Positions 1-64,000 of a DNA stretch of 64,000 nucleotides are shown piece by piece. Both the position numbers and the translations under genes were made by a program. The number at the start of each line of letters is the position of its first letter. Positions within the stretch are counted from its first letter, which is position 1. The DNA lies in NCBI RefSeq assembly GCF_900091475.1, contig NZ_FMIB01000002.1, positions 4,588,001 to 4,652,000 of the forward strand, in the 5' to 3' direction. The notes beneath the pieces were generated by a model, which was not told the origin of the DNA, ran no database searches, and was given only the letters and a program-made list of their open reading frames with translations. Origin of the DNA: Micromonospora chersina (lineage in GTDB: Bacteria > Actinomycetota > Actinomycetes > Mycobacteriales > Micromonosporaceae).

Positions 1-944
1 GTCTCGAGCCCCGCCCGGTCGACCCCGGCGGGCAGCAGCGGCACCTCGGTCAGGGGCAGGCCAAGCTCCACCAGGTCGGCGCGGAGCGAATCCTCCAGCT
101 CCCGGCGTACGTGCTGGTCGCGGGCCTCGGCGGCGAGGCCGGACACGGTCCGGGCGTCGGTCGGCAGGCCGGCGGCGGCCAGCCCGCGCTTCAGCTCGGC
201 GGCGGTCACCGGGCCGCCGGCCGGCACCGGGGGACGGGCCGCGTTGACGATCACCCGGCCGACCGGGAAGCCGAGCTTGGTCAGCTCGGCGATCGCGTCG
301 ACGGTCTCCTGGACCGGCATCTCCTCCAGCAGCGTGACCACGTGCACGGCGGTCATCGGCGAACGGAGCAGCGCGGAGACCCCCTCGCTCTGGGTCTTGA
401 TGGGGCCCACCTTGGCCAGCCGCGCGGTCTCCGCGGTGACGTTGAGGAAGCGGCCGATCCGCCCGGTCGGTGGCGCGTCCAGCACCACCGCGTCGTACAC
501 CCGGCGTTGCCCGCTGGTCCGGGTGGTCGCCTCCTTGACCTTGCCGGTGAGCAGCACGTCCCGCAGGCCCGGTGCGATGGTGGTGGCGAAGTCGATGGCG
601 CCGAGCTTGCGCAGCGCCCGCCCGGCGGCGCCGAGCTTGTAGAACATGTCCAGGTACTCGAGGAGCGCCTCCTCGGCGTCCACCGCCAGGGCGCGCACCT
701 CGCCGCCGCCCGGCGCGTCGGCCAGGTGCCGCTCCTCGTAGGGCAGCGGGTCGGTGCCGAAGAGCTGGGCGATGCCCTGCCGCCCTTCCACCTCGACCAG
801 CAGGGTGCGCCGGCCGCCGGCGGCCAGCCCGAGGGCCAGCGCCGCCGCCACGCTGGTCTTGCCCGTGCCGCCCTTGCCGGTCACCACGTGCAGGCGGGCC
901 GGCCATCTGCCGGCGGACTCGGCCGGCTGCTCAGTCGCTGCCAC
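1..944 (-). CDS. ArsA/GET3-type anion-transporting ATPase (C-terminus beyond window)
   Basis: The gene runs off the left edge, so about 314 codons are visible. A deviant Walker A motif GKGGTGKTS lies at residues 23-31, and a later VVLDAPPTGR segment is the switch II region of the ArsA/Get3/MinD P-loop class. These are cytosolic dimeric ATPases; the actinobacterial paralogues are not proven arsenite pumps and their cargo is unknown. The GTG start at 944 is chosen because a TAGGCT -10 hexamer ends six bases before it. In M. tuberculosis the equivalent pair (Rv3679/Rv3680, from memory) also sits beside the DUF4177-RidA-MBL genes, so this is probably one of two tandem ATPases. Family confident, cargo unknown. 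Confidence 0.88.
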   Translation of the reverse strand, partial: MAATEQPAESAGRWPARLHVVTGKGGTGKTSVAAALALGLAAGGRRTLLVEVEGRQGIAQLFGTDPLPYEERHLADAPGGGEVRALAVDAEEALLEYLDMFYKLGAAGRALRKLGAIDFATTIAPGLRDVLLTGKVKEATTRTSGQRRVYDAVVLDAPPTGRIGRFLNVTAETARLAKVGPIKTQSEGVSALLRSPMTAVHVVTLLEEMPVQETVDAIAELTKLGFPVGRVIVNAARPPVPAGGPVTAAELKRGLAAAGLPTDARTVSGLAAEARDQHVRRELEDSLRADLVELGLPLTEVPLLPAGVDRAGLE

Positions 945-950
945 CCGTCG

Positions 951-956
951 AGCCTA
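951..956 (-). promoter_or_regulatory. -10 element placing the start of the ArsA gene at the transcript 5' end
   Basis: TAGGCT on the minus strand is followed by six bases and then the GTG start at 944. This spacing puts transcription initiation on the start codon, a leaderless arrangement common in Actinobacteria. No clear -35 box and no Shine-Dalgarno sequence is seen. Confidence 0.5.
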
Positions 957-970
957 TCCAGCCGCCGGGG

Positions 971-1558
971 TCAGGCGACCTCGCAGACCCACCAACCCGT
1001 CTTCCGCACCACGGTGAAGCGCAGCTCCTGGTCGGCCACCTTCTCGTCGGCGGTGGTCATGGTGACCTTCGTGCTGACCGTGGCCCGGTCCCCGGTCTGG
1101 TTGTCCACCTTCGGGCTGGTCCACCGGAACCGCGGGTTCTGGTACTGCCCGGCGTACTTCCGCACCTCGTCGACCTTGGCGGCGATCTTGTCGTCGTCGC
1201 GGGACGCGGAGCAGACGAACGTGGCCGCCTTGCGGGCGTCGCGGTCCTGGTAGACCGCGGTGAGGAAGCCGTCGACGGCGACCGTCGGCTCCTTGGCGCC
1301 CTGGCCGTCCTCGGCCTGGCGCAGGGTGAGGAACGCGGCCGTGCCGCCGCCACCGCAGAGGAGGATCGCCGCGCCCAGCACGATCGAGGCGATCAGCAGG
1401 CCGCGCCGCTTCTTCGGCGCGGCCGGCTGCGGGTACGGCGGGTAGCCGGGCGCCGGCGGAGGCACGGCACCGGGGGCCGGCGTGGCGCCGGCGGGCGGCT
1501 CCTGGTGGGCGGGGCCTCCGGGCGAGCCGGCGGCGCCACCGATGGGCGGTTGGGTCAT
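971..1558 (-). CDS. Proline-rich single-pass membrane protein with extracytoplasmic NTF2-like domain
   Basis: This 195-residue protein has a Pro/Gly/Ala-rich cytosolic N-terminus (residues 1-48), a KKRR stop-transfer motif, one membrane helix (about 51-74) and an exterior domain of about 120 residues. The domain contains TVAVDGFLTAVYQDRDA and ends in WWVCEVA, which resembles the DUF4878/NTF2-like lumazine-type folds attached to actinobacterial membrane anchors (inference). The ATG at 1558 is preceded by GGGGGAGCAC, a good ribosome site. It is transcribed toward the ArsA gene, 26 bp away. A protein of the same design lies at 56240-56791. Function unknown. Confidence 0.75.
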   Translation of the reverse strand: MTQPPIGGAAGSPGGPAHQEPPAGATPAPGAVPPPAPGYPPYPQPAAPKKRRGLLIASIVLGAAILLCGGGGTAAFLTLRQAEDGQGAKEPTVAVDGFLTAVYQDRDARKAATFVCSASRDDDKIAAKVDEVRKYAGQYQNPRFRWTSPKVDNQTGDRATVSTKVTMTTADEKVADQELRFTVVRKTGWWVCEVA

Positions 1559-1789
1559 GTGCTCCCCCGAGTGCCTGGCGCGCCGTCGCCGCCCCAGGCG
1601 ACGGACACGTGATCGAGCGTGGCGGGCGAACGCGGGCGCTCGTCCAGACCGGAAGGGTAGCGGTCGGCCGGCGTCTTGCCAGCCCCGCGTCCGCCGCGCC
1701 GCGCCACACCGGACGTGAGGTCGCCGTCGCATTCCGGATCGACAATGTGTCGCATATGTGACTGAAGGTGACCAGCCGTGCGCGTCCCG

Positions 1790-1818
1790 TTGCCGGGACT
1801 CCGCGCAGGTCCTACGTT
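1790..1818 (+). promoter_or_regulatory. Sigma-70-type promoter for the 1862 gene
   Basis: TTGCCG at 1790-1795, a 17-bp spacer and TACGTT at 1813-1818. It lies in the 303-bp gap (1559-1861) between two divergent genes and would give a leader of about 37 nt. An imperfect palindrome GTCGCATATGTGAC at about 1749-1762 lies upstream and could be an operator; nothing else is recognised in the gap. Confidence 0.5.
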
Positions 1819-1861
1819 CGTCGCGACGCGGGGGCCGGACCGGGCAGGGGTTCCGAGCCGG

Positions 1862-2353
1862 ATGGTGGTGACTGTGAACAGGTACGAGGCCCGGAGGCAG
1901 CGGATGCGCGACGCGGAGAACATTCCCCGAGCCCAGTTCTCCCCCGGTGAGCGGGCGGGACGGCCCGGCGACGCCGAGGGGCCCGGCACGGGAGTGCCGT
2001 TCAACGAGCGGTCCTACCGGCCGCCGATCGAGGTGCTCCGCACCCTGGTCCGGCCCGGCGGGCGGGGCCGGGACGAGGACGAGCCCGGCTACGTCATCCA
2101 CCTGCCGGTCCGGGTCCCCGACCTGGCGGCGGCCACCGCGCTCGCCGGCACCGTGGCCACCTCGCTGGGCTTCCTCAGCGAACTCGACGCCGGCGAGACC
2201 ACCGTCTCCACTGCCGACGACCAGAACAACCGGCACCGGGTCTTCTGCGACCTGCTGCTGCCCGACCGCACCCGGTGCCCCCAGCGGTACGACCACGAGG
2301 GCCCCTGCGGCGAGCCGCCCGGTACGCCCGAGCAGCGTCCCGGGTCCCCGTAG
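1862..2353 (+). CDS. Conserved hypothetical cytosolic protein
   Basis: I do not recognise a named family. The 163-residue product has a charged, glycine-rich N-terminus (about 1-60), a central segment YVIHLPVRVPDLAAATALAG that may form a beta-alpha unit, and a C-terminal part with three cysteines (FCDLLL, RCPQRY, GPCGEPP). No signal peptide or membrane helix is present. The ATG at 1862 is preferred over an upstream in-frame ATG at 1778, because the codons between them lack the strong GC3 bias of the rest and a promoter lies inside that stretch. GTG at 1874 is a further possibility. It ends 62 bp before the DUF4177 gene and may be transcribed with it. Confidence 0.6.
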   Translation: MVVTVNRYEARRQRMRDAENIPRAQFSPGERAGRPGDAEGPGTGVPFNERSYRPPIEVLRTLVRPGGRGRDEDEPGYVIHLPVRVPDLAAATALAGTVATSLGFLSELDAGETTVSTADDQNNRHRVFCDLLLPDRTRCPQRYDHEGPCGEPPGTPEQRPGSP

Positions 2354-2366
2354 GAGCGCCGGACCG

Positions 2367-2372
2367 TAGGCT
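2367..2372 (+). promoter_or_regulatory. Possible -10 element before the DUF4177-RidA pair
   Basis: TAGGCT lies 43 nt before the ATG at 2416. The intervening leader carries AAGGGAG about 10 nt before the start, so this unit has a conventional leader. No convincing -35 hexamer is visible. Confidence 0.35.
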
Positions 2373-2415
2373 GTGCCTGACCGCAGTCCATGCCAGGCAA
2401 GGGAGCCTTGACTCG

Positions 2416-2580
2416 ATGCAGAAGTGGGAATACGCCACGGTCCCGTTGCTGGTCCACGCGACCAAGCAGATCCTCGACAACTGGGGCGAGGACGGCTGGG
2501 AGCTGGTCTCCGTGGTTCCCGGCCCGAACCCGGAGCAGCTCGTCGCCTACCTGAAGCGCCCGAAGGGTGCCGGCGCATGA
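2416..2580 (+). CDS. DUF4177-type small protein
   Basis: A 54-residue protein beginning MQKWEYATVPLL and containing the pattern ILDNWGEDGWELVSVVPG, the signature of DUF4177 miniproteins (aromatic WEY start, conserved GWELVS). It is complete and cytosolic. Its stop codon overlaps the next start (ATGA), so translation of the RidA gene is probably coupled to it. The same small gene lies beside RidA in M. tuberculosis (Rv3678A, from memory). The biochemical role of the family is unknown. Confidence 0.85.
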   Translation: MQKWEYATVPLLVHATKQILDNWGEDGWELVSVVPGPNPEQLVAYLKRPKGAGA

Positions 2581-3038
2581 GCAACGGACCGCACGCGAAG
2601 CTCGCGGAACTCGGCCTGACCCTGCCCGAGGTGGCGGCGCCGCTGGCCAGCTACGTGCCGGCCGTCCAGTCCGGGCAGCACGTCTACGTCTCCGGCCAGC
2701 TCCCGCTCGCCGAGGGCAAGCTGCTGGCCACCGGCAAGGTCGGCAACGGCGTCTCCGCCGAGCAGGCGAAGGACCTGGCGCAGCGGTGCGCGCTGAACGC
2801 GCTCGCCGCCGTCGACTCGCTGGTCGGCCTGGAGAACGTCGTCAAGATCGTGAAGCTGACCGGTTTCGTGGCGAGCGCGCCCGGCTTCACCGGCCAGCCC
2901 GGCGTGGTCAACGGCGCCTCCGAGCTGTTCGGCGCCGTCTTCGGCGAGGCCGGCCGGCACGCCCGCAGCGCGGTGGGCGTGGCCGAACTGCCCCTCGACG
3001 CCCCCGTCGAGGTCGAGGTCATCGTCGAGGTGGCCTGA
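2577..3038 (+). CDS. RidA/YjgF family enamine-imine deaminase-like protein
   Basis: A 153-residue protein of the RidA (YjgF/YER057c/UK114) superfamily, the larger actinobacterial subtype with the HVYVSGQLPL strand and the C-terminal LPLDAPVEVEVIVEVA. Canonical RidA hydrolyses reactive 2-aminoacrylate released by PLP enzymes. The usual catalytic arginine near the C-terminus (RxxxE in the last third) is not obvious here, as in many Rid2-7-type proteins, so deaminase activity is uncertain. The start overlaps the DUF4177 stop by four bases. The next gene is an MBL hydrolase about 118 bp downstream with its own promoter. Confidence 0.88.
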   Translation: MSNGPHAKLAELGLTLPEVAAPLASYVPAVQSGQHVYVSGQLPLAEGKLLATGKVGNGVSAEQAKDLAQRCALNALAAVDSLVGLENVVKIVKLTGFVASAPGFTGQPGVVNGASELFGAVFGEAGRHARSAVGVAELPLDAPVEVEVIVEVA

Positions 3039-3047
3039 CGCTCCGCA

Positions 3048-3125
3048 CCCGCGATCTTGCGGACGCCGTACGGGCAGACAGCCCGCAGGGGGACATAACA
3101 CCTGGCGGAGCCGCAAGATCGCGGG
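3048..3125. repeat. Perfect 15-bp inverted repeat enclosing a nested hairpin
   Basis: CCCGCGATCTTGCGG at 3048-3062 is repeated in exact inverse at 3111-3125. The 48-nt centre contains a second stem CGGGC-AGACA-GCCCG (3071-3085). It could terminate the DUF4177-RidA unit, but no T-run follows and the long loop is more like a dispersed palindromic element. Confidence 0.75.
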
Positions 3126-3143
3126 GAGTGGCGGGCGGGGTCG

Positions 3144-3149
3144 TACGAT
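3144..3149 (+). promoter_or_regulatory. -10 element of a leaderless MBL/cyclase transcript
   Basis: TACGAT ends seven bases before the ATG at 3157. There is no Shine-Dalgarno sequence between, consistent with transcription starting at the A of the start codon. Confidence 0.55.
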
Positions 3150-3156
3150 CGCTGCC

Positions 3157-3987
3157 ATGGGTGGGCGTGTGACCGGAGCCGCAGCGGCGCTCGCGGACGA
3201 GCTGCCGGAGTGGGTGACGCTGGTGCGTGCCCCCAACCCGGGGCCGATGACGCTCGACGGCACGAACAGCTGGGTGCTGCGCGCCCCGGGCGCGTCGCAC
3301 GCCGTGGTGGTCGACCCCGGCCCGGCCGACGAGGAGCACCTGGCCGCGCTCACCGCGCACGGCCCGGTCGGCTTCGTGCTGATCACCCACGGCCACGCCG
3401 ACCACACCGAGGGCGCGCCCCGGCTCAGCGCGCTGCTCGGCGGCGCGCCGGTCCTCGCCGTCGACCCGGCGCACACCGTGGGCGGGGCACCGCTGACCGC
3501 GGACACCGCGCTCGACGCCGGTCTGGAGATCCGCCCGCTGACCACCCCCGGGCACACCGCCGACTCGGTCTGCTTCCTGGTGGGGCACGGCGACGAGCGG
3601 GTCGTGCTCACCGGCGACACGATCCTGGGGCGGGGCACCACCGTGGTCGCCCACCCGGACGGGCACCTCGGCGACTACCTGTCGAGCCTGGAACTGCTCA
3701 GCACGTACCGGGGGATCCCGGCGCTGCCGGGGCACGGCCCGGCGCTCGCCGACTGCGGCGCGGCGGCCGAGTTCTACCTGGCCCACCGGCGCGCCCGGCT
3801 CGACCAGGTCCGGGCGGCGGTCGCCGCCGGCGCGACCACCGCGCCCGAGGTGGTCGAGCGGGTCTACGCGGACGTCGACCGGTCGCTGTGGTGGGCGGCC
3901 GAATGGTCGGTCCGGGCCCAGTTGGAGTACCTCGGCGTGACCGCCCGGGAATCCGGCGCCGGGGGTGCGGAGTTGGAGCAACCGTGA
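3157..3987 (+). CDS. Metallo-beta-lactamase fold hydrolase (LACTB2-like)
   Basis: A 276-residue protein with the zinc motif THGHADHTEG at about residues 78-87, followed by the TPGHTADS histidine motif, the bridging aspartate in VVLTGDTILGRG and the late ALPGHGP histidine. All metal ligands of the glyoxalase II/LACTB2-like subgroup are present. The C-terminal helices resemble the winged-helix tail of LACTB2, so thioesterase or ribonuclease-like hydrolysis is possible; the substrate is unknown. It equals Rv3677c in the conserved block. Its stop overlaps the GTG of the cyclase gene (GTGA), an unusual coupling of a housekeeping hydrolase to a signalling protein. Confidence 0.9.
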   Translation: MGGRVTGAAAALADELPEWVTLVRAPNPGPMTLDGTNSWVLRAPGASHAVVVDPGPADEEHLAALTAHGPVGFVLITHGHADHTEGAPRLSALLGGAPVLAVDPAHTVGGAPLTADTALDAGLEIRPLTTPGHTADSVCFLVGHGDERVVLTGDTILGRGTTVVAHPDGHLGDYLSSLELLSTYRGIPALPGHGPALADCGAAAEFYLAHRRARLDQVRAAVAAGATTAPEVVERVYADVDRSLWWAAEWSVRAQLEYLGVTARESGAGGAELEQP

Positions 3988-6900
3988 CCTGCCCGGTGTG
4001 TGGCACCGTCGCCGTACCCGGCGCGCGGTTCTGCCACAACTGCGGGGCCGCGCTGCCGGCCGCCGCCACGCTGCCCGCCGCCGAGCGGCGGGTGGTCACC
4101 GTGCTCTTCGGTGACCTCTCCGACTTCACCTCCTGGTCCGAGGACCTCGACCCGGAACGGGTCGGTGCGGTCACCGACCGGGTGCTGGCCGCCCTGGCCG
4201 GCGCGGTCAAGACCTTCGGCGGGCACGTCGACAAGCTCACCGGCGACGGGATCATGGCGGTCTTCGGCGCGCCGGTGGCGCACGAGGACGACGCCGAGCG
4301 GGCCGTCCGGGCCGCGCTCTCCATGCAGCGGGCGGTCCGCCGGGTGCTCGACGACGAGCGGGGCGGCGGCGCGCCGCTCGGCCTGCGCGTCGGGCTGAAC
4401 ACCGGCGACGTGATCGCCGGCATCCAGGCCGCCATCGAGTACACGGTCATCGGCGACACGGTGAACACGGCCGCCCGGCTCGCCGACGCCGCCGCCGTGG
4501 GCGCGGTCTACGCCGGGGCGCGCACCTCCGCCGCCACCCGGCACGTCGCCTCCTGGCGGGCCCTGCGCCCGCTGCGGCTCAAGGGCAAGCGCGAGCCGGT
4601 CGAGGCGTACGAGCTGCTCGGCCTGCTGGACGCGCCGGGCACCCGGTCCGGCCTCGGCGACGAGGCGCCCTTCGTGGGCCGCGAGACCGAGATCGGCCGG
4701 GTCGCCGGCCGGCTCGCCGAGGTGATCGACCGGAGCGAGCCGCGGGTGCTGCTGATGACCGCCGAGGCGGGGATCGGCAAGTCCCGGTTCGCCGCCGAGG
4801 TGGAGCGCCTCGCCGCGGGCTACGACGTCGGCGCCGGCCGGTACGCCGCGCACACCGGCGCGCGGGTGCTCTCCGTCCGCTGCGCCGCGTTCGGCGAGCG
4901 GCGCCGGCTCGCCCCCCTCGCCGACCTGGTCCGGGCGGCGGTCGGCCTGCCCAGCGACGCCGCCACGGCGCTCACCCGGCCGGCCGTCGAGGAGCGGCTG
5001 CGCCGCCTCGGGCAGCGCCTCGGCCGGCTCCCCGGCGACACGCCCCCGCTGGCCGTGGAGCAGCTTCTGGCCCTGCTCGGGTACGCCGAACTCCCCGCCG
5101 CCGCCGAGAACGGCGAGTGGAACGCGGCCTCCCCGCCGCCGGACGCCGAGGCGGTGCCAAACGCGGTCGCCGACCTGCTCAGCGCGCTCGCCGTCGAGGC
5201 GCCGCTCGTCGTGGTCGTGGACGACCTGCACGACGCCACCGCCGAGACCATCAACGCGCTCGGCCTCACGCTCTCCCGGCTCAGCGGCCCGGTGCTGGTG
5301 CTGCTGCTCGGCCGGCCCGAGCTGGTGCGGACCGCCGGCGCCCTGACCCGGGTCGCGGACGCCGAGGTGCACGCGTTGCCCCCGCTGCGCGGCGCCGACG
5401 CCTCCCGGCTGCTCACCAGCTACCTGAGCGGCGGCAAGCTGTCGCCGGCCGACGCGGACCGGCTGCTCGCCACCGCCCAGGGCAACCCGTTCTACCTGGC
5501 CGAGCTGGTCACCCTGCTCATGGAGCGCGGGGCCCTGACCGCCGGCCCGGGGCGGGACGCCAACGTCGGCTGGCGGCTGGCGCCCGGCTCGCTGGGCAGC
5601 CGGCTGCTCTCCCGGGACCTGGCGGCCGTGCTCGCCGCGCGTATCGACGCGCTGCCGCCGGACGCCCGCTCGGTGCTGCGGGACGCCGCGGTGGTCGGCG
5701 ACACGGTGCCCGGCGGCACGCTGGAGGCGCTCCGCGAGCAGCGCGTCGGGCGGGACGGCCGGCCGGCCGCGGTGGCCGCGGTCGAGCTGGACCGGGCCGT
5801 GGAGGAGCTGCTGCAACGCCGGATGCTGCATCGCACCCGCACCGGGTTCGCCTTCGCCACCCCGCTCATGCGGGAGGCCGCGTACGCCGGGGTGAGCAAG
5901 GCGGAGCTGGCCGACCGGCACGCCGCCCTGGCCCGCTGGGCCGCCCCGGAGAGCGCCGACGGCACCACCACGCCGCCGGGCGGGTTCACCGAGGCCGCCC
6001 GGGACGACTTCGTCGCCGAGCACGTCGAGCGGGCCGCCGCGCTCGCCGACGCGGTCAAGCTCCGCCCGGACGCGCCGGCCCGGGCCGTGGTCCCGCTGGG
6101 CGTGGCCGCGCTGGGCCGGGCCGCCCGCCGCGCGCTGCGGTCGGGGGAGCCGGCGCTGGCCGTCGAGTACGCCGAACGCGCCGCCGAACTGGCCCGTGAC
6201 GGGGTGCCGCTGGCCGACCGGGTGGTGCACGCCCGGGCGCTGCTCCAGATCGGCCGCCCGACCGACGCGCTCGCCTTCGCCGAGAAGATCGCCGCCAACG
6301 CCGGCGACGCGGCGGCCACCCGCACCAGCGCCCTGCTGCTGGCCGGGCAGGCCCACCAGACGCTGGGCGACGCCGCCCGGGCCGAGCGGAGCTGGCAGGA
6401 GGCGTTGCAGGTGGCGACGGCCGCCAACCTGCCGACCCTGCGCGCCTCGGCGATGCGCCGGCTCGGCATGGCCGACTTCATCGCCGGCCGGCTGGGCCAG
6501 GCGAGCAGCCGGCTCGCCGCCTCCTACCAGGTCAGCCTCGCCGCCAAGGATCCGCGCGGGCAGGCCTGGTCGTTGCAGAACCTGGCCTGGGTGACCACCA
6601 CACGGGGCGACTTCGCCGGCACCGACGCGGTGCTCGGCCGGGCCGCCCGGCTCTTCGCCGAGCTGAAGGACCCGTACGGGCGGGCCTGGCTGCGTGGCAC
6701 CACCGCGTTCGCCCGGCTGCTCGCCGGCCGGCTGCGCGAGGCGTGCCGGATGGCGCAGGTGTTCCTGCCGTTCGGCGAGCGGGTCGGCGAGGCGTGGGCC
6801 GTGGGCACGCTCCGCGCCGTCGAGGCGTACGCCACCGCCGAGCTGGGTGAGCTGGCCGAGGCGGACCGCGCGGCGCGCCGGGCGTACCGGGAGTTCGCCG

Positions 6901-7565
6901 AGGTCGGCGACGACTGGGGGCAGGGCTTCGCGCTTGTCGTGCGCGGGGTGGTGGCGCGCGGGCTGGGCGAGCCGGAGCACGCCGCCGACCTGCTCACCGA
7001 CGCCCTCGCGTACGCGGATCGCACCGCGCACCCGCTGCTCACCGGGATGGCCGGGACGCTGCGCGGCTTCGTGGCGCTGGACATGGGCGACGCCGGGACC
7101 GCCGAGCGGGAGGCCCGGTCGGTGCTGACCACTGTGGAGCCGCACAACCCGCAGGCCCCGGCCCAGGTGGGGCCGCGGGTGCTGCTCGCCATGGCCCGGC
7201 TCGCCGCCGGCGACTCGGCGACCGCCGTGGGGCTGCTCGCCCCGGTGGCGACCGCCGCCGCCAACACGCCGTCGCTGCTGTTCTCCCGCCGGCAGACCAT
7301 GGCCCGGTACGCGTCCGCGCTGCTCGCCCATGGCCAGCGGGAGCAGGCGCTGGACTGGGCGCAGCGGGCGGTGTCCGCCCCGGCGGAGGACGTGCGCAGC
7401 CAGGTCGTCGCCCGGATGGTGCTGGCCGAGGCGTTCTCCGCGTGCGGCCGTCCGGCCGAGGCGCTGGCCAGCGCCGAGGAGGCGGTGCGGCTCGCGTACG
7501 CCACCGAGCAGCGCAGTGAACGGGCGGTCGCCGACACGCTCCGCGACCGCCTCGCCGGGCACTGA
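3984..7565 (+). CDS. Class III adenylate cyclase - AAA ATPase - TPR signalling protein with zinc ribbon
   Basis: A 1193-residue cytosolic protein. Cys3, Cys6, Cys17 and Cys20 form an N-terminal zinc ribbon. A class III cyclase domain (about 34-210) keeps the metal aspartates Asp43 and Asp87, adenine-site Lys83 and Asp157, and transition-state Asn160 and Arg164, so it should make cAMP. An AAA/STAND ATPase follows (about 225-600) with P-loop EAGIGKSR near 260 and Walker B VVVVDDLHDA near 410. The last 500 residues are TPR-like helices. GTG at 3984 is chosen because it overlaps the MBL stop and has GGAG upstream. Proteins of this plan (adenylate cyclase fused to an ATPase/TPR sensor) occur in Actinobacteria; the signal is unknown. 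Its cAMP could act on the Crp encoded at 26288. Confidence 0.9.
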   Translation: MTCPVCGTVAVPGARFCHNCGAALPAAATLPAAERRVVTVLFGDLSDFTSWSEDLDPERVGAVTDRVLAALAGAVKTFGGHVDKLTGDGIMAVFGAPVAHEDDAERAVRAALSMQRAVRRVLDDERGGGAPLGLRVGLNTGDVIAGIQAAIEYTVIGDTVNTAARLADAAAVGAVYAGARTSAATRHVASWRALRPLRLKGKREPVEAYELLGLLDAPGTRSGLGDEAPFVGRETEIGRVAGRLAEVIDRSEPRVLLMTAEAGIGKSRFAAEVERLAAGYDVGAGRYAAHTGARVLSVRCAAFGERRRLAPLADLVRAAVGLPSDAATALTRPAVEERLRRLGQRLGRLPGDTPPLAVEQLLALLGYAELPAAAENGEWNAASPPPDAEAVPNAVADLLSALAVEAPLVVVVDDLHDATAETINALGLTLSRLSGPVLVLLLGRPELVRTAGALTRVADAEVHALPPLRGADASRLLTSYLSGGKLSPADADRLLATAQGNPFYLAELVTLLMERGALTAGPGRDANVGWRLAPGSLGSRLLSRDLAAVLAARIDALPPDARSVLRDAAVVGDTVPGGTLEALREQRVGRDGRPAAVAAVELDRAVEELLQRRMLHRTRTGFAFATPLMREAAYAGVSKAELADRHAALARWAAPESADGTTTPPGGFTEAARDDFVAEHVERAAALADAVKLRPDAPARAVVPLGVAALGRAARRALRSGEPALAVEYAERAAELARDGVPLADRVVHARALLQIGRPTDALAFAEKIAANAGDAAATRTSALLLAGQAHQTLGDAARAERSWQEALQVATAANLPTLRASAMRRLGMADFIAGRLGQASSRLAASYQVSLAAKDPRGQAWSLQNLAWVTTTRGDFAGTDAVLGRAARLFAELKDPYGRAWLRGTTAFARLLAGRLREACRMAQVFLPFGERVGEAWAVGTLRAVEAYATAELGELAEADRAARRAYREFAEVGDDWGQGFALVVRGVVARGLGEPEHAADLLTDALAYADRTAHPLLTGMAGTLRGFVALDMGDAGTAEREARSVLTTVEPHNPQAPAQVGPRVLLAMARLAAGDSATAVGLLAPVATAAANTPSLLFSRRQTMARYASALLAHGQREQALDWAQRAVSAPAEDVRSQVVARMVLAEAFSACGRPAEALASAEEAVRLAYATEQRSERAVADTLRDRLAGH

Positions 7566-7671
7566 TCCCGCCCCCAGTTCTGCCGGTTCCGGGGATGTCT
7601 CCGTCGGAGGGGGCGGTTAGCGTGGGGGCGAGGGCCGTCCGCGTCGACGGCCGCGGGTTGGGGAGGAACGG

Positions 7672-8154
7672 ATGAGGCTGCCGCGCTCCGGCGCCGGCTG
7701 GACGATCGCGGTCTTCGGGCTCCTGGCGCTGCTGCTCGGCGCCCTGGGCCTGATCTGGCCGGAGACGCAGCTGCGCCTGCTCGGCTTCGAGGTGCCGGCC
7801 GAACGCGCGCCCGGCGACTACACCGGCACGTTCCTCACCGCGTCCTCGATGGCCTCGTTCAACATGGGGGTCTACTACCTGCTCGCGGTGGCCACCGAGT
7901 GGCGGCCGTTCTACCGGTTCACCGTCTGGTTCCGCCTGGTCACCTTCACCGTCTTCAGCATCGCGGTGCTCTCCGACGTCGCGCCGGACCGGTTCTTCGG
8001 GGTGGCCGCCTGGGAGGGCCTGGGCGCGGTCGCGACCGCCGTGGGCCTGTGGTGGGACGCCCGCCGGGCGGCCACCGGGCCGGCCGGGCCGGGTGCGGCG
8101 GACGACGGCGTCGCGGGCCCGGGCGCGGTGCCGGCGACCGACGCGGTGCACTGA
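7672..8154 (+). CDS. Small integral membrane protein
   Basis: A 160-residue protein with an N-terminal helix (about 11-31), then further hydrophobic segments around 57-80, 88-105 and 112-127, making a four-helix membrane protein with a polar Ala/Gly/Pro tail. No catalytic motif is seen and I cannot assign a family beyond general four-TM proteins such as DoxX-like. The ATG at 7672 has GGGGAGGAA as a strong ribosome site. It lies between the cyclase and the kinase on the same strand, 106 bp after the former and 30 bp before the latter. Confidence 0.7.
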   Translation: MRLPRSGAGWTIAVFGLLALLLGALGLIWPETQLRLLGFEVPAERAPGDYTGTFLTASSMASFNMGVYYLLAVATEWRPFYRFTVWFRLVTFTVFSIAVLSDVAPDRFFGVAAWEGLGAVATAVGLWWDARRAATGPAGPGAADDGVAGPGAVPATDAVH

Positions 8155-8172
8155 GCGACCGGAACAGTTGGG

Positions 8173-8178
8173 TATTTT
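8173..8178 (+). promoter_or_regulatory. -10 element of the kinase gene (leaderless)
   Basis: TATTTT, the most AT-rich hexamer in this neighbourhood, ends six bases before the GTG at 8185. There is no ribosome site, so a leaderless transcript is likely. Confidence 0.55.
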
Positions 8179-8184
8179 CGAGCC

Positions 8185-9705
8185 GTGACCGAGACCCCGC
8201 CCGGCGCCCTGCGGCTGCCCATCGTGCCCGGTCTGACCGACCTGGAGGTCTTCGCCCGGGGCGGTTACGCCACCGTCTACCGGGCCACCCAGATCTCGGT
8301 GGGGCGCGAGGTCGCCGTCAAGGTGGAGAACCGCACGCTGGCCAGCGAGCGGGACCAGGCGCGCTTCCTGCGTGAGGCGCGGGCCGCCGGCAAGATGTCC
8401 TCCCATCCGCACGTGGTGGACCTCTTCGACGTCGGGGTCACCGTCGACCAGCACCCCTACCTGATCATGGAGCTCTGCGACGGCTCGTACGCGGAGCGGA
8501 TGCGCCGGAGCCCGTTGGGCGCCGTGGAGGCCCGCGACCTCGGCGTGAAGATCGCCGACGCGCTGGCCCACTCGCACGCGGCCGGGGTGCTGCACCGGGA
8601 CGTGAAGCCGGCCAACATCCTCTACTCGCACTTCAACCCGGCGGTGCTGGCCGACTTCGGGCTGGCGGTGCTGGCCGAGGTGCGCGACGCCTCGGTCACC
8701 CTGGAGGTGCTCACCCCGGCGTACGCGCCGCCGGAGATGTTCAGCCACAGCCCGCCCAGCCCGGCCGTCGACGTCTACGCGCTCTGCGCCACCCTCTACG
8801 CGGTGATGCACGGCCGGCCGCCGCGCTGGCAGTCCGAGCGCAACCCGAGCCTGGTCACCGTGCTGGAGATGTTCCAGCAGCCGATCCCCGGCCTGCCCGG
8901 CGTGCCCGACGAGCTGATCGACGTGCTGCGGCTGGGCATGGCGAACGACCCGGGCGAGCGCCCCTCCGCGGTCGAGCTGCGCGGCCTGCTCGCGTCGCTC
9001 CCGCTGGACCCGGGCGCCGCACCGGTGAGTGGCGCGCCCTACCCGGGGGCCCCGGTCAGCGGCGGTCCGACCACCGGCGGCCACCCGCTGACCCGCAGCG
9101 GCCAGCCGAGCCCGCGTCCGCCGTCCGAGGACACCCATCCGACCGTGCCGACCCGCGGCCGGCGCTGGCCGCGCCGGTGGTTCCTCGGCGGCGCGGGGGT
9201 GCTCGCGCTCGCCGCCTCGGCCAGCGCCGGGGCCTGGCTCGCCGGCGGTGCGCCGCCCGTGGTGTCGCCGACTCCGGTGGCCAGCGGTGCGGTCCAGCCC
9301 TCCGGGGCGAAGGTGCTGCCCGGCTGTGCGGCCGGCGACGTCCGGCTGCCGGCGGGCGCCCACTGCGCGTCCGAACTGGAGTGTTACGGCCCGGTCCGGC
9401 TGCGCCGCGACCGGGCCGAGGCGACCCGGGTGCCCTGCGACGGCCGGCACACCTGGGAGACCTACGCGGAGGGTGACCTGCCGGCCGCGCTCGCCGGGGC
9501 GGGCCACGACGCGGTTGTCGCCGACCCGACCGTCCAGCAGGTCTGCAACGTCAGCACGTTCCGGCTGGCCAGCGGCATCCGGCAGGCGACCGGCTGGAAC
9601 CTGGAGGTCCTGCCGCCGGCCGGCACCGAGCTGGACCGCACCTACCGGTGCCTGGCGGGTCGGGGCGTGGACGCGCTCGCCGTGCCCACCCTCACCGGTC
9701 GCTGA
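8185..9705 (+). CDS. Transmembrane Ser/Thr protein kinase with cysteine-rich ectodomain
   Basis: A 506-residue Hanks-type kinase. The kinase domain (about 18-275) has the glycine loop ARGGYATVYRA, Lys46 in VAVKVEN, catalytic HRDVKPAN (Asp139), DFG at 157-159 and an APPE motif, so it should be active. A Pro/Gly/Ser linker leads to RRW and a membrane helix (about 332-352). The exterior domain (about 370-506) contains six cysteines, probably three disulfides, and resembles septum-formation-type sensor domains (inference). Only the kinase half is cytosolic. The GTG at 8185 follows a -10 box directly. Its 3' end overlaps the convergent gene by 14 bp. Ligand and substrates are unknown. Confidence 0.92.
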   Translation: MTETPPGALRLPIVPGLTDLEVFARGGYATVYRATQISVGREVAVKVENRTLASERDQARFLREARAAGKMSSHPHVVDLFDVGVTVDQHPYLIMELCDGSYAERMRRSPLGAVEARDLGVKIADALAHSHAAGVLHRDVKPANILYSHFNPAVLADFGLAVLAEVRDASVTLEVLTPAYAPPEMFSHSPPSPAVDVYALCATLYAVMHGRPPRWQSERNPSLVTVLEMFQQPIPGLPGVPDELIDVLRLGMANDPGERPSAVELRGLLASLPLDPGAAPVSGAPYPGAPVSGGPTTGGHPLTRSGQPSPRPPSEDTHPTVPTRGRRWPRRWFLGGAGVLALAASASAGAWLAGGAPPVVSPTPVASGAVQPSGAKVLPGCAAGDVRLPAGAHCASELECYGPVRLRRDRAEATRVPCDGRHTWETYAEGDLPAALAGAGHDAVVADPTVQQVCNVSTFRLASGIRQATGWNLEVLPPAGTELDRTYRCLAGRGVDALAVPTLTGR

Positions 9706-10156
9706 CGCCGTTCGCCGCCCGCTGTTCCCGCACGGCCCGGGGGTCGAGCGTGGCCAGGGTGTCGGCGTCCACCGGGTAGGCGCCGCCGGACGCCCGCAGG
9801 TCGCGGACCGCCCGCGGGTCGAGCGTCTCCAGGGTGTCGGCGTCGCCGGCGTAGCCGCCGGTGGGCGTGCGGAGCTGCCGCACGGCCCGGGGGTCGATCG
9901 CCTCCAGGGTGTCGGCGTCCACTCCGTACCCGGGGGCCGGCCACTCCTCGGCCGGGGCGTCGGCGCGGGGCGGGGCCTGGCGGGCGGCGGTCACCGTCAC
10001 CCCGGCGACCATGCCGAGCAGGACACAGATCAGGGCCAGCACCACCGACAGGATGCCGGCGGGGCGCCACACCACCAACGTGACGAGCGCCGCGACCGCC
10101 GCCAGCGATGCGACGGCGGCCTTGACCCGCGCATCGGGCTTCGGGAACGAACTCAC
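9692..10156 (-). CDS. Two-helix membrane protein with three 25-residue repeats
   Basis: A 154-residue protein with two membrane helices (about 13-31 and 34-57) and a tail made of three exact-length repeats at residues 76-100, 101-125 and 126-150. Each repeat carries the core DADTLxxxDPRAVRxxR. I do not recognise the family. The repeats look like a small helix-turn binding module in the cytosol or wall, depending on topology. GTG at 10156 is the only start in frame with the helices; a CATGCT hexamer six bases upstream could be a leaderless -10. It converges on the kinase gene with a 14-bp overlap of coding ends, so antisense interference between them is possible. Confidence 0.7.
   Translation of the reverse strand: MSSFPKPDARVKAAVASLAAVAALVTLVVWRPAGILSVVLALICVLLGMVAGVTVTAARQAPPRADAPAEEWPAPGYGVDADTLEAIDPRAVRQLRTPTGGYAGDADTLETLDPRAVRDLRASGGAYPVDADTLATLDPRAVREQRAANGVSDR
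9707..9931 (-). repeat. Three tandem 75-bp in-frame repeats
   Basis: The block CAGGGTGTCGGCGTC recurs at about 9755, 9830 and 9905, an exact 75-bp period, giving three 25-residue protein repeats. Divergence between copies is mostly outside the DADTL and DPRAVR cores. Confidence 0.9.
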
Positions 10157-10409
10157 CCGACAAGCATGGCCCAGCGCGTCGACCTGTCAACCGCCGGGCC
10201 GGGACGGCTTCCCGTCAGAAGCGTTCCCGCGGGCGTCACCCTCCCACCTGGAGGGCCAAAAGCGTCGATCAAGAAAAATTCGTTACATCAATCGGCAATC
10301 TGTCGCTTCTGCCCGCGTTTGACGGGCGGCTCCAGTGGGCCTTGATCCCTAAAGTGACGGGGGTCGAGGTCTCCTCGACGGACCCCGTTCCCCACCGGAA
10401 GGCAGCCAC
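10157..10409. other. Divergent intergenic region with an AT-rich core
   Basis: The stretch at about 10262-10310 is markedly richer in A and T than anything around it, followed by TTGACG at 10319-10324, a good -35 hexamer for the peptidase gene, though no matching -10 is obvious at 17 bp. GGAAGG lies before the ATG at 10410. It probably holds promoters for both flanking genes. Confidence 0.4.
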
Positions 10410-12194
10410 ATGCCACATGCAATCCGGTCCCTCACCGCAACAGGGATCGCCGGCATCGTCCTCGCCGGATCGGCGTTCACGCCCGCCGCGGCCGCGGCGC
10501 GCACGCCGCAGCCGGCGACGCACGACCGGACCAGCGCCGCCGAGGCGCGCCGTGTCGACCGCGTGCCGACGCCGAAGCTCGACTGGTACGCCTGCTACGA
10601 CTACGCCGAGTGCGCCACGGTCCGGCTCCCGCTGGACTACGACAGCCCGAAGGGCGCCACCACCGAGGTGGCGGTGCTCCGGGTCAAGGCCCGCGACCAG
10701 AAGCACAGGATCGGCAGCCTGTTCCTCAACCCGGGCGGCCCGGGCGGCTCCGGCACCAGCATCGCGCTCGCCGCGCCCTACTTCCTCGGCGACGACCTGC
10801 TCGACCGCTTCGACATCGTCGGCGTCGACCCGCGCGGCGTCGCCGCCAGCGACAACGTCAAGTGCTTCCCGTCCGTGAAGGACCAGACCCGGGCGTACGC
10901 CGGGCTGAACGTCGCCTTCCCGTACACGAAGGCCGAGGAGAAGGCGTACGTCGCGGCGTCCAAGGCGGTCGGCAGGGGCTGCTCGACCACGGGTAGGCCG
11001 CTCACCGGCGCGGCGTCCACCGCCGAGGTGGCCCGCGACATGGACGTGCTGCGCCGCGCGGTCGGCGACAAGAAGCTCAGCTACCTCGGCTTCAGCTACG
11101 GCACCGCGCTGGGGCAGTACTACGCGAACATGTTCCCGGACCGGTTCCGCGCCCTCGTGGTCGACGGCGTGCTCAACCCGAACGCCTGGGTCGGCCAGGG
11201 CAAGGCCCGCAACCAGCTCCAGGAGACCCGGCTGCGCAGCGCCGACGGCGCGTACCGCGCGCTGCACGAGATCCTGGTCCGGTGCGCCAAGGCCGGCGCG
11301 GAGAAGTGCGCGCTGGCGTCCGGCGGTGACCCGGTCGCCGCGTACGAGACGGTCGCGCAGCGGCTGCGCAAGAAGCCCCTGGTCGTGGACGACCCGGACC
11401 TCGGGCAGTTCACCGTGAGCTACGCCGACTTCGTCAGCGCCACGCTCGGCAACCTGTACGACCCGAACGGCTGGCAGTACATCGTGGAGCTCACCGGTGA
11501 GCTGCTGGTGCTGACCGACCCGGCCGCGGCGGCGCCGGCCCGGGCGCAGGCGCGCACCGCTGTGGCCCGCCGCGCCGCCCAGGCCCACCAGCAGCGCGGG
11601 TACGACTTCCCGTACGACAACGGGCTGGAGACGTTCCTGACGGTGGACTGCACCGACGCGTACCACCCGAAGAGCGCGGACGCCTGGCCGGCCCTGTCGG
11701 CCAGGGAGGACAAGCGGGCGCCGTACTTCGGCCGGGCCTGGGCGTGGGGCACCGCTCCCTGCGCCCGCAACACCTGGACCGTGCGCGACGAGGACGCCTG
11801 GACCGGCCCGTTCGACCGGACCACCGCCGCTCCGGTGCTGGTGGTCGGCAACTACTGGGACCCGGCGACCAACTACCAGGGTGCGGTCAGCTCGGCCCGG
11901 CTGCTGCCGAACAGCCGGCTGCTGAGCAGCGACAGCTGGGGGCACACCGCCTACGGCACCTCGGCCTGCGTGACCGGCGCGGTCGACGCGTACCTGCTCA
12001 AGGGGACGCTGCCGGCCAAGGGCACGCTCTGCACCGGTGACGCCCAGCCGTTCCAGGACGAGCCGGAGACCACCCGGGCGGCGGCGTCGAAGAGCGACCT
12101 GGCCCGGGCCGGCGAGCCCGGCCGTGGTGAGCCGAAGCGGCTGCCGCCGGTGGTCGCGCCGCTGCCGGCGGTCGGCACGCTGACCGTCCGCTGA
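10410..12194 (+). CDS. Secreted alpha/beta-hydrolase, tripeptidyl aminopeptidase-like (S33)
   Basis: A 594-residue exported protein. The signal peptide covers about residues 1-29 (ending around PAAAAA). The hydrolase domain has the oxyanion motif NPGGPGGSG, nucleophile Ser229 in GFSYGT, a helical insertion, then Asp484 in NYWDPATNY and His512 in SWGHTAYG. This order and the C-terminal TAP-like domain match the actinobacterial SlpD/SlpE/Tap peptidases, which remove tripeptides from secreted proteins. Substrate is inferred from the family only. GGAAGG precedes the ATG. It is monocistronic and ends at a strong hairpin. Confidence 0.9.
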   Translation: MPHAIRSLTATGIAGIVLAGSAFTPAAAAARTPQPATHDRTSAAEARRVDRVPTPKLDWYACYDYAECATVRLPLDYDSPKGATTEVAVLRVKARDQKHRIGSLFLNPGGPGGSGTSIALAAPYFLGDDLLDRFDIVGVDPRGVAASDNVKCFPSVKDQTRAYAGLNVAFPYTKAEEKAYVAASKAVGRGCSTTGRPLTGAASTAEVARDMDVLRRAVGDKKLSYLGFSYGTALGQYYANMFPDRFRALVVDGVLNPNAWVGQGKARNQLQETRLRSADGAYRALHEILVRCAKAGAEKCALASGGDPVAAYETVAQRLRKKPLVVDDPDLGQFTVSYADFVSATLGNLYDPNGWQYIVELTGELLVLTDPAAAAPARAQARTAVARRAAQAHQQRGYDFPYDNGLETFLTVDCTDAYHPKSADAWPALSAREDKRAPYFGRAWAWGTAPCARNTWTVRDEDAWTGPFDRTTAAPVLVVGNYWDPATNYQGAVSSARLLPNSRLLSSDSWGHTAYGTSACVTGAVDAYLLKGTLPAKGTLCTGDAQPFQDEPETTRAAASKSDLARAGEPGRGEPKRLPPVVAPLPAVGTLTVR

Positions 12195-12200
12195 CGGACC

Positions 12201-12242
12201 CCCGGGGTACGGCGGGTGATCGGGCATCCGCCGTACCCCGGG
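12201..12242 (+). terminator. Hairpin terminator after the S33 peptidase gene
   Basis: A 15-bp perfect stem, CCCGGGGTACGGCGG with its inverse, encloses a 12-nt loop and starts 6 bp after the stop codon. No T-run follows, as is usual in high-GC actinobacteria. Confidence 0.75.
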
Positions 12243-12417
12243 CCCCGGGCGACGCGGCCGGTCGGGGCACCACGCAGGCGGTTCGGCGGGTTAGAGTACG
12301 GCCGCGCCCTGCTCCCGCCGATTCCCCGGCCCGAGTGCGAGGGCGTTCCGCCGCCGTGATCCGCCTGCTCGGCGACCGGCGGTCCTCGACTTCCCGACTG
12401 AGGAGATCTCGACCTCC

Positions 12418-13647
12418 ATGTCAAGAAGATGGATCTCTGTTCTGCTGTCCGCCGGGCTCGCGCTCGGCGCACTCGGCATGTCCCAGCCGGCCGGCGCCGC
12501 CGACGCCGCTCCGGACGGCGGTGGCCACGCGAACGCGGGCGTCAAGCCGGGCGCCCGCGTCACCTCGGCCACCACGAGCGCCACCATTCCGGCCGGCTAC
12601 ACGATCCGCGGGATCGACGTCTCCAGCCACGACCACAACCTCGGCGCCATCGACTGGCCGGGCGTGGCGGCCGACGGCTACAAGTTCGCGTACGTGAAGG
12701 CCACCGAGGGGCAGACGTACCGCAATCCCTACTTCGCCGCGGACTACGCGGCGGCCAAGGCCGCCGGCCTGCTCGTGGGCGCCTACCACTTCGCCCGCCC
12801 GGACGGCCGCGACCCGGTCACCGAGGCGAACTTCTTCATCGACAACGCGCAGTTCGCCAAGGACAGCCAGACGCTCGTGCCCATGGTCGACATCGAGTGG
12901 CCCTACTGGAGCGGCGCGCCGACCTGCTACGGGCTGACCACCACGGAGATGTCCGCCTGGATCAAGTCCTTCACCGACCAGGTCAAGGCCCGCATCGGCC
13001 GGCCGGTGATGATCTACACGAACACCAACTACTGGAACCCGTGCACCGGCAACAACGCCACCTTCGGGGCCAACCCGCTGGACATCGCCGGCTACACCAC
13101 GACCCGCCCGCCGCTGCCGGCGGGCTGGACGACCGAGACCATCTGGCAGTACGCCGCCGGCGATCCCAGCCAGCCCGGCAACTACAGCCAGAACGTGTTC
13201 AACGGCGACTACGCGGCCCTCACCCGGCTCACCGGCGCTCCGGCGCCCGCGGCGCCGATCGCCCTCCGCGCCCGGGTCAACAGCCGCTACGTGGTGGCCG
13301 AGAGCGCCGGCGCCAAGCCGCTCATCGCCAACCGCACCTCGGTCGGCCTGTGGGAGCAGTTCGACGTGGTCGACGCGGGCGGCGGGTTCGTCGCCCTCCG
13401 CTCGCGGGCCAACGGCCGGTACGTCGTGGCGGAGAACGGGGGCGCCAAGGCCCTGATCGCCAACCGCACGTCGATCGGCGCCTGGGAGAAGTTCACCGTC
13501 ATCAACAACTCGGACGGCAGCATCAGCCTCCGGGCCAACGCCAACGGCAAGATCGTGGTGGCGGAGAACGCGGGCGCCCTGCCGCTCATCGCCAACCGGA
13601 CCGCGATCGGGCCGTGGGAGAAGTTCGACAAGGTCGCCACCTCCTGA
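12418..13647 (+). CDS. Secreted GH25 muramidase with three-repeat beta-trefoil-like tail
   Basis: A 409-residue exported protein with a signal peptide (about 1-30, ending QPAGAA). The GH25 lysozyme domain (about 60-270) shows Asp67 in GIDVSS and the catalytic pair Asp158/Glu160 in MVDIEWPY, so it should cleave the N-acetylmuramyl beta-1,4 bond of peptidoglycan. Residues 280-409 are three repeats of about 43 residues, each with YVVAE or IVVAE, PLIANRT-type and WEKF motifs, resembling a fascin-like or actin-crosslinking beta-trefoil that may bind wall sugars. AGGAG lies about 14 nt before the ATG. A TAGAGT hexamer at 12292-12297 may be its -10. The gene ends at a bidirectional hairpin. Confidence 0.92.
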   Translation: MSRRWISVLLSAGLALGALGMSQPAGAADAAPDGGGHANAGVKPGARVTSATTSATIPAGYTIRGIDVSSHDHNLGAIDWPGVAADGYKFAYVKATEGQTYRNPYFAADYAAAKAAGLLVGAYHFARPDGRDPVTEANFFIDNAQFAKDSQTLVPMVDIEWPYWSGAPTCYGLTTTEMSAWIKSFTDQVKARIGRPVMIYTNTNYWNPCTGNNATFGANPLDIAGYTTTRPPLPAGWTTETIWQYAAGDPSQPGNYSQNVFNGDYAALTRLTGAPAPAAPIALRARVNSRYVVAESAGAKPLIANRTSVGLWEQFDVVDAGGGFVALRSRANGRYVVAENGGAKALIANRTSIGAWEKFTVINNSDGSISLRANANGKIVVAENAGALPLIANRTAIGPWEKFDKVATS

Positions 13648-13653
13648 GCCCGC

Positions 13654-13697
13654 CGCCGTTGCCCGGTGCCCCGAGGAAGGGGCGCCGGGCAACGGCG
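13654..13697. terminator. Bidirectional hairpin between muramidase and acyl-CoA dehydrogenase
   Basis: CGCCGTTGCCCGG pairs with its inverse at 13685-13697; the inner GCCCC/GGGGC extends the stem around a short loop. It fills the gap between two convergent genes and should stop transcription from both sides. Confidence 0.85.
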
Positions 13698-13700
13698 CAC

Positions 13701-14864
13701 TCAGTAGGACTTGTCCTGGCCCAGCACGTGCTGGGCGACGAAGTTGAGGATCATCTCGCGGCTGACCGGGGCGATCCGGCCGGCCCGGACAGCGCCGAGC
13801 AGGGTCGCCACGCCGTACTCCGTGGTCATGCCGGCGCCGCCCAGCGCCTGCACGGCGGTGTCCACGGCGAGGGCGGCGGCCTCGCCGGCCGCGTACTTGG
13901 CCATGTTGCCGGCGACGCCGGCCTCCAGGTCGCGGCCCGCGTCGTAGAGGGTGGCCGCCTTGTGGATCATCAGGCGGGCCAGTTCCACCTGCACCGCCGC
14001 GTGGGCGAGCGGGTGGGCGACGCCCTGGTGCGTGCCGATGCTCCGGCCGCCCCACACCTTCCGCGTGGCGGTGTACCCGCTGGCCCGCTCGATGGCGTAC
14101 CGGCCGGTGCCGGCGCCCATGGCGGCGACCGTGATCCGCTCCGGGTTGAGGCCGGCGAACAGCGCCGGCAGCCCGGCGTCCAGCGACTCGCCGACCAGCG
14201 CGTCGGCGGGCAGCCGCACGTCGTCCAGGTAGAGCAGGAACTGGTTCTCCGGGGAGAGGATCTCCATGTCCAGCTTGGACTTCTCCAGGCCGGGCGCGTC
14301 GGTCGGCACGATGAACAGCGCCGGCTTCAGCTTGCCGGTCGCGGAGTCCTCGGTCCTTGCCACCACCAGCACGTGCCCGGCCTCGTCGACGCCGGAGATG
14401 TAGCACTTGCGGCCGGTGAGCAGCCAGTCGTCGCCGTCGCGGCGGGCCACCGTGCCGAGCCGGTGGAAGTTCGACCCGGCCTCCGGTTCGGTGATCGCGA
14501 AGACGATCTTCTGCGAGCCGTCGGCGAGGCCGGGCAGGTGCCGCTTGCGCTGCTCGTCGGTGCCGTGCTTGTTGATCACGGTGGCCGCGATGGCGGGCGA
14601 GACCACGAGCAGCAGCAGCGGGCAGCCGGCCGCGGCCAGCTCCTCGCAGACGATGGCCAGCTCGGTGATGCCGCCGCCCCCGCCGCCGTACTCCGTGGGG
14701 ATGTTGACGCCCAGGTAGCCGAGCCGGCCGGCCTCCTGCCACAGCTCGGTGGTGTGCGCACCGGCCTTGGCCTTCTCGACGAAGTAGCCGTGGCCGTACT
14801 TCCGGCCCAGCGCCCGGACGGCGTCGCGGAGCTGGTCCTGCTCGGGGGTGAGGTCGAAGTTCAT
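13701..14864 (-). CDS. Acyl-CoA dehydrogenase (last gene of the carboxylase operon)
   Basis: A 387-residue FAD flavoenzyme that makes the alpha,beta-double bond in acyl-CoA. It shows AITEPEAGSN (FAD/substrate contact) and ALGGAGMTTEYGV near the C-terminus. The catalytic glutamate of the medium-chain type, in the late YEGT motif, is absent (IAPVSRE). Glu242 in GLNPERI instead sits where isovaleryl-CoA and long-chain dehydrogenases keep their base, suggesting branched substrates (inference). Its ATG overlaps the stop of the biotin carboxylase gene (ATGA). It is the seventh and last gene of the operon starting with TetR. Confidence 0.9.
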   Translation of the reverse strand: MNFDLTPEQDQLRDAVRALGRKYGHGYFVEKAKAGAHTTELWQEAGRLGYLGVNIPTEYGGGGGGITELAIVCEELAAAGCPLLLLVVSPAIAATVINKHGTDEQRKRHLPGLADGSQKIVFAITEPEAGSNFHRLGTVARRDGDDWLLTGRKCYISGVDEAGHVLVVARTEDSATGKLKPALFIVPTDAPGLEKSKLDMEILSPENQFLLYLDDVRLPADALVGESLDAGLPALFAGLNPERITVAAMGAGTGRYAIERASGYTATRKVWGGRSIGTHQGVAHPLAHAAVQVELARLMIHKAATLYDAGRDLEAGVAGNMAKYAAGEAAALAVDTAVQALGGAGMTTEYGVATLLGAVRAGRIAPVSREMILNFVAQHVLGQDKSY

Positions 14865-16870
14865 CGCGGGTCCTCCTCAGTGACCACGGCCAGCACGGCC
14901 CCGGTGTCGACCTGGCCGCCGGCCGGCACCGGCAGCTCCGCCACCACGCCGTCGGTCGGGGCGAGCACGGGGTGTTCGAGCTTCATCGCTTCGAGGGTCA
15001 GCAGCAGGTCGCCGGCGGTGACCCGCTGGCCGACCTCGACGTGCACCCGGGTCACCGCGCCGGGCAGCGGCGCGAGCAGCGACCCGGCGGCCAGCTCCGC
15101 GGTGGGCAGGGGGAAGCGCGGCAGCTCGGTGAGGCTCGCCGCCCCGTCCGGGCCGTCCACGAAGACCTCCGCACCCACCCGGTGTACGCGGAACGCCCGC
15201 CGCGTCCCGTCGACGTCGAGCACGACGCGGTCGGGAGCGGCCTCGACCACCGTCATGTCCGGCGGTCCGTCGCCGCCCGCCGCCGGCCCGTCCTGGGTGG
15301 TCGAGGCGGGGGCCGGCGACACCGACCAGTCGGCGAGCGTGCCCGTGCGGTCCAGCCGGTACCGGACCTCGATCTCGCCGTCCGGGCCGGCGAAGCGGGT
15401 GACCTGCGGGAAGGCCGGCACGTTCCGCCAGCCCGAGGGGAGCCCGCCCAGGACGGGCGCGGCCGCGCGACGCCCGGCGGCGCCCGCCAGCGCGGCGGCC
15501 AGGGCGACCAGGGGGAGCTGGTCGGCCGCCAGCAGCGGCGCGAAGACCTCCTCGTGCCGCTCCAGGAAGCTGGTGTCGGCCGCCGCCGCGCCGAACTCAC
15601 GGCTGCGCAGCACCCGGACCAGCAGGTCCCGGTTGGTGGTCACGCCGTGCAGCTCGGCCCGGGCCAGCGCGCCGGCCAGGGCGCGGGCGGCCTCGGCCCG
15701 GGTGGGCGCCCAGGCGACCAGCTTGGCGAGCATCGAGTCGTAGTGGACGCTCACCGCCGAGCCGTCCACCACCCCGGAGTCCAGCCGCAGGCCCTTCGTC
15801 GGGGTGAACTCGCCGGCCACCCCCGGGATCGCGAAGCGGTGCAGGGTGCCGGTGGCCGGGCGGAAGCCCTGAGCCGGGTCCTCGGCGCAGAGCCGCACCT
15901 CGATGGCGTGGCCGTCGGCCGGCGGGGTGGCCGTCAGCGGCAGCGGTTCGCCCTCGGCGACCAGCAGTTGCAGCCGGACCAGGTCCCACCCGGTGACCGC
16001 CTCGGTGACCGGGTGCTCCACCTGGAGGCGGGTGTTCATCTCCAGGAAGTGGACCTCGCCGTCGGGCGCGAGCAGGAACTCGACGGTCCCGGCGCCGACG
16101 TAGTCCACCGCCCGGCCGGCGGCCACCGCCGCCTCGTGCAGCCGCGCCCGCACCTCCGGCGGCAGGACGCCCGGCGCCTCCTCGACGATCTTCTGGTGGC
16201 GGCGCTGGATCGAGCAGTCGCGCACCCCGAGGGCCACCACCGTGCCGTGCGTGTCGCCGAAGATCTGCACCTCGACGTGCCGGCCGCGCTCGACGTACCG
16301 CTCGATGAAGACCGTGCCGTCGCCGAACGCCGCGGCCGCCTCGCGGCGCGCGCCCGCCACGGCCTCGGCGAGCCCGGCGGCGTCGCGGACCACCCGCATG
16401 CCCCGCCCGCCGCCGCCCGCGGCGGCCTTGACCAGCACCGGGAAGCCCGTCACCTGGTCGGCCTCGGTCCAGGTCGGCAGCATGGGCACGCCCGCGTCGG
16501 CGAGCAGGGCCTTGGCCGCCATCTTGTCGCCCATGGCGGCTATCGCCTTGGCCGGCGGGCCGACCCAGGTCAGCCCGGCGTCGGTGACCGCCGCGGCGAA
16601 GTCGGCGTTCTCGGCCAGGAAGCCGTAGCCCGGGTGGACCGCGTCCGCGCCGGCCCGCCGGGCCGCGTCGAGGACGAGGTCGATGCGCAGGTACGTCTCG
16701 GCCGGCGTGTTGCCGGGCAGCCGGACGGCCAGGTCGGCCTCGGCCACGAAGGGCGCGTCCGCGTCCGCGTCGGAGTGCACGGCGACAGTCGTGACGCCGA
16801 GCGCCCGGCAGGTGGCGAAGATCCGGCGGGCGATCTCCCCGCGGTTGGCAACGAGCAGTTTTCGAATCAT
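14861..16870 (-). CDS. Acyl-CoA carboxylase alpha subunit (biotin carboxylase + BCCP)
   Basis: A 669-residue subunit with an N-terminal ATP-grasp biotin carboxylase (about 1-445; VANRGEIA start, ATP loop KAAAGGGGRGM, catalytic EMNTRLQVEHPVTE) and a C-terminal biotinyl domain whose acceptor lysine is in EAMKLEHPV. The usual MKM is MKL here. It carboxylates biotin for transfer by the beta subunit encoded just upstream. The family includes methylcrotonyl-, geranyl-, propionyl- and acetyl-CoA carboxylases; the paired beta subunit and dehydrogenases favour a methylcrotonyl- or geranyl-like branched-chain role. It starts 7 bp after the beta subunit stop and overlaps the next gene by 4 bp. Confidence 0.93.
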   Translation of the reverse strand: MIRKLLVANRGEIARRIFATCRALGVTTVAVHSDADADAPFVAEADLAVRLPGNTPAETYLRIDLVLDAARRAGADAVHPGYGFLAENADFAAAVTDAGLTWVGPPAKAIAAMGDKMAAKALLADAGVPMLPTWTEADQVTGFPVLVKAAAGGGGRGMRVVRDAAGLAEAVAGARREAAAAFGDGTVFIERYVERGRHVEVQIFGDTHGTVVALGVRDCSIQRRHQKIVEEAPGVLPPEVRARLHEAAVAAGRAVDYVGAGTVEFLLAPDGEVHFLEMNTRLQVEHPVTEAVTGWDLVRLQLLVAEGEPLPLTATPPADGHAIEVRLCAEDPAQGFRPATGTLHRFAIPGVAGEFTPTKGLRLDSGVVDGSAVSVHYDSMLAKLVAWAPTRAEAARALAGALARAELHGVTTNRDLLVRVLRSREFGAAAADTSFLERHEEVFAPLLAADQLPLVALAAALAGAAGRRAAAPVLGGLPSGWRNVPAFPQVTRFAGPDGEIEVRYRLDRTGTLADWSVSPAPASTTQDGPAAGGDGPPDMTVVEAAPDRVVLDVDGTRRAFRVHRVGAEVFVDGPDGAASLTELPRFPLPTAELAAGSLLAPLPGAVTRVHVEVGQRVTAGDLLLTLEAMKLEHPVLAPTDGVVAELPVPAGGQVDTGAVLAVVTEEDPR

Positions 16871-16877
16871 GTCCGCC

Positions 16878-18475
<1,598 letters not shown>

Positions 18476-18479
<4 letters not shown>

Positions 18480-19615
18480 AGGCCCATGCCCTTCGCGATG
18501 ATCTCGTTCATGATCTCCGTGGTGCCGCCGCCGATGCCGAGGATCCGGGCGTCCCGGTAGTGCCGTTCCACCTCGGCGTCCCGCAGGTAGCCGAAGCCGC
18601 CGTGCAGTTGCAGCGCCGCGTCGACGACGAAGTCGCAGGCCGCCACCGCGACGTTCTTCGCCATGGCCACCTCGGTCACGACCGGCTCGCCCGCGGCGAC
18701 CCGCTCGGCCACGTCGTGCACGTACGCCCGGGCCGCCTCGGCGCGGGTGTGCATCTCGGCCAGCCGGTGCCGGACGAGCTGCCGGCTGGCCAGCGGGCGG
18801 CCGAAGGTGGACCGGTCCCGGCACCAGCGGGTGGCCAGCTCCACGCAGCGCTGCGCGGTGGCGTACGCCTGGGTGGCCAGCGAGAGCCGCTCGGTGGCGA
18901 ACTGCTGCATGATCGCCAGGAAGCCGGTGTCCTCCGGCCCGATCCGGTTCGTCACCGGCACCCGGACGTCGACGAAGGAGAGCTCGGCGGTGTCCGAGCA
19001 GTGCCAGCCCAGCTTCTCCAGCCGCCGGCCGACGGTGAACCCGGGCGTGCCCTTCTCGATCACGAGCAGGCTCAGCGAGCCGGAGCCGGGGAAGTCGGTG
19101 CAGACGGCGGTGGTCACGAAGTCGGACCGGACACCGCTGGTGATGTAGGTCTTCGACCCGTTCACCACGTAGTGGTCGCCGTCCCGCCGGGCGCAGGTGC
19201 GGATGCCCGCCACGTCGGAGCCACCGTCCGGCTCGGTGATCGCCAGCGCGCCGATCATCGTGCCGGCGAGCGTCGGCCGCACGTACCTGTCGATGAGGCC
19301 GTCGTCGCGGGAGGCGACCATGTGCGGCAGCGCGATGCCGTGGGTGAACAGCGCGGCGATCAGCCCGGACGAGCCGCCCGAGCGGATGACCTCCTCGGTG
19401 ACCAGGATCGAGTCGAGCAGGTCGCCGCCGCTGCCGCCGACCGGCTCGGGGAAGCCGACGCCGAGCAGCCCGATCTTCGCGGCGGTCTCGTGCAGCGAGC
19501 GGGGCACCTCGCCGGCCCGCTCCCAGTCGTCCAGGTAGGGCAGGACCTCCTTGGTGACGAAGGCCCGGGTCAGCTCGCGGAGCTGCCGCCGTTCGGGAGT
19601 GTCCACGATTGTCAC
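18476..19615 (-). CDS. Acyl-CoA dehydrogenase
   Basis: A 379-residue flavoenzyme with ALAITEPDGGSDVAG, the DRSTFGRPL and QLHGGFGYLRDAEVERHYRDAR motifs and a C-terminal GIGGGTTEIMNEII. The late catalytic glutamate position is glycine, as in isovaleryl-CoA-like enzymes, while ATERLSLA supplies the alternative base. It probably oxidises a saturated branched acyl-CoA before carboxylation. GTG at 19615 overlaps the AtuA-like stop by four bases. It shares only family-level similarity with the second dehydrogenase at 13701, so the two may act at different steps. Confidence 0.92.
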
Positions 19616-21297
19616 GACGGCACCTCCGGGGTGAGGTCGGCGGGCAGGTCGACGACCCGGGAGCGGAGCAGCTCGCCGAGCGCCTTGGCCTGCGGGTCGA
19701 AGCGGGTGGAGGCGGCCACGCCCTGGCCGAGCAGCCCCCGGATCACGAAGTTGACGGCGCGCAGGTTCGGCAGCTCGTGCCGCTCGACGGTCAGCGGGCC
19801 GGTCTCCGGCAGCAGCTCGGCCAGCCGCGCGACGGTCAGCCAGCCGCGCAGCCAGGCCCAGGTCGCGTCGGTGCGGGCCCACACGCCGAGGTTGGCGTCC
19901 CCGCCCTTGTCGCCCGACCGCGCCCCGACCAGCTCGCCGAGCGGCGCCCGCCGGGTCGGGTGCAAGGAGAGGCCCCCTGTTAACGCCTCGTGTTGTACAG
20001 GGGGCCCCTGCAAACACGTGGTGGGCGGGGGCGGAATCCTGACCCGCTCGCCGGAGGGCAGCACGGCCACGTGCGCGACCGCGTCCTGCGGCACGGCGTC
20101 GGCCGTGAAGACCCCGTACGGGGTGGCGTCGCCGGGCAGGGTGGTCAGCGTGCAGCCCGGGTAGGAGGCCAGCGCCAGCTCCACGGCGGCCGCCGAGAAG
20201 GCCCGCCCGGCCCGCGCCTTGTCGCCGTCCCGCAGGTGTACGTGCAGCAGCGCGCTCGCCGCCTCGGTGTCGGTGGCGTCCGGGTGGTCGGTGCGGGCCA
20301 GCGTGAACTCCAGCCCCTCCTTGCCGACCGCCTCCTCCAACTGCCCCCGCACCAGGGCCGCCTTGGCCGGGATGTCCAGCCCGCAGAGCACGAACGTCAT
20401 CGAGTTGCGGAAGCCGCCCAGGTTGTTGACGCCCACCTTGAGGGTGTCCGGCGGGGGCGTGCCCCGGACGCCGGAGACCCGCACCCGGTCCGGCCCCTCC
20501 CGGGTCAGCTCCACGGTGTCGAGCCGGGTCACCACGTCCGGCCCGAGGTACGCCGGCCCGCCCACCTCGTACAGCAGTTGGGCGGTGACCGTCTCGACGG
20601 TGACCGCGCCGCCGGTGCCGGGGTGCTTGGTGAGCACCGACGAGCCGTCCGCGTGGATCTCGGCGATGGGGAAGCCGGGGCGGTGGCCGCCGTCGGGCAG
20701 TTCGGTGAAGAAGCTGAAGTTGCCGCCGGTGACCTGCGCCCCGCACTCGATGAGGTGCCCGGCGACGGTCGCGCCGGCCAGCGCGTCGAGGTCGTCCCGG
20801 GTCCAGCCGAAGCGGGAGATGGCCGGGCCGACCGCCAGCGAGGCGTCGGTCACCCGCCCGGTGACCACCACGTCCGCCCCGGCGTCGAGGCAGGCCGCGA
20901 TCCCGAACGCCCCCAGGTAGGCGTTCGCGGTCAACGCGTCCGGCCGGGCGAGGGCGTCGCCCTCGACGTACCCGATCCGGACGGTGAGGCCGAGCCGGTC
21001 GGCGAGCGCGCCGATCGCGGCGGCCAGCCCCGCCGGGTTGAGCCCGCCGGCGTTGGTGACCAGCCGGACCCCGCGCTCCAGCGCGGTGCCGAGGGTGCCC
21101 TCCAGTTGGCGCAGGAACGTCTTCGCGTAGCCGAGGGAGGGATCGCGCATCCGGTCCCGGCCGAGGATCAGCATGGTCAGCTCGGCCAGGTAGTCGCCGG
21201 TCAGCACGTCCAGTTCGCCGCCGTCGAGCATCTCCCGCCAGGCGGAGAGGCGGTCGCCGTAGAAGCCGGACGCGTTGCCGACCCGCAGCGCGGTCAC
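19612..21297 (-). CDS. AtuA-like (DUF1446) acyclic terpene utilisation-type protein with internal palindrome
   Basis: A 561-residue protein with an N-terminal DUF1446/AtuA domain (about 1-435; VTNAGGLNP, VTGRVTDASLA, GVNNLGGFRNS) and a C-terminal AtuA-like ferredoxin-fold domain (about 460-561; GARSGDKGGDANLGVWA). AtuA is required for citronellol/geraniol degradation in Pseudomonas, but its reaction is not established. Between the two domains lies an unusual linker, TTCLQGPPVQHEALTGG, encoded by a palindromic DNA element (19968-20009) that keeps the frame open. GTG at 21297 overlaps the TIGR03084 stop. Position in the operon suggests a step on the acyl-CoA pathway. Confidence 0.88.
   Translation of the reverse strand: MTALRVGNASGFYGDRLSAWREMLDGGELDVLTGDYLAELTMLILGRDRMRDPSLGYAKTFLRQLEGTLGTALERGVRLVTNAGGLNPAGLAAAIGALADRLGLTVRIGYVEGDALARPDALTANAYLGAFGIAACLDAGADVVVTGRVTDASLAVGPAISRFGWTRDDLDALAGATVAGHLIECGAQVTGGNFSFFTELPDGGHRPGFPIAEIHADGSSVLTKHPGTGGAVTVETVTAQLLYEVGGPAYLGPDVVTRLDTVELTREGPDRVRVSGVRGTPPPDTLKVGVNNLGGFRNSMTFVLCGLDIPAKAALVRGQLEEAVGKEGLEFTLARTDHPDATDTEAASALLHVHLRDGDKARAGRAFSAAAVELALASYPGCTLTTLPGDATPYGVFTADAVPQDAVAHVAVLPSGERVRIPPPPTTCLQGPPVQHEALTGGLSLHPTRRAPLGELVGARSGDKGGDANLGVWARTDATWAWLRGWLTVARLAELLPETGPLTVERHELPNLRAVNFVIRGLLGQGVAASTRFDPQAKALGELLRSRVVDLPADLTPEVPS
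19968..20009. repeat. Palindromic element inserted in frame in the AtuA-like gene
   Basis: AGAGGCCCCCTGT (19968-19980) and ACAGGGGGCCCCT (19997-20009) are 13-bp inverted arms with one mismatch around the spacer TAACGCCTCGTGTTGT. Flanking TGCA on both sides may be the outer edge. It has the look of the mobile, dispersed GGGGCCCCCTGTTAACGCCT-type palindromes I recall from Micromonospora genomes (memory, unverified). Confidence 0.8.
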
Positions 21298-22088
21298 CGG
21301 AGCACCTCGCTGCCCGCCGCCGCCCGCTTCCCGCCGGGCGGGCCCGCGAACGCCTGCGCCACGTCCAGCCACTCGTCGGCGACCGGTCCGGTGGCGACCA
21401 GCCCCAGGTCGGTGCGGTGCCGGCGCTGGGTCACCAGCAGGCAGAAGTCGAGTGCCGGGCCGGTGACCCGGTCGGGCGCGTCCTCCGGCCCGAAGGCCCA
21501 GGTGTCCCCGTCGGGCGCCACCAGCTCGACCCGGACCGGCGCCGTCGGCACCGCGCGGCCGTGCGCCGCGAAGCCGTGCCCGAGGGTACGGAAGCCCAGG
21601 TGCGCGACGTGCCGCAGCCGGCCCGTCGGCGTACGCCGGACGCCCAGCGCGTCGGCCACGTCCTCGCCGTGCGCCCAGGTCTCCATGAGCCGGGCGGTCG
21701 CCATCGAGGCGGGCGACATCCGGGTGCCGTACCAGGGCAGTTTCTCCCCGGCCGGCGCGGCCGCGAGCGCCGCCGCCAGCGCGGTCCGCCCCGTACGCCA
21801 GCGGACCAGCAGCGCGTCGGGCGGGGCGAGGAACGCCTCGGCGCCGTCGTCGACCAGCCGGGACGGATCCGGGGCGCCGGTGACCGAGGCGAAGAACGCC
21901 GCGGTGTCCGTCGCCGCGAGGTGGGCCACGTGGTCGGTCCACGCCAGGTGGGCGATCTGGTGGGCGACGGTCCAGCCGGGGGCCGGGGTCGGCCGCGCCC
22001 AGGCTTCCGCCGGCAGCGGCGCGACGAGGGCGTCGAGCTGCTCGGCTTCGGCGGCCAGGTCCGCGAGCAGGGCTGTCAGGTCGACCAT
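21294..22088 (-). CDS. TIGR03084 family metal-binding protein (DinB/mycothiol-type fold)
   Basis: A 264-residue protein of the TIGR03084 group. The N-terminal four-helix DinB-like domain (about 1-160) has the metal histidines in TVAHQIAHLAW and in METWAHGEDVAD, as in mycothiol-dependent maleylpyruvate isomerases. A C-terminal domain (about 170-255) resembles the MDMPI C-terminal unit. Reaction unknown; mycothiol-dependent isomerisation is plausible. CCGGAGGCTCC precedes the ATG at 22088, a strong ribosome site, 15 bp after the TetR gene. The gene regularly travels with AtuA-like genes in Actinobacteria (memory). Confidence 0.88.
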   Translation of the reverse strand: MVDLTALLADLAAEAEQLDALVAPLPAEAWARPTPAPGWTVAHQIAHLAWTDHVAHLAATDTAAFFASVTGAPDPSRLVDDGAEAFLAPPDALLVRWRTGRTALAAALAAAPAGEKLPWYGTRMSPASMATARLMETWAHGEDVADALGVRRTPTGRLRHVAHLGFRTLGHGFAAHGRAVPTAPVRVELVAPDGDTWAFGPEDAPDRVTGPALDFCLLVTQRRHRTDLGLVATGPVADEWLDVAQAFAGPPGGKRAAAGSEVLR

Positions 22089-22103
22089 GGAGCCTCCGGG
22101 GAG

Positions 22104-22748
22104 TCAGTGCGGCCGCGCGCTCCCGGGCGTGGGCGGGCCGGCGTCGGGGGTGAGCAGAGCGGCGAGCTGGCGCTTCCAGGTGTGCAGCAGGGCGGCCCGG
22201 CGGGCCGAGTCGTCGCTGAGCAGGTTGGCGACGCCGAGGCCGCGGAGCAGGTCGAGGGTGGCCTGCACCGCCTCGCGGACGCCGGGCCGCCGCTCGTCCA
22301 CGCCGAGCAGTTCGACGGTGAGCCGGTGCATCTCCCGGCCCACCCGTGCTTCGAGGGGGACCAGGGCGTCGCGCAGCTCGGCGTCGGTGCGGGCGGCCAC
22401 CCACAGCTCCAACGCGGCGACGAAGAGCGGCCCCGTGAAGGCGGCGGCGAGCAGGTCGACCACCCGGTCGAGCCGCCGCGGGCCGGCCGGCAGCGCGGCG
22501 GCCTCGGTGCGCAGCTCCACGGCCCGGCGTTCGGTGAGGTGCGTGACGGCGGCGGTGACCAGGGCAGCCTTGGTCGGGTAGTGGTGCAGCTGGGCGCCCC
22601 GGGAGACACCCGCCCGGGCCGCCACCACTGTCGTGGTGGTGCCGGACCAGCCGTGCTCCACCAGGCACTCGACGGTCGCCTCCAGCAGCCGGGCCTGGGT
22701 GGCGCGGCTGCGCTCCTGCTGAGGGACGCGGGTCGATGCGGTGGGCAC
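22104..22748 (-). CDS. TetR family transcriptional regulator of the carboxylase operon
   Basis: A 214-residue repressor. The N-terminal DNA-binding domain (about 10-60) has the TetR helix-turn-helix TTTTVVAARAGVSRGAQLHHY, here with HHYPTK in place of the usual YHHF/YYYF; the rest is an all-helical ligand domain. GTG at 22748 is chosen over a TTG at 22775 because the TTG lies inside the core promoter (TTGACT-17-CACGCT) that ends six bases before the GTG. It is the first gene of a seven-gene operon and probably represses it, with an acyl-CoA as likely inducer (inference). Confidence 0.85.
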   Translation of the reverse strand: MPTASTRVPQQERSRATQARLLEATVECLVEHGWSGTTTTVVAARAGVSRGAQLHHYPTKAALVTAAVTHLTERRAVELRTEAAALPAGPRRLDRVVDLLAAAFTGPLFVAALELWVAARTDAELRDALVPLEARVGREMHRLTVELLGVDERRPGVREAVQATLDLLRGLGVANLLSDDSARRAALLHTWKRQLAALLTPDAGPPTPGSARPH

Positions 22749-22754
22749 GGGGAC

Positions 22755-22783
22755 AGCGTGCCGCCCTCGAAACAAACAGTCAA
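22755..22783 (-). promoter_or_regulatory. Promoter of the TetR-carboxylase operon
   Basis: On the minus strand TTGACT (22783-22778), a 17-bp spacer and CACGCT (22760-22755) form a good sigma-70 promoter. The -10 ends six bases before the GTG at 22748, so the mRNA is probably leaderless. Confidence 0.6.
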
Positions 22784-22791
22784 GCCTGACT
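22778..22791. promoter_or_regulatory. Likely TetR operator
   Basis: AGTCAAGCCTGACT is a palindrome with 5-bp arms AGTCA/TGACT. It covers the -35 box of the TetR promoter and lies about 105 bp before the permease start, so one site could control both directions. Confidence 0.6.
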
Positions 22792-22882
22792 TTTTCTGAG
22801 TCGCTTTGTCGATGTTTTCAATTCAGGCACATGGATCTAGCTGTCCGTCGTGGGCAGGACTAACGTGCGGCCTCACCAGATC

Positions 22883-22889
22883 AAGGAGG
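22883..22889 (+). promoter_or_regulatory. Ribosome binding site that fixes the permease start
   Basis: AAGGAGG, a full Shine-Dalgarno match, lies six bases before GTG at 22896. It rules out the longer in-frame reading from 22806. Confidence 0.85.
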
Positions 22890-22895
22890 CGTGCC

Positions 22896-24335
22896 GTGAC
22901 TCAACCTCCCGCCCCATCCGAGACAGGTACCCAGGTCGAACGGTTCGGCTACCGGCAGGAACTGAGCCGGACCCTCAGCTTCACCGACCTGCTCATCTAC
23001 GGACTGATCTTCATGGTGCCGATCGCGCCCTTCGGCATCTTCGGCAGCGTGTACGCCGGCTCCGGCGGCATGGTCGCGCTCGCCTACATCATCGGCATGG
23101 TGGCGATGATGTTCACCGCCCTGTCGTACGCGCAGATGGTCCGCGCGTTCCCCATGGCCGGCTCCGTCTACACCTACACCGGTCGCGGCATCGCACCGCC
23201 CGTCGGCTTCCTCGCCGGCTGGGTGATCCTGCTCGACTACGTCCTCGTGCCCGGCCTGCTCTACCTGGTGGCCAGCGTGGCCATGCACTCCCTCGTGCCC
23301 GGTGTGCCGGTGTGGGTGTGGCTGGCCGCCTTCGTCGTGCTCAACACCGTCGTCAACTACTTCGGCATCCGGATGACCGCCCGGGTCAACCGGGTGATGC
23401 TCGCCGCCGAGGTGGTCATCCTCGCCATCTTCCTGGTCGTCGGAGTGGTCGCGCTGGCCCGGGGCAAGGGTGCGGGCTTCTCGCTCCGGCCCCTGTTCGA
23501 CGCGGACACCTTCTCCTGGCCGCTGGTCTTCGGCGCGGTGTCGATCGCCGTGCTCTCCTTCCTCGGCTTCGACGGGATCTCCATGCTGGCCGAGGAGAGC
23601 CGCGAGGAGGCCCGGCAGATCGGCCGCGCGATGGTCGGGGCGCTGCTCCTGGCCGGCGCCCTGTTCGTCGTGCAGACCTGGGTCGCCGCCCTGCTGGTGC
23701 CGGACGCGCCCAGCCTGCTCGACAACGGCGACCCCGAGGGAACCGCGTTCTACGACGCGGCGCGCGCGGCCGGCGGGGCCTGGCTGGCCGGGCTGACCGC
23801 CCTGGCCACCGCGATCGCCTGGGGCTTCGCCAACTCCCTGGTCGCCCAGGCCGCGACCTCCCGCCTGCTCTACGCGATGGCCCGCGACCGGCAGATGCCG
23901 CGCTTCCTCGCCCGGATCAACCCGAAACACAAGGTGCCGGCCAACGCGACCCTGCTGGTCGCCGCGATCTCCCTGGCGCTCGGCCTCTACATGGCCAGCC
24001 GGGACGACGGCATCTCGCTGCTGTCCACACTCGTCAACTTCGGCGCCATGACGGCGTTCCTGGCGCTGCACGTCTCCGTCGTGACCCACTACGTGGTGCG
24101 CAACGGCAGCCGGGACTGGTTGCGGCACCTGGTGGTGCCGGTGATCGGATTCCTGATCCTGCTCTACGTCGTGATCAACGCGAAGGTGGCCGCCCAGGTG
24201 CTCGGCTTCGTCTGGCTCGGCGTCGGGCTGCTGGTCCTGCTGGCCTTCTACCTGACCGGCCGGCGTCCCGAGCTCGCCGCGCTCGTCGACGTCGCCCACG
24301 AGAGCACCGACGAGCCGGTGAAGGAGCCGCACTGA
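22896..24335 (+). CDS. APC superfamily amino acid/amine permease
   Basis: A 479-residue inner-membrane protein with 12 predicted helices, starting at about residue 30. The first helix has the unwound GLIFMVPIAPFGIFG segment typical of APC transporters, and SFLGFDGISMLAEES in helix 6 is the conserved APC substrate region. Close to the actinobacterial YhdG/putrescine-importer-like group, so an amino acid, polyamine or amide-bearing substrate is expected (inference). Its TGA overlaps the ATG of the acetamidase gene by one base, so the two proteins should be made together: uptake followed by amide hydrolysis. Confidence 0.9.
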   Translation: MTQPPAPSETGTQVERFGYRQELSRTLSFTDLLIYGLIFMVPIAPFGIFGSVYAGSGGMVALAYIIGMVAMMFTALSYAQMVRAFPMAGSVYTYTGRGIAPPVGFLAGWVILLDYVLVPGLLYLVASVAMHSLVPGVPVWVWLAAFVVLNTVVNYFGIRMTARVNRVMLAAEVVILAIFLVVGVVALARGKGAGFSLRPLFDADTFSWPLVFGAVSIAVLSFLGFDGISMLAEESREEARQIGRAMVGALLLAGALFVVQTWVAALLVPDAPSLLDNGDPEGTAFYDAARAAGGAWLAGLTALATAIAWGFANSLVAQAATSRLLYAMARDRQMPRFLARINPKHKVPANATLLVAAISLALGLYMASRDDGISLLSTLVNFGAMTAFLALHVSVVTHYVVRNGSRDWLRHLVVPVIGFLILLYVVINAKVAAQVLGFVWLGVGLLVLLAFYLTGRRPELAALVDVAHESTDEPVKEPH

Positions 24336-25348
24336 TGACCGACGTGGTGAAGTACCGGCCGGAGCCGGACGAGCTCTCCTACACCTTCGGCGGGCGCGAG
24401 GCGGTGCTCCGGGTGCGCCCGGGCACGATCCTCGAGCTCTACACCGAGGACTGCTTCGGCGGGCGCGTCCGCACCGTCGACGACCTGCCGTCGCAGGTCT
24501 GCCAGTTCCCGTACCTCAACCCGGTGACGGGACCCGTCCACGTCGAGGGAGCCGAGCCCGGTGACACCCTCGCCGTGCACTTCATCTCCATCGAGCCGGC
24601 CCGCGACTGGGCCGTGTCGACCACCTTCCCGCACTTCGGCGCGCTCACCAGCACCCACACCACGGCGACCCTGCAACCCCCGCTCGACGAGGTGGTCTGG
24701 CGGTACGACGTCGACGTCGCCGCGGGCACGGCGACGTACCGGGCCCGCCGGGGCGACTACACGGTGGCGCTGCCGCTGGACCCGATGCACGGCACCGCCG
24801 GGGTGGCGCCGGGCGCCTTCGAGGCCCGTATGACGATCACCCCGGACGCGCACGGCGGCAACATGGACACGCCGGAGCTGCGGGCCGGGGTCACCGCGTA
24901 CTTCGGGGTGAACGTGTCGGGAGCGCTCTTCGCCCTCGGTGACGGGCACTGCCGGCAGGGCCACGGCGAGGTCTGCGGCACCGGCATCGAGGCGGCCATG
25001 AACACCACCGTCGTGGTGGACGTGATCAAGGGAGCGGGCACCCCGTGGCCGCGGCTGGAGTCGGACGACGCGCTCATGTCCACCGGCTCGGCCCGCCCGC
25101 TGGAGGACGCGTACCGGATCAGCCAGCACGACCTGGTCACCTGGACCGCCGAGCTGGTCGGGCTGGACCAGCTCGACGCGTACCAACTGGTCAGCCAGGC
25201 CGGCGAGGCGCCCGTCGGCAACGTGTGCGACACGAACTACACGATGGTGGCCAAGGTGGACAAGCGCTACCTGGGCGGGCTCGGCGGATACGGCGGGGTG
25301 CACGCCCGGCTGCGGGAGACGGCCCAGCACTACCTGAACCACCGCTGA
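24335..25348 (+). CDS. Acetamidase/formamidase family amidohydrolase
   Basis: A 337-residue enzyme of the FmdA/AmdA family. Signature segments are EPGDTLAVHF, the VALPLDPMHGTAGVAPG strand, the metal/active-site run GGNMDTPELRAG and FALGDGHCRQGHGEVCGTGIE. These enzymes release ammonia from short amides such as formamide or acetamide in the cytosol. The length is usual for the family. GAAGGAG lies upstream of the ATG and overlaps the end of the permease. The pair looks like a nitrogen-scavenging unit and ends at a bidirectional hairpin. The substrate cannot be read from sequence. Confidence 0.9.
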   Translation: MTDVVKYRPEPDELSYTFGGREAVLRVRPGTILELYTEDCFGGRVRTVDDLPSQVCQFPYLNPVTGPVHVEGAEPGDTLAVHFISIEPARDWAVSTTFPHFGALTSTHTTATLQPPLDEVVWRYDVDVAAGTATYRARRGDYTVALPLDPMHGTAGVAPGAFEARMTITPDAHGGNMDTPELRAGVTAYFGVNVSGALFALGDGHCRQGHGEVCGTGIEAAMNTTVVVDVIKGAGTPWPRLESDDALMSTGSARPLEDAYRISQHDLVTWTAELVGLDQLDAYQLVSQAGEAPVGNVCDTNYTMVAKVDKRYLGGLGGYGGVHARLRETAQHYLNHR

Positions 25349-25356
25349 CCGGTGCC

Positions 25357-25387
25357 GGGACCGGCCGGGCCGCCCCCGGCCGGTCCC
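25357..25387. terminator. Bidirectional hairpin after the acetamidase gene
   Basis: GGGACCGGCCGGG and CCCGGCCGGTCCC form a perfect 13-bp stem with a 5-nt loop, 9 bp after the stop codon and before the convergent phosphoesterase gene. Confidence 0.85.
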
Positions 25388-25433
25388 GCCGCCCGCGACA
25401 CACAAACTTCACGATCTCGGTTCGGATGGCCGG

Positions 25434-26177
25434 TCAGCGGCCGTCGCGCGGGCCGAAGACGGCGAGCGCGTCCGCGTCGGAGTGGCGCGAGCGCAGGTAC
25501 TCGTCGGCCCAGGCTGCGGCGTCCGGGAAGAGCGACTCGGCGGCCACCCGGGCGCACGCGGCGTCCACGTCGAAGGCGGTCCGGCGCAGTTGCACGCCCG
25601 GCCCGAGCAGCGCCCACCAGGCGCCCGCGCCGCCGTACGGCATGCCGACGCTGCCCGGGTTGACCACCAGCCGGCGGTCGACGAGCCGGGTGAACGGCAT
25701 GTGGGTGTGCCCGCAGACCACAGCGCCCACCTCGGCCGGCAGCCCGGCGAAGACCTCGGCCCACCGTTCCAGCCGGGAGTCGACAAGCACCATCTCCTCG
25801 TCGTCCCGGGGGGTGGCGTGGCAGAAGAGCACCTGGCCGAGGCCGGCGACCGGCAGCGTGACGGTGGGCGGGAGCGCGGCCAACCGGACCACCTGGTCGT
25901 CGCGGAGCTGGGTCGCCGCCCAGTCGGACACCTCGATCTGCGCCGGCCGCCCGGCCCGCGCCTCGACCAGTTCCCGGTCGGCGTTGCCGCCGACCCAGCA
26001 GGCCCGGTCGCCGAGCGAGGCGAGCAGGTCGAGCACCTCGACCGGCTGCGGGCCGGCCGCGATGTCGCCGGTGAGCACGATCAGGTCGGCGGCGGCCACG
26101 TCCGGCTCGGCCAGGACGGCCTCCAGCGCCGGCAGCGCGCCGTGGATGTCGGAGAGGACAGCTACCCGCTCGATCAT
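25434..26177 (-). CDS. Calcineurin-like metallophosphoesterase (YfcE/MJ0936-like)
   Basis: A 247-residue cytosolic phosphoesterase. All metal motifs are present: DxH in VLSDIHGALPAL (residues 8-10), GDIAAG, GGNADRE, the FCHATP histidine and the paired VCGHTHMPF. It belongs to the short, soluble MPE subgroup that includes YfcE-type phosphodiesterases. GGAGGCTGGGGCG precedes the ATG. It is a single gene between the acetamidase and crp; transcription comes from its own promoter or from crp read-through. Substrate unknown. Confidence 0.88.
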   Translation of the reverse strand: MIERVAVLSDIHGALPALEAVLAEPDVAAADLIVLTGDIAAGPQPVEVLDLLASLGDRACWVGGNADRELVEARAGRPAQIEVSDWAATQLRDDQVVRLAALPPTVTLPVAGLGQVLFCHATPRDDEEMVLVDSRLERWAEVFAGLPAEVGAVVCGHTHMPFTRLVDRRLVVNPGSVGMPYGGAGAWWALLGPGVQLRRTAFDVDAACARVAAESLFPDAAAWADEYLRSRHSDADALAVFGPRDGR

Positions 26178-26239
26178 CGCCCCAGCCTCCGCCGTGCCGG
26201 CCGGATGGTCCAGCAATTCTGCGGCCGGCAGAGACGGAA

Positions 26240-26265
26240 CCGGCCCGGACCGCAGAGCGGGCCGG
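26240..26265 (-). terminator. Hairpin downstream of crp
   Basis: CCGGCCCG and CGGGCCGG form an 8-bp stem around a 10-nt loop, about 22 bp after the crp stop. Confidence 0.5.
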
Positions 26266-26287
26266 GCCGGGACGTCGGGTGGAGGTG

Positions 26288-26965
26288 TCAGACCCGCGCG
26301 CGGCGGGCCAGGCGCTCCGGGTCGAGGATGATGATGCTCTTGCCGTCCAGCCGCAGCCAGCCGCGCGAGGCGAAGTCGGCCAGGGCCTTGTTGACGGTCT
26401 CCCGGGAGGCGCCGACGAGCTGGGCGATCTCCTCCTGGGTCAGGTCGTGGGTCACGCGCAGCACGCCGCCGTCGCGGGTGCCGAACCGGCCGGCCATCTG
26501 GAGCAGGTTCTTGGCGACCCGCCCGGGCACGTCGGTGAAGATCAGGTCGGCCAGCGAGTCGTTCGTCCGGCGCAGCCTGCGGGCCAGCACGCGCAGCAGC
26601 TGCTCGGCGATCTCGGGCCGGTTGTTCAGCCACGGGCGCAGCGCCTGCTTGCGCAGCCGGACCAGCCGGGTGTCGGTGACCGCCGTGGCCGTCGCCGTAC
26701 GCGGGCCGGGGTCGAAGAGCGACAGCTCGCCGACCATGTCCGACGGGCCCATCACGGCGATCAGGTTCTGCCGGCCGTCCGCCGCGCGGCGACCCACCTT
26801 GATCTTGCCGGACAGGAGGATGTAGAGACTGTCGCCGGGCTCGCCCTCGTTGAAGACGACCTCGCCCTTGCGGACCTCGATCGTCTCCATCTCCTTGGCG
26901 AGCGCCTCGGCAGCCTCCGGGTCGACACCCTGGAAGATCCCGCTGCGGGCCAGTACCTCGTCCAT
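26288..26965 (-). CDS. crp: Crp/GlxR-type cAMP-responsive global regulator
   Basis: A 225-residue protein with an N-terminal cyclic-nucleotide fold (about 1-120) holding the phosphate-binding cassette [15 protein letters not shown], a dimer helix, and a C-terminal winged helix with [20 protein letters not shown]. It matches the GlxR/Rv3676 group, which binds TGTGA-N6-TCACA sites and controls carbon, growth and resuscitation genes. AGCGGAGGTGCGCG precedes the ATG at 26965. TAGACT on the minus strand (27040-27035) is a plausible -10. It is the right-hand half of the split ancient block; the cyclase at 3984 may feed it cAMP. Confidence 0.93.
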
Positions 26966-27171
26966 CGCGCACCTCCGCTTGCGCGTGCCGTCCGTCGGCC
27001 GGGTCCGCCGTCCGCTGATCCCTCGCGCGCCGCCAGTCTAGGCGCACATGAGCGGGAATCAGAGGTGCACCCCTGGAATCTTGATCGTTGGGCGTAACCT
27101 GCCCGACCCGCCCAACGACTAGGATCCCGCCTCCGGTGCGGGCCGCCACCACCCGTCCCCACCTGTGATCG

Positions 27172-27177
27172 TAGGGT
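27172..27177 (+). promoter_or_regulatory. -10 element of a leaderless cbiZ transcript
   Basis: TAGGGT ends seven bases before the GTG at 27185. This supports 27185 over the in-frame GTG at 27176, which lies inside the hexamer. Confidence 0.5.
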
Positions 27178-27184
27178 GACTGGC

Positions 27185-27847
27185 GTGCTGAGCGAGCCGT
27201 TCCTGACCAGCCGGCCCGAGGACGGGTCGGACATCCCGCTGCTGGTCTGGCGGGCCGAGGCGCCGCTGCTGGCGGTCGGGTCCGCCCCGCTGGGCGGCGG
27301 GATCGGCGTACGCCGGTGGGTCGTCAACGCGACAGTGCCGATGTCGTACGACCGGGACGACCCGGCCGCGCACCTGGCCGAGCTGGCCGACGGCCTCGGT
27401 CTGACCGGGCCCGGGGTCGGGCTGCTGACCGGGGTCGACGTGACCGAGGTGGTGGCCCGCGCGGACGGCGGCGTGCGGGTCTGGGCGACCGTCGGCCTCG
27501 GCACCCCGGTCTGGGCGGCCGAGCCCGAGCCCGCCGCGCCCGCCCAGCGGGTCGGCACGGTCAACATCGTCGTGCACGTCCCGGTCCGGCTCGGCGACGC
27601 CGCCCTCGTCAACGCGGTGGCCACGGCCACCGAGGCGAAGGCGCAGGCGATCTGGGAGCTGGGGTTGCCGGCCACCGGCACCCCCACCGACGCGGTCACC
27701 GTGCTGTGCCCGGCCGACGGCGAGCCGGCCCCGTACGGCGGTCCCCGCTCGGCCTGGGGCGCCCCGCTGGCCCGGGCCGTGCACGCGGCGGTCCTGGCCG
27801 GCGGCGCCGGCACGGTCGTGCCCTGGTCCGACCGGTTGGCGGGCTGA
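27185..27847 (+). CDS. cbiZ: Adenosylcobinamide amidohydrolase (CbiZ)
   Basis: A 220-residue protein of the CbiZ family, with RWVVNATVP, GTVNIVVHVPVRL, ALVNAVATATEAKAQA, GTPTDAVTVLCP and a late PRSAWGAPLARAVHAAV. CbiZ cleaves the aminopropanol arm of adenosylcobinamide to adenosylcobyric acid so that salvaged corrinoids can re-enter B12 synthesis. The length is normal. No other cobalamin genes and no B12 riboswitch are seen nearby, so this is an isolated salvage gene. It sits where M. tuberculosis has the short membrane gene Rv3675, between crp and nth. Confidence 0.88.
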   Translation: MLSEPFLTSRPEDGSDIPLLVWRAEAPLLAVGSAPLGGGIGVRRWVVNATVPMSYDRDDPAAHLAELADGLGLTGPGVGLLTGVDVTEVVARADGGVRVWATVGLGTPVWAAEPEPAAPAQRVGTVNIVVHVPVRLGDAALVNAVATATEAKAQAIWELGLPATGTPTDAVTVLCPADGEPAPYGGPRSAWGAPLARAVHAAVLAGGAGTVVPWSDRLAG

Positions 27848-27919
27848 GCGTGGATCCGGCCCGCCCGGCCGATCGGGTTTTCCGACCGATCGGCCCTCGT
27901 CGCGGCATTCCCGGGACGG

Positions 27920-27925
27920 TAGCGT
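27920..27925 (+). promoter_or_regulatory. -10 element of the CapA-like lipoprotein gene
   Basis: TAGCGT ends eight bases before the ATG at 27934; no ribosome site is present. Confidence 0.45.
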
Positions 27926-27933
27926 CGCGCACG

Positions 27934-29127
27934 ATGTACGCTCCCGCCCTCTCCGTGCCTCGTCCCCGTCGCTCCGCCGCCCGGGGCGTGCGCCTCTCCG
28001 CGGCCGTCGGCGCGCTGCTCGTCGTCCTGCTCGCCGCCGGGTGCGGCGGCGAATCCGGCGACGGGCCGATCTGGCAGCCGGGCCAGGGCGGGGGGTCGAC
28101 CGCCTCGGGCGGCCCCGCCGAGGCCGACCAGCCCGACGCGTCGGGCGAGCCGGCCGAGAAGTCGATCTCGCTGACCGCGACCGGTGACGTGATCATGGGT
28201 AACGCCCCGTCCCGGCTGCCGGCCAACGGCGGGAAGGGCTTCTTCGACGACGTCAAGGCCGCGCTCAAGGGCGACCTCGTGATGGGCAACCTGGAGGAGC
28301 CGCTCACCGACGACACCGGTGCCGGCAAGTGCGGCCCGCAGCCGAAGAACTGCTACCAGTTCCGGGCGCCCCCGGGCTGGGCGGCGCACCTGCGCACGGC
28401 CGGGTTCCAGCTGCTCAACCAGGCAAACAACCACGGCTACGACTACGGCCAGCAGGGCTACGAGAACACCCAGTCGGCGCTGGAGGCGCACGGGCTCAAG
28501 CACACCGGCGCGCCCGGCGAGATCACCGTGGTCGACGTCAAGGGCATCAAGGTCGCGGTGGCCGGCTTCTCGTCGTACCCCTGGTCGAACAGCCTCATCG
28601 ACATCGACGCGGCGAAGCAGGTCATCACCATGGCCAAGGGGATGGCCGACCTGGTCGTGGTGCAGGTGCACATGGGCGCCGAGGGCGCCGACCGGTCCCA
28701 CGTGAAGCCGGGAACCGAGATGTACGTCGGGGAGAACCGCGGCGACCCCGTCCGCTTCTCGCACGCGGTGATCGACGCGGGCGCCGACCTGGTGATCGGG
28801 CACGGCCCGCACGTGCTGCGCGGCATGGAGTTCTACAAGGGGCGGCTGATCGCCTACAGCCTGGGCAACTTCGCCGGGGGCGGGAAGTCGCTGAACAGCG
28901 CGGGCCGGCTCGGCTGGGGCGGCGTGCTGAAGGTGTCGCTGACCGCGGAGGGGCGCTTCGTCGGGGGCGAGTTCACCTCGACCGCGATGAACAGCGTGGG
29001 CCGGCCGGCCATCGACCGGCAGGACCGCGGCCTCGGGCTGGTCCGCGAGGTGACCCGGGCCGACTTCCCGCAGTCCGGCGCGCGACTCGACGCGACCGGC
29101 AAGATCAGCGCTCCGGCGGGTGGCTGA
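27934..29127 (+). CDS. CapA/PgsA-like lipoprotein metallophosphatase
   Basis: A 397-residue lipoprotein. The signal peptide ends in the lipobox LLAAGC at about residues 32-37, followed by a Gly/Ser/Pro linker (to about 75). The PGA-cap domain (about 80-370) has [39 protein letters not shown] and [10 protein letters not shown], the calcineurin-like fold of poly-gamma-glutamate capsule protein CapA. No capB/capC genes are near, so a wall- or phosphate-related role is more likely than capsule export. The ATG at 27934 follows a -10 box. It lies between cbiZ and nth. Confidence 0.9.
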
Positions 29128-29176
29128 GGCGCACCGCCGCCCGCGTGGGCCCCGCCGGGACGTCACCCCCGCGACG

Positions 29177-29182
29177 TAGGCT
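29177..29182 (+). promoter_or_regulatory. -10 element of a leaderless nth operon
   Basis: TAGGCT ends seven bases before the GTG at 29190, with no ribosome site between. Confidence 0.55.
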
Positions 29183-29189
29183 GGCCGGC

Positions 29190-29969
29190 GTGACCACGCG
29201 CCTCCCCGAGACCGACCTCGGCCGCACGCGTCGCGCCCGCCGGATCGGCCGGGTGCTGACCGAGACGCACCCCGACGCGCACTGTGAACTCGACCACTCC
29301 AACGCGCTGGAGCTGTCCGTCGCCACGATCCTGTCGGCCCAGTGCACGGACAAGAAGGTCAACGAGGTCACCCCGAAGCTGTTCGCCCGCTACCGCAGCG
29401 CGGCCGACTACGCCGGGGCCGACCGCGCCGAGCTGGAGGAGCTGATCCGGCCCACCGGGTTCTACCGGAACAAGACCAGCTCACTGATCAACCTGGGCCG
29501 CGCCCTCTGTGAGCGCTACGACGGCGAGGTCCCCGGCCGGCTCGCCGACCTGGTCACCCTGCCGGGGATCGGGCGCAAGACCGCCAACGTGATCCTCGGC
29601 AACGCCTTCGACGTCCCCGGCATCACCGTCGACACCCACTTCCAGCGGCTCGTGCAGCGGTGGGGGCTGACCACCGAGACCGACCCGGTCAAGATCGAGC
29701 ACGCGATCGGCGCCCTCTACCCGAAGCGCGACTGGACGATGCTGTCGCACCGGATCATCTTCCACGGCCGGCGGGTCTGCCACGCCCGCAAGCCGGCCTG
29801 CGGGGCCTGCACGCTGGCGAAGCTCTGCCCGTCGTACGGCACGGGGCCGACCGAGCCGGTGGCCGCGGCCAAGCTGCTCAAGGGTCCCCGCGCGCGGGAC
29901 CTGGCGGTGGCCGTCGGCCTCGACCCCGACCTGGTGCCGCAGCAGGCCGTCGCGGCGGAGGTGCCGTGA
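29190..29969 (+). CDS. nth: Endonuclease III
   Basis: A 259-residue DNA glycosylase/AP lyase that removes oxidised pyrimidines. The helix-hairpin-helix [14 protein letters not shown] holds catalytic Lys130, and Asp148 lies in TVDTHFQR, the 18-residue spacing of E. coli Nth. Four cysteines in [17 protein letters not shown] ligate a 4Fe-4S cluster. A C-terminal tail of about 35 residues is typical of actinobacterial Nth. The stop overlaps the GTG of the thioredoxin gene (GTGA), so nth, the thioredoxin-like and Nudix genes form one coupled operon, as around Rv3674c. Confidence 0.96.
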
Positions 29970-30568
29970 CCCGCCGGCTCGCGTACCTGCTCGTCCCGCT
30001 GCTGCTCGCGGTGGCCGGCTGCACCGGCACCACCGAGGAACCGGCGGGCCCGGCCCCGGCCACCCGGGCCGAGCGCCCCTCGCCGTTCGAAGACTGCGCC
30101 CCGTTGACCGCCGCGCCGCCGTCCGGCGCGGCCCCGTCGGGCGCATCCGGTGACCCCCTGCCCGACCTGGCCCTCTCCTGCTTCACCGGCGGCGCCCCGG
30201 TGAACGTGCGCGACATCAAGGGCCCGGCCGTGATCAACGTGTGGGCGTCCTGGTGCCCGCCGTGCCGCAAGGAGCTGCCCGCCTTCCAGCGGCTCAGCGA
30301 GCGGGCCGGCGGCCGGTTCCAGGTGATCGGGGTCAACAGCCGGGACAGCCGCGGCGGCGCGCAGTCCATCGGCGAGGACTTCGGCGTCCGGTTCCCCATG
30401 CTTGTCGACCAGGGGGACGCGTTCGAGCGGGCGCTCGGCCGCAACGCCTTCCCGCTGACCGTCCTGGTCGACGCCGACGGGCGGATCCGGCACACCGACT
30501 CGACCGGAGCGCTCGACGACGCCCGCCTCACCGAGCTGGTCCGCACCCACCTCGGGGTGCGGCTGTGA
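29966..30568 (+). CDS. TlpA/ResA-like thioredoxin-fold lipoprotein
   Basis: A 200-residue exported lipoprotein. The signal peptide ends in the lipobox LAVAGC (about residues 14-19). After a Pro/Ala linker, the thioredoxin domain (about 65-195) has the redox motif [11 protein letters not shown], the [10 protein letters not shown] cis-proline region and a GVNSRD strand, typical of TlpA/ResA thiol-disulfide reductases acting outside the membrane. It corresponds to Rv3673c. Its GTG overlaps nth and its stop overlaps the Nudix start. With MarP downstream, which has a structural disulfide, a shared role in envelope stress is plausible (inference). Confidence 0.92.
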
Positions 30569-31254
30569 CCCGACCGCCCGGCTGGCTCGACCCGCTGCTC
30601 GACCGCCTCGGCACCGCGCGGGCCGAGGACTTCACCCGGCTCACCACCCCGGAGAGCGGCGGCCGGGAGAGCGCCGTGCTGGTGCTGCTCGGCGAGGAGC
30701 CGGGCACCGGCCCGGACGTGCTGGTCCTCCAGCGGGCCGCCACGCTGCGCAACCACGCCGGGCAGCCGGCCTTCCCCGGCGGCGCGGCCGACCCGGAGGA
30801 CGCCGACGCCAGCGCCACCGCGCTGCGCGAGGCGAACGAGGAGGTCGACCTCGACCCGGCCAGCGTCACCGTGCTGGCCGAGCTGCCCAAGCTGTGGATC
30901 CCGGTCAGCGACTTCCTGGTCACCCCGGTGCTCGCCTGGTGGCACGACCCGCACCCGGTGCACCCCCGCGAGCCCGCCGAGGTCGCGCACGTCGCCCGGC
31001 TGCCGATCGCCGAGCTGGTCGACCCGGAGAACCGCATGCGGGTACGCCACCCGAGCGGCTGGATAGGCCCGGCCTTCTCGGTGCGGGGCATGCTCGTCTG
31101 GGGCTTCACCGCCGGGGTGTTGAACACGCTGCTGGAGATGGGTGGGTGGGCCCGTCCGTGGCCGCGTTCCCGGGTGGTGGAGCTGCCGCCGACCGGCGCC
31201 GCCCCGGCCCCCTCGGCGGGCACCGACGCGGTCGACGAGAGCCCGGTCCGCTGA
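30565..31254 (+). CDS. CoA pyrophosphatase-type Nudix hydrolase
   Basis: A 229-residue Nudix protein. VLVLQRAATLRNHAGQPAFPGG is split here as the LQRAATLRNHAG and QPAFPGG parts of the UPF0035 motif that marks CoA/acyl-CoA diphosphatases (NudL, PCD1), and ALREANEEVDL is the Nudix box. The box glycine before the last hydrophobic residue is Asp here. It should cleave CoA to 4'-phosphopantetheine and 3',5'-ADP. It corresponds to Rv3672c. Its GTG overlaps the thioredoxin stop by four bases; MarP follows 87 bp later with its own -10 element. Confidence 0.9.
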   Translation: MTRPPGWLDPLLDRLGTARAEDFTRLTTPESGGRESAVLVLLGEEPGTGPDVLVLQRAATLRNHAGQPAFPGGAADPEDADASATALREANEEVDLDPASVTVLAELPKLWIPVSDFLVTPVLAWWHDPHPVHPREPAEVAHVARLPIAELVDPENRMRVRHPSGWIGPAFSVRGMLVWGFTAGVLNTLLEMGGWARPWPRSRVVELPPTGAAPAPSAGTDAVDESPVR

Positions 31255-31329
31255 ACCGACCGGGATCACCGGCGCGGATCTGAAGGTCACGTTCAGCGAG
31301 CGGTCAGCCTGTTCCGGGCACCGTGCCCG

Positions 31330-31335
31330 TACCCT
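31330..31335 (+). promoter_or_regulatory. -10 element of a leaderless marP transcript
   Basis: TACCCT ends six bases before the GTG at 31342; no Shine-Dalgarno sequence is present. Confidence 0.55.
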
Positions 31336-31341
31336 GGGGGC

Positions 31342-32520
31342 GTGTCCGCCGTGGATCTCGTACTGCTCCTGCTCATGCTCGTGTTCGCGATCAGCGGATA
31401 CCGTCAGGGCTTCGTCATCGGGGCGCTGTCGTTCTCCGGCTTCTTCCTGGGCGCCCTGCTCGGCCTCCAGGTCGGGCCGCTGGTCGCCCGGCAGTTCGCC
31501 GACAGCGGCACCCGCGTGCTGATCTCCCTGGTGGCGATCTTCGGGCTGGCCGTGCTGGGGCAGGCTCTGGCCGGCTGGCTCGGCTCCAACCTGCGGGCCG
31601 CGATCACCGGGCCGTTCGGGCGGAAGGTCGACGACGCCGGCGGCGCGGTCATCTCGGTGTTCGCCGTCATGCTGGTGGCGTGGCTGGTGGCCGTGCCGCT
31701 GGGCTCCTCGTCGGTGCCCTGGCTGGCCTCCTCGGTGCGCAACAGCGCGCTGCTGACAGTTGTCGACCGGGTGCTGCCGGACAAGGCGCAGGAGCTGTCC
31801 ACGGCGCTGCGCGACACTGTCGACACCAACGGCTTCCCGGACGTCTTCGGCGACCTCGCGCCGACCCGGGCCCGGCAGGTCTCCCCGCCCGACCCGGCGC
31901 TCGCCAACTCCCAGGTGGTGAAGAACAGCCAGCGGTCGGTGGTGAAGGTGCTGGGCTCCGCCCCGAGTTGCGCCCGCCGCATCGAGGGCTCCGGCTTCGT
32001 GTACGCCGACGACCGGGTGATGACCAACGCGCACGTGGTGGCGGGCACCCGGTCGGTGGCGGTGGAACTGCGCGGCGAGCGCTACGACGGCGAGGTCGTC
32101 GTCTACGACCCGGCGCGGGACCTGGCTGTCCTGCACGTGCCGGGGCTGCCCGGGCCGTCGCTGCGCTTCGCCGCCGGGGAGGCCGGCAGCGGGGCCGACG
32201 CCATCGTGCTGGGCTTCCCCCTCGACGGCCCGTACGACGCCCGCCCGGCCCGCATCCGCGACGTCGACCGGATCACCGGGCCGGACATCTACTCGTCCGG
32301 CGACGTGACCCGGGAGATCTACACGATCCGGGCGCTGGTCCGCAGCGGCAACTCGGGCGGCCCGCTGGTCTCCTCGAACGGGCTGGTCCTCGGCGTGATC
32401 TTCGCGGCCGCCGCGGACGACCCGAACACCGGCTTCGCGGTGACCGCCGCCGAGGCGCGGTCGGTGGCGCTGGCCGGCGCGGAGCGTACCCGTGGGGTGG
32501 CCACCGGCGAGTGCACCTGA
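31342..32520 (+). CDS. marP: MarP-like membrane serine protease (CvpA-trypsin)
   Basis: A 392-residue protein with an N-terminal CvpA-type domain of four membrane helices (about 3-145) and an extracytoplasmic chymotrypsin-fold protease. The triad is His231 in TNAHVV, Asp260 in DLAVLHV and Ser338 in GNSGGPL. Cys210 and Cys391 correspond to the disulfide of M. tuberculosis MarP (Cys214-Cys395, from memory), with the same four-residue offset seen at His and Asp. MarP gives acid and oxidative stress resistance by activating wall hydrolases. It closes the conserved nth operon region and converges on a PAP2 gene. Confidence 0.92.
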   Translation: MSAVDLVLLLLMLVFAISGYRQGFVIGALSFSGFFLGALLGLQVGPLVARQFADSGTRVLISLVAIFGLAVLGQALAGWLGSNLRAAITGPFGRKVDDAGGAVISVFAVMLVAWLVAVPLGSSSVPWLASSVRNSALLTVVDRVLPDKAQELSTALRDTVDTNGFPDVFGDLAPTRARQVSPPDPALANSQVVKNSQRSVVKVLGSAPSCARRIEGSGFVYADDRVMTNAHVVAGTRSVAVELRGERYDGEVVVYDPARDLAVLHVPGLPGPSLRFAAGEAGSGADAIVLGFPLDGPYDARPARIRDVDRITGPDIYSSGDVTREIYTIRALVRSGNSGGPLVSSNGLVLGVIFAAAADDPNTGFAVTAAEARSVALAGAERTRGVATGECT

Positions 32521-32541
32521 GCCGGCGGCGGCCGACGGCGG

Positions 32542-33264
32542 TCAGCCGGCCGCGGCGCCCGCCGGCTTCACGTCGTCGCCGGAGCGGCCCAGCGGCAGCT
32601 TGGCCCGACCCCAGGTGAGCGTGCGGTCGAGCACCGCCCGCGCCATGATCGCCACGCACACGCCGCCGTTGAGGAAGGACGCCGCCACGTCGCTGGGGTG
32701 GTGCATGCCCCGGTACATGCGGGTGAGCGCGACCCCGACCGGCACCAGCACCAGGAGCGTCCACCAGGTGACCTTGGCCGGGGTGCTCCGCGCCCGCAGA
32801 GCGAGCAGCACGGCGATGCCGACGTAGAGCGCCATGGCGGCGGACGTGTGCCCGGACGGGAAGCTGGAGGTCGGCGGCGAGCTGTCCATGTGCTCGACGG
32901 CGGGGCGTCGGCGGTCGATGGCCATCGTCGTGAAGAGGAAGATCAGCGCCTGCGCGCTCACCGCCGCGCAGAGGAAGATCGGCTCCCGCCAGCGGTGCAG
33001 GACCAGCCGCAGCACCAGCGCCACCAGCACGGTCACCACGACGATCAGCTGGGTGCTGGCCAGCGTGCTGAACACCAGCGAGACGTCGTTCCAGCCCGCG
33101 GTCCGGTGGGCGGCCAACTCGCGGTTGACGGTGTCCTCCACGGTGAACGGCCAGGTCTTCGCGAGCACCCGGGTGACCAGGAGACCCAGCGCGACCATGA
33201 CGGAGAAGAGCAGGGCCACCGGCAGCAGGACCCGCCGGGCGATCTGGACCGCGACATCGGACAT
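32542..33264 (-). CDS. PAP2-type membrane phosphatase
   Basis: A 240-residue integral membrane phosphatase with six helices. The three PAP2 signatures are complete: DRRRP (Arg/Pro of KxxxxxxRP, after the fourth helix), SFPSGHTSAA and the late TRMYRGMHHPSD. The active site faces outward, so undecaprenyl diphosphate, phosphatidate or a similar lipid phosphate is the expected substrate. AAGGG lies seven bases before the ATG. It is followed on the same strand by nothing but marP converging 21 bp away. A second PAP2 gene lies 30 bp upstream. Confidence 0.9.
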   Translation of the reverse strand: MSDVAVQIARRVLLPVALLFSVMVALGLLVTRVLAKTWPFTVEDTVNRELAAHRTAGWNDVSLVFSTLASTQLIVVVTVLVALVLRLVLHRWREPIFLCAAVSAQALIFLFTTMAIDRRRPAVEHMDSSPPTSSFPSGHTSAAMALYVGIAVLLALRARSTPAKVTWWTLLVLVPVGVALTRMYRGMHHPSDVAASFLNGGVCVAIMARAVLDRTLTWGRAKLPLGRSGDDVKPAGAAAG

Positions 33265-33294
33265 GAGCGGCCCTTTACCCCGGCGGGTGCCGGA

Positions 33295-34092
33295 CTACGC
33301 GTGGCGGCCGTCCGGCCCCGGCTCGGCCAGCTCCGGCTCGACCCCTTCCCGCGTGGTACGCGCCGGCCGCCGTCCGACCCGGGTCCGCCAGGTGGAGAAG
33401 GCGGCCGAGGTCGCGGCGACCACCGCCACGCCGAGCAGCCAGCCGCCGACCACGTCGCTGGTCCAGTGCACGCCCAGCGCGATCCGGCTGAGCCCGGTCA
33501 CCACGGCGATCAGCACCGCCGCCGCCCAGAGCGCGCCGCGCAGCGCCCGGCTGTGCCGGGCGAACGGCAGGAAGACCAGCAGCAGCACCCCGGCGGCCAG
33601 GGTGGCGTTCAGCGCGTGGCCGGACGGGAAGGAGTAGCCGGCCGCCCGCGCCACCGGGTCGAGCAGGTCCGGCCGGTGCCGGCCCACCAGCAGCTTGAGC
33701 AGCGCGCCGAGCAGCCCGCCGACGGTCATGGTGGTGACCACCCAGAGGGCCAGCCGGGGCGCGCCGCGCACCAGCAACCAGACCACCACCGCCGCGGCGG
33801 CCACCCGGAGCGGGCCGGGCCCGAAGACGTGGGTCCACACCTCCATGAGCCGGACCCAGGCCGGGTGGTCGACGGCGTACCCGTGCAGGGCGTCGGTGAT
33901 CGAGGCGTCCAGCCGGGACAGCGGCGACCAGGCGCCCAGCACCAGCAGCGCGAGCAGGGCGAACGGCACCAGCACCAGGAAGGCGGCGGTGGCGGCCAGG
34001 GTCAGCCGGAGCCCCAGCGATCGGTCCCGGTCGAGGCGGCGGCGCCGCCAGGACCGCTCCTGCGGGGAGATCAGGTCGCCGGAGGTGTTCAT
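33295..34092 (-). CDS. PAP2-type membrane phosphatase (second copy)
   Basis: A 265-residue membrane phosphatase. KLLVGRHRP, YSFPSGHALNATLA and SRIALGVHWTSDVVGG are the three PAP2 motifs, all intact. It differs from the neighbour at 32542 by a longer basic N-terminus (RRRRLDRDR, about 15-23) and a longer charged C-terminus, so this is an old tandem rather than a recent duplication. The two are only 30 bp apart on the same strand and probably co-transcribed. Likely roles are lipid carrier recycling or phospholipid turnover. Confidence 0.9.
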   Translation of the reverse strand: MNTSGDLISPQERSWRRRRLDRDRSLGLRLTLAATAAFLVLVPFALLALLVLGAWSPLSRLDASITDALHGYAVDHPAWVRLMEVWTHVFGPGPLRVAAAAVVVWLLVRGAPRLALWVVTTMTVGGLLGALLKLLVGRHRPDLLDPVARAAGYSFPSGHALNATLAAGVLLLVFLPFARHSRALRGALWAAAVLIAVVTGLSRIALGVHWTSDVVGGWLLGVAVVAATSAAFSTWRTRVGRRPARTTREGVEPELAEPGPDGRHA

Positions 34093-34181
34093 GCGCTGTT
34101 CACTACCCAGGGTGGGGCCCGGTCAGACGGGCGTTCCCGCTCGGCGCGTCGTCGCCGCGCCGCGACCCGGAGCCGTCGCCG

Positions 34182-35504
34182 TCAGCGGCGGGACTGCCGG
34201 AACCGGCGGACCATCAGGGCGGCACCGGTGACCAGGGCGACGAACAGGGCCAGGCCGGTCCACAGCCGCTCCGGCGCCGAGTCGTCGGTCTGGCCGGCCG
34301 GGCGGGCCGACCACCGGGCCTGCTGGTTCGGGTTGTAGCCGAACGGGTCGCCGCCCTGCCCGGCCGCGGCGGCCCGGGTGTCCCGGCCCGCGCCGGGCGC
34401 CGGCCCGAAGCCCACCACGCCCGGCGAGTCGTTGTCGTCGAGCGGGTTGCGGCCGACCGACGGCACGTCGGTGGTGAGCGCGGCCACCGGGTCGACCAGG
34501 CCGAAGCCGAACCGGTCGTCGCGCCCGGTCGGGCCGAGGTCTCGGGCCGTGGTGATCAGCCGGTTGACCACGTCCCCGGCGGAGAGCTGCGGATAGCGGG
34601 ACCGGACCAGCGCCGCCGTCGCGGCGACAAGCGGGGCCGCGAAGCTGGTGCCCTGCACCCGCCAGTAGCCGCCGTTGGTGCGGGCGCCGTAGAGCGCGGT
34701 GGCCGGTGCCGTGAGCACCGTCTCGTGGCCGGTGATCGAGCCGGACCAGAGGTTCTGGCTGTTGCGGTCCAGGCCGGCGACCGCCAGCACGCCCGGCTCA
34801 CGGGCCGGGTACCAGACCTTCGGGCTGTTCGACGTGGCCAGGTTGCCGGTGCAGGCGACCACCACGACGTCCCGGGCGAAGGCGTAGTCGAGGGCCGCGG
34901 CCAGGGCCGGGCTGTCCCCGCCGCCGCCCAGCGACAGGTTGATCACGCGGGCGCCGTTGTCGACCGCCCAGCGCACCCCCTTGGCGACGATCATGGCGTC
35001 GTCGTACCGGTTCTCGTCGTCCAGCACGCGGACCGGGAGGATCCGCGCGTCCGGCGCCAGCCCCACCACGCCGCGGTCGTCGTCGGCCCGCCCGGCGATC
35101 AGCCCGGCCACCGTGGTGCCGTGGCCGACCGGGTCCGGCCCGTCCGAGCCGTCCGGCGTGACCAGGTCGAGGCCGGGGAGCACCTGGCCGGCCAGGTCGG
35201 GATGGGTGCCGTCCACTCCGGAATCGATCACCGCGACCACCACGCCGCGGCCGGTCGACGTGCGCCAGGCGGTCCTCGCGCGCAACTCCTCGAGCTGCCA
35301 CTGCTCCTCGCGGACCTGGTCCACCCGGGGCAGCGTGCCCACCGGGGCGAGCCGGGGGGTCGCGACGGGCGGGGCCGGGGCGGCGTGCGCGGGCGGGGCC
35401 GGCGGACCGGCCACGGCGGCCAGGACCGCCGCCGCACCGAGCAGCACGCGTCCGGCGAGACGCCGGGGCGGCGCGGTGGAACCCCCCTGCCGATCCCTGG
35501 TCAC
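34182..35504 (-). CDS. mycP: Type VII secretion mycosin (subtilisin-like protease)
   Basis: A 440-residue membrane-anchored subtilase. Signal peptide about 1-41; mature N-terminal extension; catalytic Asp94 in AVIDSGVDG, His near 128 in GHGTTVAG, oxyanion Asn in ACTGN and Ser near 284 in GTSFAAP; a C-terminal helix (LWTGLALFVALVTGAALMV) with a basic tail. This is the mycosin plan of ESX systems, where MycP stabilises the secretion complex and trims substrates. It lies 87 bp downstream of eccC on the same strand, so probably in the same operon. GTG at 35504 gives the complete signal peptide. Confidence 0.93.
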   Translation of the reverse strand: MTRDRQGGSTAPPRRLAGRVLLGAAAVLAAVAGPPAPPAHAAPAPPVATPRLAPVGTLPRVDQVREEQWQLEELRARTAWRTSTGRGVVVAVIDSGVDGTHPDLAGQVLPGLDLVTPDGSDGPDPVGHGTTVAGLIAGRADDDRGVVGLAPDARILPVRVLDDENRYDDAMIVAKGVRWAVDNGARVINLSLGGGGDSPALAAALDYAFARDVVVVACTGNLATSNSPKVWYPAREPGVLAVAGLDRNSQNLWSGSITGHETVLTAPATALYGARTNGGYWRVQGTSFAAPLVAATAALVRSRYPQLSAGDVVNRLITTARDLGPTGRDDRFGFGLVDPVAALTTDVPSVGRNPLDDNDSPGVVGFGPAPGAGRDTRAAAAGQGGDPFGYNPNQQARWSARPAGQTDDSAPERLWTGLALFVALVTGAALMVRRFRQSRR

Positions 35505-35591
35505 ATTCCCCAGCCATTCATCGCGTCAGACACATGCCGCTCGGAGATTACCGGTTTTCCCGCGTGTCACGGTGCAACTCGGTGAGACCCG

Positions 35592-38500
35592 TCAGCCGGG
35601 CGGCAGGTGCGCCAGCTGGACCAGGCGTACGCCCTCGCGCCGGGTGACCAGGCGACCGCGGCCCGCTGGCAGCGGACCGGCCTTCACCTGACCGACGAGC
35701 GGCCCCTCCTCCGGGCCGCCCGACATGACCAGCCCGGCCGTGGACAGCTCCCGCAGCCGCTGGATGATCGGCTCGTACGAGGTCCGGCCGGCGCCTCCGG
35801 AGCGGCGGGCCAGCACGAGGTGCAGCCCCACGTCCCGCGCGTGCGGCAGGTGCTCCTCCAGCGCCCGCAACGGGTTGGTCGGCCCGCCGGCCACCAGGTC
35901 GTAGTCGTCCACCAGCACGAACAGCTCCGGCCCAACCCACCACGATCGGTCGCGCAGCTCGGCCGGTGTCACCTGCGGCCCGGGCAGCCGCCCCTGGAGG
36001 TAGCCGGCCGCCGACTCGATCAGCTCGGTCGTGTGCGGCGCGGCGGTCCCGTACCCGATGAGGTGCGCCGACTCGATAGTGCCCATCAGGCTGCGCCGGT
36101 AGTCCACGAGGATGACCCGGGCCTGCTCCGGGGTGAACCGGTGGACGATCGAGGTGGCCAGCGCGCGCAGGAACGAGGACTTGCCGCACTCGGCGTCGCC
36201 GAAGACCACGAAGTTCGGCTCGGTGGCGAAGTCCAGCACCACCGGGCGCAGGTCCGCCTCGGCCACCCCGATGGCGAAGGCCAGCCCGCTGGTCGCGGTC
36301 TGGTCCAGCTCGGCGTACGGCAGCACCGGCGGCAGCAGCCGCACCCGGGGCGCGGCCGGCCCGGCCCAGGCCCCGGCGACCGCCTTCACCAGGTCACCCG
36401 TCTCGGCGCCCAGGCCGGCCACCCGGGGCGCGGCGGCGAGGAAGTGCAGGCCGCCCGCGGTGATCCCGCGCCCCGGCCGCTCCTCGGGCACGGTCGCCGC
36501 CAGCGCGCGCTTGACCACCACCGAGTCGGCCGGGTCGCCGAGGCGCAGCTCCAGCCGGGAGCCGAAGAGGTCGCGGATCGCCGGCCGGAAGTCCGACCAG
36601 CGCAGCGCGCTGGCCACCACGTGCACCCCGTACGCCAGGCCCCGGGTGGCCAGCTCGGTGACCAGCGGCTCCAGGTCCTCGTACTCGCCGCGGAGGGTGT
36701 TCCAGCCGTCGACCACCAGGAACACGTCGCCGAACGGGTCGGTGCCGGGCCGGCCGCCGGCCGTCGCCGTGGCCCGCCGCCGGCGCCAGGCCGCCATCGA
36801 CTCCACGCCCGCCTCGGTGAACCGCCGCTCCCGCTCGGCCAGCAGGGTGACCATCTCGCCGACCGTCCGGCGTACCGCGGTGTCGTCGGCCCGCCCGCTG
36901 ACCCCGCCGACGTGCGGCAGGTCGCGCAGCGCGCCGAGCGACCCGCCGCCGAAGTCCAGGCAGTAGACCTGCACCTCGGCCGGGGTGTGGGTGAGCGCCA
37001 GCGCGCAGACCAGGGTGCGGAGCAGGGTGGACCGGCCGCTGCGGGTGGTGCCGACCACGGCGACGTGCCCGGCCGCCCCGTCAAGGGCCAGCCAGAGCAG
37101 GTCGCGGCGCTGCTCGAACGGCTTGTCCACCACGGCCACCGGCACCTGGAGGGCGCCGTGCAGCTCCGGGTTGCCCACGGTGAGCCCGCGGGCCGGGTCG
37201 GCGCCGACCGGGCCGAGCAGTTCGTCGAGGCAGGGCGAGGCGTCCAGCGGGGGCAGCCACACCTGGTGCGCCGGCGGACCCTGCCCGGCCAGCCGCCCCA
37301 CGAGCAGGTCGAGCAGGGTCTCGCCGGTCTCCTCCTCGGCGGTGAGGGCGGCCGGGGTGGCCGGCTCGGGCGCCGGCACCAGGTGGGTGGAGAAGGCGAG
37401 CAGCCGTGCGCTTCCGGCGCCGGCCGCGCCCGCCGGGCCTTCGCGGCGGTGCACCGCGCCGGAGACGTACGCGGCCTTGAACCGGACCAGCGGGTCGGTG
37501 CCCGAGCGCAGGTAGCCGTGCCCCGGACTGCGCGGCAGCTCGTGCGCGTCCGGCACCCCGAGCACCGTCCGGGACTCCAGCGCCGAGAAGGTCCGCAACC
37601 CGATCCGGTACGACAGGTGCGTGTCCAGCCCGCGCAGCCGGCCCTCCTCCAGCCGCTGCGAGGCGAGCAGGAGGTGCACGCCGAGCGACCGGCCCAGCCG
37701 GCCGATCTGCACGAAGAGGTCGATGAAGTCGGGCTTGGCGGAGAGCAGCTCGGAGAACTCGTCGCAGATGAGCAGCAGCGACGGCAGCGGGGCGAGCGGG
37801 GTGCCGGCCGCCCGGGCCCGCTCGTAGTCGCGTACGCCCGCGAAGTTGCCGGCCCGGCGCAGCAGCTCCTGGCGGCGCATCAGCTCGCCGTTGATGGCGT
37901 CGACCATCCGGTCGACCAGGGGCAGCGCGTCGGCCAGGTTGGTGATCACCGCGGCGGTGTGCGGCAGCCGCTCGAAGGGCGCGAAGGTGGCGCCGCCCTT
38001 GAAATCGACGAGCACGAAGTTGAGCTGCTCCGAGCTGTGCGTGGCGGCCAGCCCGAGCACCAGCGTGCGGAGCAGCTCCGACTTGCCCGAGCCGGTGGCG
38101 CCGATGAGCAGCCCGTGCGGGCCCATCCCGTCCTGCGCCGACTCCTTGAGGTCCAGCTCGATGGCCCCGCCGTCGGCGCCCACCCCGATCGGCACCCGGA
38201 GCCGGTCCCGGGCGGCCCGGGGCGTCCAGCCGTGCTCGGCGGCGAAGTTCTCCGGGTCGCCGAGACCGAGCAGCTCGGGCAGGCCCGGCTCGGCGCCGGG
38301 CGGGGCGTCCGGTCCGCGTGCTGTGCCGGCCAGCCGCAGCGGTGCGAGCCGGCGGGCGACCGCCTCGGCGTCGGCCGCCTCCAGGGCGTCGGCCGCGCCC
38401 ACCTCGGCGTGCCCCTCGGCGGAGTGCGAGTGCAGCCGGCCGTCGACCAGGTCGAGCAGGAGGGCGTACCGGTCGAGCAGGCGGGGCGGCGGGGTGTCCA

Positions 38501-39593
38501 GGTCGAGGACGGTGACCGCGTCGATCCCGCCGTCGCCGGCCAGGTCGGCGGCCCCCGTCAGGTCACCGCCGTCGAGCACCACCACCACGTGCGGCCCGTC
38601 GGTGGCCGGGCCGGCCGGGCTGAACCGGGACCGGCTGCCCAGCACGTCGTCGAGGAGCCGTTCCAGCTCGGCGGCGGAGCTGGTGACCAGCCGGACCGGG
38701 CCGAGCGCGTCGGTGCGCCCCGGGTGGTGGGCGTGCGGCAGCCACTTGACCCACTCCCACCGCGCCCGCCGTTCCGGCCCGGCGCACACCGCGATCAGCA
38801 GCTCGTCGGGGGCGTGGAAGACGGCGAGCTGGATGAGCACGGCCCGGGTCAGCGCCTGGGCGTCCGGCGAGCCCGTTCCACCGACGGCTCCAGGTCGCTG
38901 CGCGGCGTCAGACGCGCCGAGCTGGAGTTGTCGCACGGCGGGTCCGCGCACGAAGACCCGGGCGAAGCTGCGCAGCGAGAGCGCCACCGGCAGGTCCGGC
39001 ACCACCGAGTACGCGTCCAGGAAGCGCCGCAGCGCCCCGGCGGTCATCGGCTCCAGCTCGTCCAGCGGCCGGGTGACCGGCGGCAGCAGCGGGGTGGCCA
39101 GCGTCTGCGGCCCGACGCCGACCCGGACCACGGCGAAGTCGGGGTCGGCCGGCCGGCGTTCCCAGACCCGGTGGCTGTCCACGGTCGACCAGAGCCGCCC
39201 CGGGTCGGGGTGCCGGTAGTAGAGCCCGGCCCGCTGCGCCCCGGCGGTCTCCCGGACCCGGCGGCGCAGCGCGGCCAGGTGCCGCAGGTACTCCCGACGG
39301 GCGGCCATCATCTCCGACTTCTTCGGGCCGGCGCTGCCCCAGGAGGTCACCAGCATCGCCACCGAGGAGAGCCCGAACATGCCGCCCACCACGTACGAGT
39401 AGGCCCCGCCGCCCCGGCCGAACATCATGGCCATGGCCACCGTCCCGCCGAGCATCGGCAGCACCATCAGCGCCTGCTGCCAGCGCCCGCCGGCCACCGC
39501 GGGGATCTCCGGCGGCGCCTCCACGGTCAGCTCGCCGGCCGGGATCTCCGGCGCCGGGCGGCGTGGCGGCCGCTTGATGACGACAGTGGACAC
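35592..39593 (-). CDS. eccC: Type VII secretion FtsK/SpoIIIE ATPase EccC
   Basis: A 1333-residue EccC fused in one chain (EccCa+Cb). Two N-terminal membrane helices (about 36-80) are followed by three FtsK-like ATPase domains. The first has a complete P-loop, GATGSGKSE near residue 500, and DFKGG/LLLICDEFSEL. The second has GTTRSGRST near 850, with Arg instead of the P-loop Lys. The third has GDAECGKSS near 1135. In known EccC the first domain is the catalytic motor and the others bind substrate signals. GGGGAGGCTCT precedes the GTG at 39593. It is divergent from eccD with a 100-bp shared promoter region. Confidence 0.95.
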   Translation of the reverse strand: MSTVVIKRPPRRPAPEIPAGELTVEAPPEIPAVAGGRWQQALMVLPMLGGTVAMAMMFGRGGGAYSYVVGGMFGLSSVAMLVTSWGSAGPKKSEMMAARREYLRHLAALRRRVRETAGAQRAGLYYRHPDPGRLWSTVDSHRVWERRPADPDFAVVRVGVGPQTLATPLLPPVTRPLDELEPMTAGALRRFLDAYSVVPDLPVALSLRSFARVFVRGPAVRQLQLGASDAAQRPGAVGGTGSPDAQALTRAVLIQLAVFHAPDELLIAVCAGPERRARWEWVKWLPHAHHPGRTDALGPVRLVTSSAAELERLLDDVLGSRSRFSPAGPATDGPHVVVVLDGGDLTGAADLAGDGGIDAVTVLDLDTPPPRLLDRYALLLDLVDGRLHSHSAEGHAEVGAADALEAADAEAVARRLAPLRLAGTARGPDAPPGAEPGLPELLGLGDPENFAAEHGWTPRAARDRLRVPIGVGADGGAIELDLKESAQDGMGPHGLLIGATGSGKSELLRTLVLGLAATHSSEQLNFVLVDFKGGATFAPFERLPHTAAVITNLADALPLVDRMVDAINGELMRRQELLRRAGNFAGVRDYERARAAGTPLAPLPSLLLICDEFSELLSAKPDFIDLFVQIGRLGRSLGVHLLLASQRLEEGRLRGLDTHLSYRIGLRTFSALESRTVLGVPDAHELPRSPGHGYLRSGTDPLVRFKAAYVSGAVHRREGPAGAAGAGSARLLAFSTHLVPAPEPATPAALTAEEETGETLLDLLVGRLAGQGPPAHQVWLPPLDASPCLDELLGPVGADPARGLTVGNPELHGALQVPVAVVDKPFEQRRDLLWLALDGAAGHVAVVGTTRSGRSTLLRTLVCALALTHTPAEVQVYCLDFGGGSLGALRDLPHVGGVSGRADDTAVRRTVGEMVTLLAERERRFTEAGVESMAAWRRRRATATAGGRPGTDPFGDVFLVVDGWNTLRGEYEDLEPLVTELATRGLAYGVHVVASALRWSDFRPAIRDLFGSRLELRLGDPADSVVVKRALAATVPEERPGRGITAGGLHFLAAAPRVAGLGAETGDLVKAVAGAWAGPAAPRVRLLPPVLPYAELDQTATSGLAFAIGVAEADLRPVVLDFATEPNFVVFGDAECGKSSFLRALATSIVHRFTPEQARVILVDYRRSLMGTIESAHLIGYGTAAPHTTELIESAAGYLQGRLPGPQVTPAELRDRSWWVGPELFVLVDDYDLVAGGPTNPLRALEEHLPHARDVGLHLVLARRSGGAGRTSYEPIIQRLRELSTAGLVMSGGPEEGPLVGQVKAGPLPAGRGRLVTRREGVRLVQLAHLPPG

Positions 39594-39632
39594 AGAGCCT
39601 CCCCATGGCTCTCGGTAACCCGAGCCTGGCTC

Positions 39633-39661
39633 ATCGTAGGTAAAGTCCACTCGTCCGTCAG
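39633..39661 (-). promoter_or_regulatory. Promoter of eccC-mycP
   Basis: On the minus strand CTGACG (39661-39656), a 17-bp spacer and TACGAT (39638-39633). The mRNA would begin about 33 nt before the eccC GTG, leaving room for its GGGGAGG site. TAAAGT at 39641-39646 on the plus strand may be the -10 for eccD. Confidence 0.5.
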
Positions 39662-39693
39662 CCACCGTTCCCGCTCGATATGGAGAAGCATCG

Positions 39694-41091
39694 ATGACAA
39701 GCGGGCTGGCCCGGGTCACGATCAGCGCCCCCCGGCGGCGGGTCGACGTGGCCCTGCCGGAGCAGGTCCCCCTGGCCGAGCTGCTGCCCGAGGTGCTCCG
39801 GCACGCCGGGGAGGGGCTGGCCGACGACGGCGAACGGCACGGCGGCTGGGTGCTGCGGCGGACCGACGGCGCCCCGCTGGCCACCGCGCAGGCGCTGCTG
39901 CCCCAGGGCGTCCGCGACGGCGAGGTGCTCCATCTCGTCCCGGCCCGCGCCGAGTGGCCCGAGTTGGAGTACGACGACGTGGTCGAGGCCATCGCCGACG
40001 GCGCCCGACGCCGCGGCGCCGCCTGGTCGTCCCGGGCCACCCGGGCCGCGGCGCTCGCCGGGGCGGGCGTGCCGCTTGCCGTCGGGCTGCTCGCCGTGCT
40101 GGCCGCCGGTCCGGGGCCGCGCGACGGGTGGCCGGTCGCCGGCGTGGTGGCCCTGCTCCTGGTGCTCGCCGCCACCGCCGCGTCCCGGGCGTACGGGGAC
40201 GGGCCGGTCGGCGCCACCCTCGGCGGGTACGCGCTGCCCTGGGCCGCCGCGGCCGGCGCCCTGGCGGTCGGCTCCGGCGACCCTGTCGGCCCGTTCGGGC
40301 CGCTGCGCTGGGTCGGCGCGCCCGAACTGCTCGCCGGCTCGGTGGCGCTGCTGCTGGTGTCGGTGCTCGGCCTGCTCGGGGTGGCCAGCCGGTCCCGGGT
40401 CTTCCTGGCCGGCGCGACCACCGGCGCGGCCGGCGCGGCAGCCGGCCTCGGCGGGCTGTTCCTCGACCCGGCCGGCACCGCCGCCGTGCTGCTCTGCGCG
40501 CTGGTCTTCGCGCTCGGCGGGCTGCCGCTGCTGGCCATCCGGCTCGGCAAGGTGCCGCTGCCGCCGATCACCCTGCCCGCGCCGGCCGGCGGCCCACCCG
40601 GCGTCCGCGACCTGCCCGACCGGGGCCGGGTGCACGCGGCCGTGGCCCGCACCGAGGAGATGCTGACCGGGATGCTGCTCGGGCACGCGGTGCTGGCCGT
40701 GCTGGCCACGGCCGTGCTCGCCACCACCGGCGGGCTCGCCGGTCGGCTGCTCGTGGCGGTCGGCTGCGGGGTGCTGCTGCTGCGCTCCCGGCTCTTCGTG
40801 GCGGTCCGCCACCGGGTGCCCGCCGTCGCCGCCGGGCTGGCCGGGTACGCGCTCCTCGGCGCGGTGCTCGCCGGCCGGTCCGGCCCGGCCGGCCGGCTGG
40901 CGCTGTCCCTCGGCGGGCTGGCCCTGGCCCTGGTGGCCGTCGCGGCCGGCGCCACGTACGCCCGCCGGCCGGTCTCCCCGTACCTGGGCCGGCTGGCCGA
41001 CCTGACCGACACCGCGCTGGTGGTCGCGGTGGTCCCGGTGGCCTGCGCGGTGCTCGACCTCTACGACCGGGCCCGGGGCCTGCTCGGCTGA
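39694..41091 (+). CDS. eccD: Type VII secretion membrane channel protein EccD
   Basis: A 465-residue integral membrane protein. The N-terminus (about 5-90) is a ubiquitin-like YukD fold (RVTISAPRRRVDVALPEQV, LPQGVRDGEVLHLVPA), followed by a linker and about 11 hydrophobic helices to residue 460. This is the EccD plan, the pore-forming subunit of ESX secretion. GGAGAAG precedes the ATG. It is divergent from eccC and stands alone; eccB and eccE are not next to it. It ends at a very strong bidirectional hairpin shared with ppa. Confidence 0.92.
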   Translation: MTSGLARVTISAPRRRVDVALPEQVPLAELLPEVLRHAGEGLADDGERHGGWVLRRTDGAPLATAQALLPQGVRDGEVLHLVPARAEWPELEYDDVVEAIADGARRRGAAWSSRATRAAALAGAGVPLAVGLLAVLAAGPGPRDGWPVAGVVALLLVLAATAASRAYGDGPVGATLGGYALPWAAAAGALAVGSGDPVGPFGPLRWVGAPELLAGSVALLLVSVLGLLGVASRSRVFLAGATTGAAGAAAGLGGLFLDPAGTAAVLLCALVFALGGLPLLAIRLGKVPLPPITLPAPAGGPPGVRDLPDRGRVHAAVARTEEMLTGMLLGHAVLAVLATAVLATTGGLAGRLLVAVGCGVLLLRSRLFVAVRHRVPAVAAGLAGYALLGAVLAGRSGPAGRLALSLGGLALALVAVAAGATYARRPVSPYLGRLADLTDTALVVAVVPVACAVLDLYDRARGLLG

Positions 41092-41104
41092 CCGGCACGC
41101 ACGA

Positions 41105-41138
41105 GGGCCCGGGTCGCTCGGTGGAGCGGCCCGGGCCC
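41105..41138. terminator. Bidirectional hairpin between eccD and ppa
   Basis: GGGCCCGGGTCGCTC pairs with GAGCGGCCCGGGCCC around GGTG: a 15-bp stem with one mismatch and a tetraloop. It separates convergent genes. Confidence 0.9.
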
Positions 41139-41154
41139 GTCGGCGCGGATCAGG

Positions 41155-41661
41155 TCAGTGCAGGGTCTCGCCGCGCTCGGCGGCCTCCTTGGCGCGCTGG
41201 TACGAGGCCACGATCTCGGCCTCGGCCTCGGTGCGGCCCACCCAGGTCGCGCCCTCGACCGACTTGCCCGGCTCCAGGTCCTTGTAGACCTCGAAGAAGT
41301 GCTGGATCTCCAGGCGGTCGAACTCGCCCAGGTGGTGGATGTCCCGCAGGTGCTCCTGGCGCGGGTCCTCGTAGGGCACGCAGAGGACCTTGTCGTCGCC
41401 GCCCTTCTCGTCGGTCATCCGGAACATGCCGATGGTGCGGCAGCGGATGAGGCAGCCCGGGAAGGTGGGCTCGGGCACCAGCACCAGCGCGTCCAGCGGG
41501 TCGCCGTCCTCGCCCAGGGTGCCCTCGATGAAGCCGTAGTCGGCCGGGTACTGCGTGGAGGTGAAGAGGGTGCGGTCCAGCCGGATCCGGCCGGTCGCGT
41601 GGTCCACCTCGTACTTGTTGCGGTGACCCTTCGGGATCTCAACCGTGACGTCGAAATCCAT
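41155..41661 (-). CDS. ppa: Inorganic pyrophosphatase (family I)
   Basis: A 168-residue soluble enzyme that hydrolyses pyrophosphate. The family I signature [11 protein letters not shown] carries three metal aspartates; [26 protein letters not shown] and the late [14 protein letters not shown] are also as expected. It starts the second ancient block and is divergent from dacB, as Rv3628 is from Rv3627c. GGGAG lies just before the ATG. Confidence 0.96.
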
Positions 41662-41816
41662 CTCCCACGCTCCCTCGTTTGCCCACGCTGGCTAACGGAA
41701 CCAGTGGCGCCGCCCACCGGCCGGGGTGAACCTCCCCCGCCGGCTCCGACCGCCGCATAGTGTTCGGACCGAAGTAGTGTCACCCAAGGCGCTTAGAGGC
41801 GGGGGAGGAGGGGGTC
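41662..41816. promoter_or_regulatory. Divergent ppa/dacB control region with palindrome
   Basis: TTCGGACCGAA at 41763-41773 is an 11-bp palindrome flanked by two direct TAGTGT copies (41758-41763 and 41775-41780). On the minus strand GTGACA, 17 bp and CTATGC across it could be the ppa promoter; TAGTGT could serve dacB. A repressor or activator could control both from here. Confidence 0.4.
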
Positions 41817-43712
41817 GTGGGGAGGGAAGATTCACACTACCGCCCCGAGGGGGTTGACGGGCGCAGGTCCGCAGGTTCCGGTTCCGGCGGGGCCACCGGC
41901 CGCGTCTCGGTCCCCGGCACCAGCCCCGCCCACCGCCCCGGGCCGCCCGTCGGGTCCGCCCCGGTCGGCCGCGCCAACCCCGGGCAGTACGGCCACCCCG
42001 GCCCCCCTGAGCACGGCCGCCCTCAGGAGTACGGCCGTCCGGCCGCGCGGGAGTACGGCCGCCCGCAGGAGTACGGCCGCGCGACCCCGCGGGAGTACGG
42101 CCACGCCGACCCCCGGCAGCACGGTCACCCGGACCCCCGGGACCACGGCCCGGGTCCGGTCGCCCCGGTGAGCTGGCCCGGCTACGACGCGCCCGGCGCC
42201 ATTCCGGTGAGCCCGCCCGTCCCGCCGGTCGGCGCCGCGCCGCTCCCGCCGCCCCCGCCACCCCGCCGGCGCCCGGTCCGGCTGGTCGCGGTGCTGGCCA
42301 GCGTGCTGATCGTCGCCCTCGCGGCGGTCGGGCTGGCCGTGGTCCGTCCCGGGCCGCTGGCCGGCTGGCTGGGCGGCGAGGACAGCCGCACCGCCGCCGC
42401 GCGGACGCCCGAGCCGCCCCCGCCCGCCGTGCTGGCCGCCGCCGACGGCAACGCGCCGCTGCCCACCCCCGAGGGGGTACGCGCCGCGCTCGAACCCCTG
42501 GTCCGCGCCGCCGCGCTCGGCGACCGGGTGAACGTGTCGGTGGCCGACGTGACCACCGGCCAGGCGCTCTACGGCAGCGGGCAGGACGCCCCGACCGTGC
42601 CCGCCTCGGTGACCAAGCTGGCCACCGGGGTCGCCGTGCTGGCCGCGCGCGGCCCGGCGTACCGGATCCCCACCCGGGCGGTGGCCGGCGCGGCCCCCGG
42701 CGAGGTGGTCCTGGTGGGTGGCGGCGACCCGACCCTCGCGGTCGACAAGAACGGCTTCTACCCGGGCGCGGCCCGGCTGGACGACCTCGCCGCCCAGGTG
42801 CGCAAGGCGCTCGGCGGCACCGCCCCGACCACTGTCACCGTCGACTCGTCCCTGTTCACCGGCCCGGTGTACGGGCCCGGCTGGGACTCCGACATCCCCA
42901 CCGGCGGGTTCGGCGCGGCGATCACCGCGCTGATGACCGACGGCGCGCGGCGGGATCCGGCCGAGGCCCGCCGGACCGAGGAGGCCATGAACCACGCCGC
43001 CGAGCGGGTGCCCCAACCGGACCTGACCGCCGGCCGGCAGTTCGCGAAGCTCCTCGGGCTCTCCGGGGCTGCCGCCGAGGTGAAGCGGGGCACCGCGCCC
43101 GCCGACTCCGGGGCGTCCACGGCCGGCACGCCCGCTCCCGGCACCGAGCTGGGCAAGGTCGAGTCGCTGCCGATGGTCCGCCTGGTCGACATCATGATCA
43201 GCGACAGCGACAACGTGATCGCCGAGGCGATGGCCCGCCAGGTCGCGCTCGCCAAGGGCAAGCCCGGCTCGTTCGCCGGCGGCGCGGCCGCCACCGACCA
43301 GGTGCTCGGCGAGCTGGGCCTGCCGGCCGACGAGATCAGCCTGGCCGACGGCAGCGGGCTGTCCCGCACCAACCGGATCAGCCCGTCGCTGCTCACCGAC
43401 CTCATCACGCTGGCCGGCAACGGGAGCCACCCCGACCTGGCCGCGATCTTCGGCGGCCTCCCGGTCGGCGGCTGGTCCGGCACCCTGGACGAGCGCTACC
43501 AGGCGTCGGTGACGAAGGCCGGTGCCGGCGTGGTCCGGGCGAAGACCGGGACGCTCAGCGGGGTGAACGCCATCGCCGGGCTGGTGACCACGGCCGACGG
43601 CCGGCTGCTCACCTTCGCCGTCCTCACCGACCGCACGCCGGACACCCTCGACGAGACCCGGCAGGCCCTCGACCGGATCACCTCCGCGCTGGCCGGCTGC
43701 GGCTGCCGCTGA
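41817..43712 (+). CDS. dacB: D-alanyl-D-alanine carboxypeptidase/endopeptidase (PBP4 type) with repeat-rich cytosolic N-terminus
   Basis: A 631-residue class C penicillin-binding protein. The first 150 residues are a Pro/Gly-rich cytosolic region with tandem EYGRP/HGHPD-type repeats; a membrane anchor follows (about 160-182). The catalytic domain has the SxxK motif at Ser264-Lys267, SDN at 464-466 and KTG at 576-578, so it is active on muropeptide D-Ala. The long insert between SxxK and SDN marks the PBP4/S13 family. It heads the dacB - DUF2342 - tilS run and equals Rv3627c, but the repeat-rich N-terminus is unusual. Confidence 0.93.
   Translation: MGREDSHYRPEGVDGRRSAGSGSGGATGRVSVPGTSPAHRPGPPVGSAPVGRANPGQYGHPGPPEHGRPQEYGRPAAREYGRPQEYGRATPREYGHADPRQHGHPDPRDHGPGPVAPVSWPGYDAPGAIPVSPPVPPVGAAPLPPPPPPRRRPVRLVAVLASVLIVALAAVGLAVVRPGPLAGWLGGEDSRTAAARTPEPPPPAVLAAADGNAPLPTPEGVRAALEPLVRAAALGDRVNVSVADVTTGQALYGSGQDAPTVPASVTKLATGVAVLAARGPAYRIPTRAVAGAAPGEVVLVGGGDPTLAVDKNGFYPGAARLDDLAAQVRKALGGTAPTTVTVDSSLFTGPVYGPGWDSDIPTGGFGAAITALMTDGARRDPAEARRTEEAMNHAAERVPQPDLTAGRQFAKLLGLSGAAAEVKRGTAPADSGASTAGTPAPGTELGKVESLPMVRLVDIMISDSDNVIAEAMARQVALAKGKPGSFAGGAAATDQVLGELGLPADEISLADGSGLSRTNRISPSLLTDLITLAGNGSHPDLAAIFGGLPVGGWSGTLDERYQASVTKAGAGVVRAKTGTLSGVNAIAGLVTTADGRLLTFAVLTDRTPDTLDETRQALDRITSALAGCGCR
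41985..42151 (+). repeat. Imperfect tandem repeats coding YG/HG motifs in dacB
   Basis: The unit GAGTACGGCCGCCC and close variants recur about eight times at 15-24 bp spacing, encoding EYGRP, REYGR, RQHGHPDP and similar short motifs. Length variation by slippage is likely. Confidence 0.75.
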
Positions 43713-43779
43713 CCGACCCCACCGTGTGACCGGCGTCGATCGGCCGGCGCGAGCCCCGGTTGGGGTGTCGCGGCGCGGG

Positions 43780-43785
43780 TACGGT
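43780..43785 (+). promoter_or_regulatory. -10 element before the DUF2342 gene
   Basis: TACGGT ends six bases before the ATG at 43792, supporting this start over the upstream in-frame GTG at 43726. Confidence 0.5.
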
Positions 43786-43791
43786 GGGTTC

Positions 43792-44862
43792 ATGGCGCAG
43801 TTCGTGGACTGGGATCTGGCCGCCGCGACCGCGGGGGCGCTGGGCAAGTCGGGCCCCCGGGTGTCGTACGCCGAGGCCACCGACGTGGTGGGCGAACTGC
43901 GCCGGCTGACCGAGGAGGCGGCCGGTCACGTCGCCGACTACACCGGCCTGCGCTCCCAGGTCGCCCACCCGCCGGTGCGCGTGGTCGACCGCCGCGACTG
44001 GGCGGCCGCCAACATCGCCGGGCTGCGCGAGGTGATCACCCCGCTGGTGGACCGGCTCTCCGGCGACAAGCGCCCCGGGCCGATCACCGAGGCGATCGGT
44101 TCCCGGCTCACCGGGGTGCAGGCCGGCACCGTGCTGGCGTACCTCTCCGGCCGGGTCCTCGGCCAGTACGAGGTCTTCGCCGGCGACCCCGGCCAGCTCC
44201 TGCTGGTCGCCCCGAACATCGTCGAGGTGGAGCGGAAGCTGGACGCCGACCCCAGGGACTTCCGGCTCTGGGTCTGCCTGCACGAGGTGACCCACCGCAC
44301 CCAGTTCACCGCCGTGCCGTGGATGCGCGCGTACTTCCTCAGCGAGGTGCAGGCGTTCGTCGACGCGTCGAAGGGCGGCGAGCACGTGCTGGAGCGGCTG
44401 CGCCGTGGCGTGGCCACGCTCGCCGACGCGGTGAAGAACCCGGACAGCCGGGCCAGTGTGCTGGACATCGTGCAGACCCCGGCGCAGCGGGCCGTGCTGG
44501 ACCGGCTCACCGCGCTCATGACCCTGTTGGAGGGGCACGCCGAGTTCGTCATGGACGGCGTCGGCCCGCAGGTCATCCCCAGCGTCGAGTCGATCCGGGC
44601 GGCGTTCAACCGCCGCCGCGAGTCCGGCAACCCCCTGGAGAAGGCGATCCGCCGGCTGCTCGGCATCGAGGTCAAGATGCGCCAGTACGCCGAGGGCCGC
44701 AAGTTCGTGCACGGGGTGGTGGACCGGGTCGGCATGGCCGGCTTCAACAAGATCTTCTCCTCGCCGCTCACCCTGCCCCGGCTCGACGAGCTGGGCGACC
44801 CGGACGCCTGGGTGGCCCGGGTGCACGGCGGCCCGGCGAACGTGCCCCCGGCCGCCGGCTGA
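43792..44862 (+). CDS. DUF2342 zinc-dependent metalloprotease-like protein (F420-associated)
   Basis: A 356-residue cytosolic protein of the DUF2342 family (TIGR03624/TIGR03883 type, historically called coenzyme F420 biosynthesis-associated). The zincin motif HEVTH (His164, Glu165, His168) is intact, followed by a glutamate-bearing helix and EGHAEFVMDGVG. The proteolytic activity has not been shown for the family as far as I know. It equals Rv3626c. tilS follows after one base, with a TTG start, implying coupled translation. Confidence 0.9.
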   Translation: MAQFVDWDLAAATAGALGKSGPRVSYAEATDVVGELRRLTEEAAGHVADYTGLRSQVAHPPVRVVDRRDWAAANIAGLREVITPLVDRLSGDKRPGPITEAIGSRLTGVQAGTVLAYLSGRVLGQYEVFAGDPGQLLLVAPNIVEVERKLDADPRDFRLWVCLHEVTHRTQFTAVPWMRAYFLSEVQAFVDASKGGEHVLERLRRGVATLADAVKNPDSRASVLDIVQTPAQRAVLDRLTALMTLLEGHAEFVMDGVGPQVIPSVESIRAAFNRRRESGNPLEKAIRRLLGIEVKMRQYAEGRKFVHGVVDRVGMAGFNKIFSSPLTLPRLDELGDPDAWVARVHGGPANVPPAAG

Positions 44863-44863
44863 G

Positions 44864-45844
44864 TTGGCCCCGCTCGCCCCGCCGGTCGCCGCCGTCCGGC
44901 TCGCCGTACGCCGGGCGCTGGCCGGGCTGCCCGGGGCCGGGCCGGTGCTGGTGGCCTGCTCCGGCGGCGCCGACTCGCTCGCCCTGGCGGCCGCCACCGC
45001 CTTCGTGGCGCCCCGCCTCGGCCGCCGGGCCGGTCTCGTGACCGTCGACCACGGCCTGCAACCCGGCTCGGCCGAGCGCGCCGAGGGGGTGGCCCGGTGG
45101 GCGGCCGAGAGCGGGCTCGACCCCGTCGAGGTGGTCCCGGTGACCGTCGCCGGCCGGCCCGGCGGCCCGGAGGCGGCCGCCCGCGAGGCCCGGTACGCCG
45201 CCCTCGTCGCCGCCGCCCGCCGGCACGACGCGGCCGGGGTCCTGCTCGGGCACACCCGGGACGACCAGGCCGAGACGGTGCTGCTCGCGCTGGCCCGGGG
45301 CGCCGGCCCGCGCGGCCTCTCGGGCATGCCGCCCCGGCGCGAGCTGGACGGCGTGCCGCTGCTGCGCCCGCTGCTCGACGTCTCCCGCGACGACACCCGG
45401 GAGGCGTGCGCGGCGCTCGGGCTCACGCCGTGGGCGGACCCGCACAACGTCGACCCCGCGTACGCCCGGTCGCGGGTCCGCGCCGACCTGCTTCCGGCGC
45501 TTGTCGAGGCGCTCGGTCCCGGGGTGGTGGGCAATCTGGCCCGGACCGCCCGGCTGCTGGCCGCCGACACCGCCGCGCTGGACGACCTCGCGGCCGCCGC
45601 GCTCACCGAGGTCCGGGCCGCCGAGGGCGGGCTATCGGTCGACGGCCTGGCCGCGCTGCCGGCGGCGGTACGCACCCGGGTGCTGCACGCCTGGGCCCGC
45701 GAGCTGGGCGCCCCGCCGGCCGCCCTGTCGCACCGGCACGTGGCGGCGCTGGACGCCCTGGTCACCGACTGGCACGGGCAGGGCCCCGCGCACCTGCCCG
45801 GCGGCCTCCCGGTGCGCCGCCAGGCCGGTCGCCTCACCACCTGA
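44864..45844 (+). CDS. tilS: tRNA(Ile)-lysidine synthetase
   Basis: A 326-residue enzyme that converts C34 of tRNA-Ile(CAU) to lysidine. The N-type PP-loop SGGADSLALAAA (about 32-43), DHGLQPGSAERA and GHTRDDQAETVLL are diagnostic. The C-terminal tRNA-binding part is short, as in Actinobacteria. The start is TTG at 44864, directly after the DUF2342 stop; no ATG or GTG alternative keeps the N-terminal helix before the PP-loop. Essential gene in most bacteria. Confidence 0.93.
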   Translation: MAPLAPPVAAVRLAVRRALAGLPGAGPVLVACSGGADSLALAAATAFVAPRLGRRAGLVTVDHGLQPGSAERAEGVARWAAESGLDPVEVVPVTVAGRPGGPEAAAREARYAALVAAARRHDAAGVLLGHTRDDQAETVLLALARGAGPRGLSGMPPRRELDGVPLLRPLLDVSRDDTREACAALGLTPWADPHNVDPAYARSRVRADLLPALVEALGPGVVGNLARTARLLAADTAALDDLAAAALTEVRAAEGGLSVDGLAALPAAVRTRVLHAWARELGAPPAALSHRHVAALDALVTDWHGQGPAHLPGGLPVRRQAGRLTT

Positions 45845-45989
45845 CCAGCCCCGGCGGACCGCCCGCCGGAACGCCGGCCCACCGAGGTGGCGGTGTTCCA
45901 CCGCACGGGACACCGCCGGCTCGCCGAGCCGGCGGTGGTGGGCGCGCCGAGGGGTCGCCGGGAGCCGCCGGAGGCGGTAGACAGGGCGC

Positions 45990-47615
45990 ATGGCGTACCC
46001 CCGACAGCCGTTGCTGGCCCCCCAGGGCGCCGTCGCGACCAGCCAGCCGCTCGCGGCGGCCGCGGGCCTGGCCGTGCTGCGGCGCGGCGGCAACGCCGTC
46101 GACGCGGCGCTGGCCACCGCGATCACCCTGACCGTGGTGCAGCCGCCCTCGAACGACATCGGCGGCGACCTGTTCGCGATCGTCTGGGACGGTGAGCGGC
46201 TGCACGGTTTGAACGCCTCCGGCCGCTCCCCGGCGGCGCTGACCCGGGAGCTGGTGCTGGCCGCGACGGACCGGCGCGGCGCCGCGCCGGTCGACGCGCT
46301 CGGCGGCGCGCAGGGCGAGGGGCGCACCGTGCCGGCCCGGGGCTGGCTGCCGGTGACCGTGCCGGGCGCACCGGCCGGCTGGCGGGACCTGCACGAGCGG
46401 TTCGGCTCGCTGCCCTTCGCCGACCTGTTCGCCGACGCGATCGGCTACGCCGAGCGCGGCTACCCGGTGGCCCCGGGCACGGCGGCCACCTGGGCGCGCG
46501 GGGTGGCCGCGCACGACGGGCTGACCGGCGCGGAGCACGCCGAGTTCCGCCGGGTGTTCACGGTGGACGGCCGGGCGCCGCGGCCGGGGGAGTGGTGGCG
46601 CAACCCCGACGCGGCCGGCACGCTGCGGCGGATCGCGGAGAGCGGCGCGGCGGACTTCTACCGGGGGCGGATCACGGCGGCGATCGACGACCACGCGGCC
46701 CGCACCGGCGGGTTCCTCACCGGGGACGACCTGGGCCGGCACGCGTCGACCTGGGTCGATCCGGTCTCGGTCCGCTACCGGGGGCACGAGGTGTGGGAGC
46801 TGCCGCCCAACGGGCAGGGGATCGCCGCGCTGCTGGCGCTCCAGATCCTCGACGGGGTGGACCTGGCCGCGCTGTCGCCGGAGGAACGGCTGCACTGGCA
46901 GATCGAGGCCGTGAAGCTCGGCTTCGCCGACGCGCACGCCCACGTGGCCGACCCGGAGCGGGCCGAGGTGCCGACGGCGCTGCTCGACAGGGGCTACGCG
47001 GCGGCCCGCCGGGCGCTGGTCACCGGGCGGGCGGGTGACCCGGTGGCCGGCGAGCCGGAGCGCGGCGGCACCGTCTACCTCTGCACGGCCGACGCCGGCG
47101 GCATGATGGTCAGCCTGATCCAGTCGACCTACCTGGCGTTCGGCTCGCACGTGGTCGTCCCCGGGCACGGCTTCGCGCTGCAGAACCGCGGCCTCGGCTT
47201 CCGGCTCGACAGGCACCACCCCAACGTCGTGGGGCCGGCGAAACGGCCGTTCCACACGATCATCCCGGGCTTCCTGACCCGGGACGGGGCACCGGTCGGA
47301 CCGTTCGGGGTGATGGGCGGGCACATGCAGCCGCAGGGGCACGTGCAGCTCGTCTCGGCCACCGTCGACGCGGGGCGTGACCCGCAGGCGGCCCTGGACA
47401 CCCCGCGCTGGTACTGGCACGCCGGCCGGACCCTGCTGATCGAGCCGGACCTCGACCCCGAGGTGGTCGCGGGGTTGCGGTCGCGCGGGCACGAGGTCAC
47501 CGTCGCGGCCGAGCCGTCGGTCTTCGGGTACGGCCAGGCGATCTGGCGTGCGCCCGGTGGCGGGTACGTGGCCGGGTCGGAGTCCCGGGTCGACGGCGCG
47601 ATGCTGGGCTGGTGA
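45990..47615 (+). CDS. Gamma-glutamyltransferase/transpeptidase family protein
   Basis: A 541-residue Ntn-hydrolase of the gamma-GT family. LRRGGNAVDAALAT, VQPPSNDIGGD and the self-cleavage site at Thr361 (RGGTVYLCTAD) are present, then GHGFALQNRG and PFGVMGGHMQPQGH. The usual TTHFSVVD run is TVYLCTAD, as in the YwrD/cephalosporin acylase-like branch. No signal peptide is visible, so it is probably cytosolic or non-classical. It lies between tilS and hpt, which are neighbours in M. tuberculosis, so it is an insertion in the block. Its stop abuts that of the convergent regulator. Confidence 0.9.
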   Translation: MAYPRQPLLAPQGAVATSQPLAAAAGLAVLRRGGNAVDAALATAITLTVVQPPSNDIGGDLFAIVWDGERLHGLNASGRSPAALTRELVLAATDRRGAAPVDALGGAQGEGRTVPARGWLPVTVPGAPAGWRDLHERFGSLPFADLFADAIGYAERGYPVAPGTAATWARGVAAHDGLTGAEHAEFRRVFTVDGRAPRPGEWWRNPDAAGTLRRIAESGAADFYRGRITAAIDDHAARTGGFLTGDDLGRHASTWVDPVSVRYRGHEVWELPPNGQGIAALLALQILDGVDLAALSPEERLHWQIEAVKLGFADAHAHVADPERAEVPTALLDRGYAAARRALVTGRAGDPVAGEPERGGTVYLCTADAGGMMVSLIQSTYLAFGSHVVVPGHGFALQNRGLGFRLDRHHPNVVGPAKRPFHTIIPGFLTRDGAPVGPFGVMGGHMQPQGHVQLVSATVDAGRDPQAALDTPRWYWHAGRTLLIEPDLDPEVVAGLRSRGHEVTVAAEPSVFGYGQAIWRAPGGGYVAGSESRVDGAMLGW

Positions 47616-48578
47616 TCAGGCGTCGACCCGCTCCCGGAAGGTCGTCCGGTAGGCGTGCGGGGTGGTGCCCACCCGGCGGGTGAAGTGGTGCCGCAGCGCC
47701 GCCGCGTCGCCGAACCCGGCCTGGTCGGCGACGCTCTCGACGCTCAGCCGGGTCTCCTCCAGCAGCCGGCGGGCCAGCAGCACCCGCTGGTTGGTCAGCC
47801 AGTCGTGCGGGGTGGTGCCGGTCTCGGCGCGGAACCGGCGGGCGAAGGTACGCGGAGCCATCCCGGCCCGGGCGGCCAGCTCGTCCACGGTCACCGCCCG
47901 GTCCAGGTGCCCCATGAGCCACTCCAGCACCGGCTCCAGGGTGGGCGCCTCGGGCGCCTTGGGGATGGGCGCCTCGACGTACTGGGACTGGCCGCCGTCG
48001 CGGTGCGGTGGGACGACCATCCGGCGGGCGAGCCGGGTGGCCGTGGCCGAGCCGTGCTCCTGGCGGACCAGGTGCAGGCAGGCGTCGATCCCGGCGGCGG
48101 TGCCGGCGCTGGTGAGCAGCCGGCCGTCCTGCACGTAGAGCGAGTTGCACTGCACCCGGGCCGCCGGGAACCGCTCCTGGAGCTCGTCGACGTGCCGCCA
48201 GTGGGTGGTGCAGTCCCGCCCGTCGAGCAGCCCGGCCTCACCGAGCACGAACGCCCCGGAGCAGACGCTGAGCAGCCAGGCGCCCCGGTCGGCGGCCCGC
48301 CGCAGCGCGGCCAGCACGGGCTCGGGGACCGGCGTCCGCCCGTCACCGTGCGCGGGCACCGCCACCAGGTCGGCGGACTCGATCGGGGTCAGGCCGGCGG
48401 TCGGGGTGAGCTGGAAGCCGGACCGGCTGCGGACCGGCCCGCCGTCGACGGTGCAGACGTCGAACCGGTAGCCGGGGAAGCCGTCGGCGGTGCGGTCGGT
48501 GCCGAACACCTCCGCGACGACCCCGAGTTCGAACACGGCGACCTCTTCGAGGGCGACGACGGCGACCGAGCGAAGCAT
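47616..48578 (-). CDS. GlxA-type AraC regulator with DJ-1/PfpI domain
   Basis: A 320-residue regulator. The N-terminal class I amidotransferase-like domain (about 1-170) has the nucleophile-elbow cysteine in LLSVCSGAFVLGEAG; the C-terminal AraC domain (about 220-315) has two helix-turn-helix motifs, including TVDELAARAGMAPRTFARRF and SVESVADQAGFGDAAALRHHF. Related proteins sense amidated or cyclic nucleotide metabolites. It ends directly against the gamma-glutamyltransferase gene and may control it, though they converge. The ATG at 48578 follows a -10 hexamer. Confidence 0.92.
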   Translation of the reverse strand: MLRSVAVVALEEVAVFELGVVAEVFGTDRTADGFPGYRFDVCTVDGGPVRSRSGFQLTPTAGLTPIESADLVAVPAHGDGRTPVPEPVLAALRRAADRGAWLLSVCSGAFVLGEAGLLDGRDCTTHWRHVDELQERFPAARVQCNSLYVQDGRLLTSAGTAAGIDACLHLVRQEHGSATATRLARRMVVPPHRDGGQSQYVEAPIPKAPEAPTLEPVLEWLMGHLDRAVTVDELAARAGMAPRTFARRFRAETGTTPHDWLTNQRVLLARRLLEETRLSVESVADQAGFGDAAALRHHFTRRVGTTPHAYRTTFRERVDA

Positions 48579-48584
48579 GTGACG

Positions 48585-48590
48585 AGGGTA
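48585..48590 (-). promoter_or_regulatory. -10 element of the leaderless GlxA-type regulator
   Basis: TACCCT on the minus strand ends six bases before the ATG at 48578; no ribosome site is present. Confidence 0.55.
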
Positions 48591-48728
48591 ACCCGACAGG
48601 TGGCAGGAAATCGAGGCTCACTGGCATTTCTGCCACTGTCCGATGGGTACGGCGGCTCGCAGAATTGATGGTGTCCGGTGCGCACCGGCGGCGAAACCCA
48701 CATCAACCACGCGAAAGTGAGCGCCGCC

Positions 48729-48866
48729 ATGACCGTTCTGCTGCTCCTCCTCTTCCTGCTCCTCCTCGTGGGCGCCAGCGCCTCCGGGCTGACCGCCGAC
48801 AGCCGCGACTCGGCCGACTGGAAGCCGACCGAGGACGGGCGCCGCTGGCGCTCGCGCACCTGCTGA
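48729..48866 (+). CDS. Small single-helix membrane protein
   Basis: A 45-residue product: a very hydrophobic N-terminal helix TVLLLLLFLLLLVGASA followed by a polar tail GLTADSRDSADWKPTEDGRR. The tail has full third-position GC bias, so translation is plausible. Alternatives are GTG at 48717 or 48678. I do not recognise a function; such helix-tail miniproteins are common in Actinobacteria. It lies between the GlxA-type regulator and hpt. Confidence 0.5.
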   Translation: MTVLLLLLFLLLLVGASASGLTADSRDSADWKPTEDGRRWRSRTC

Positions 48867-48965
48867 GGTGATTTGCTCCGTCTGCGCCGTTAATCCCCGG
48901 CGGGACCGCGCCAAAAGGGGCGGCCCCGCCGACGGAGGCCATAGGGCGTACGGCAGGCTAGGAGC

Positions 48966-49541
48966 ATGGCTGACGGCTCCTGGTACGACGCCGACATCGA
49001 CCACGTGATCATCTCCGAGGCGCAGATCCGCGAGAAGACCGCTGAACTGGCCAAGCAGGTCTCGGCGGACTACGCGCACGTCGAGGACGGTCTCCTGCTC
49101 GTCTGCGTGCTCAAGGGCGCGGTCATGTTCATGGCCGACTTCGCCCGCGCGCTGGGCCGCCAGGGCCCGCCCGCCGAGCTGGACTTCATGGCCATCTCCT
49201 CGTACGGCCAGGGCACCACCTCCTCCGGCGTGGTGCGGATCCTCAAGGACCTGGACCGGGACATCGCCGGCCGGCACGTGGTGGTCGTCGAGGACATCGT
49301 CGACTCCGGCCTGACCCTCTCCTGGCTGCTGCGTTACCTGGAGTCGCGCTCCGCGGCCAGCGTCGAGGTGGTCGCCCTGTTCCGCAAGCCGGACGCGGTG
49401 AAGGTGCCGGTCCCCGTGAAGTACGTGGGCTTCGACATCCCGACCGAGTTCGTGGTCGGCTACGGCCTCGACTTCGGCGAGCGCTACCGCGAGCTGCCCT
49501 ACGTCGGCGTGCTGAAGCCCGAGGTCTACGCCCGGGCCTGA
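48966..49541 (+). CDS. hpt: Hypoxanthine phosphoribosyltransferase
   Basis: A 191-residue purine salvage enzyme. The PRPP motif VVVVEDIVDSGLTLSW (about 100-115), the VCVLKGAVMFMADF loop and SSYGQGTTSSG flexible loop are complete; the C-terminal VGFDIPTEFVVGYGLDFGERYR is the purine-binding end. It makes IMP or GMP from hypoxanthine or guanine and PRPP. The ATG at 48966 has a possible CAGGCT -10 six bases upstream. It precedes ftsH as in Rv3624c/Rv3610c, with a 378-bp gap. Confidence 0.95.
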   Translation: MADGSWYDADIDHVIISEAQIREKTAELAKQVSADYAHVEDGLLLVCVLKGAVMFMADFARALGRQGPPAELDFMAISSYGQGTTSSGVVRILKDLDRDIAGRHVVVVEDIVDSGLTLSWLLRYLESRSAASVEVVALFRKPDAVKVPVPVKYVGFDIPTEFVVGYGLDFGERYRELPYVGVLKPEVYARA

Positions 49542-49919
49542 CCCCGGCGCCCCGCCGGTCGTCAGCCGACGTTCAGCGGGCTCTCAGCCTTCCGGTCTAC
49601 GGTAGAGGCCGGTGACGTGGAGGCACCCTCCACGCCCGACCCCTCGAACCGCGTGACCGGGCGGTCGGGTGGCCGGGTGGGGAGCTCCCCGCCACGCCGG
49701 CTCAAACCCGGGTTCGCCGTACGCGTAAGTGCCGGGCTCGCAAGCTCACATCTGGCACGAACGGTGTACCGTCGAATGACCGCGGCGCGGCAGTTCGCGC
49801 GTCTCGGGGTCGGGGCCGGCCCGCACGGCGGCTGCGGCCGCCGCCCGAGGCGGCGACACCATTCAGACGGTCAGGACGTCGATCAGGAGGATGCGGGCGC
49901 CTCGGTGCCCGACAACAGC
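49542..49919. promoter_or_regulatory. Long leader/promoter region before ftsH
   Basis: This 378-bp gap has no gene. It holds TACGGT (49598-49603) as a possible -10, a perfect 8-bp hairpin CGTGGAGG-CAC-CCTCCACG (49616-49634), the palindrome GGGGAGCTCCCC (49679-49690), another TAnnnT (TACCGT, 49767-49772) and AGGAGG at 49885-49890. Two promoters with a structured leader would fit a stress-controlled protease gene. Confidence 0.4.
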
Positions 49920-51929
49920 ATGGAACGTACGCGTTTCTTCCGCCGACCGGTGGTCTGGATCATCCTGGTCATCCTCGGCGCCGTTGTGCTCAGTCAACTC
50001 TTCACGGCTGGCCCCAGCTACCACCGCGTGGACACGTCGGTGGCGCTCGACCAGCTCCACACCGCAAAGATCAACAAGGCGGTCTTCCAGGACAAGGAGC
50101 AGACGCTCCAGCTCGACCTGGCCCAGAAGACGAAGTTCGGCGACACCACCACCGACCGGATCGAGGCCCAGTTCCCCTACGAGGTGGGCAGCCAGATCTG
50201 GGGCGAGGTGCTGGACGCCAAGGCGGCCAACCGGATCACCGGCCCGGCCGACACCAAGGTGTCGTCGGACAGCATCTGGGTGAGCCTGCTGGTCAACCTC
50301 CTGCCCATCGCGCTGCTCGTGCTCCTGCTGCTGTTCTTCATGTCGCAGATGCAGGGCGGCGGCTCCCGGGTGCTCAACTTCGGCAAGTCCAAGGCGAAGA
50401 TGATCACCAAGGACACGCCGAAGACCACCTTCGCGGACGTGGCCGGGGCGGACGAGGCCGTCGAGGAACTGCACGAGATCAAGGACTTCCTGCAGAACCC
50501 GGCGAAGTACCAGGCCCTGGGCGCCAAGATCCCGAAGGGCGTGCTGCTCTTCGGCCCGCCCGGAACCGGTAAGACCCTGCTCGCCCGCGCGGTCGCCGGT
50601 GAGGCCGGCGTGCCGTTCTACTCCATCTCCGGCTCGGACTTCGTGGAGATGTTCGTCGGTGTCGGCGCCAGCCGGGTCCGCGACCTCTTCGAGCAGGCCA
50701 AGTCGAACGCGCCCGCCATCGTCTTCGTCGACGAGATCGACGCGGTCGGCCGGCACCGTGGCGCCGGCATGGGCGGCGGCCACGACGAGCGGGAGCAGAC
50801 CCTCAACCAGCTGCTGGTCGAGATGGACGGCTTCGACACCAAGGGCGGGGTCATCCTGATCGCCGCCACCAACCGGCCCGACATCCTCGACCCGGCGCTG
50901 CTGCGCCCGGGCCGCTTCGACCGGCAGATCCCGGTCGACGCCCCCGACATGGAGGGCCGCAAGGCCATCCTGCGGGTGCACGCCAAGGGCAAGCCGTTCA
51001 CGCCCGACGTCGACCTCGACTCGGTCGCCCGGCGCACCCCCGGCTTCAGCGGCGCCGACCTGGCCAACGTGATCAACGAGTCCGCGCTGCTCACCGCCCG
51101 CAAGGACCAGCGGGCGATCACCAACGACTCCCTGGAGGAGTCGATCGACCGGGTGATCGCCGGTCCGCAGCGCCGGACCCGGGTGATGAGCGACCAGGAG
51201 AAGAAGATCACCGCGTACCACGAGGGTGGGCACGCTCTTGTCGCCTGGGCGCTGCCGCACGCCGCGCCCGTGCACAAGGTGACCATCCTGTCCCGGGGCC
51301 GGTCGCTGGGCCACACCCTGGTCCTGCCGACCGAGGACAAGTACACCCAGACCCGGGCCGAGATGATCGACACCCTGGCGTACGCGCTGGGTGGCCGGGC
51401 CGCCGAGGAACTGGTGTTCCACGAGCCCACCACGGGCGCCGGCAACGACATCGAGAAGGCCACGCAGCTGGCCCGCGCGATGATCACCCAGTACGGCATG
51501 AGCTCCAAGCTCGGCGCGATCAAGTACGGCACCAGCGGGGACGAGCCGTTCCTCGGCCGCAACATGGGCCACGAGCGGGACTACTCGGACGCGGTGGCCG
51601 CCGAGATCGACGGCGAGATGCGGGCGCTGATCGAGCTGGCGCACGACGAGGCCTGGGAGATCCTGGTCGAATACCGGGACGTCCTGGACAACATCGTGCT
51701 CGAGCTGATGGAGAAGGAAACCCTCTCCACGGCCGACATGGCCCGGATCTGCGCCCGGGTGGCGAAGCGCCCGCCGATGGCCCCCTACCACGGCTTCGGC
51801 AAGCGTCAGCCCTCCACCGAGCCCCCCGTGCTCACCCCGGCCGAGAAGGAGACGCTGAAGGCGCAGGCGCAGGCCGATGGCGCCTCGGTCAGCGGCTCCC
51901 CCTCCAACAACTCGGACGGTACCCACTGA
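49920..51929 (+). CDS. ftsH: ATP-dependent zinc metalloprotease FtsH
   Basis: A 669-residue membrane AAA protease. Two helices (about 9-27 and 118-140) bracket the exterior domain; the AAA domain has Walker A Lys218 in GPPGTGKT, Walker [13 protein letters not shown], the pore motif [11 protein letters not shown] and second-region homology [11 protein letters not shown]; the protease has His434-Glu435-x-x-His438 (HEGGH). It degrades unfolded membrane and short-lived proteins. The tail is Gln/Ser-rich. The ATG at 49920 and an in-frame GTG at 49905 are both possible; the AGGAGG site at 49885-49890 is slightly closer to the GTG. Confidence 0.95.
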
Positions 51930-52630
51930 GCAGCGACCCGACGGCCAGCTCCCCCAACCGGGAGCTGGCCGTCTCCGCGACCGAGCCCGACGGCGACGAC
52001 GCGCTCGACTACGTCGCCGCCCGCCTGATCAGCGGCAAGCTGACCGGGCGGCCGGTGGAGGAGAGCGTCGACCTGGCCCGCATCGAGAAGGCGGTCCGGG
52101 AGATCCTCGTGGCGGTCGGCGAGGACCCGGACCGGGACGGCCTCCAGCAGACGCCGGCCCGGGTCGCCCGCGCGTACGCCGAGCTCTTCGCCGGCCTGCG
52201 GGTCGACCCGGCGCAGGTGCTCAGCACCACCTTCGAGGCCAACCACGAGGAGCTGGTGCTCGTCCGGGACATCGACGTGATGAGCCTCTGCGAGCACCAC
52301 CTGCTCCCGTTCCGGGGCAGCGCGCACATCGGCTACATCCCCGGGCCGGACGGCCGCATCACCGGCCTGTCCAAGCTGGCCCGGCTGGTCGAGGTGTTCG
52401 CCCGGCGCCCGCAGGTGCAGGAGCGGCTGACCTCGCAGATCGCCGACCTGCTGATGACCAAGCTGGCGCCGCGGGGCGTCGTGGTGGTGCTCGAATGCGA
52501 GCACATGTGCATGGCGATGCGCGGCATCCAGAAGTCCGGCGCCAAGACCATCACCTCGGCGGTCCGCGGCACCCTCCAGCACGACGCCAAGTCGCGCGCC
52601 GAGGCCATGGCGCTGATCATCCCCCGCTGA
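51926..52630 (+). CDS. folE: GTP cyclohydrolase I, apparently with a CTG start
   Basis: The catalytic core ([25 protein letters not shown] zinc site, [31 protein letters not shown]) makes dihydroneopterin triphosphate from GTP, the first folate step. The first standard start in frame is GTG at 52055 (191 residues), with no ribosome site. All 42 codons between 51929 and 52054 end in G or C, showing that the frame is translated upstream. The only codon before them that could start is CTG at 51926, which overlaps the ftsH TGA (CTGA). I therefore give 234 residues; the shorter form is the alternative. Confidence 0.85.
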
Positions 52631-52640
52631 CCGCAGCGAG

Positions 52641-52670
52641 ACAGGGCCCTGCCTCCTGGGAGGGCCCTGT
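52641..52670 (+). terminator. Hairpin terminator after folE
   Basis: ACAGGGCCCT and AGGGCCCTGT form a perfect 10-bp stem with a 10-nt loop, 11 bp after the stop. It marks the end of the conserved block; folP, folB and folK, which usually follow, are not here. Confidence 0.85.
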
Positions 52671-52721
52671 GTCGTGTCCGGGGGTCACCCGCCGCCGCGC
52701 GAGCGGCCGGAGGGCGTCGAG

Positions 52722-53423
52722 TCAGTCGGCCAGCATGGCCAGCAGCAGCCCGGCCGTGGTCAACACCGCCGGGACCAGGCAGACCAGCGCGCCGAAGCGG
52801 GGCGTCCGGTCCACCCGGTCGGCCGGGCGGGGCCGGAACAGCCGCCCCACCGCGAGCCAGCCCAGCATGAACGCGACCGCCGGCAACGGCAGCCCGACCA
52901 CCAGCGCGACAACGGTCAGCGGGCCGGTGCCGGTGGCGAGGAACAGCACGAGCTGGACCAGCGGCACCAGCAGCGCCAGCGGACCGTAGACCAGCAGGTT
53001 GCGCGGGTGCGCCGGCCAGCGGGCCAGCCGGGGCAGGCCGCGCGCCGCGAGACTGTCGTCCGCCGAGTCCGCCCAGCCCCGGGCGGACCGCAGGGCGGCC
53101 AGCACGGCCGCCGGACCGGCCGCCATCGGTCGGGCCGCCTCGGTCACCTCGGGGGGCGTCGGGACCAGCGAGATCGCGGGTACGCCCAGCTCACGCAGCC
53201 GCGACTGCTGCGGGGCGAGCCGCTCACGGACCGCCGTCAGCTCCTCCCGGGCCGCCGCCACCGACCGGGCCTGCTCGCTCGCGGCGGTCGCCGCCGCCCG
53301 GCGTACGCCGTCGAGCTGGCGCGCGGCGGCCACGTAGTCCGCCCAGGCCGCCCCGGCCGCGTCCACATCCACCGTCGGGCCGCCGGACCGGGGCGCGGGG
53401 ACGGCCGTGCCGGTCTCACTCAT
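52722..53423 (-). CDS. Coiled-coil and multi-helix membrane protein paired with FtsK-like ATPase
   Basis: A 233-residue protein: a short polar N-terminus, a helical segment of Ala/Arg/Glu heptads (about 35-85, AAREELTAVRERLAP) that should form a coiled coil, then three to four membrane helices (about 140-230). No known family. GGGGAGGAGCC precedes the ATG, a strong site that fixes the start. It lies 42 bp after the FtsK-like gene on the same strand; the pair is probably one unit, with this protein anchoring the ATPase. Function unknown. Confidence 0.7.
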   Translation of the reverse strand: MSETGTAVPAPRSGGPTVDVDAAGAAWADYVAAARQLDGVRRAAATAASEQARSVAAAREELTAVRERLAPQQSRLRELGVPAISLVPTPPEVTEAARPMAAGPAAVLAALRSARGWADSADDSLAARGLPRLARWPAHPRNLLVYGPLALLVPLVQLVLFLATGTGPLTVVALVVGLPLPAVAFMLGWLAVGRLFRPRPADRVDRTPRFGALVCLVPAVLTTAGLLLAMLAD

Positions 53424-53465
53424 GGCTCCTCCCCGTTGGCATTCGTGGCGGCCCACTCCGCGCGC

Positions 53466-55982
53466 TCACGGTGTCACCCCCTCGCCGAAGGGGACCAGCA
53501 CCGTGCCCTGCTCGCCCGGGCCGTCCCAGAGCACCGCACGGCCCGGCCGGGGACGCCAGAGCACCGGCCGGTCGAACAGCTGCTCCAGCCGGCCACCGGG
53601 CACGTCGGTGACCGCCACGGCGGTGAGCTTGTCCACCTCGCCCTCCGGACCGAGCAGCCCGGCCAGCGGCGCCACCGTGCGCCACCAGCCGAGCAGGTGC
53701 CGGCCGGCGGGCGGCCCCTCCAACAGCAGCGCGCGCAGCAACTCGGGCGGCAGCTCGGTCGCGTCCGGCACGTCCAGCCCGAACACCACGAGGTAGCCCG
53801 GCTCGTCCGCCGCCATGGCCGCCCGCAAGCCGATCACGTCGACCGTCTCCACCCGGTGCCGCCCGGCCAGCTCGGCGGCGAGCACGCCGGCCGGCTCGGC
53901 CGAGCCGTTGGCCAGCGGCGCCAGCACGAACCGCGCCGCGCCCGGGTGCGCCGCCGCCGCGCTGCGGACCGCGGTGACCAGCAGCCGCTCCGCCTCGTCG
54001 TCCCGGCCCAGCACGGCCAGGTTGCGGCCGGCGGCCGGCCCGAGCGGCACGGCCACCGTGGAGCGCCGGACGTCCACCGCCCGGCCGAGCAGCGCGGCCG
54101 GCGCGTGCGCCCGACCGGCCAACGCGGCCCGGTGCCGCGGGTCGTTGGCGAGCAGCGGGCGGGCGAACCCGGCGAAGACCACCGGCGGGGCGGCACCCTC
54201 GGGCCGGGCAGACCAGAGCCGGTGCCGCAGGTCGGCGAGGACCTCGGGGTTCTCGTGCGGGTCGGGGAAACGGATCATCCGCTCGTGGCCCCGGGTCGCG
54301 CCGCGCGGGCCGCCCAGCCCGCCGGCGGTGTTCACCACCGCGCTGCCCACCGGCAGGCCGGCCGCCGAGTCGTTTGTCGGCTCCAGCACGGCCGAACCCC
54401 CGGGCAGCGCCACCCGGACCGGGAACTGGCCGAGCAGCGGGTCCCGCGGGCCGCCGATGCCGAGGTCGCCCTCGCCGGCCAGGACCAGGTGGATCCCGTA
54501 CGACCGGGCGGCGCGGGCCAGCGCGTCCAGCCGGGCCAGCAGGTCGGTGGCGAGCCGGTCCCGCTCGCGCAGCAGCAGCGGGAAGTTGTCGATCACGCAG
54601 ACGATCCGGGGCAGCGACTGGTGCTGGCGCAGCTCGGCGTAGCGCTGCCCGCCGGCTCGCCGGGCCGCCTCCTCGCGGCGGCGCAGCTCCGCCTCCAGCT
54701 CGCCGAACAGGTCCGCCACGTACTCCCGGTCGGCGGCCATCCCGGCGGCCCGGACCTGCGGCACCCAGGACCGGTCCCGCTCGGTCTGGAGGAACTCCAC
54801 GAAGGACTCGCCGTCGTCGAGGTCGGCCAGGTAGAGGATCAGCTCGTCGGGGCCGTAGCGGGCGGCCAGGCCGAAGAGCGCGTCGGTGAGGAACGCCGAC
54901 CGGCCGGCCTGCGACCGGCCGCTCACCAGCCAGTGCGGGGTCAGCTCGGTGAAGCCCAGGCTGACCGGCCGCCCGGCGGCGTCACCGACAGTCGTGACGA
55001 GCCCGTCGACCGAACCCTCCGCCCACAGCTCGCCGTCGGGCAGCAGGTCGGTGAGGGCGAGGCGGGAGCCGTCCTCGATCTGCCGGACCAGCCGCCGGCA
55101 CACCCCGGCCACCAGCTCCTCGGGCGGGTCCTCGTCCAGGAAGACCGGGCAGTTCAACCCGCCCGGCGGCTCCGCCCCGGGACCGCTGAAGCCGGCGGCG
55201 GGCGGATCCCCGACCAGCGCGTACGCGGTGCGCACCGCGAGCGGCGTGGCCTGCGGCAGCGGCACCGAGTCGGGCCAGCCGGCCACCACCAGGTGCAGCC
55301 CGGCCCGGGGACCCTGCGCCGCCAGCTCGGCGAGCCGGTCGAGATCGGACGGTGCGGCCCCGTCCGGCAGGGCGGCCACCACCAGCAGCAGAGTGCGGTC
55401 GTGCCCGCGCTGACGGGCCGTGCCGGCGGCCACCCACTGCTCGGCCTCGGCAAGCACCGCCCGGAAGCCGGTCAGGTCGGTGGCGGGAGGCGGCAGCAGG
55501 CCCGCGTCGGCCAGCGGCGCGTAACCAGCCAGCGTGGCGACCAGGCCCCCGTCGACCGCGCGGGCCAGCAGGGCGCCGGCCGGGCTGGCCGCGAACAGCC
55601 GCAGCAGAAGGGCCCGGAGCAGCCCGGCCACCCGCGGGTCGCCGGCGTCGGCGTCGACGCTCAGATGTCCGCTGCCCAGCAGCGGCACGAGCGCGGGGAA
55701 CCGGGCGTCGTCCAGCGGCGCGGCGGTGCCGACCCGGACGAAGGAGGGCGGGCCGTCCCCGGGCGGGCTCGTCGGGGTCAACGTCTCCAGCGGGTCACCG
55801 GCCCAACCGGGGGCGGCGAGCGCCGCCGCGGCACGGAGCCGCTCGGCCAGCTCGTACTGCCGGTGGTGATCGGCGGGCGCGGGCCGGATCTCGTCGAGGA
55901 TCGCGGCCGCCGCGGTCGCGGTGGCCTCGGCCCTGCGGTGCAGCGCGGCGGCCCGGCCGGCGCGCGCCTTCGGACTCGCCAC
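53466..55982 (-). CDS. FtsK/SpoIIIE-like ATPase with degenerate P-loop
   Basis: An 838-residue protein with an N-terminal helical region (about 1-60), a long non-catalytic part, an FtsK/SpoIIIE-like domain and a C-terminal second lobe. The P-loop is GRSQAGRSAF near residue 357, with Arg for the invariant Lys, and Walker B is IVCVIDNFPLLL near 460. No membrane helices are predicted. The domain resembles the second ATPase of EccC (GTTRSGRST) rather than chromosomal FtsK, so it may be a structural or docking ATPase. GAGAGGTGGACGG lies before the GTG at 55982. Next to it is a T4SS-like operon. Role unknown. Confidence 0.75.
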   Translation of the reverse strand: MASPKARAGRAAALHRRAEATATAAAAILDEIRPAPADHHRQYELAERLRAAAALAAPGWAGDPLETLTPTSPPGDGPPSFVRVGTAAPLDDARFPALVPLLGSGHLSVDADAGDPRVAGLLRALLLRLFAASPAGALLARAVDGGLVATLAGYAPLADAGLLPPPATDLTGFRAVLAEAEQWVAAGTARQRGHDRTLLLVVAALPDGAAPSDLDRLAELAAQGPRAGLHLVVAGWPDSVPLPQATPLAVRTAYALVGDPPAAGFSGPGAEPPGGLNCPVFLDEDPPEELVAGVCRRLVRQIEDGSRLALTDLLPDGELWAEGSVDGLVTTVGDAAGRPVSLGFTELTPHWLVSGRSQAGRSAFLTDALFGLAARYGPDELILYLADLDDGESFVEFLQTERDRSWVPQVRAAGMAADREYVADLFGELEAELRRREEAARRAGGQRYAELRQHQSLPRIVCVIDNFPLLLRERDRLATDLLARLDALARAARSYGIHLVLAGEGDLGIGGPRDPLLGQFPVRVALPGGSAVLEPTNDSAAGLPVGSAVVNTAGGLGGPRGATRGHERMIRFPDPHENPEVLADLRHRLWSARPEGAAPPVVFAGFARPLLANDPRHRAALAGRAHAPAALLGRAVDVRRSTVAVPLGPAAGRNLAVLGRDDEAERLLVTAVRSAAAAHPGAARFVLAPLANGSAEPAGVLAAELAGRHRVETVDVIGLRAAMAADEPGYLVVFGLDVPDATELPPELLRALLLEGPPAGRHLLGWWRTVAPLAGLLGPEGEVDKLTAVAVTDVPGGRLEQLFDRPVLWRPRPGRAVLWDGPGEQGTVLVPFGEGVTP

Positions 55983-56225
55983 CCGTCCACCTCTCTTCCC
56001 GAGGCCGACATCTCCTCCCCGATGGTGACGGTATCCCAGCCGGGGGCCGTCCTCCGGGATGTCGGTCGGCGCGGTGCCCGGCTCCGCGGTGAGCAGCCTC
56101 ACCCGCCCGGAGGCTCCGGCGGTTCGCCACGGCCTTCATTCGGACGGAGTGCCGCCCGGCGGCGTGGAGGCCGAATTATGGCCGCTTCTGAGGCATTGGG
56201 TACGCGCCGCGCAGCCGATAGCCTC

Positions 56226-56231
56226 AGGAGG
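56226..56231 (+). promoter_or_regulatory. Ribosome binding site fixing the start of the 56240 gene
   Basis: AGGAGG lies eight bases before GTG at 56240. An in-frame GTG at 56231 overlaps the site and cannot be the start. The 257-bp divergent region from 55983 holds no other recognised element. Confidence 0.8.
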
Positions 56232-56239
56232 TGGAATCA

Positions 56240-56791
56240 GTGCAGCCCCCCGCCGGTTCCCAGGTCTCCCGGGTACCGGCGCAGCGGACCCCGCCCGAGC
56301 AGTTGGCGCCGCCCGCGCCCGCTCCGGCGCCGGCACGCCCGAAGCGGCGGCTGCGCACCGTTCTCGCCGTGGTCGCCGGGGTGATGGCGCTGCTCTGCGC
56401 CGGCGGAGCGGTCGTCGGCTTCGTGTTGTACGACCGGGCAACTGCTCCCGACCGCAGCGCCCCGGACGTGGTGGTGGTCAACTATCTCCAGGCTGTGCTG
56501 GTTACCCGCGACGACAACAAAGCAGCCCTGTTCACCTGCGATGGCTCGGTGCCGACGATGGACGATTACCGGGATCAGATCGTCAGCCGGGAACAGGAGT
56601 TGAAGGTCGCCTTTTCGATCAACATCGAGAACGTCGTAGCGCCGAAGCCCGACTCGTCGAACGCCGTCGTCACCGCCGTAATCAGGAGAAGCGCGATCGT
56701 GGACGGTGTGCAGCAGAGCCTTACTGATCCCTGGCGCTTCGAGCTGAAGGATCAAAATGGTTGGCGGGTCTGTTCTGCGCAGCAGATGTGA
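56240..56791 (+). CDS. Proline-rich single-pass protein with extracytoplasmic NTF2-like domain
   Basis: A 183-residue protein of the same design as the gene at 971-1558: Pro/Ala-rich N-terminus (about 1-35), a KRRLR stop, one helix (about 39-62) and an exterior domain with VVVVNYLQAVLVTRDD, TCDG and a final WRVCSAQQM. From about 56480 on, third-position GC drops well below that of neighbouring genes, a sign of acquisition. It is convergent with the T4SS-like operon (4 bp between stops). Function unknown; a subunit or immunity-like partner of that operon is possible. Confidence 0.65.
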   Translation: MQPPAGSQVSRVPAQRTPPEQLAPPAPAPAPARPKRRLRTVLAVVAGVMALLCAGGAVVGFVLYDRATAPDRSAPDVVVVNYLQAVLVTRDDNKAALFTCDGSVPTMDDYRDQIVSREQELKVAFSINIENVVAPKPDSSNAVVTAVIRRSAIVDGVQQSLTDPWRFELKDQNGWRVCSAQQM

Positions 56792-56795
56792 CGCC

Positions 56796-57395
56796 TTACT
56801 CCAGCCACAGCAGGTGTACCGGAACCTCGAGCGTGGTCGGGGCTTGGCCGCGCCAGGCCCAGCGGTACCACTCCAGTTCCGGGGCCACCCGGACGCAGAT
56901 GTCCCCGTCCGCGCCGGAGTAGGCCTCGGTGACCGCGCGGAGGTCGCGCTGCTCGGTCGCCCCGCTCACGTGCACCACCCGGCGACCCGTGACCGAGTCG
57001 GCCTCGAAGACCGGGGTGGGCGGGCGCCGGGTGGGCGCGTCGAGCGAGACCAGCCGGATGCCCGGCTCGGGCGGACCGGTGCCCGGTCGCCGCTCACCCA
57101 CGGTCTCCACCCAGACCCGCTCCACCGGCACCAGCGGCGCGAAGACCTCCACCTGCTCGGACTCGGCGCGGTACCACTCGTGCTCCGGGATCACCGGCAC
57201 GTAGGTCCGGCTGCCCTGCACGACCCGCTCGTCGGCGCGCAGGTCACCGCGCCACCCGAGGCCGGGCAGGCCGACCAGCACGCGGCGGCCACGCAGGTCG
57301 ATCCGCCCGGTGGCGGGGACGATGTCGACGGGGCGCGGCGGCAGCGGCGCCCAGTCGGGCCGGTCCGCGAAGGGGTCGGGCAGCGGGTTGTTCAT
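56796..57395 (-). CDS. Hypothetical protein, last gene of the T4SS-like operon
   Basis: A 199-residue soluble protein rich in Pro, Arg and Val, with beta-strand-like stretches (YVPVIPEHEWYRAE, RRVVHVSGATEQRD, LEWYRWAWRGQ). Two similar EWYR motifs suggest an internal repeat. No signal peptide or helix. I do not recognise it. It begins 13 bp after the wall hydrolase gene and is the last gene of the operon, so it may be a regulatory or assembly factor. Confidence 0.6.
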   Translation of the reverse strand: MNNPLPDPFADRPDWAPLPPRPVDIVPATGRIDLRGRRVLVGLPGLGWRGDLRADERVVQGSRTYVPVIPEHEWYRAESEQVEVFAPLVPVERVWVETVGERRPGTGPPEPGIRLVSLDAPTRRPPTPVFEADSVTGRRVVHVSGATEQRDLRAVTEAYSGADGDICVRVAPELEWYRWAWRGQAPTTLEVPVHLLWLE

Positions 57396-57408
57396 GTGCC
57401 GGTGCGCC

Positions 57409-58584
57409 TCACGCGGTCCCGTCCACCGGAGCGCCCCGCTCGCGCATGAACGGCACCGGGTTGATCGCGCCGCGGCTGGACCGGTCGCTGTCGACGTGCA
57501 CCTCGAAGTGCAGGTGCGGGCCGGAGGAGTTGCCGCTCGTGCCGGAGAGGCCGATCAGGTCGCCCGCCTCCACGGACTGGCCCGGCACCACCCGGGGGCG
57601 CTCGATCATGTGGCAGTAGCGGGTGATGTAGCCGCCGGCGTGCAGGATGTCGACGAACCATCCGCAGCCGCCCTTGCCCGGCCAGCCGTCCCGGTCGCAG
57701 TCGCGCTTCCCGGAGCGGTCGGGGTCGCAGCGGGCCACCAGTACCCGGCCCGCCGAGGCGGCGTGGATCTCGGTGCGCTTGTCCGCGGCGAGGTCAACCC
57801 CGTTGTGGCTGGGCCGCTCCGTGGTGCGGAAGCCGGAGACCACGCCGCCGGGCAGCGGGGCGGTCCAGCCGGACGCGGCGATCCTTGCCCCGGCGGCGGC
57901 GTCGCAGACCGCCTTCCCGGCGATCTCGACGGTGCGGGCCGCTCCACCGGCGAGCGCGTCCACAATCCGGCCGGCCAGGTCCTCGTGCTTGGCGTAGGCG
58001 TCCGGGAAGGCGCTGACCTGCACCCGCTGGGCCACCACCGTGAGCGGCCGGTGCTGCCAGTCCCGCACCCGGACCATCTTCTCGTAGAACTTCCGGGCCG
58101 TGTAGGAGGGCGTCATCCGCTGTTCGACGCTGCCCCACCCCGGTCGCTGCTGGAACAGGCCCAGCGAGTCGTGGTCGGCGCCGACGCCCTCGTGTGGCAG
58201 GGCCAGGGACGCCGGCACCGTGCTGTTGGCGAGGTTGCGCAGAGCGGACTCCTGCATCGCGGTGGCCAGCGCGATCACCCAGCCGCGGGCCGGTACCTTC
58301 ATGTCCTGGCCGACCTTGATGATGACCGCGGCGTTGCGGAGCTGGCCCTCGCCGTACTCGGTGAAGCGCGGCATCTCTCCGGTCAGGTTGACCTGGTAGG
58401 CCGGGTCGCAATTCAGGCCGGCGAGCACGCCGTCCTTCTGGTCGCCGCCGAGTTCGGTGAGGAGGAACGCGCCCGCCCCACCGACGCAGCAGAGCAGGGT
58501 GAGCACCGTGGTGACGGCGGTGACCAGCACGCCGACCCGCAGCTTGCGGCGGACCGGCGCCGTGACGCCGGGCGCCGTGCTCAC
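57409..58584 (-). CDS. Membrane-anchored wall hydrolase: transglycosylase-like + M23 endopeptidase
   Basis: A 391-residue protein with one N-terminal helix (about 18-42), an SLT-like domain (about 75-175: ALATAMQESALRN with the catalytic Glu, SLGLFQQRPGWG) and a C-terminal LytM/M23 domain (HNGVDLAA near 260, HLHFEVH near 356, with all zinc ligands). Two glycan/peptide-cutting activities in one chain would open peptidoglycan for a channel; VirB1 and TcpG/Tgl play this part in conjugation. GTG at 58584 overlaps the previous stop. Domain calls are firm, the T4SS role is inferred. Confidence 0.88.
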   Translation of the reverse strand: MSTAPGVTAPVRRKLRVGVLVTAVTTVLTLLCCVGGAGAFLLTELGGDQKDGVLAGLNCDPAYQVNLTGEMPRFTEYGEGQLRNAAVIIKVGQDMKVPARGWVIALATAMQESALRNLANSTVPASLALPHEGVGADHDSLGLFQQRPGWGSVEQRMTPSYTARKFYEKMVRVRDWQHRPLTVVAQRVQVSAFPDAYAKHEDLAGRIVDALAGGAARTVEIAGKAVCDAAAGARIAASGWTAPLPGGVVSGFRTTERPSHNGVDLAADKRTEIHAASAGRVLVARCDPDRSGKRDCDRDGWPGKGGCGWFVDILHAGGYITRYCHMIERPRVVPGQSVEAGDLIGLSGTSGNSSGPHLHFEVHVDSDRSSRGAINPVPFMRERGAPVDGTA

Positions 58585-59141
58585 TGCCGCTCCCAGTCGA
58601 CCGCGTCCACCAGCCACCGGCCGTCCGGGGCCACCAGTTCGAGCCGGAGCCGGCCGTTGTCGAGCGGGACCAGCGCCTCCACGAAGGACTCGGTCCGCGG
58701 GCGGAGGGTCACCGCGCCGGCCGTCCGGCGGGCGGGCACGCTCTCCGGGTCGGCGCCGGTCATCTTCTCGACGAGCGCGGGCGTGGAGAGCGGTCGCAGC
58801 CGGGCCTGCCAGGCGTCGCCGCTGCTGCCGGGACCGGTGAGCCAGGCCGTGGTGAACCGGCTCGCGGTCTGCTCGGGCGTGGCCTCGCCCGCCCGGGTCT
58901 TCGGGGAGACCGCCGCCGGCGGGCTCGACAGCACGCCGTCGTCGCCGGCGTGCGGGTCGACGGTGCTGATCGGCTGGGTCGGCCGGGTGCTGAGGCCGGT
59001 GGTCGGGTCGACCGGACCGGAGACCAGCCGGGCCGCGCCGATCACGCCGAAGACCAGCACGGCGATCACGAGCGCGATGCCGAGCCGGGACCGCAGTACC
59101 CGCGTGAGCAGGAATTCCAGCGCCCGCCGCACCGGTGTCAC
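58581..59141 (-). CDS. VirB8/TcpC-like bitopic channel protein
   Basis: A 186-residue protein with a short cytosolic N-terminus, one helix (about 18-40), a Pro/Ser/Thr linker, and an exterior domain (about 90-186) with TASRFTTAWL, VPARRTAGAVTL, a central pair of strands and DGRWLVDAVDWERQ. This size and topology fit the VirB8/TcpC channel subunit, an NTF2-like fold; the sequence match is too weak to prove it. It overlaps both neighbours by 4 bp (GTGA). Confidence 0.65.
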   Translation of the reverse strand: MTPVRRALEFLLTRVLRSRLGIALVIAVLVFGVIGAARLVSGPVDPTTGLSTRPTQPISTVDPHAGDDGVLSSPPAAVSPKTRAGEATPEQTASRFTTAWLTGPGSSGDAWQARLRPLSTPALVEKMTGADPESVPARRTAGAVTLRPRTESFVEALVPLDNGRLRLELVAPDGRWLVDAVDWERQ

Positions 59142-61072
59142 CGCGCCTCGGAGCGGACCCGCGGCGCCGGCTTGGGCGCCGGGGCGCGGTCGGCCGAGTC
59201 CGGCCGGTAGACGGCGAAGGAGGGTGCCTCCTCGGGCACGTCGGGCCCGGTCCAACCCGCCGGCTGGCGGCGGGGCCGGGGCGCGGCACCGCGGCGCTCG
59301 GACACGGGCTCGGTCGCCGGCGCCTGCTCGGGGCGCTCCCGCCCGTCCGGCCGCTCCCGCTCGACCGCCGTGACGGTGTGCGCCGGGTCCTCGTGCCGGG
59401 CCTCGGGCCGGAGGCTGCGCTGGTCGGCCGTCACACCGCGCCGCCGCCCCATCGCGGGCTCGGCCGTGCCGCCCGGCTCGGCCACGTCGAGGCGGGCCGC
59501 GACGCGCATGTCGCGGAAGAACCGCCGGTGCCAGGAGCCGGCCGAGCTGACCGCCTCGCTGCTGTCCTTCCCGCCGAGCTGGGTGATCCGCCGGTACGGG
59601 CGGAGCAGCAGCCAGCCCACCACGCCGCAGAGCCAGACCAGGACCACCTGGAGCCAGCCGGGCAGGGTGGGCGTATTCATGATCAGATCCACCGCGAACA
59701 GGTAGATGGCCGCGCCGGTGCCGAAGATGGCGATGTTGAAAACGGCGGCGACCACGGCGTTCGCGAGCCGCCGGAGGCCGGCGCTGGCCGGGCGCATCAA
59801 CCCCACTGTGCCCAGGATCGGCGCGGCGATCACCGCCCAGCGGAAGATCAGGAAGCCGAGCAGCACCAGCAGCGAGGCGGTCAGGTCGAACATCGCGAAG
59901 AGCAGCGAGGCCAGCACCGCGATGAAGCCCGCGCCGATCCGGTCCATGTCCCGGACGCCCTGGAGGTACTCGTACGCCTCCGGGTCCTCCGACCTGATTT
60001 GTTCGGCGACCTTCATCCATTGCTGCTGCTTGGCCTTGATGACCGCATCGCGGGTCGCCGGGTTGGCCCGGATCGACTGTGCTTCTCCCCAGGTCAGCGA
60101 CTTGGCGTCGTAGAGCGCCGGACCGTACTTCTTGGCGGTCTCGCTGTCGGCGGAGCCGAGCACACCTCGCAGCCAGTTCCGGTAGAGCATCGTCTCGGCC
60201 GCAGTGTCGCTAGCGCGAACGGCGGGAGGACGCAGGTCCTTGCATCGGTCCGGATTCTCGCCGATGCAACGCCCGGGCCCCGGATCCTTCTTCTGCGGCC
60301 CGACGGCATCGTGGACCACGCTAAGGGTGGTGATCAGGGTGTTGTCGGCGATGTTTGCCGACTTCACCGGCCAAGCGGCCAGGGCGGTCACCGCCACCAT
60401 GACCAGGATCGCCCAGCCAGCTGTGGTCATGGCGTTGCTCATGTCCGACTGGCGGGACCGCCAGAGCAGGTAGAGGCCGACCACGCAGATCGTGATGATG
60501 CCGAAGACGCTGAACACCTTCTGGTAGACGGCCTTGGTGGCCTGCTCCACCAGCGGGTCCGCCCAGCCCCACATCGTCCGGGGATCCCAGGCGCGCTCGC
60601 GCAGTGCGTTCGATGCCCCGATCACGGCAGTGGCGAACATGAATTCACCGTTGGCAACGGTGGTGGTGAACTTGTAGTCGGGATGTAGGACAGTAGACGC
60701 GCAGCCACCGTCCACGTCATAGGTGGTGTAGTTGTAACCGGCGTATCCGTAGAGGCTGTATCGGCCGGTGACGCCACCGGCAGTTTCCGGGGGAGCGCTC
60801 GCGAACCAGCCGGCTAGGCCAGAGTCGGGTGCACTCGGCGTGGGTGCCTCGAGGCATTCCGCTCGTGCCGAAGAGACCTCTTTGAGCTTGGCCACGCACG
60901 CCCGGAAGTCGGCCTGCCACTCCTTGGTGCTGCACAGCTCGGCCCGGGCCTGGGCGGCCGGTACGGCGGCGTACGCGGGTGTCGCCCCGACCAGCGGCCA
61001 GCCGATGGTGGCCCCGGCCAGTACGCCGAGCGCGAGGAGGAGCGCCGCGATCCGTGCCCGGGCCCTCGCCAT
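59138..61072 (-). CDS. Polytopic VirB6/TrbL-like inner membrane protein
   Basis: A 644-residue protein. A signal peptide (about 1-37, ending ATPAYA) leads to an exterior region with many cysteines, then seven or more helices between about 190 and 490, and a charged, disordered, Arg/Pro-rich C-terminal tail of about 140 residues. This resembles the VirB6/TrbL family, which forms the channel platform with VirB4. The part encoded at about 59980-60920 has noticeably lower third-position GC than the C-terminal part. The ATG at 61072 follows the VirB4 stop by one base (TGACATG). Confidence 0.75.
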   Translation of the reverse strand: MARARARIAALLLALGVLAGATIGWPLVGATPAYAAVPAAQARAELCSTKEWQADFRACVAKLKEVSSARAECLEAPTPSAPDSGLAGWFASAPPETAGGVTGRYSLYGYAGYNYTTYDVDGGCASTVLHPDYKFTTTVANGEFMFATAVIGASNALRERAWDPRTMWGWADPLVEQATKAVYQKVFSVFGIITICVVGLYLLWRSRQSDMSNAMTTAGWAILVMVAVTALAAWPVKSANIADNTLITTLSVVHDAVGPQKKDPGPGRCIGENPDRCKDLRPPAVRASDTAAETMLYRNWLRGVLGSADSETAKKYGPALYDAKSLTWGEAQSIRANPATRDAVIKAKQQQWMKVAEQIRSEDPEAYEYLQGVRDMDRIGAGFIAVLASLLFAMFDLTASLLVLLGFLIFRWAVIAAPILGTVGLMRPASAGLRRLANAVVAAVFNIAIFGTGAAIYLFAVDLIMNTPTLPGWLQVVLVWLCGVVGWLLLRPYRRITQLGGKDSSEAVSSAGSWHRRFFRDMRVAARLDVAEPGGTAEPAMGRRRGVTADQRSLRPEARHEDPAHTVTAVERERPDGRERPEQAPATEPVSERRGAAPRPRRQPAGWTGPDVPEEAPSFAVYRPDSADRAPAPKPAPRVRSEAR

Positions 61073-61073
61073 G

Positions 61074-64000
61074 TCACGCCTCCAGATCAGCCAGGACGGT
61101 CGGCAGCTGCCCGGCGGCCTGGGCGACCGCGGCGGGGGTGGTGTCCAGGTGCTCCAGCAGCCCGTCGACGTACGACACGTCGACCCGGACCTTCTGCACC
61201 CGTCCGTCGACGTCACGCATGACGAACTCGCGGAAGCCGAGCCGGGCGGCCGAGCCGCTGTCGGCCTGGGACAGCGAGGCGAGGGTGGCCTCGTAGCCGT
61301 CGTTGACCGGCACCCGGAGCAGCCGCAGCGCCTCGGACGCGATCTCGGTGTCCTCGGCGATCCGGCCGACGAAGACGGTGGAGACCAGGTTCTGCACGTC
61401 GAGGCCGAGGATGTCCTTCGGGTTCTGCGAGGCGACAAGCGCGGCCAGGTTCCACTTGCGGGAGTCGCGGGCGAGGCGGACCAGGAACGACCGGCCGGAC
61501 CGCCAGCCCTCCATGAAGTGCGCCTCGTCCAGGCCGACGAGCTTCCGCGAGGACATCGAGCCGCCGTAGCAGCGGCGGACGGCCAGCCGGTGCGCGGTGT
61601 GCAGCATCGGCAGGGCCAGCGCCTCCTCGGCGGACCAGTACTCGCGCTCGATCTTGAGATCGGGTAGCCGGAGCCCGGCCATGGTGATCACGGTGAGCGC
61701 GGCGTCGGCACCGAGCAGCCCCTCCGGCGGTCGGCCGAAGAAGAGCATCGCCAGCGGCATCTCGGCCGTGTCGAGGAGCAGGTTGGCCAGCTCCCGGCCG
61801 GCGTCGTCGTCCAGCCCCTGAAGGCAGGCGACCACGTCGTCCAGGGTGGAGGTCTCCTCGGCCGGCACCTGGCGTACGGCGTGCCGGAACAGGGTGGCCG
61901 TGGACGCCTCCCGGGCCACCTGCGGCGGCACCAGCATCATGCAGATGTCCTGCACCAGCATCCGGCGTTCGGCGCGGGCGTTGGAGACCGCGATCTCGAA
62001 CTCCCGGTCGCCGGCCGCCCCGGCGCCGAACTCGGTGCGCAGCGGCGTGGGGATGAGCGCGTACGGGGCCAGGGTGCCCTGCTCCGAGCCGGTCAGGTTC
62101 AGCACCCGCGAGTACGGGGCCAGCTCGGGCATGGCGCAGAGCCGGGCCAGCGGGCCGGACGGGTCGAGCAGGGTCACCTGCACGCCCCTCCGGGCGGCCA
62201 GGTAGCCCAGCGCGCCGAGCAGGGTGGACTTGCCGCCGCCCGGCTCGGCGACGAAGACGGCGAGGCCGGAGCGTTCGCGGACCTCCATGGGGAAGTGCAG
62301 GTCGAGGAAGACCGGGCGGCGGCAGGTGCCGGCGGTACGGCCGATCAGGTCGCCGCGCCGGTCGCCGACGGTGGACGCCGCCTGGGGCAGCGCCGCGGCG
62401 AGCAGGTTGACCGGCATCCGCCGGACGTAGCCGGTGTTGGCGATCGGCTCGCCGGGGATGAACTCGCGGGCCAGCCAGTCCTGGTTCTTCGGGTGCTGGA
62501 GCGAGATGCGTAGCTCGCGCGAGTAGAGCTGGATGAGCCGGCGGGCGCGTTCCAGGCACTCCTCGCGGGTGCGGCCGCCGACCGCGATCCGGTGCCAGCC
62601 GTGCGCGCGGGCCGAGTCCACCGGCAGGCCGGTGGTCATCTCGTCGCCGATCACCAGTGCCCGCTTGGCCAGTCGCTCCAGCTCCGGCGGGGCGTCGATG
62701 CCGTGCTCGGCGTAGTCGAGCTGCTGGGAGCGGATCATCCGGAGCCGGTGTTCGAGGTTCCGGAAGGAGTCGCCGGGACCGAGGATGTCGACCCGGGTGG
62801 AGAGCTCCATGGGCCACGGCAGCCGCTCGTGGAAGTGCAGCCACGGTTCGTGCCGCTCGGGGATCTCCAGCGGCTCCATCCGGCCGACCGCCAGCACGGC
62901 CACGTGCCGCTCCTCGCCGGTCATCCGGTTGACCAGCTTGACCGTGGAGCCGTAGGGCGTGCGGTAGCGCTCGACCTGCTCGGTGAGGGCGAGAAGGTCG
63001 CCGCGTTCCCACCGGCCGTTGGTGATGGGGGAGAGCACGCCCGGCGGCGCCATGCAGAGCGCCACCGAGCGGTAGAGCAGCCACTCCAGCTCCTGCGCGG
63101 TGACCCGGCGGCCCCGCATGCCGAACGCGCCGAGCACCTCGTCGAACTGCTCGACGGTGCGGCCGAGCCGGCGCCGCTCGCCGTCCGCGGTGCCCCGGCC
63201 GAAGGTGCGCAGCAGCCGTTCGGTGAGCGAGTCGCCGAGGGACCGGCGGGCGAAGGTGACGCCCAGGTAGGTCTGCCCCTCGGCGTGGTTGACCGCCATG
63301 AGGTGCCGCTGCGCGGCGACGAGGTGGTCGGCCCAGCCGGTGGTGCCGGGCACGTCGGGCAGCGGGGCGGCGGTGTGCGCGTCGATGGTGCGGGCCCACT
63401 CGTCGGCCGGGAACGGCCGGGTGGTGCGGCGCAGGTGCAGCCGGAAGCCGGCCAGGCCGGCGTACTGCTCGGAGATCGCGGAGAGCAGCGCCTCGCGCTC
63501 GGCGTCGGGGCGGAACGCCCAGCGCACCTCGGGCAGCCAGTACCAGGCCGTCACCGTGTTGGGGGTGAAGGTGAGGTGACCGGCGATCTCGGTGATGGCC
63601 AGTTCGACCGAGGGGTCCCGGTCGCCGAACTTGATCTTCGGGGCACGGACCCGGACCGGCTTCGCCGGCTTGCCGCCGCGCTCCGGGGACCGCTGCCGGG
63701 GCGGGGCCACCTCCCGGCCGGACGGGGTGGCCAGCTCGCGCGCCTCGGGCCGGGGCTCCGCCGTCCGCCGGTCGCGCCGGCGGGCGGGGCGCTCGACCGC
63801 GGCCTCCGGCTCGGCCGGCTCCGGTTCGACGGTGGACCGCAGCGCCGGGAGCCGGTCGCCGACCTGGTGCGGCACCCGGGTACGGGCGGTCGGCGCCGGT
63901 TCGAGGGCGGGCTGCTCCGGCGCTTCGGGGATGGCGTGCGCCGCCGGGCGTGCGGCCTGGACCGCCTCGCGGGGCCGGCCCACGGGGCGGACGCCGGGCG
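61074..64000 (-). CDS. VirB4/TraC-type secretion ATPase (N-terminus beyond window)
   Basis: At least 969 residues are visible and the frame stays open at the right edge, so the start may lie outside; GTG at 63983 is a candidate. A disordered basic N-terminus is followed by a VirB4-like N-domain, then the ATPase with Walker A FVAEPGGGKSTLLGAL near visible residue 584 and Walker B LVGLDEAHFME near 817, then ASQNPKDIL of the motor. VirB4 ATPases drive type IV secretion. It heads a five-gene operon of a possible T4SS; no relaxase, VirD4/TcpA coupling ATPase or integrase is in the window. Confidence 0.88.
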   Translation of the reverse strand, partial: PGVRPVGRPREAVQAARPAAHAIPEAPEQPALEPAPTARTRVPHQVGDRLPALRSTVEPEPAEPEAAVERPARRRDRRTAEPRPEARELATPSGREVAPPRQRSPERGGKPAKPVRVRAPKIKFGDRDPSVELAITEIAGHLTFTPNTVTAWYWLPEVRWAFRPDAEREALLSAISEQYAGLAGFRLHLRRTTRPFPADEWARTIDAHTAAPLPDVPGTTGWADHLVAAQRHLMAVNHAEGQTYLGVTFARRSLGDSLTERLLRTFGRGTADGERRRLGRTVEQFDEVLGAFGMRGRRVTAQELEWLLYRSVALCMAPPGVLSPITNGRWERGDLLALTEQVERYRTPYGSTVKLVNRMTGEERHVAVLAVGRMEPLEIPERHEPWLHFHERLPWPMELSTRVDILGPGDSFRNLEHRLRMIRSQQLDYAEHGIDAPPELERLAKRALVIGDEMTTGLPVDSARAHGWHRIAVGGRTREECLERARRLIQLYSRELRISLQHPKNQDWLAREFIPGEPIANTGYVRRMPVNLLAAALPQAASTVGDRRGDLIGRTAGTCRRPVFLDLHFPMEVRERSGLAVFVAEPGGGKSTLLGALGYLAARRGVQVTLLDPSGPLARLCAMPELAPYSRVLNLTGSEQGTLAPYALIPTPLRTEFGAGAAGDREFEIAVSNARAERRMLVQDICMMLVPPQVAREASTATLFRHAVRQVPAEETSTLDDVVACLQGLDDDAGRELANLLLDTAEMPLAMLFFGRPPEGLLGADAALTVITMAGLRLPDLKIEREYWSAEEALALPMLHTAHRLAVRRCYGGSMSSRKLVGLDEAHFMEGWRSGRSFLVRLARDSRKWNLAALVASQNPKDILGLDVQNLVSTVFVGRIAEDTEIASEALRLLRVPVNDGYEATLASLSQADSGSAARLGFREFVMRDVDGRVQKVRVDVSYVDGLLEHLDTTPAAVAQAAGQLPTVLADLEA

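Follow-up and report, generated by a model that had tools for sequence, protein, structure and literature searches.

The cmdABCDEF genes (SCO4126-4131) of Streptomyces coelicolor form a chromosomal, VirB4-like system that is conserved in several Streptomyces (PMC2782261). As described in that paper, mutants that have lost cmd genes, other than the cmdA single mutant, are late in aerial growth and defective in sporulation and chromosome segregation, and plasmid transfer is unchanged in cmd null mutants. Null mutants in SCO6878 or SCO6881, from a related cluster, show no such phenotype (unpublished data of the same authors, PMC2782261). How the cmd genes affect sporulation is left open in this 2009 paper. 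More generally, a 2025 review finds it surprising that nearly all the known functions of Gram-positive T4SSs consist of one-way DNA translocation, and treats the existence of dedicated Gram-positive effector translocators as a long-standing question (PMC12857230). VirD4-less T4SSs are described there as serving protein export, possibly pili, or DNA uptake, and those discussed in section 20 of the review are Gram-negative.

The window analysed here is a stretch of 64,000 nt of Micromonospora chersina (NZ_FMIB01000002.1, 4,588,001-4,652,000); coordinates above 64000 continue its numbering. A single operon lies between folE and folP, its first gene being located just past the window end. The gene order is VirB2-like, VirB3-like, VirB4, VirB6-like, VirB8, muramidase-M23 hydrolase and a tandem SH3-like protein. 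Together with three genes coding for a Rv0361-family protein, an EccC/FtsK-like protein and a 244-aa protein, these seven genes constitute a folE-folP block of ten. A sequence-only reading of this DNA had noticed a T4SS-like operon on one strand, an observation that holds and is now extended past 64000 by the VirB3-like and VirB2-like genes. The operon rather likely represents a Gram-positive conjugation machine reduced to its trans-envelope core, now fixed in the chromosome and kept for a non-conjugative function of the cell itself. No description of it was found among the matches listed for the open-access literature searched. For M. lupini, a virB4-like gene flanked by genes without known function is mentioned (PMC4182475) and may be the one of this operon; in Frankia, one VirB4 homologue is noted as common to three strains, and its role in export is doubted (PMC2266912).

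The VirB4-like ATPase (minus strand, 61074..64000 and on to 64676; 1200 aa in total) matches Pfam AAA_10 (8.7e-24), and its Walker A motif, EPGGGKST, and its DE pair are invariant in nine rows, so the motifs expected of a T4SS ATPase are intact. The VirB4-type ATPase of the sequence-only reading is thus borne out. A partial match to TcpF (1.6e-20) remains under the NCBIfam cut-off; the TcpF profile also finds matches in 31 of 31 genomes of the genus, all under the curated cut-off, each matching gene being a candidate for the fol-linked one. In sequence searches of the PDB, neither VirB4 nor the VirB6-like protein had a credible relative, apart from one weak VirB4-like hit (4ag5, 3.2e-5) obtained with the plasmid alignment. 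PADLOC matches are confined to the P-loop parts of VirB4 and of the EccC-like protein, the PHROGs search returned nothing significant, and no relative was found in the viral contigs searched. Upstream of VirB4, past the window end, the VirB3-like gene (64726-65088, 120 aa) encodes two hydrophobic segments and matches by profile the plasmid protein in the same slot (probability 98.5). It has no match to the curated VirB3/PrgI families, and its name therefore rests on size and position. The first gene of the operon, VirB2-like (65102-65416, 104 aa), matches its plasmid counterpart with a profile probability of 94.2.

The polytopic VirB6-like membrane protein (minus strand, 59138..61072, 644 aa) carries a Pro-rich C-terminal tail. 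It shares 25-33% identity with plasmid proteins among the 10 matches listed of 81 (alignment A7) and its NF046089 match is weak; plasmid homology, topology and position point to a VirB6-like role. The following gene (minus strand, 58581..59141, 186 aa) encodes a bitopic protein with a predicted NTF2-like domain at about residues 82-186, whose structure model matches TraM, TcpC and PrgL, in agreement with the VirB8/TcpC-like character proposed for it earlier. NTF2 folds from outside T4SSs score just slightly lower against this model, and for this reason the position in the operon adds weight to the assignment. The wall hydrolase (minus strand, 57409..58584, 391 aa), previously read as a transglycosylase-M23 enzyme, contains an N-terminal hydrophobic segment, a muramidase-like domain (81-207) and an M23 endopeptidase domain (259-367), with matches to PDB 8b2e (2.1e-23) and Peptidase_M23 (6.6e-23) and a sub-threshold one to Mobilization_B (E=0.035). 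Its N-terminal part is common to the plasmid hydrolases (profile probability 100), as would befit a VirB1 role. The last gene of the operon (minus strand, 56796..57395) codes for an accessory protein of 199 aa with no Pfam family. Fold searches, which covered solved structures alone, gave a best Foldseek E of 0.05, so the reading as two tandem SH3-like/Tudor-like barrels, a low-confidence fold, rests on topology, an internal repeat and low-Z matches. No relation was seen between this protein and its positional counterpart in Pseudonocardiaceae.

The same six-gene order, from VirB2 to the hydrolase, is found in the eight linear plasmids examined, which belong to four genera and include Streptomyces pSM17C and pSSFR2, plasmids of Nonomuraea and Pseudonocardia, and Rhodococcus opacus pLP414, where no gene is annotated in the VirB6 slot. 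Identity to plasmid VirB4 proteins ranges from 31 to 38% among the 30 matches listed of 297. The six-gene core is also chromosomal in Pseudonocardiaceae (10 of the 10 loci examined, from 18 genomes of the family with a match) and in three more lineages, including another Micromonosporaceae genus; these non-fol copies occupy other sites, some of them among housekeeping genes. This plasmid-like order, together with chromosomal copies in several lineages, argues for a chromosomally fixed core of conjugation type rather than an integrative element. A phylum-wide search with the VirB4 alignment (hits in 5 of 396 genomes, with two candidates per genome scored and E 1e-20) was discarded as evidence of distribution; in later searches the operon turned up in further families of the order, beyond that result. 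In the VirB4 tree the fol-linked copies form one clade (100/100) with short branches, and the plasmid proteins lie outside it, the linear-plasmid ones on longer branches. The linear-plasmid modules also differ from the chromosomal operon in other features: within the stretches examined, five of the eight have ParA and six have a gene annotated as FtsK/SpoIIIE or T4SS coupling; the hydrolase is annotated as C40/NlpC in seven, as opposed to M23; and the SH3-like accessory gene belongs to the chromosomal copy.

The relaxase, integrase and VirD4/TcpA families have no match among the ten folE-folP genes (Pfam on all of them; NCBIfam on nine, the VirB2-like gene being left aside). The absence of relaxase, coupling ATPase and integrase had been stated before for the visible part; it stands for the block, including the part past 64000, so that the adjacent integrase or relaxase named as a refutation of that reading did not turn up. 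It has to be amended in one respect: the block contains one P-loop gene, which lies outside the range of the sequence-only reading and codes for the EccC/FtsK-like protein (minus strand, 53466..56102, 878 aa). Besides, the genome encodes another T4SS, whose coupling-protein-like gene could serve the folE-folP operon in trans. The absence of a relaxase does not by itself imply the loss of conjugation, since the eight linear plasmids are likewise typed by MOB-suite as non-mobilizable and without mobility genes; of all 297 plasmid records matching VirB4, 174 are assigned to the mobilizable and 11 to the conjugative type. In another reading, the operon would still transfer double-stranded DNA from hypha to hypha or from cell to cell with no need of a relaxase, driven by the EccC/FtsK-like protein or by some other FtsK, as is assumed for linear plasmids. 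Mycobacterial linear plasmids carrying T4/T7 hybrids without relaxase, argued to be conjugative (PMC12803027), offer a precedent, and the EccC/FtsK-like gene does lie within the conserved block. We nevertheless regard this reading as unlikely. Although the protein matches FtsK_SpoIIIE (1.3e-12) and its Walker motifs are kept in some genera, they are degenerate in the M. chersina protein and in most rows: the Walker lysine is found in 5 of 21 rows and absent in 16, and the DE pair is found in 6 and absent in 15. The match to the plasmid FtsK, with a profile probability of 76 across a 145-column P-loop stretch, indicates no evident orthologue. In 13 non-fol chromosomal loci carrying the operon (17.5-20 kb each), the EccC-like profile found no match, and neither did the plasmid-FtsK profile, in a search run without a positive control. 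The EccC/FtsK-like protein is a candidate for either a substitute coupling factor or a bystander.

The same protein raises another alternative, a T4SS/T7SS hybrid in which it would feed folded or WXG100-type proteins to the VirB core. It resembles EccC in searches with alignment A4 (PDB 4nh0, 2.6e-26; EccC5, 7.4e-19), although its NCBIfam match to EccCa (3.2e-15) falls under the cut-off; on mycobacterial plasmids, esx genes are reported alongside virB4 and virB8 (PMC12803027), and in the other Micromonosporaceae genus the T4SS (locus L174) adjoins WXG100-like genes, with sub-threshold Pfam matches. However, EccB, EccD, EccE and WXG100 families are unmatched in the ten folE-folP genes, so no further T7SS parts accompany the EccC-like protein there, and the loss of its Walker motifs in most rows and its lack of a match at the 13 other loci weigh against the hybrid as they do against mating, making it quite improbable. 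Of the two other neighbours, the 244-aa protein with a C-terminal hydrophobic part (minus strand, 52722..53456), whose family matches are all sub-threshold, is encoded by a gene adjoining the EccC-like gene and present in 69 of 80 loci, the remaining 11 ending no more than 445 bases past the last gene found. The Rv0361-family membrane protein (plus strand, 56231..56791; NF051431, 2.1e-9, just above the cut-off) keeps its place, evolves fast (omega 0.56) and is probably outside the machine. A ComB-like machine, in which VirB4 alone would drive DNA import through the wall, is still less probable: the Helicobacter pylori ComB system, described as having homologues of VirB2-4 and VirB6-10 and lacking VirD4 and VirB11 (PMC12857230), is a similar set, but competence families are absent from the ten genes, and the VirB4 relatives among the matches listed are plasmid-borne or TcpF-like.

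The position of the operon was compared in the 80 closest loci (the best 80 of 261), all of them from Micromonosporaceae. None of the tested genes is out of order or strand in them, and both folate flanks are visible in 54. The folP side is kept in 66 of the 68 loci having upstream sequence and is absent in the other 2; the folE side is kept in 61 of the 66 with enough downstream sequence, the other 5 having no folE within 1.7-2.1 kb. Omega values of the core genes range from 0.04 to 0.27 in 7-8 close species, as compared with 0.22 for folP, indicating a comparable purifying selection. Upstream of the operon, a TTGT motif is followed 16 bases on by CCGTACnCT, both invariant in 36 of 36 rows, a promoter-like pair that may be read as sigma-70-like. 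As the region upstream of the first gene is conserved, a structured leader RNA was considered and dropped: for 36 rows, out of 66 sequences, RNAalifold yielded -4.4 kcal/mol, with any two-sided change in 3 of 14 pairs, and there was no Rfam match at gathering and, by E-value, just two chance-level ones. The earlier suggestion of a machine fixed in the chromosome thus applies to the closest relatives, in which the place is constant, and not to the whole family, since the genome examined from the other genus (g238) has the operon at a different site, L174. An ordinary integrative conjugative element or its decaying remnant, which the plasmid relatives of VirB4 and VirB6 and the different sites in different lineages might recall, is hardly credible in view of the constant site in the closest loci, the lack of integrase and relaxase families in the block and of tRNA genes at 52001-81000, and the purifying selection.

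The location among folate genes of a T4SS core without nicking or coupling genes suggests the recruitment of a conjugation machine for another job, most likely VirB4-driven protein export or the building of a surface structure in hyphae, although the lack of a recognisable substrate gene counts against this explanation. By analogy with known T4SSs, VirB4 would form a hexamer, anchored to the membrane through the VirB3-like protein and the VirB8 tails, that powers the VirB6/VirB8 complex; the muramidase-M23 enzyme would open a hole in the wall, and VirB2-like subunits would form the lining of the conduit or lengthen it. Lacking both a coupling ATPase and a relaxase, such a machine would most likely export proteins or peptides or assemble a structure on the surface of the mycelium, functions proposed for VirD4-less systems elsewhere, and might serve growth or development as the Streptomyces cmd genes do. 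More tentatively, it is quite possible that Actinobacteria have repeatedly turned conjugation machines of linear-plasmid type into permanent cellular organelles free of coupling protein. Such a Gram-positive T4SS would export proteins or form a surface structure as hyphae grow or develop; it would be common to Micromonosporaceae and Pseudonocardiaceae, each lineage adding an accessory protein of its own, tandem SH3-like in the former and a seemingly unrelated protein of 196 aa in the latter. The operon would then offer a repeated natural experiment on the domestication of conjugation machines. As a Gram-positive case with one chromosomal place among close relatives and a conserved locus from which DNA-processing and coupling genes are absent, it makes the question of Gram-positive effectors directly testable, and it bears on how the cmd genes influence sporulation.

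Like cmd, the folE-folP operon is chromosomal, conserved and VirB4-like. However, the CmdB-like protein is short (about 470 aa, versus the 1200 aa of VirB4), the gene order differs, and the cmd-like Streptomyces locus has a SCO6880-family protein (NF042935) with no match in the nine folE-folP genes scanned, that is, without the VirB2-like gene; cmd-like loci were assigned by content and from PMC2782261, not by matching to the S. coelicolor sequence. Orthology to cmd found no support, with no gene-by-gene BLAST match at 1e-2 and profile probabilities of 7.0 or less. The TcpF-like cluster L122, which lies close to the end of a contig in a genome resembling Streptomyces, reached a probability of 76.6 for VirB4 and about 10 at most for the other pairs tried. 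The parallel with SCO6880-type genes drawn in the sequence-only reading consequently fails at gene level, SCO6880 being of the CmdC family, and Streptomyces cmd appears to be a separate lineage. The Tcp, Tra and Prg systems of pCW3, pIP501 and pCF10, as presented in the review (PMC12857230), have the VirB1/B3/B4/B6/B8 gene set that the folE-folP operon appears to share; unlike them, the folE-folP locus has no VirD4/TcpA, relaxase or mobile context found. Compared by gene content, Bordetella Ptl, Brucella VirB, Bartonella Trw and Helicobacter ComB, according to the same review, likewise consist of a VirB core without coupling protein (PMC12857230), but they are Gram-negative systems with outer-membrane parts, in contrast to the folE-folP operon.

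The seven operon genes, all on the minus strand, start at about 65416, past the end of the window, and finish at 56796; the window comes from a 6.67-Mb contig, one of the two that make up its Micromonospora genome. They encode, in this order, a VirB2-like protein (104 aa), a VirB3-like protein (120 aa), VirB4 (1200 aa), a VirB6-like protein (644 aa), VirB8 (186 aa), a muramidase-M23 hydrolase (391 aa), and a 199-aa protein. Residues 330-1200 of VirB4, its core, show 100% identity to a protein named from M. chersina. The T4SS-like operon proposed by the sequence-only reading is confirmed, and is extended beyond the window by the VirB3-like and VirB2-like genes. Pfam confirmed the genes flanking the operon, folP-folK to one side and folE-ftsH to the other; the interval towards folE contains an Rv0361-family membrane protein gene on the opposite strand (56231-56791), an EccC/FtsK-like gene (53466-56102), and a gene for a 244-aa protein. 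No tRNA was found at 52001-81000. Gene spacing suggests that the seven genes form a single transcript. Upstream of the first one, TTGT followed 16 bases on by CCGTACnCT is invariant in the 36 aligned rows, and TTGTCG and TACGCT, with a 17-base spacer, can be read as a putative sigma-70-like promoter. In Micromonospora, a long conserved leader extends from the first operon gene to folP (65417-65777, beyond the window; 13417-13777 in locus L003); it presents hairpin-like stretches but no consensus structure across the family.

With each species represented by one genome, a scan provided 261 VirB4 relatives, the best 80 of which, all Micromonosporaceae by name, were analysed. The five genes from VirB4 to the 199-aa gene are each present in 80 of these 80 loci. 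The VirB2-like and VirB3-like genes, folP and folK are present in 66 loci, the EccC-like gene in 78, the 244-aa gene in 69, folE in 61, and the complete set of 12 tested genes in 54. Twelve of the 14 loci lacking the VirB3-like gene start within VirB4 at the locus or contig end, and L014 and L071, both drafts, differ upstream. Similarly, 14 of the 19 loci lacking folE stop no more than 445 bases past the last gene found, and L047, L070, L077, L083, and L084 have no folE in the 1.7-2.1 kb beyond the 244-aa gene. These departures upstream of VirB4 and on the folE side could reflect misassembly or a true rearrangement. Among the same best 80 loci, the folP side is kept in 66 of 68 testable loci and the folE side in 61 of 66, and no tested gene departs in order or strand. 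The operon is real and constant in place among close relatives, and an integrative element is not evident at the locus.

Operons at other sites were also found. Plasmid VirB4s used as protein queries gave 456 matches, the 120 listed including chromosome-sized Pseudonocardiaceae contigs, and a TcpF profile matched in 58 of 150 genomes in an order-wide search (and, within the genus, in all 31 genomes searched, below the cut-off each time). Among 17 loci hand-chosen in the follow-up of these searches, 14 carry the six-gene operon (ten Pseudonocardiaceae, L173, L174, L176, and the fol-linked L175) and L177-L179 do not. The family label of the ten derives from the L167 VirB4, which over its last 900 residues is identical to Prauserella isguenensis P0345. 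In the loci scanned, operon sites differ between lineages: beside RNase P RNA (both loci scanned), NIF3, and an RNB ribonuclease in Pseudonocardiaceae; hisG and infC in L173; DUF3090 and a tRNA-synthetase-like gene in L176; and WXG100-like genes (matches below threshold) in L174. Downstream of the Pseudonocardiaceae operons (L163-L172) lies a conserved protein (196 aa in L166) with relatives in nine of the ten loci, L166 included; that of L166 matched no known family and showed no detectable relation to the 199-aa protein. L174 belongs to another genus of Micromonosporaceae (g238, one genome) and its operon lies away from the folate site, which counts against a fixed site throughout the family.

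In tblastn searches, VirB4 matched 297 plasmid records (174 mobilizable, 112 non-mobilizable, and 11 conjugative), none spanning 80% of VirB4 in one place; the 30 listed came from Streptomyces, Nonomuraea, Pseudonocardia, Rhodococcus, and Prescottella. The eight plasmids examined, all linear and typed non-mobilizable, share the chromosomal order from VirB2 to the hydrolase, the VirB6 slot of pLP414 having no annotated gene, and an FtsK/SpoIIIE or T4SS coupling gene is annotated close by in six of them. In the VirB4 tree, one clade (100/100) unites the fol-linked copies with L174 and L173, and Pseudonocardiaceae make up a separate one (100/100); plasmids fall outside the former, two of them grouping with Pseudonocardiaceae (92/90). 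Because of the midpoint root and several long plasmid branches, the tree does not settle the direction or number of plasmid-chromosome transfers.

Family searches found no relaxase or coupling-protein family in the block between folE and folP, so the absence noted from sequence stands, also past 64000 as far as folP; the hydrolase gave a Mobilization_B match below threshold (E=0.035). The EccC/FtsK-like gene, outside the range first noted, matched NCBIfam EccCa below the cut-off (3.2e-15) and, in a profile search of PDB, 4nh0 (named FtsK/SpoIIIE, which we take to be EccC; 2.6e-26) and EccC5 (7.4e-19). The aligned Actinoplanes, Asanoa, and Plantactinospora rows have intact Walker motifs, and those of Micromonospora and Salinispora have degenerate ones: the lysine is kept in five of 21 rows (two from Plantactinospora, one from Asanoa, and two from Actinoplanes) and the DE pair in six, one an outlying Micromonospora row. 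In the rows from Micromonospora and Salinispora, the protein looks like an ATPase that has lost activity. Its profile found no match in the 13 other chromosomal loci carrying the operon. Elsewhere in the genome (L134:14939-19263; C2, about 2.395-2.399 Mb), a second, different VirB4-like gene (P-loop_TraG) precedes a coupling-protein-like gene (TrwB_AAD_bind), possibly as another mobile element; the latter gene may help the operon in trans. The operon is a putative chromosome-borne core of a Gram-positive-type T4SS, with no coupling protein or relaxase recognised in the block.

Against seven or eight close species, dN/dS was 0.04 for the VirB3-like protein, 0.14 for the VirB2-like protein, 0.15 for VirB4 and the 199-aa protein, 0.20 for the VirB6-like protein, 0.21 for the hydrolase, 0.23 for the 244-aa protein, and 0.27 for VirB8 and the EccC-like protein (folP, 0.22; folK, 0.20; folE, 0.07). 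The Rv0361-family protein is conserved in place and evolves fast (0.56).

By homology, VirB4, with the VirB3-like protein and VirB8 at the membrane, would power a VirB6/VirB8 conduit, which the VirB2-like protein may line or extend, and the hydrolase would open the wall. Since relaxase and coupling protein are missing and VirD4-less systems are described (PMC12857230), we infer that the operon may export protein or build a surface structure. In Streptomyces coelicolor, according to PMC2782261, deleting either cmdB or the entire cmd cluster delayed aerial growth and impaired sporulation and chromosome segregation, plasmid transfer was unchanged (authors' data not shown), and mutants in the related SCO6878 and SCO6881 had no such phenotype. 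The cmd-like loci compared have an SCO6880-family protein and no BLAST match to the operon, so cmd can serve as an analogy only, orthology not being supported. The cmdABCDEF (SCO4126-4131) phenotype is the nearest one with which to compare the operon.
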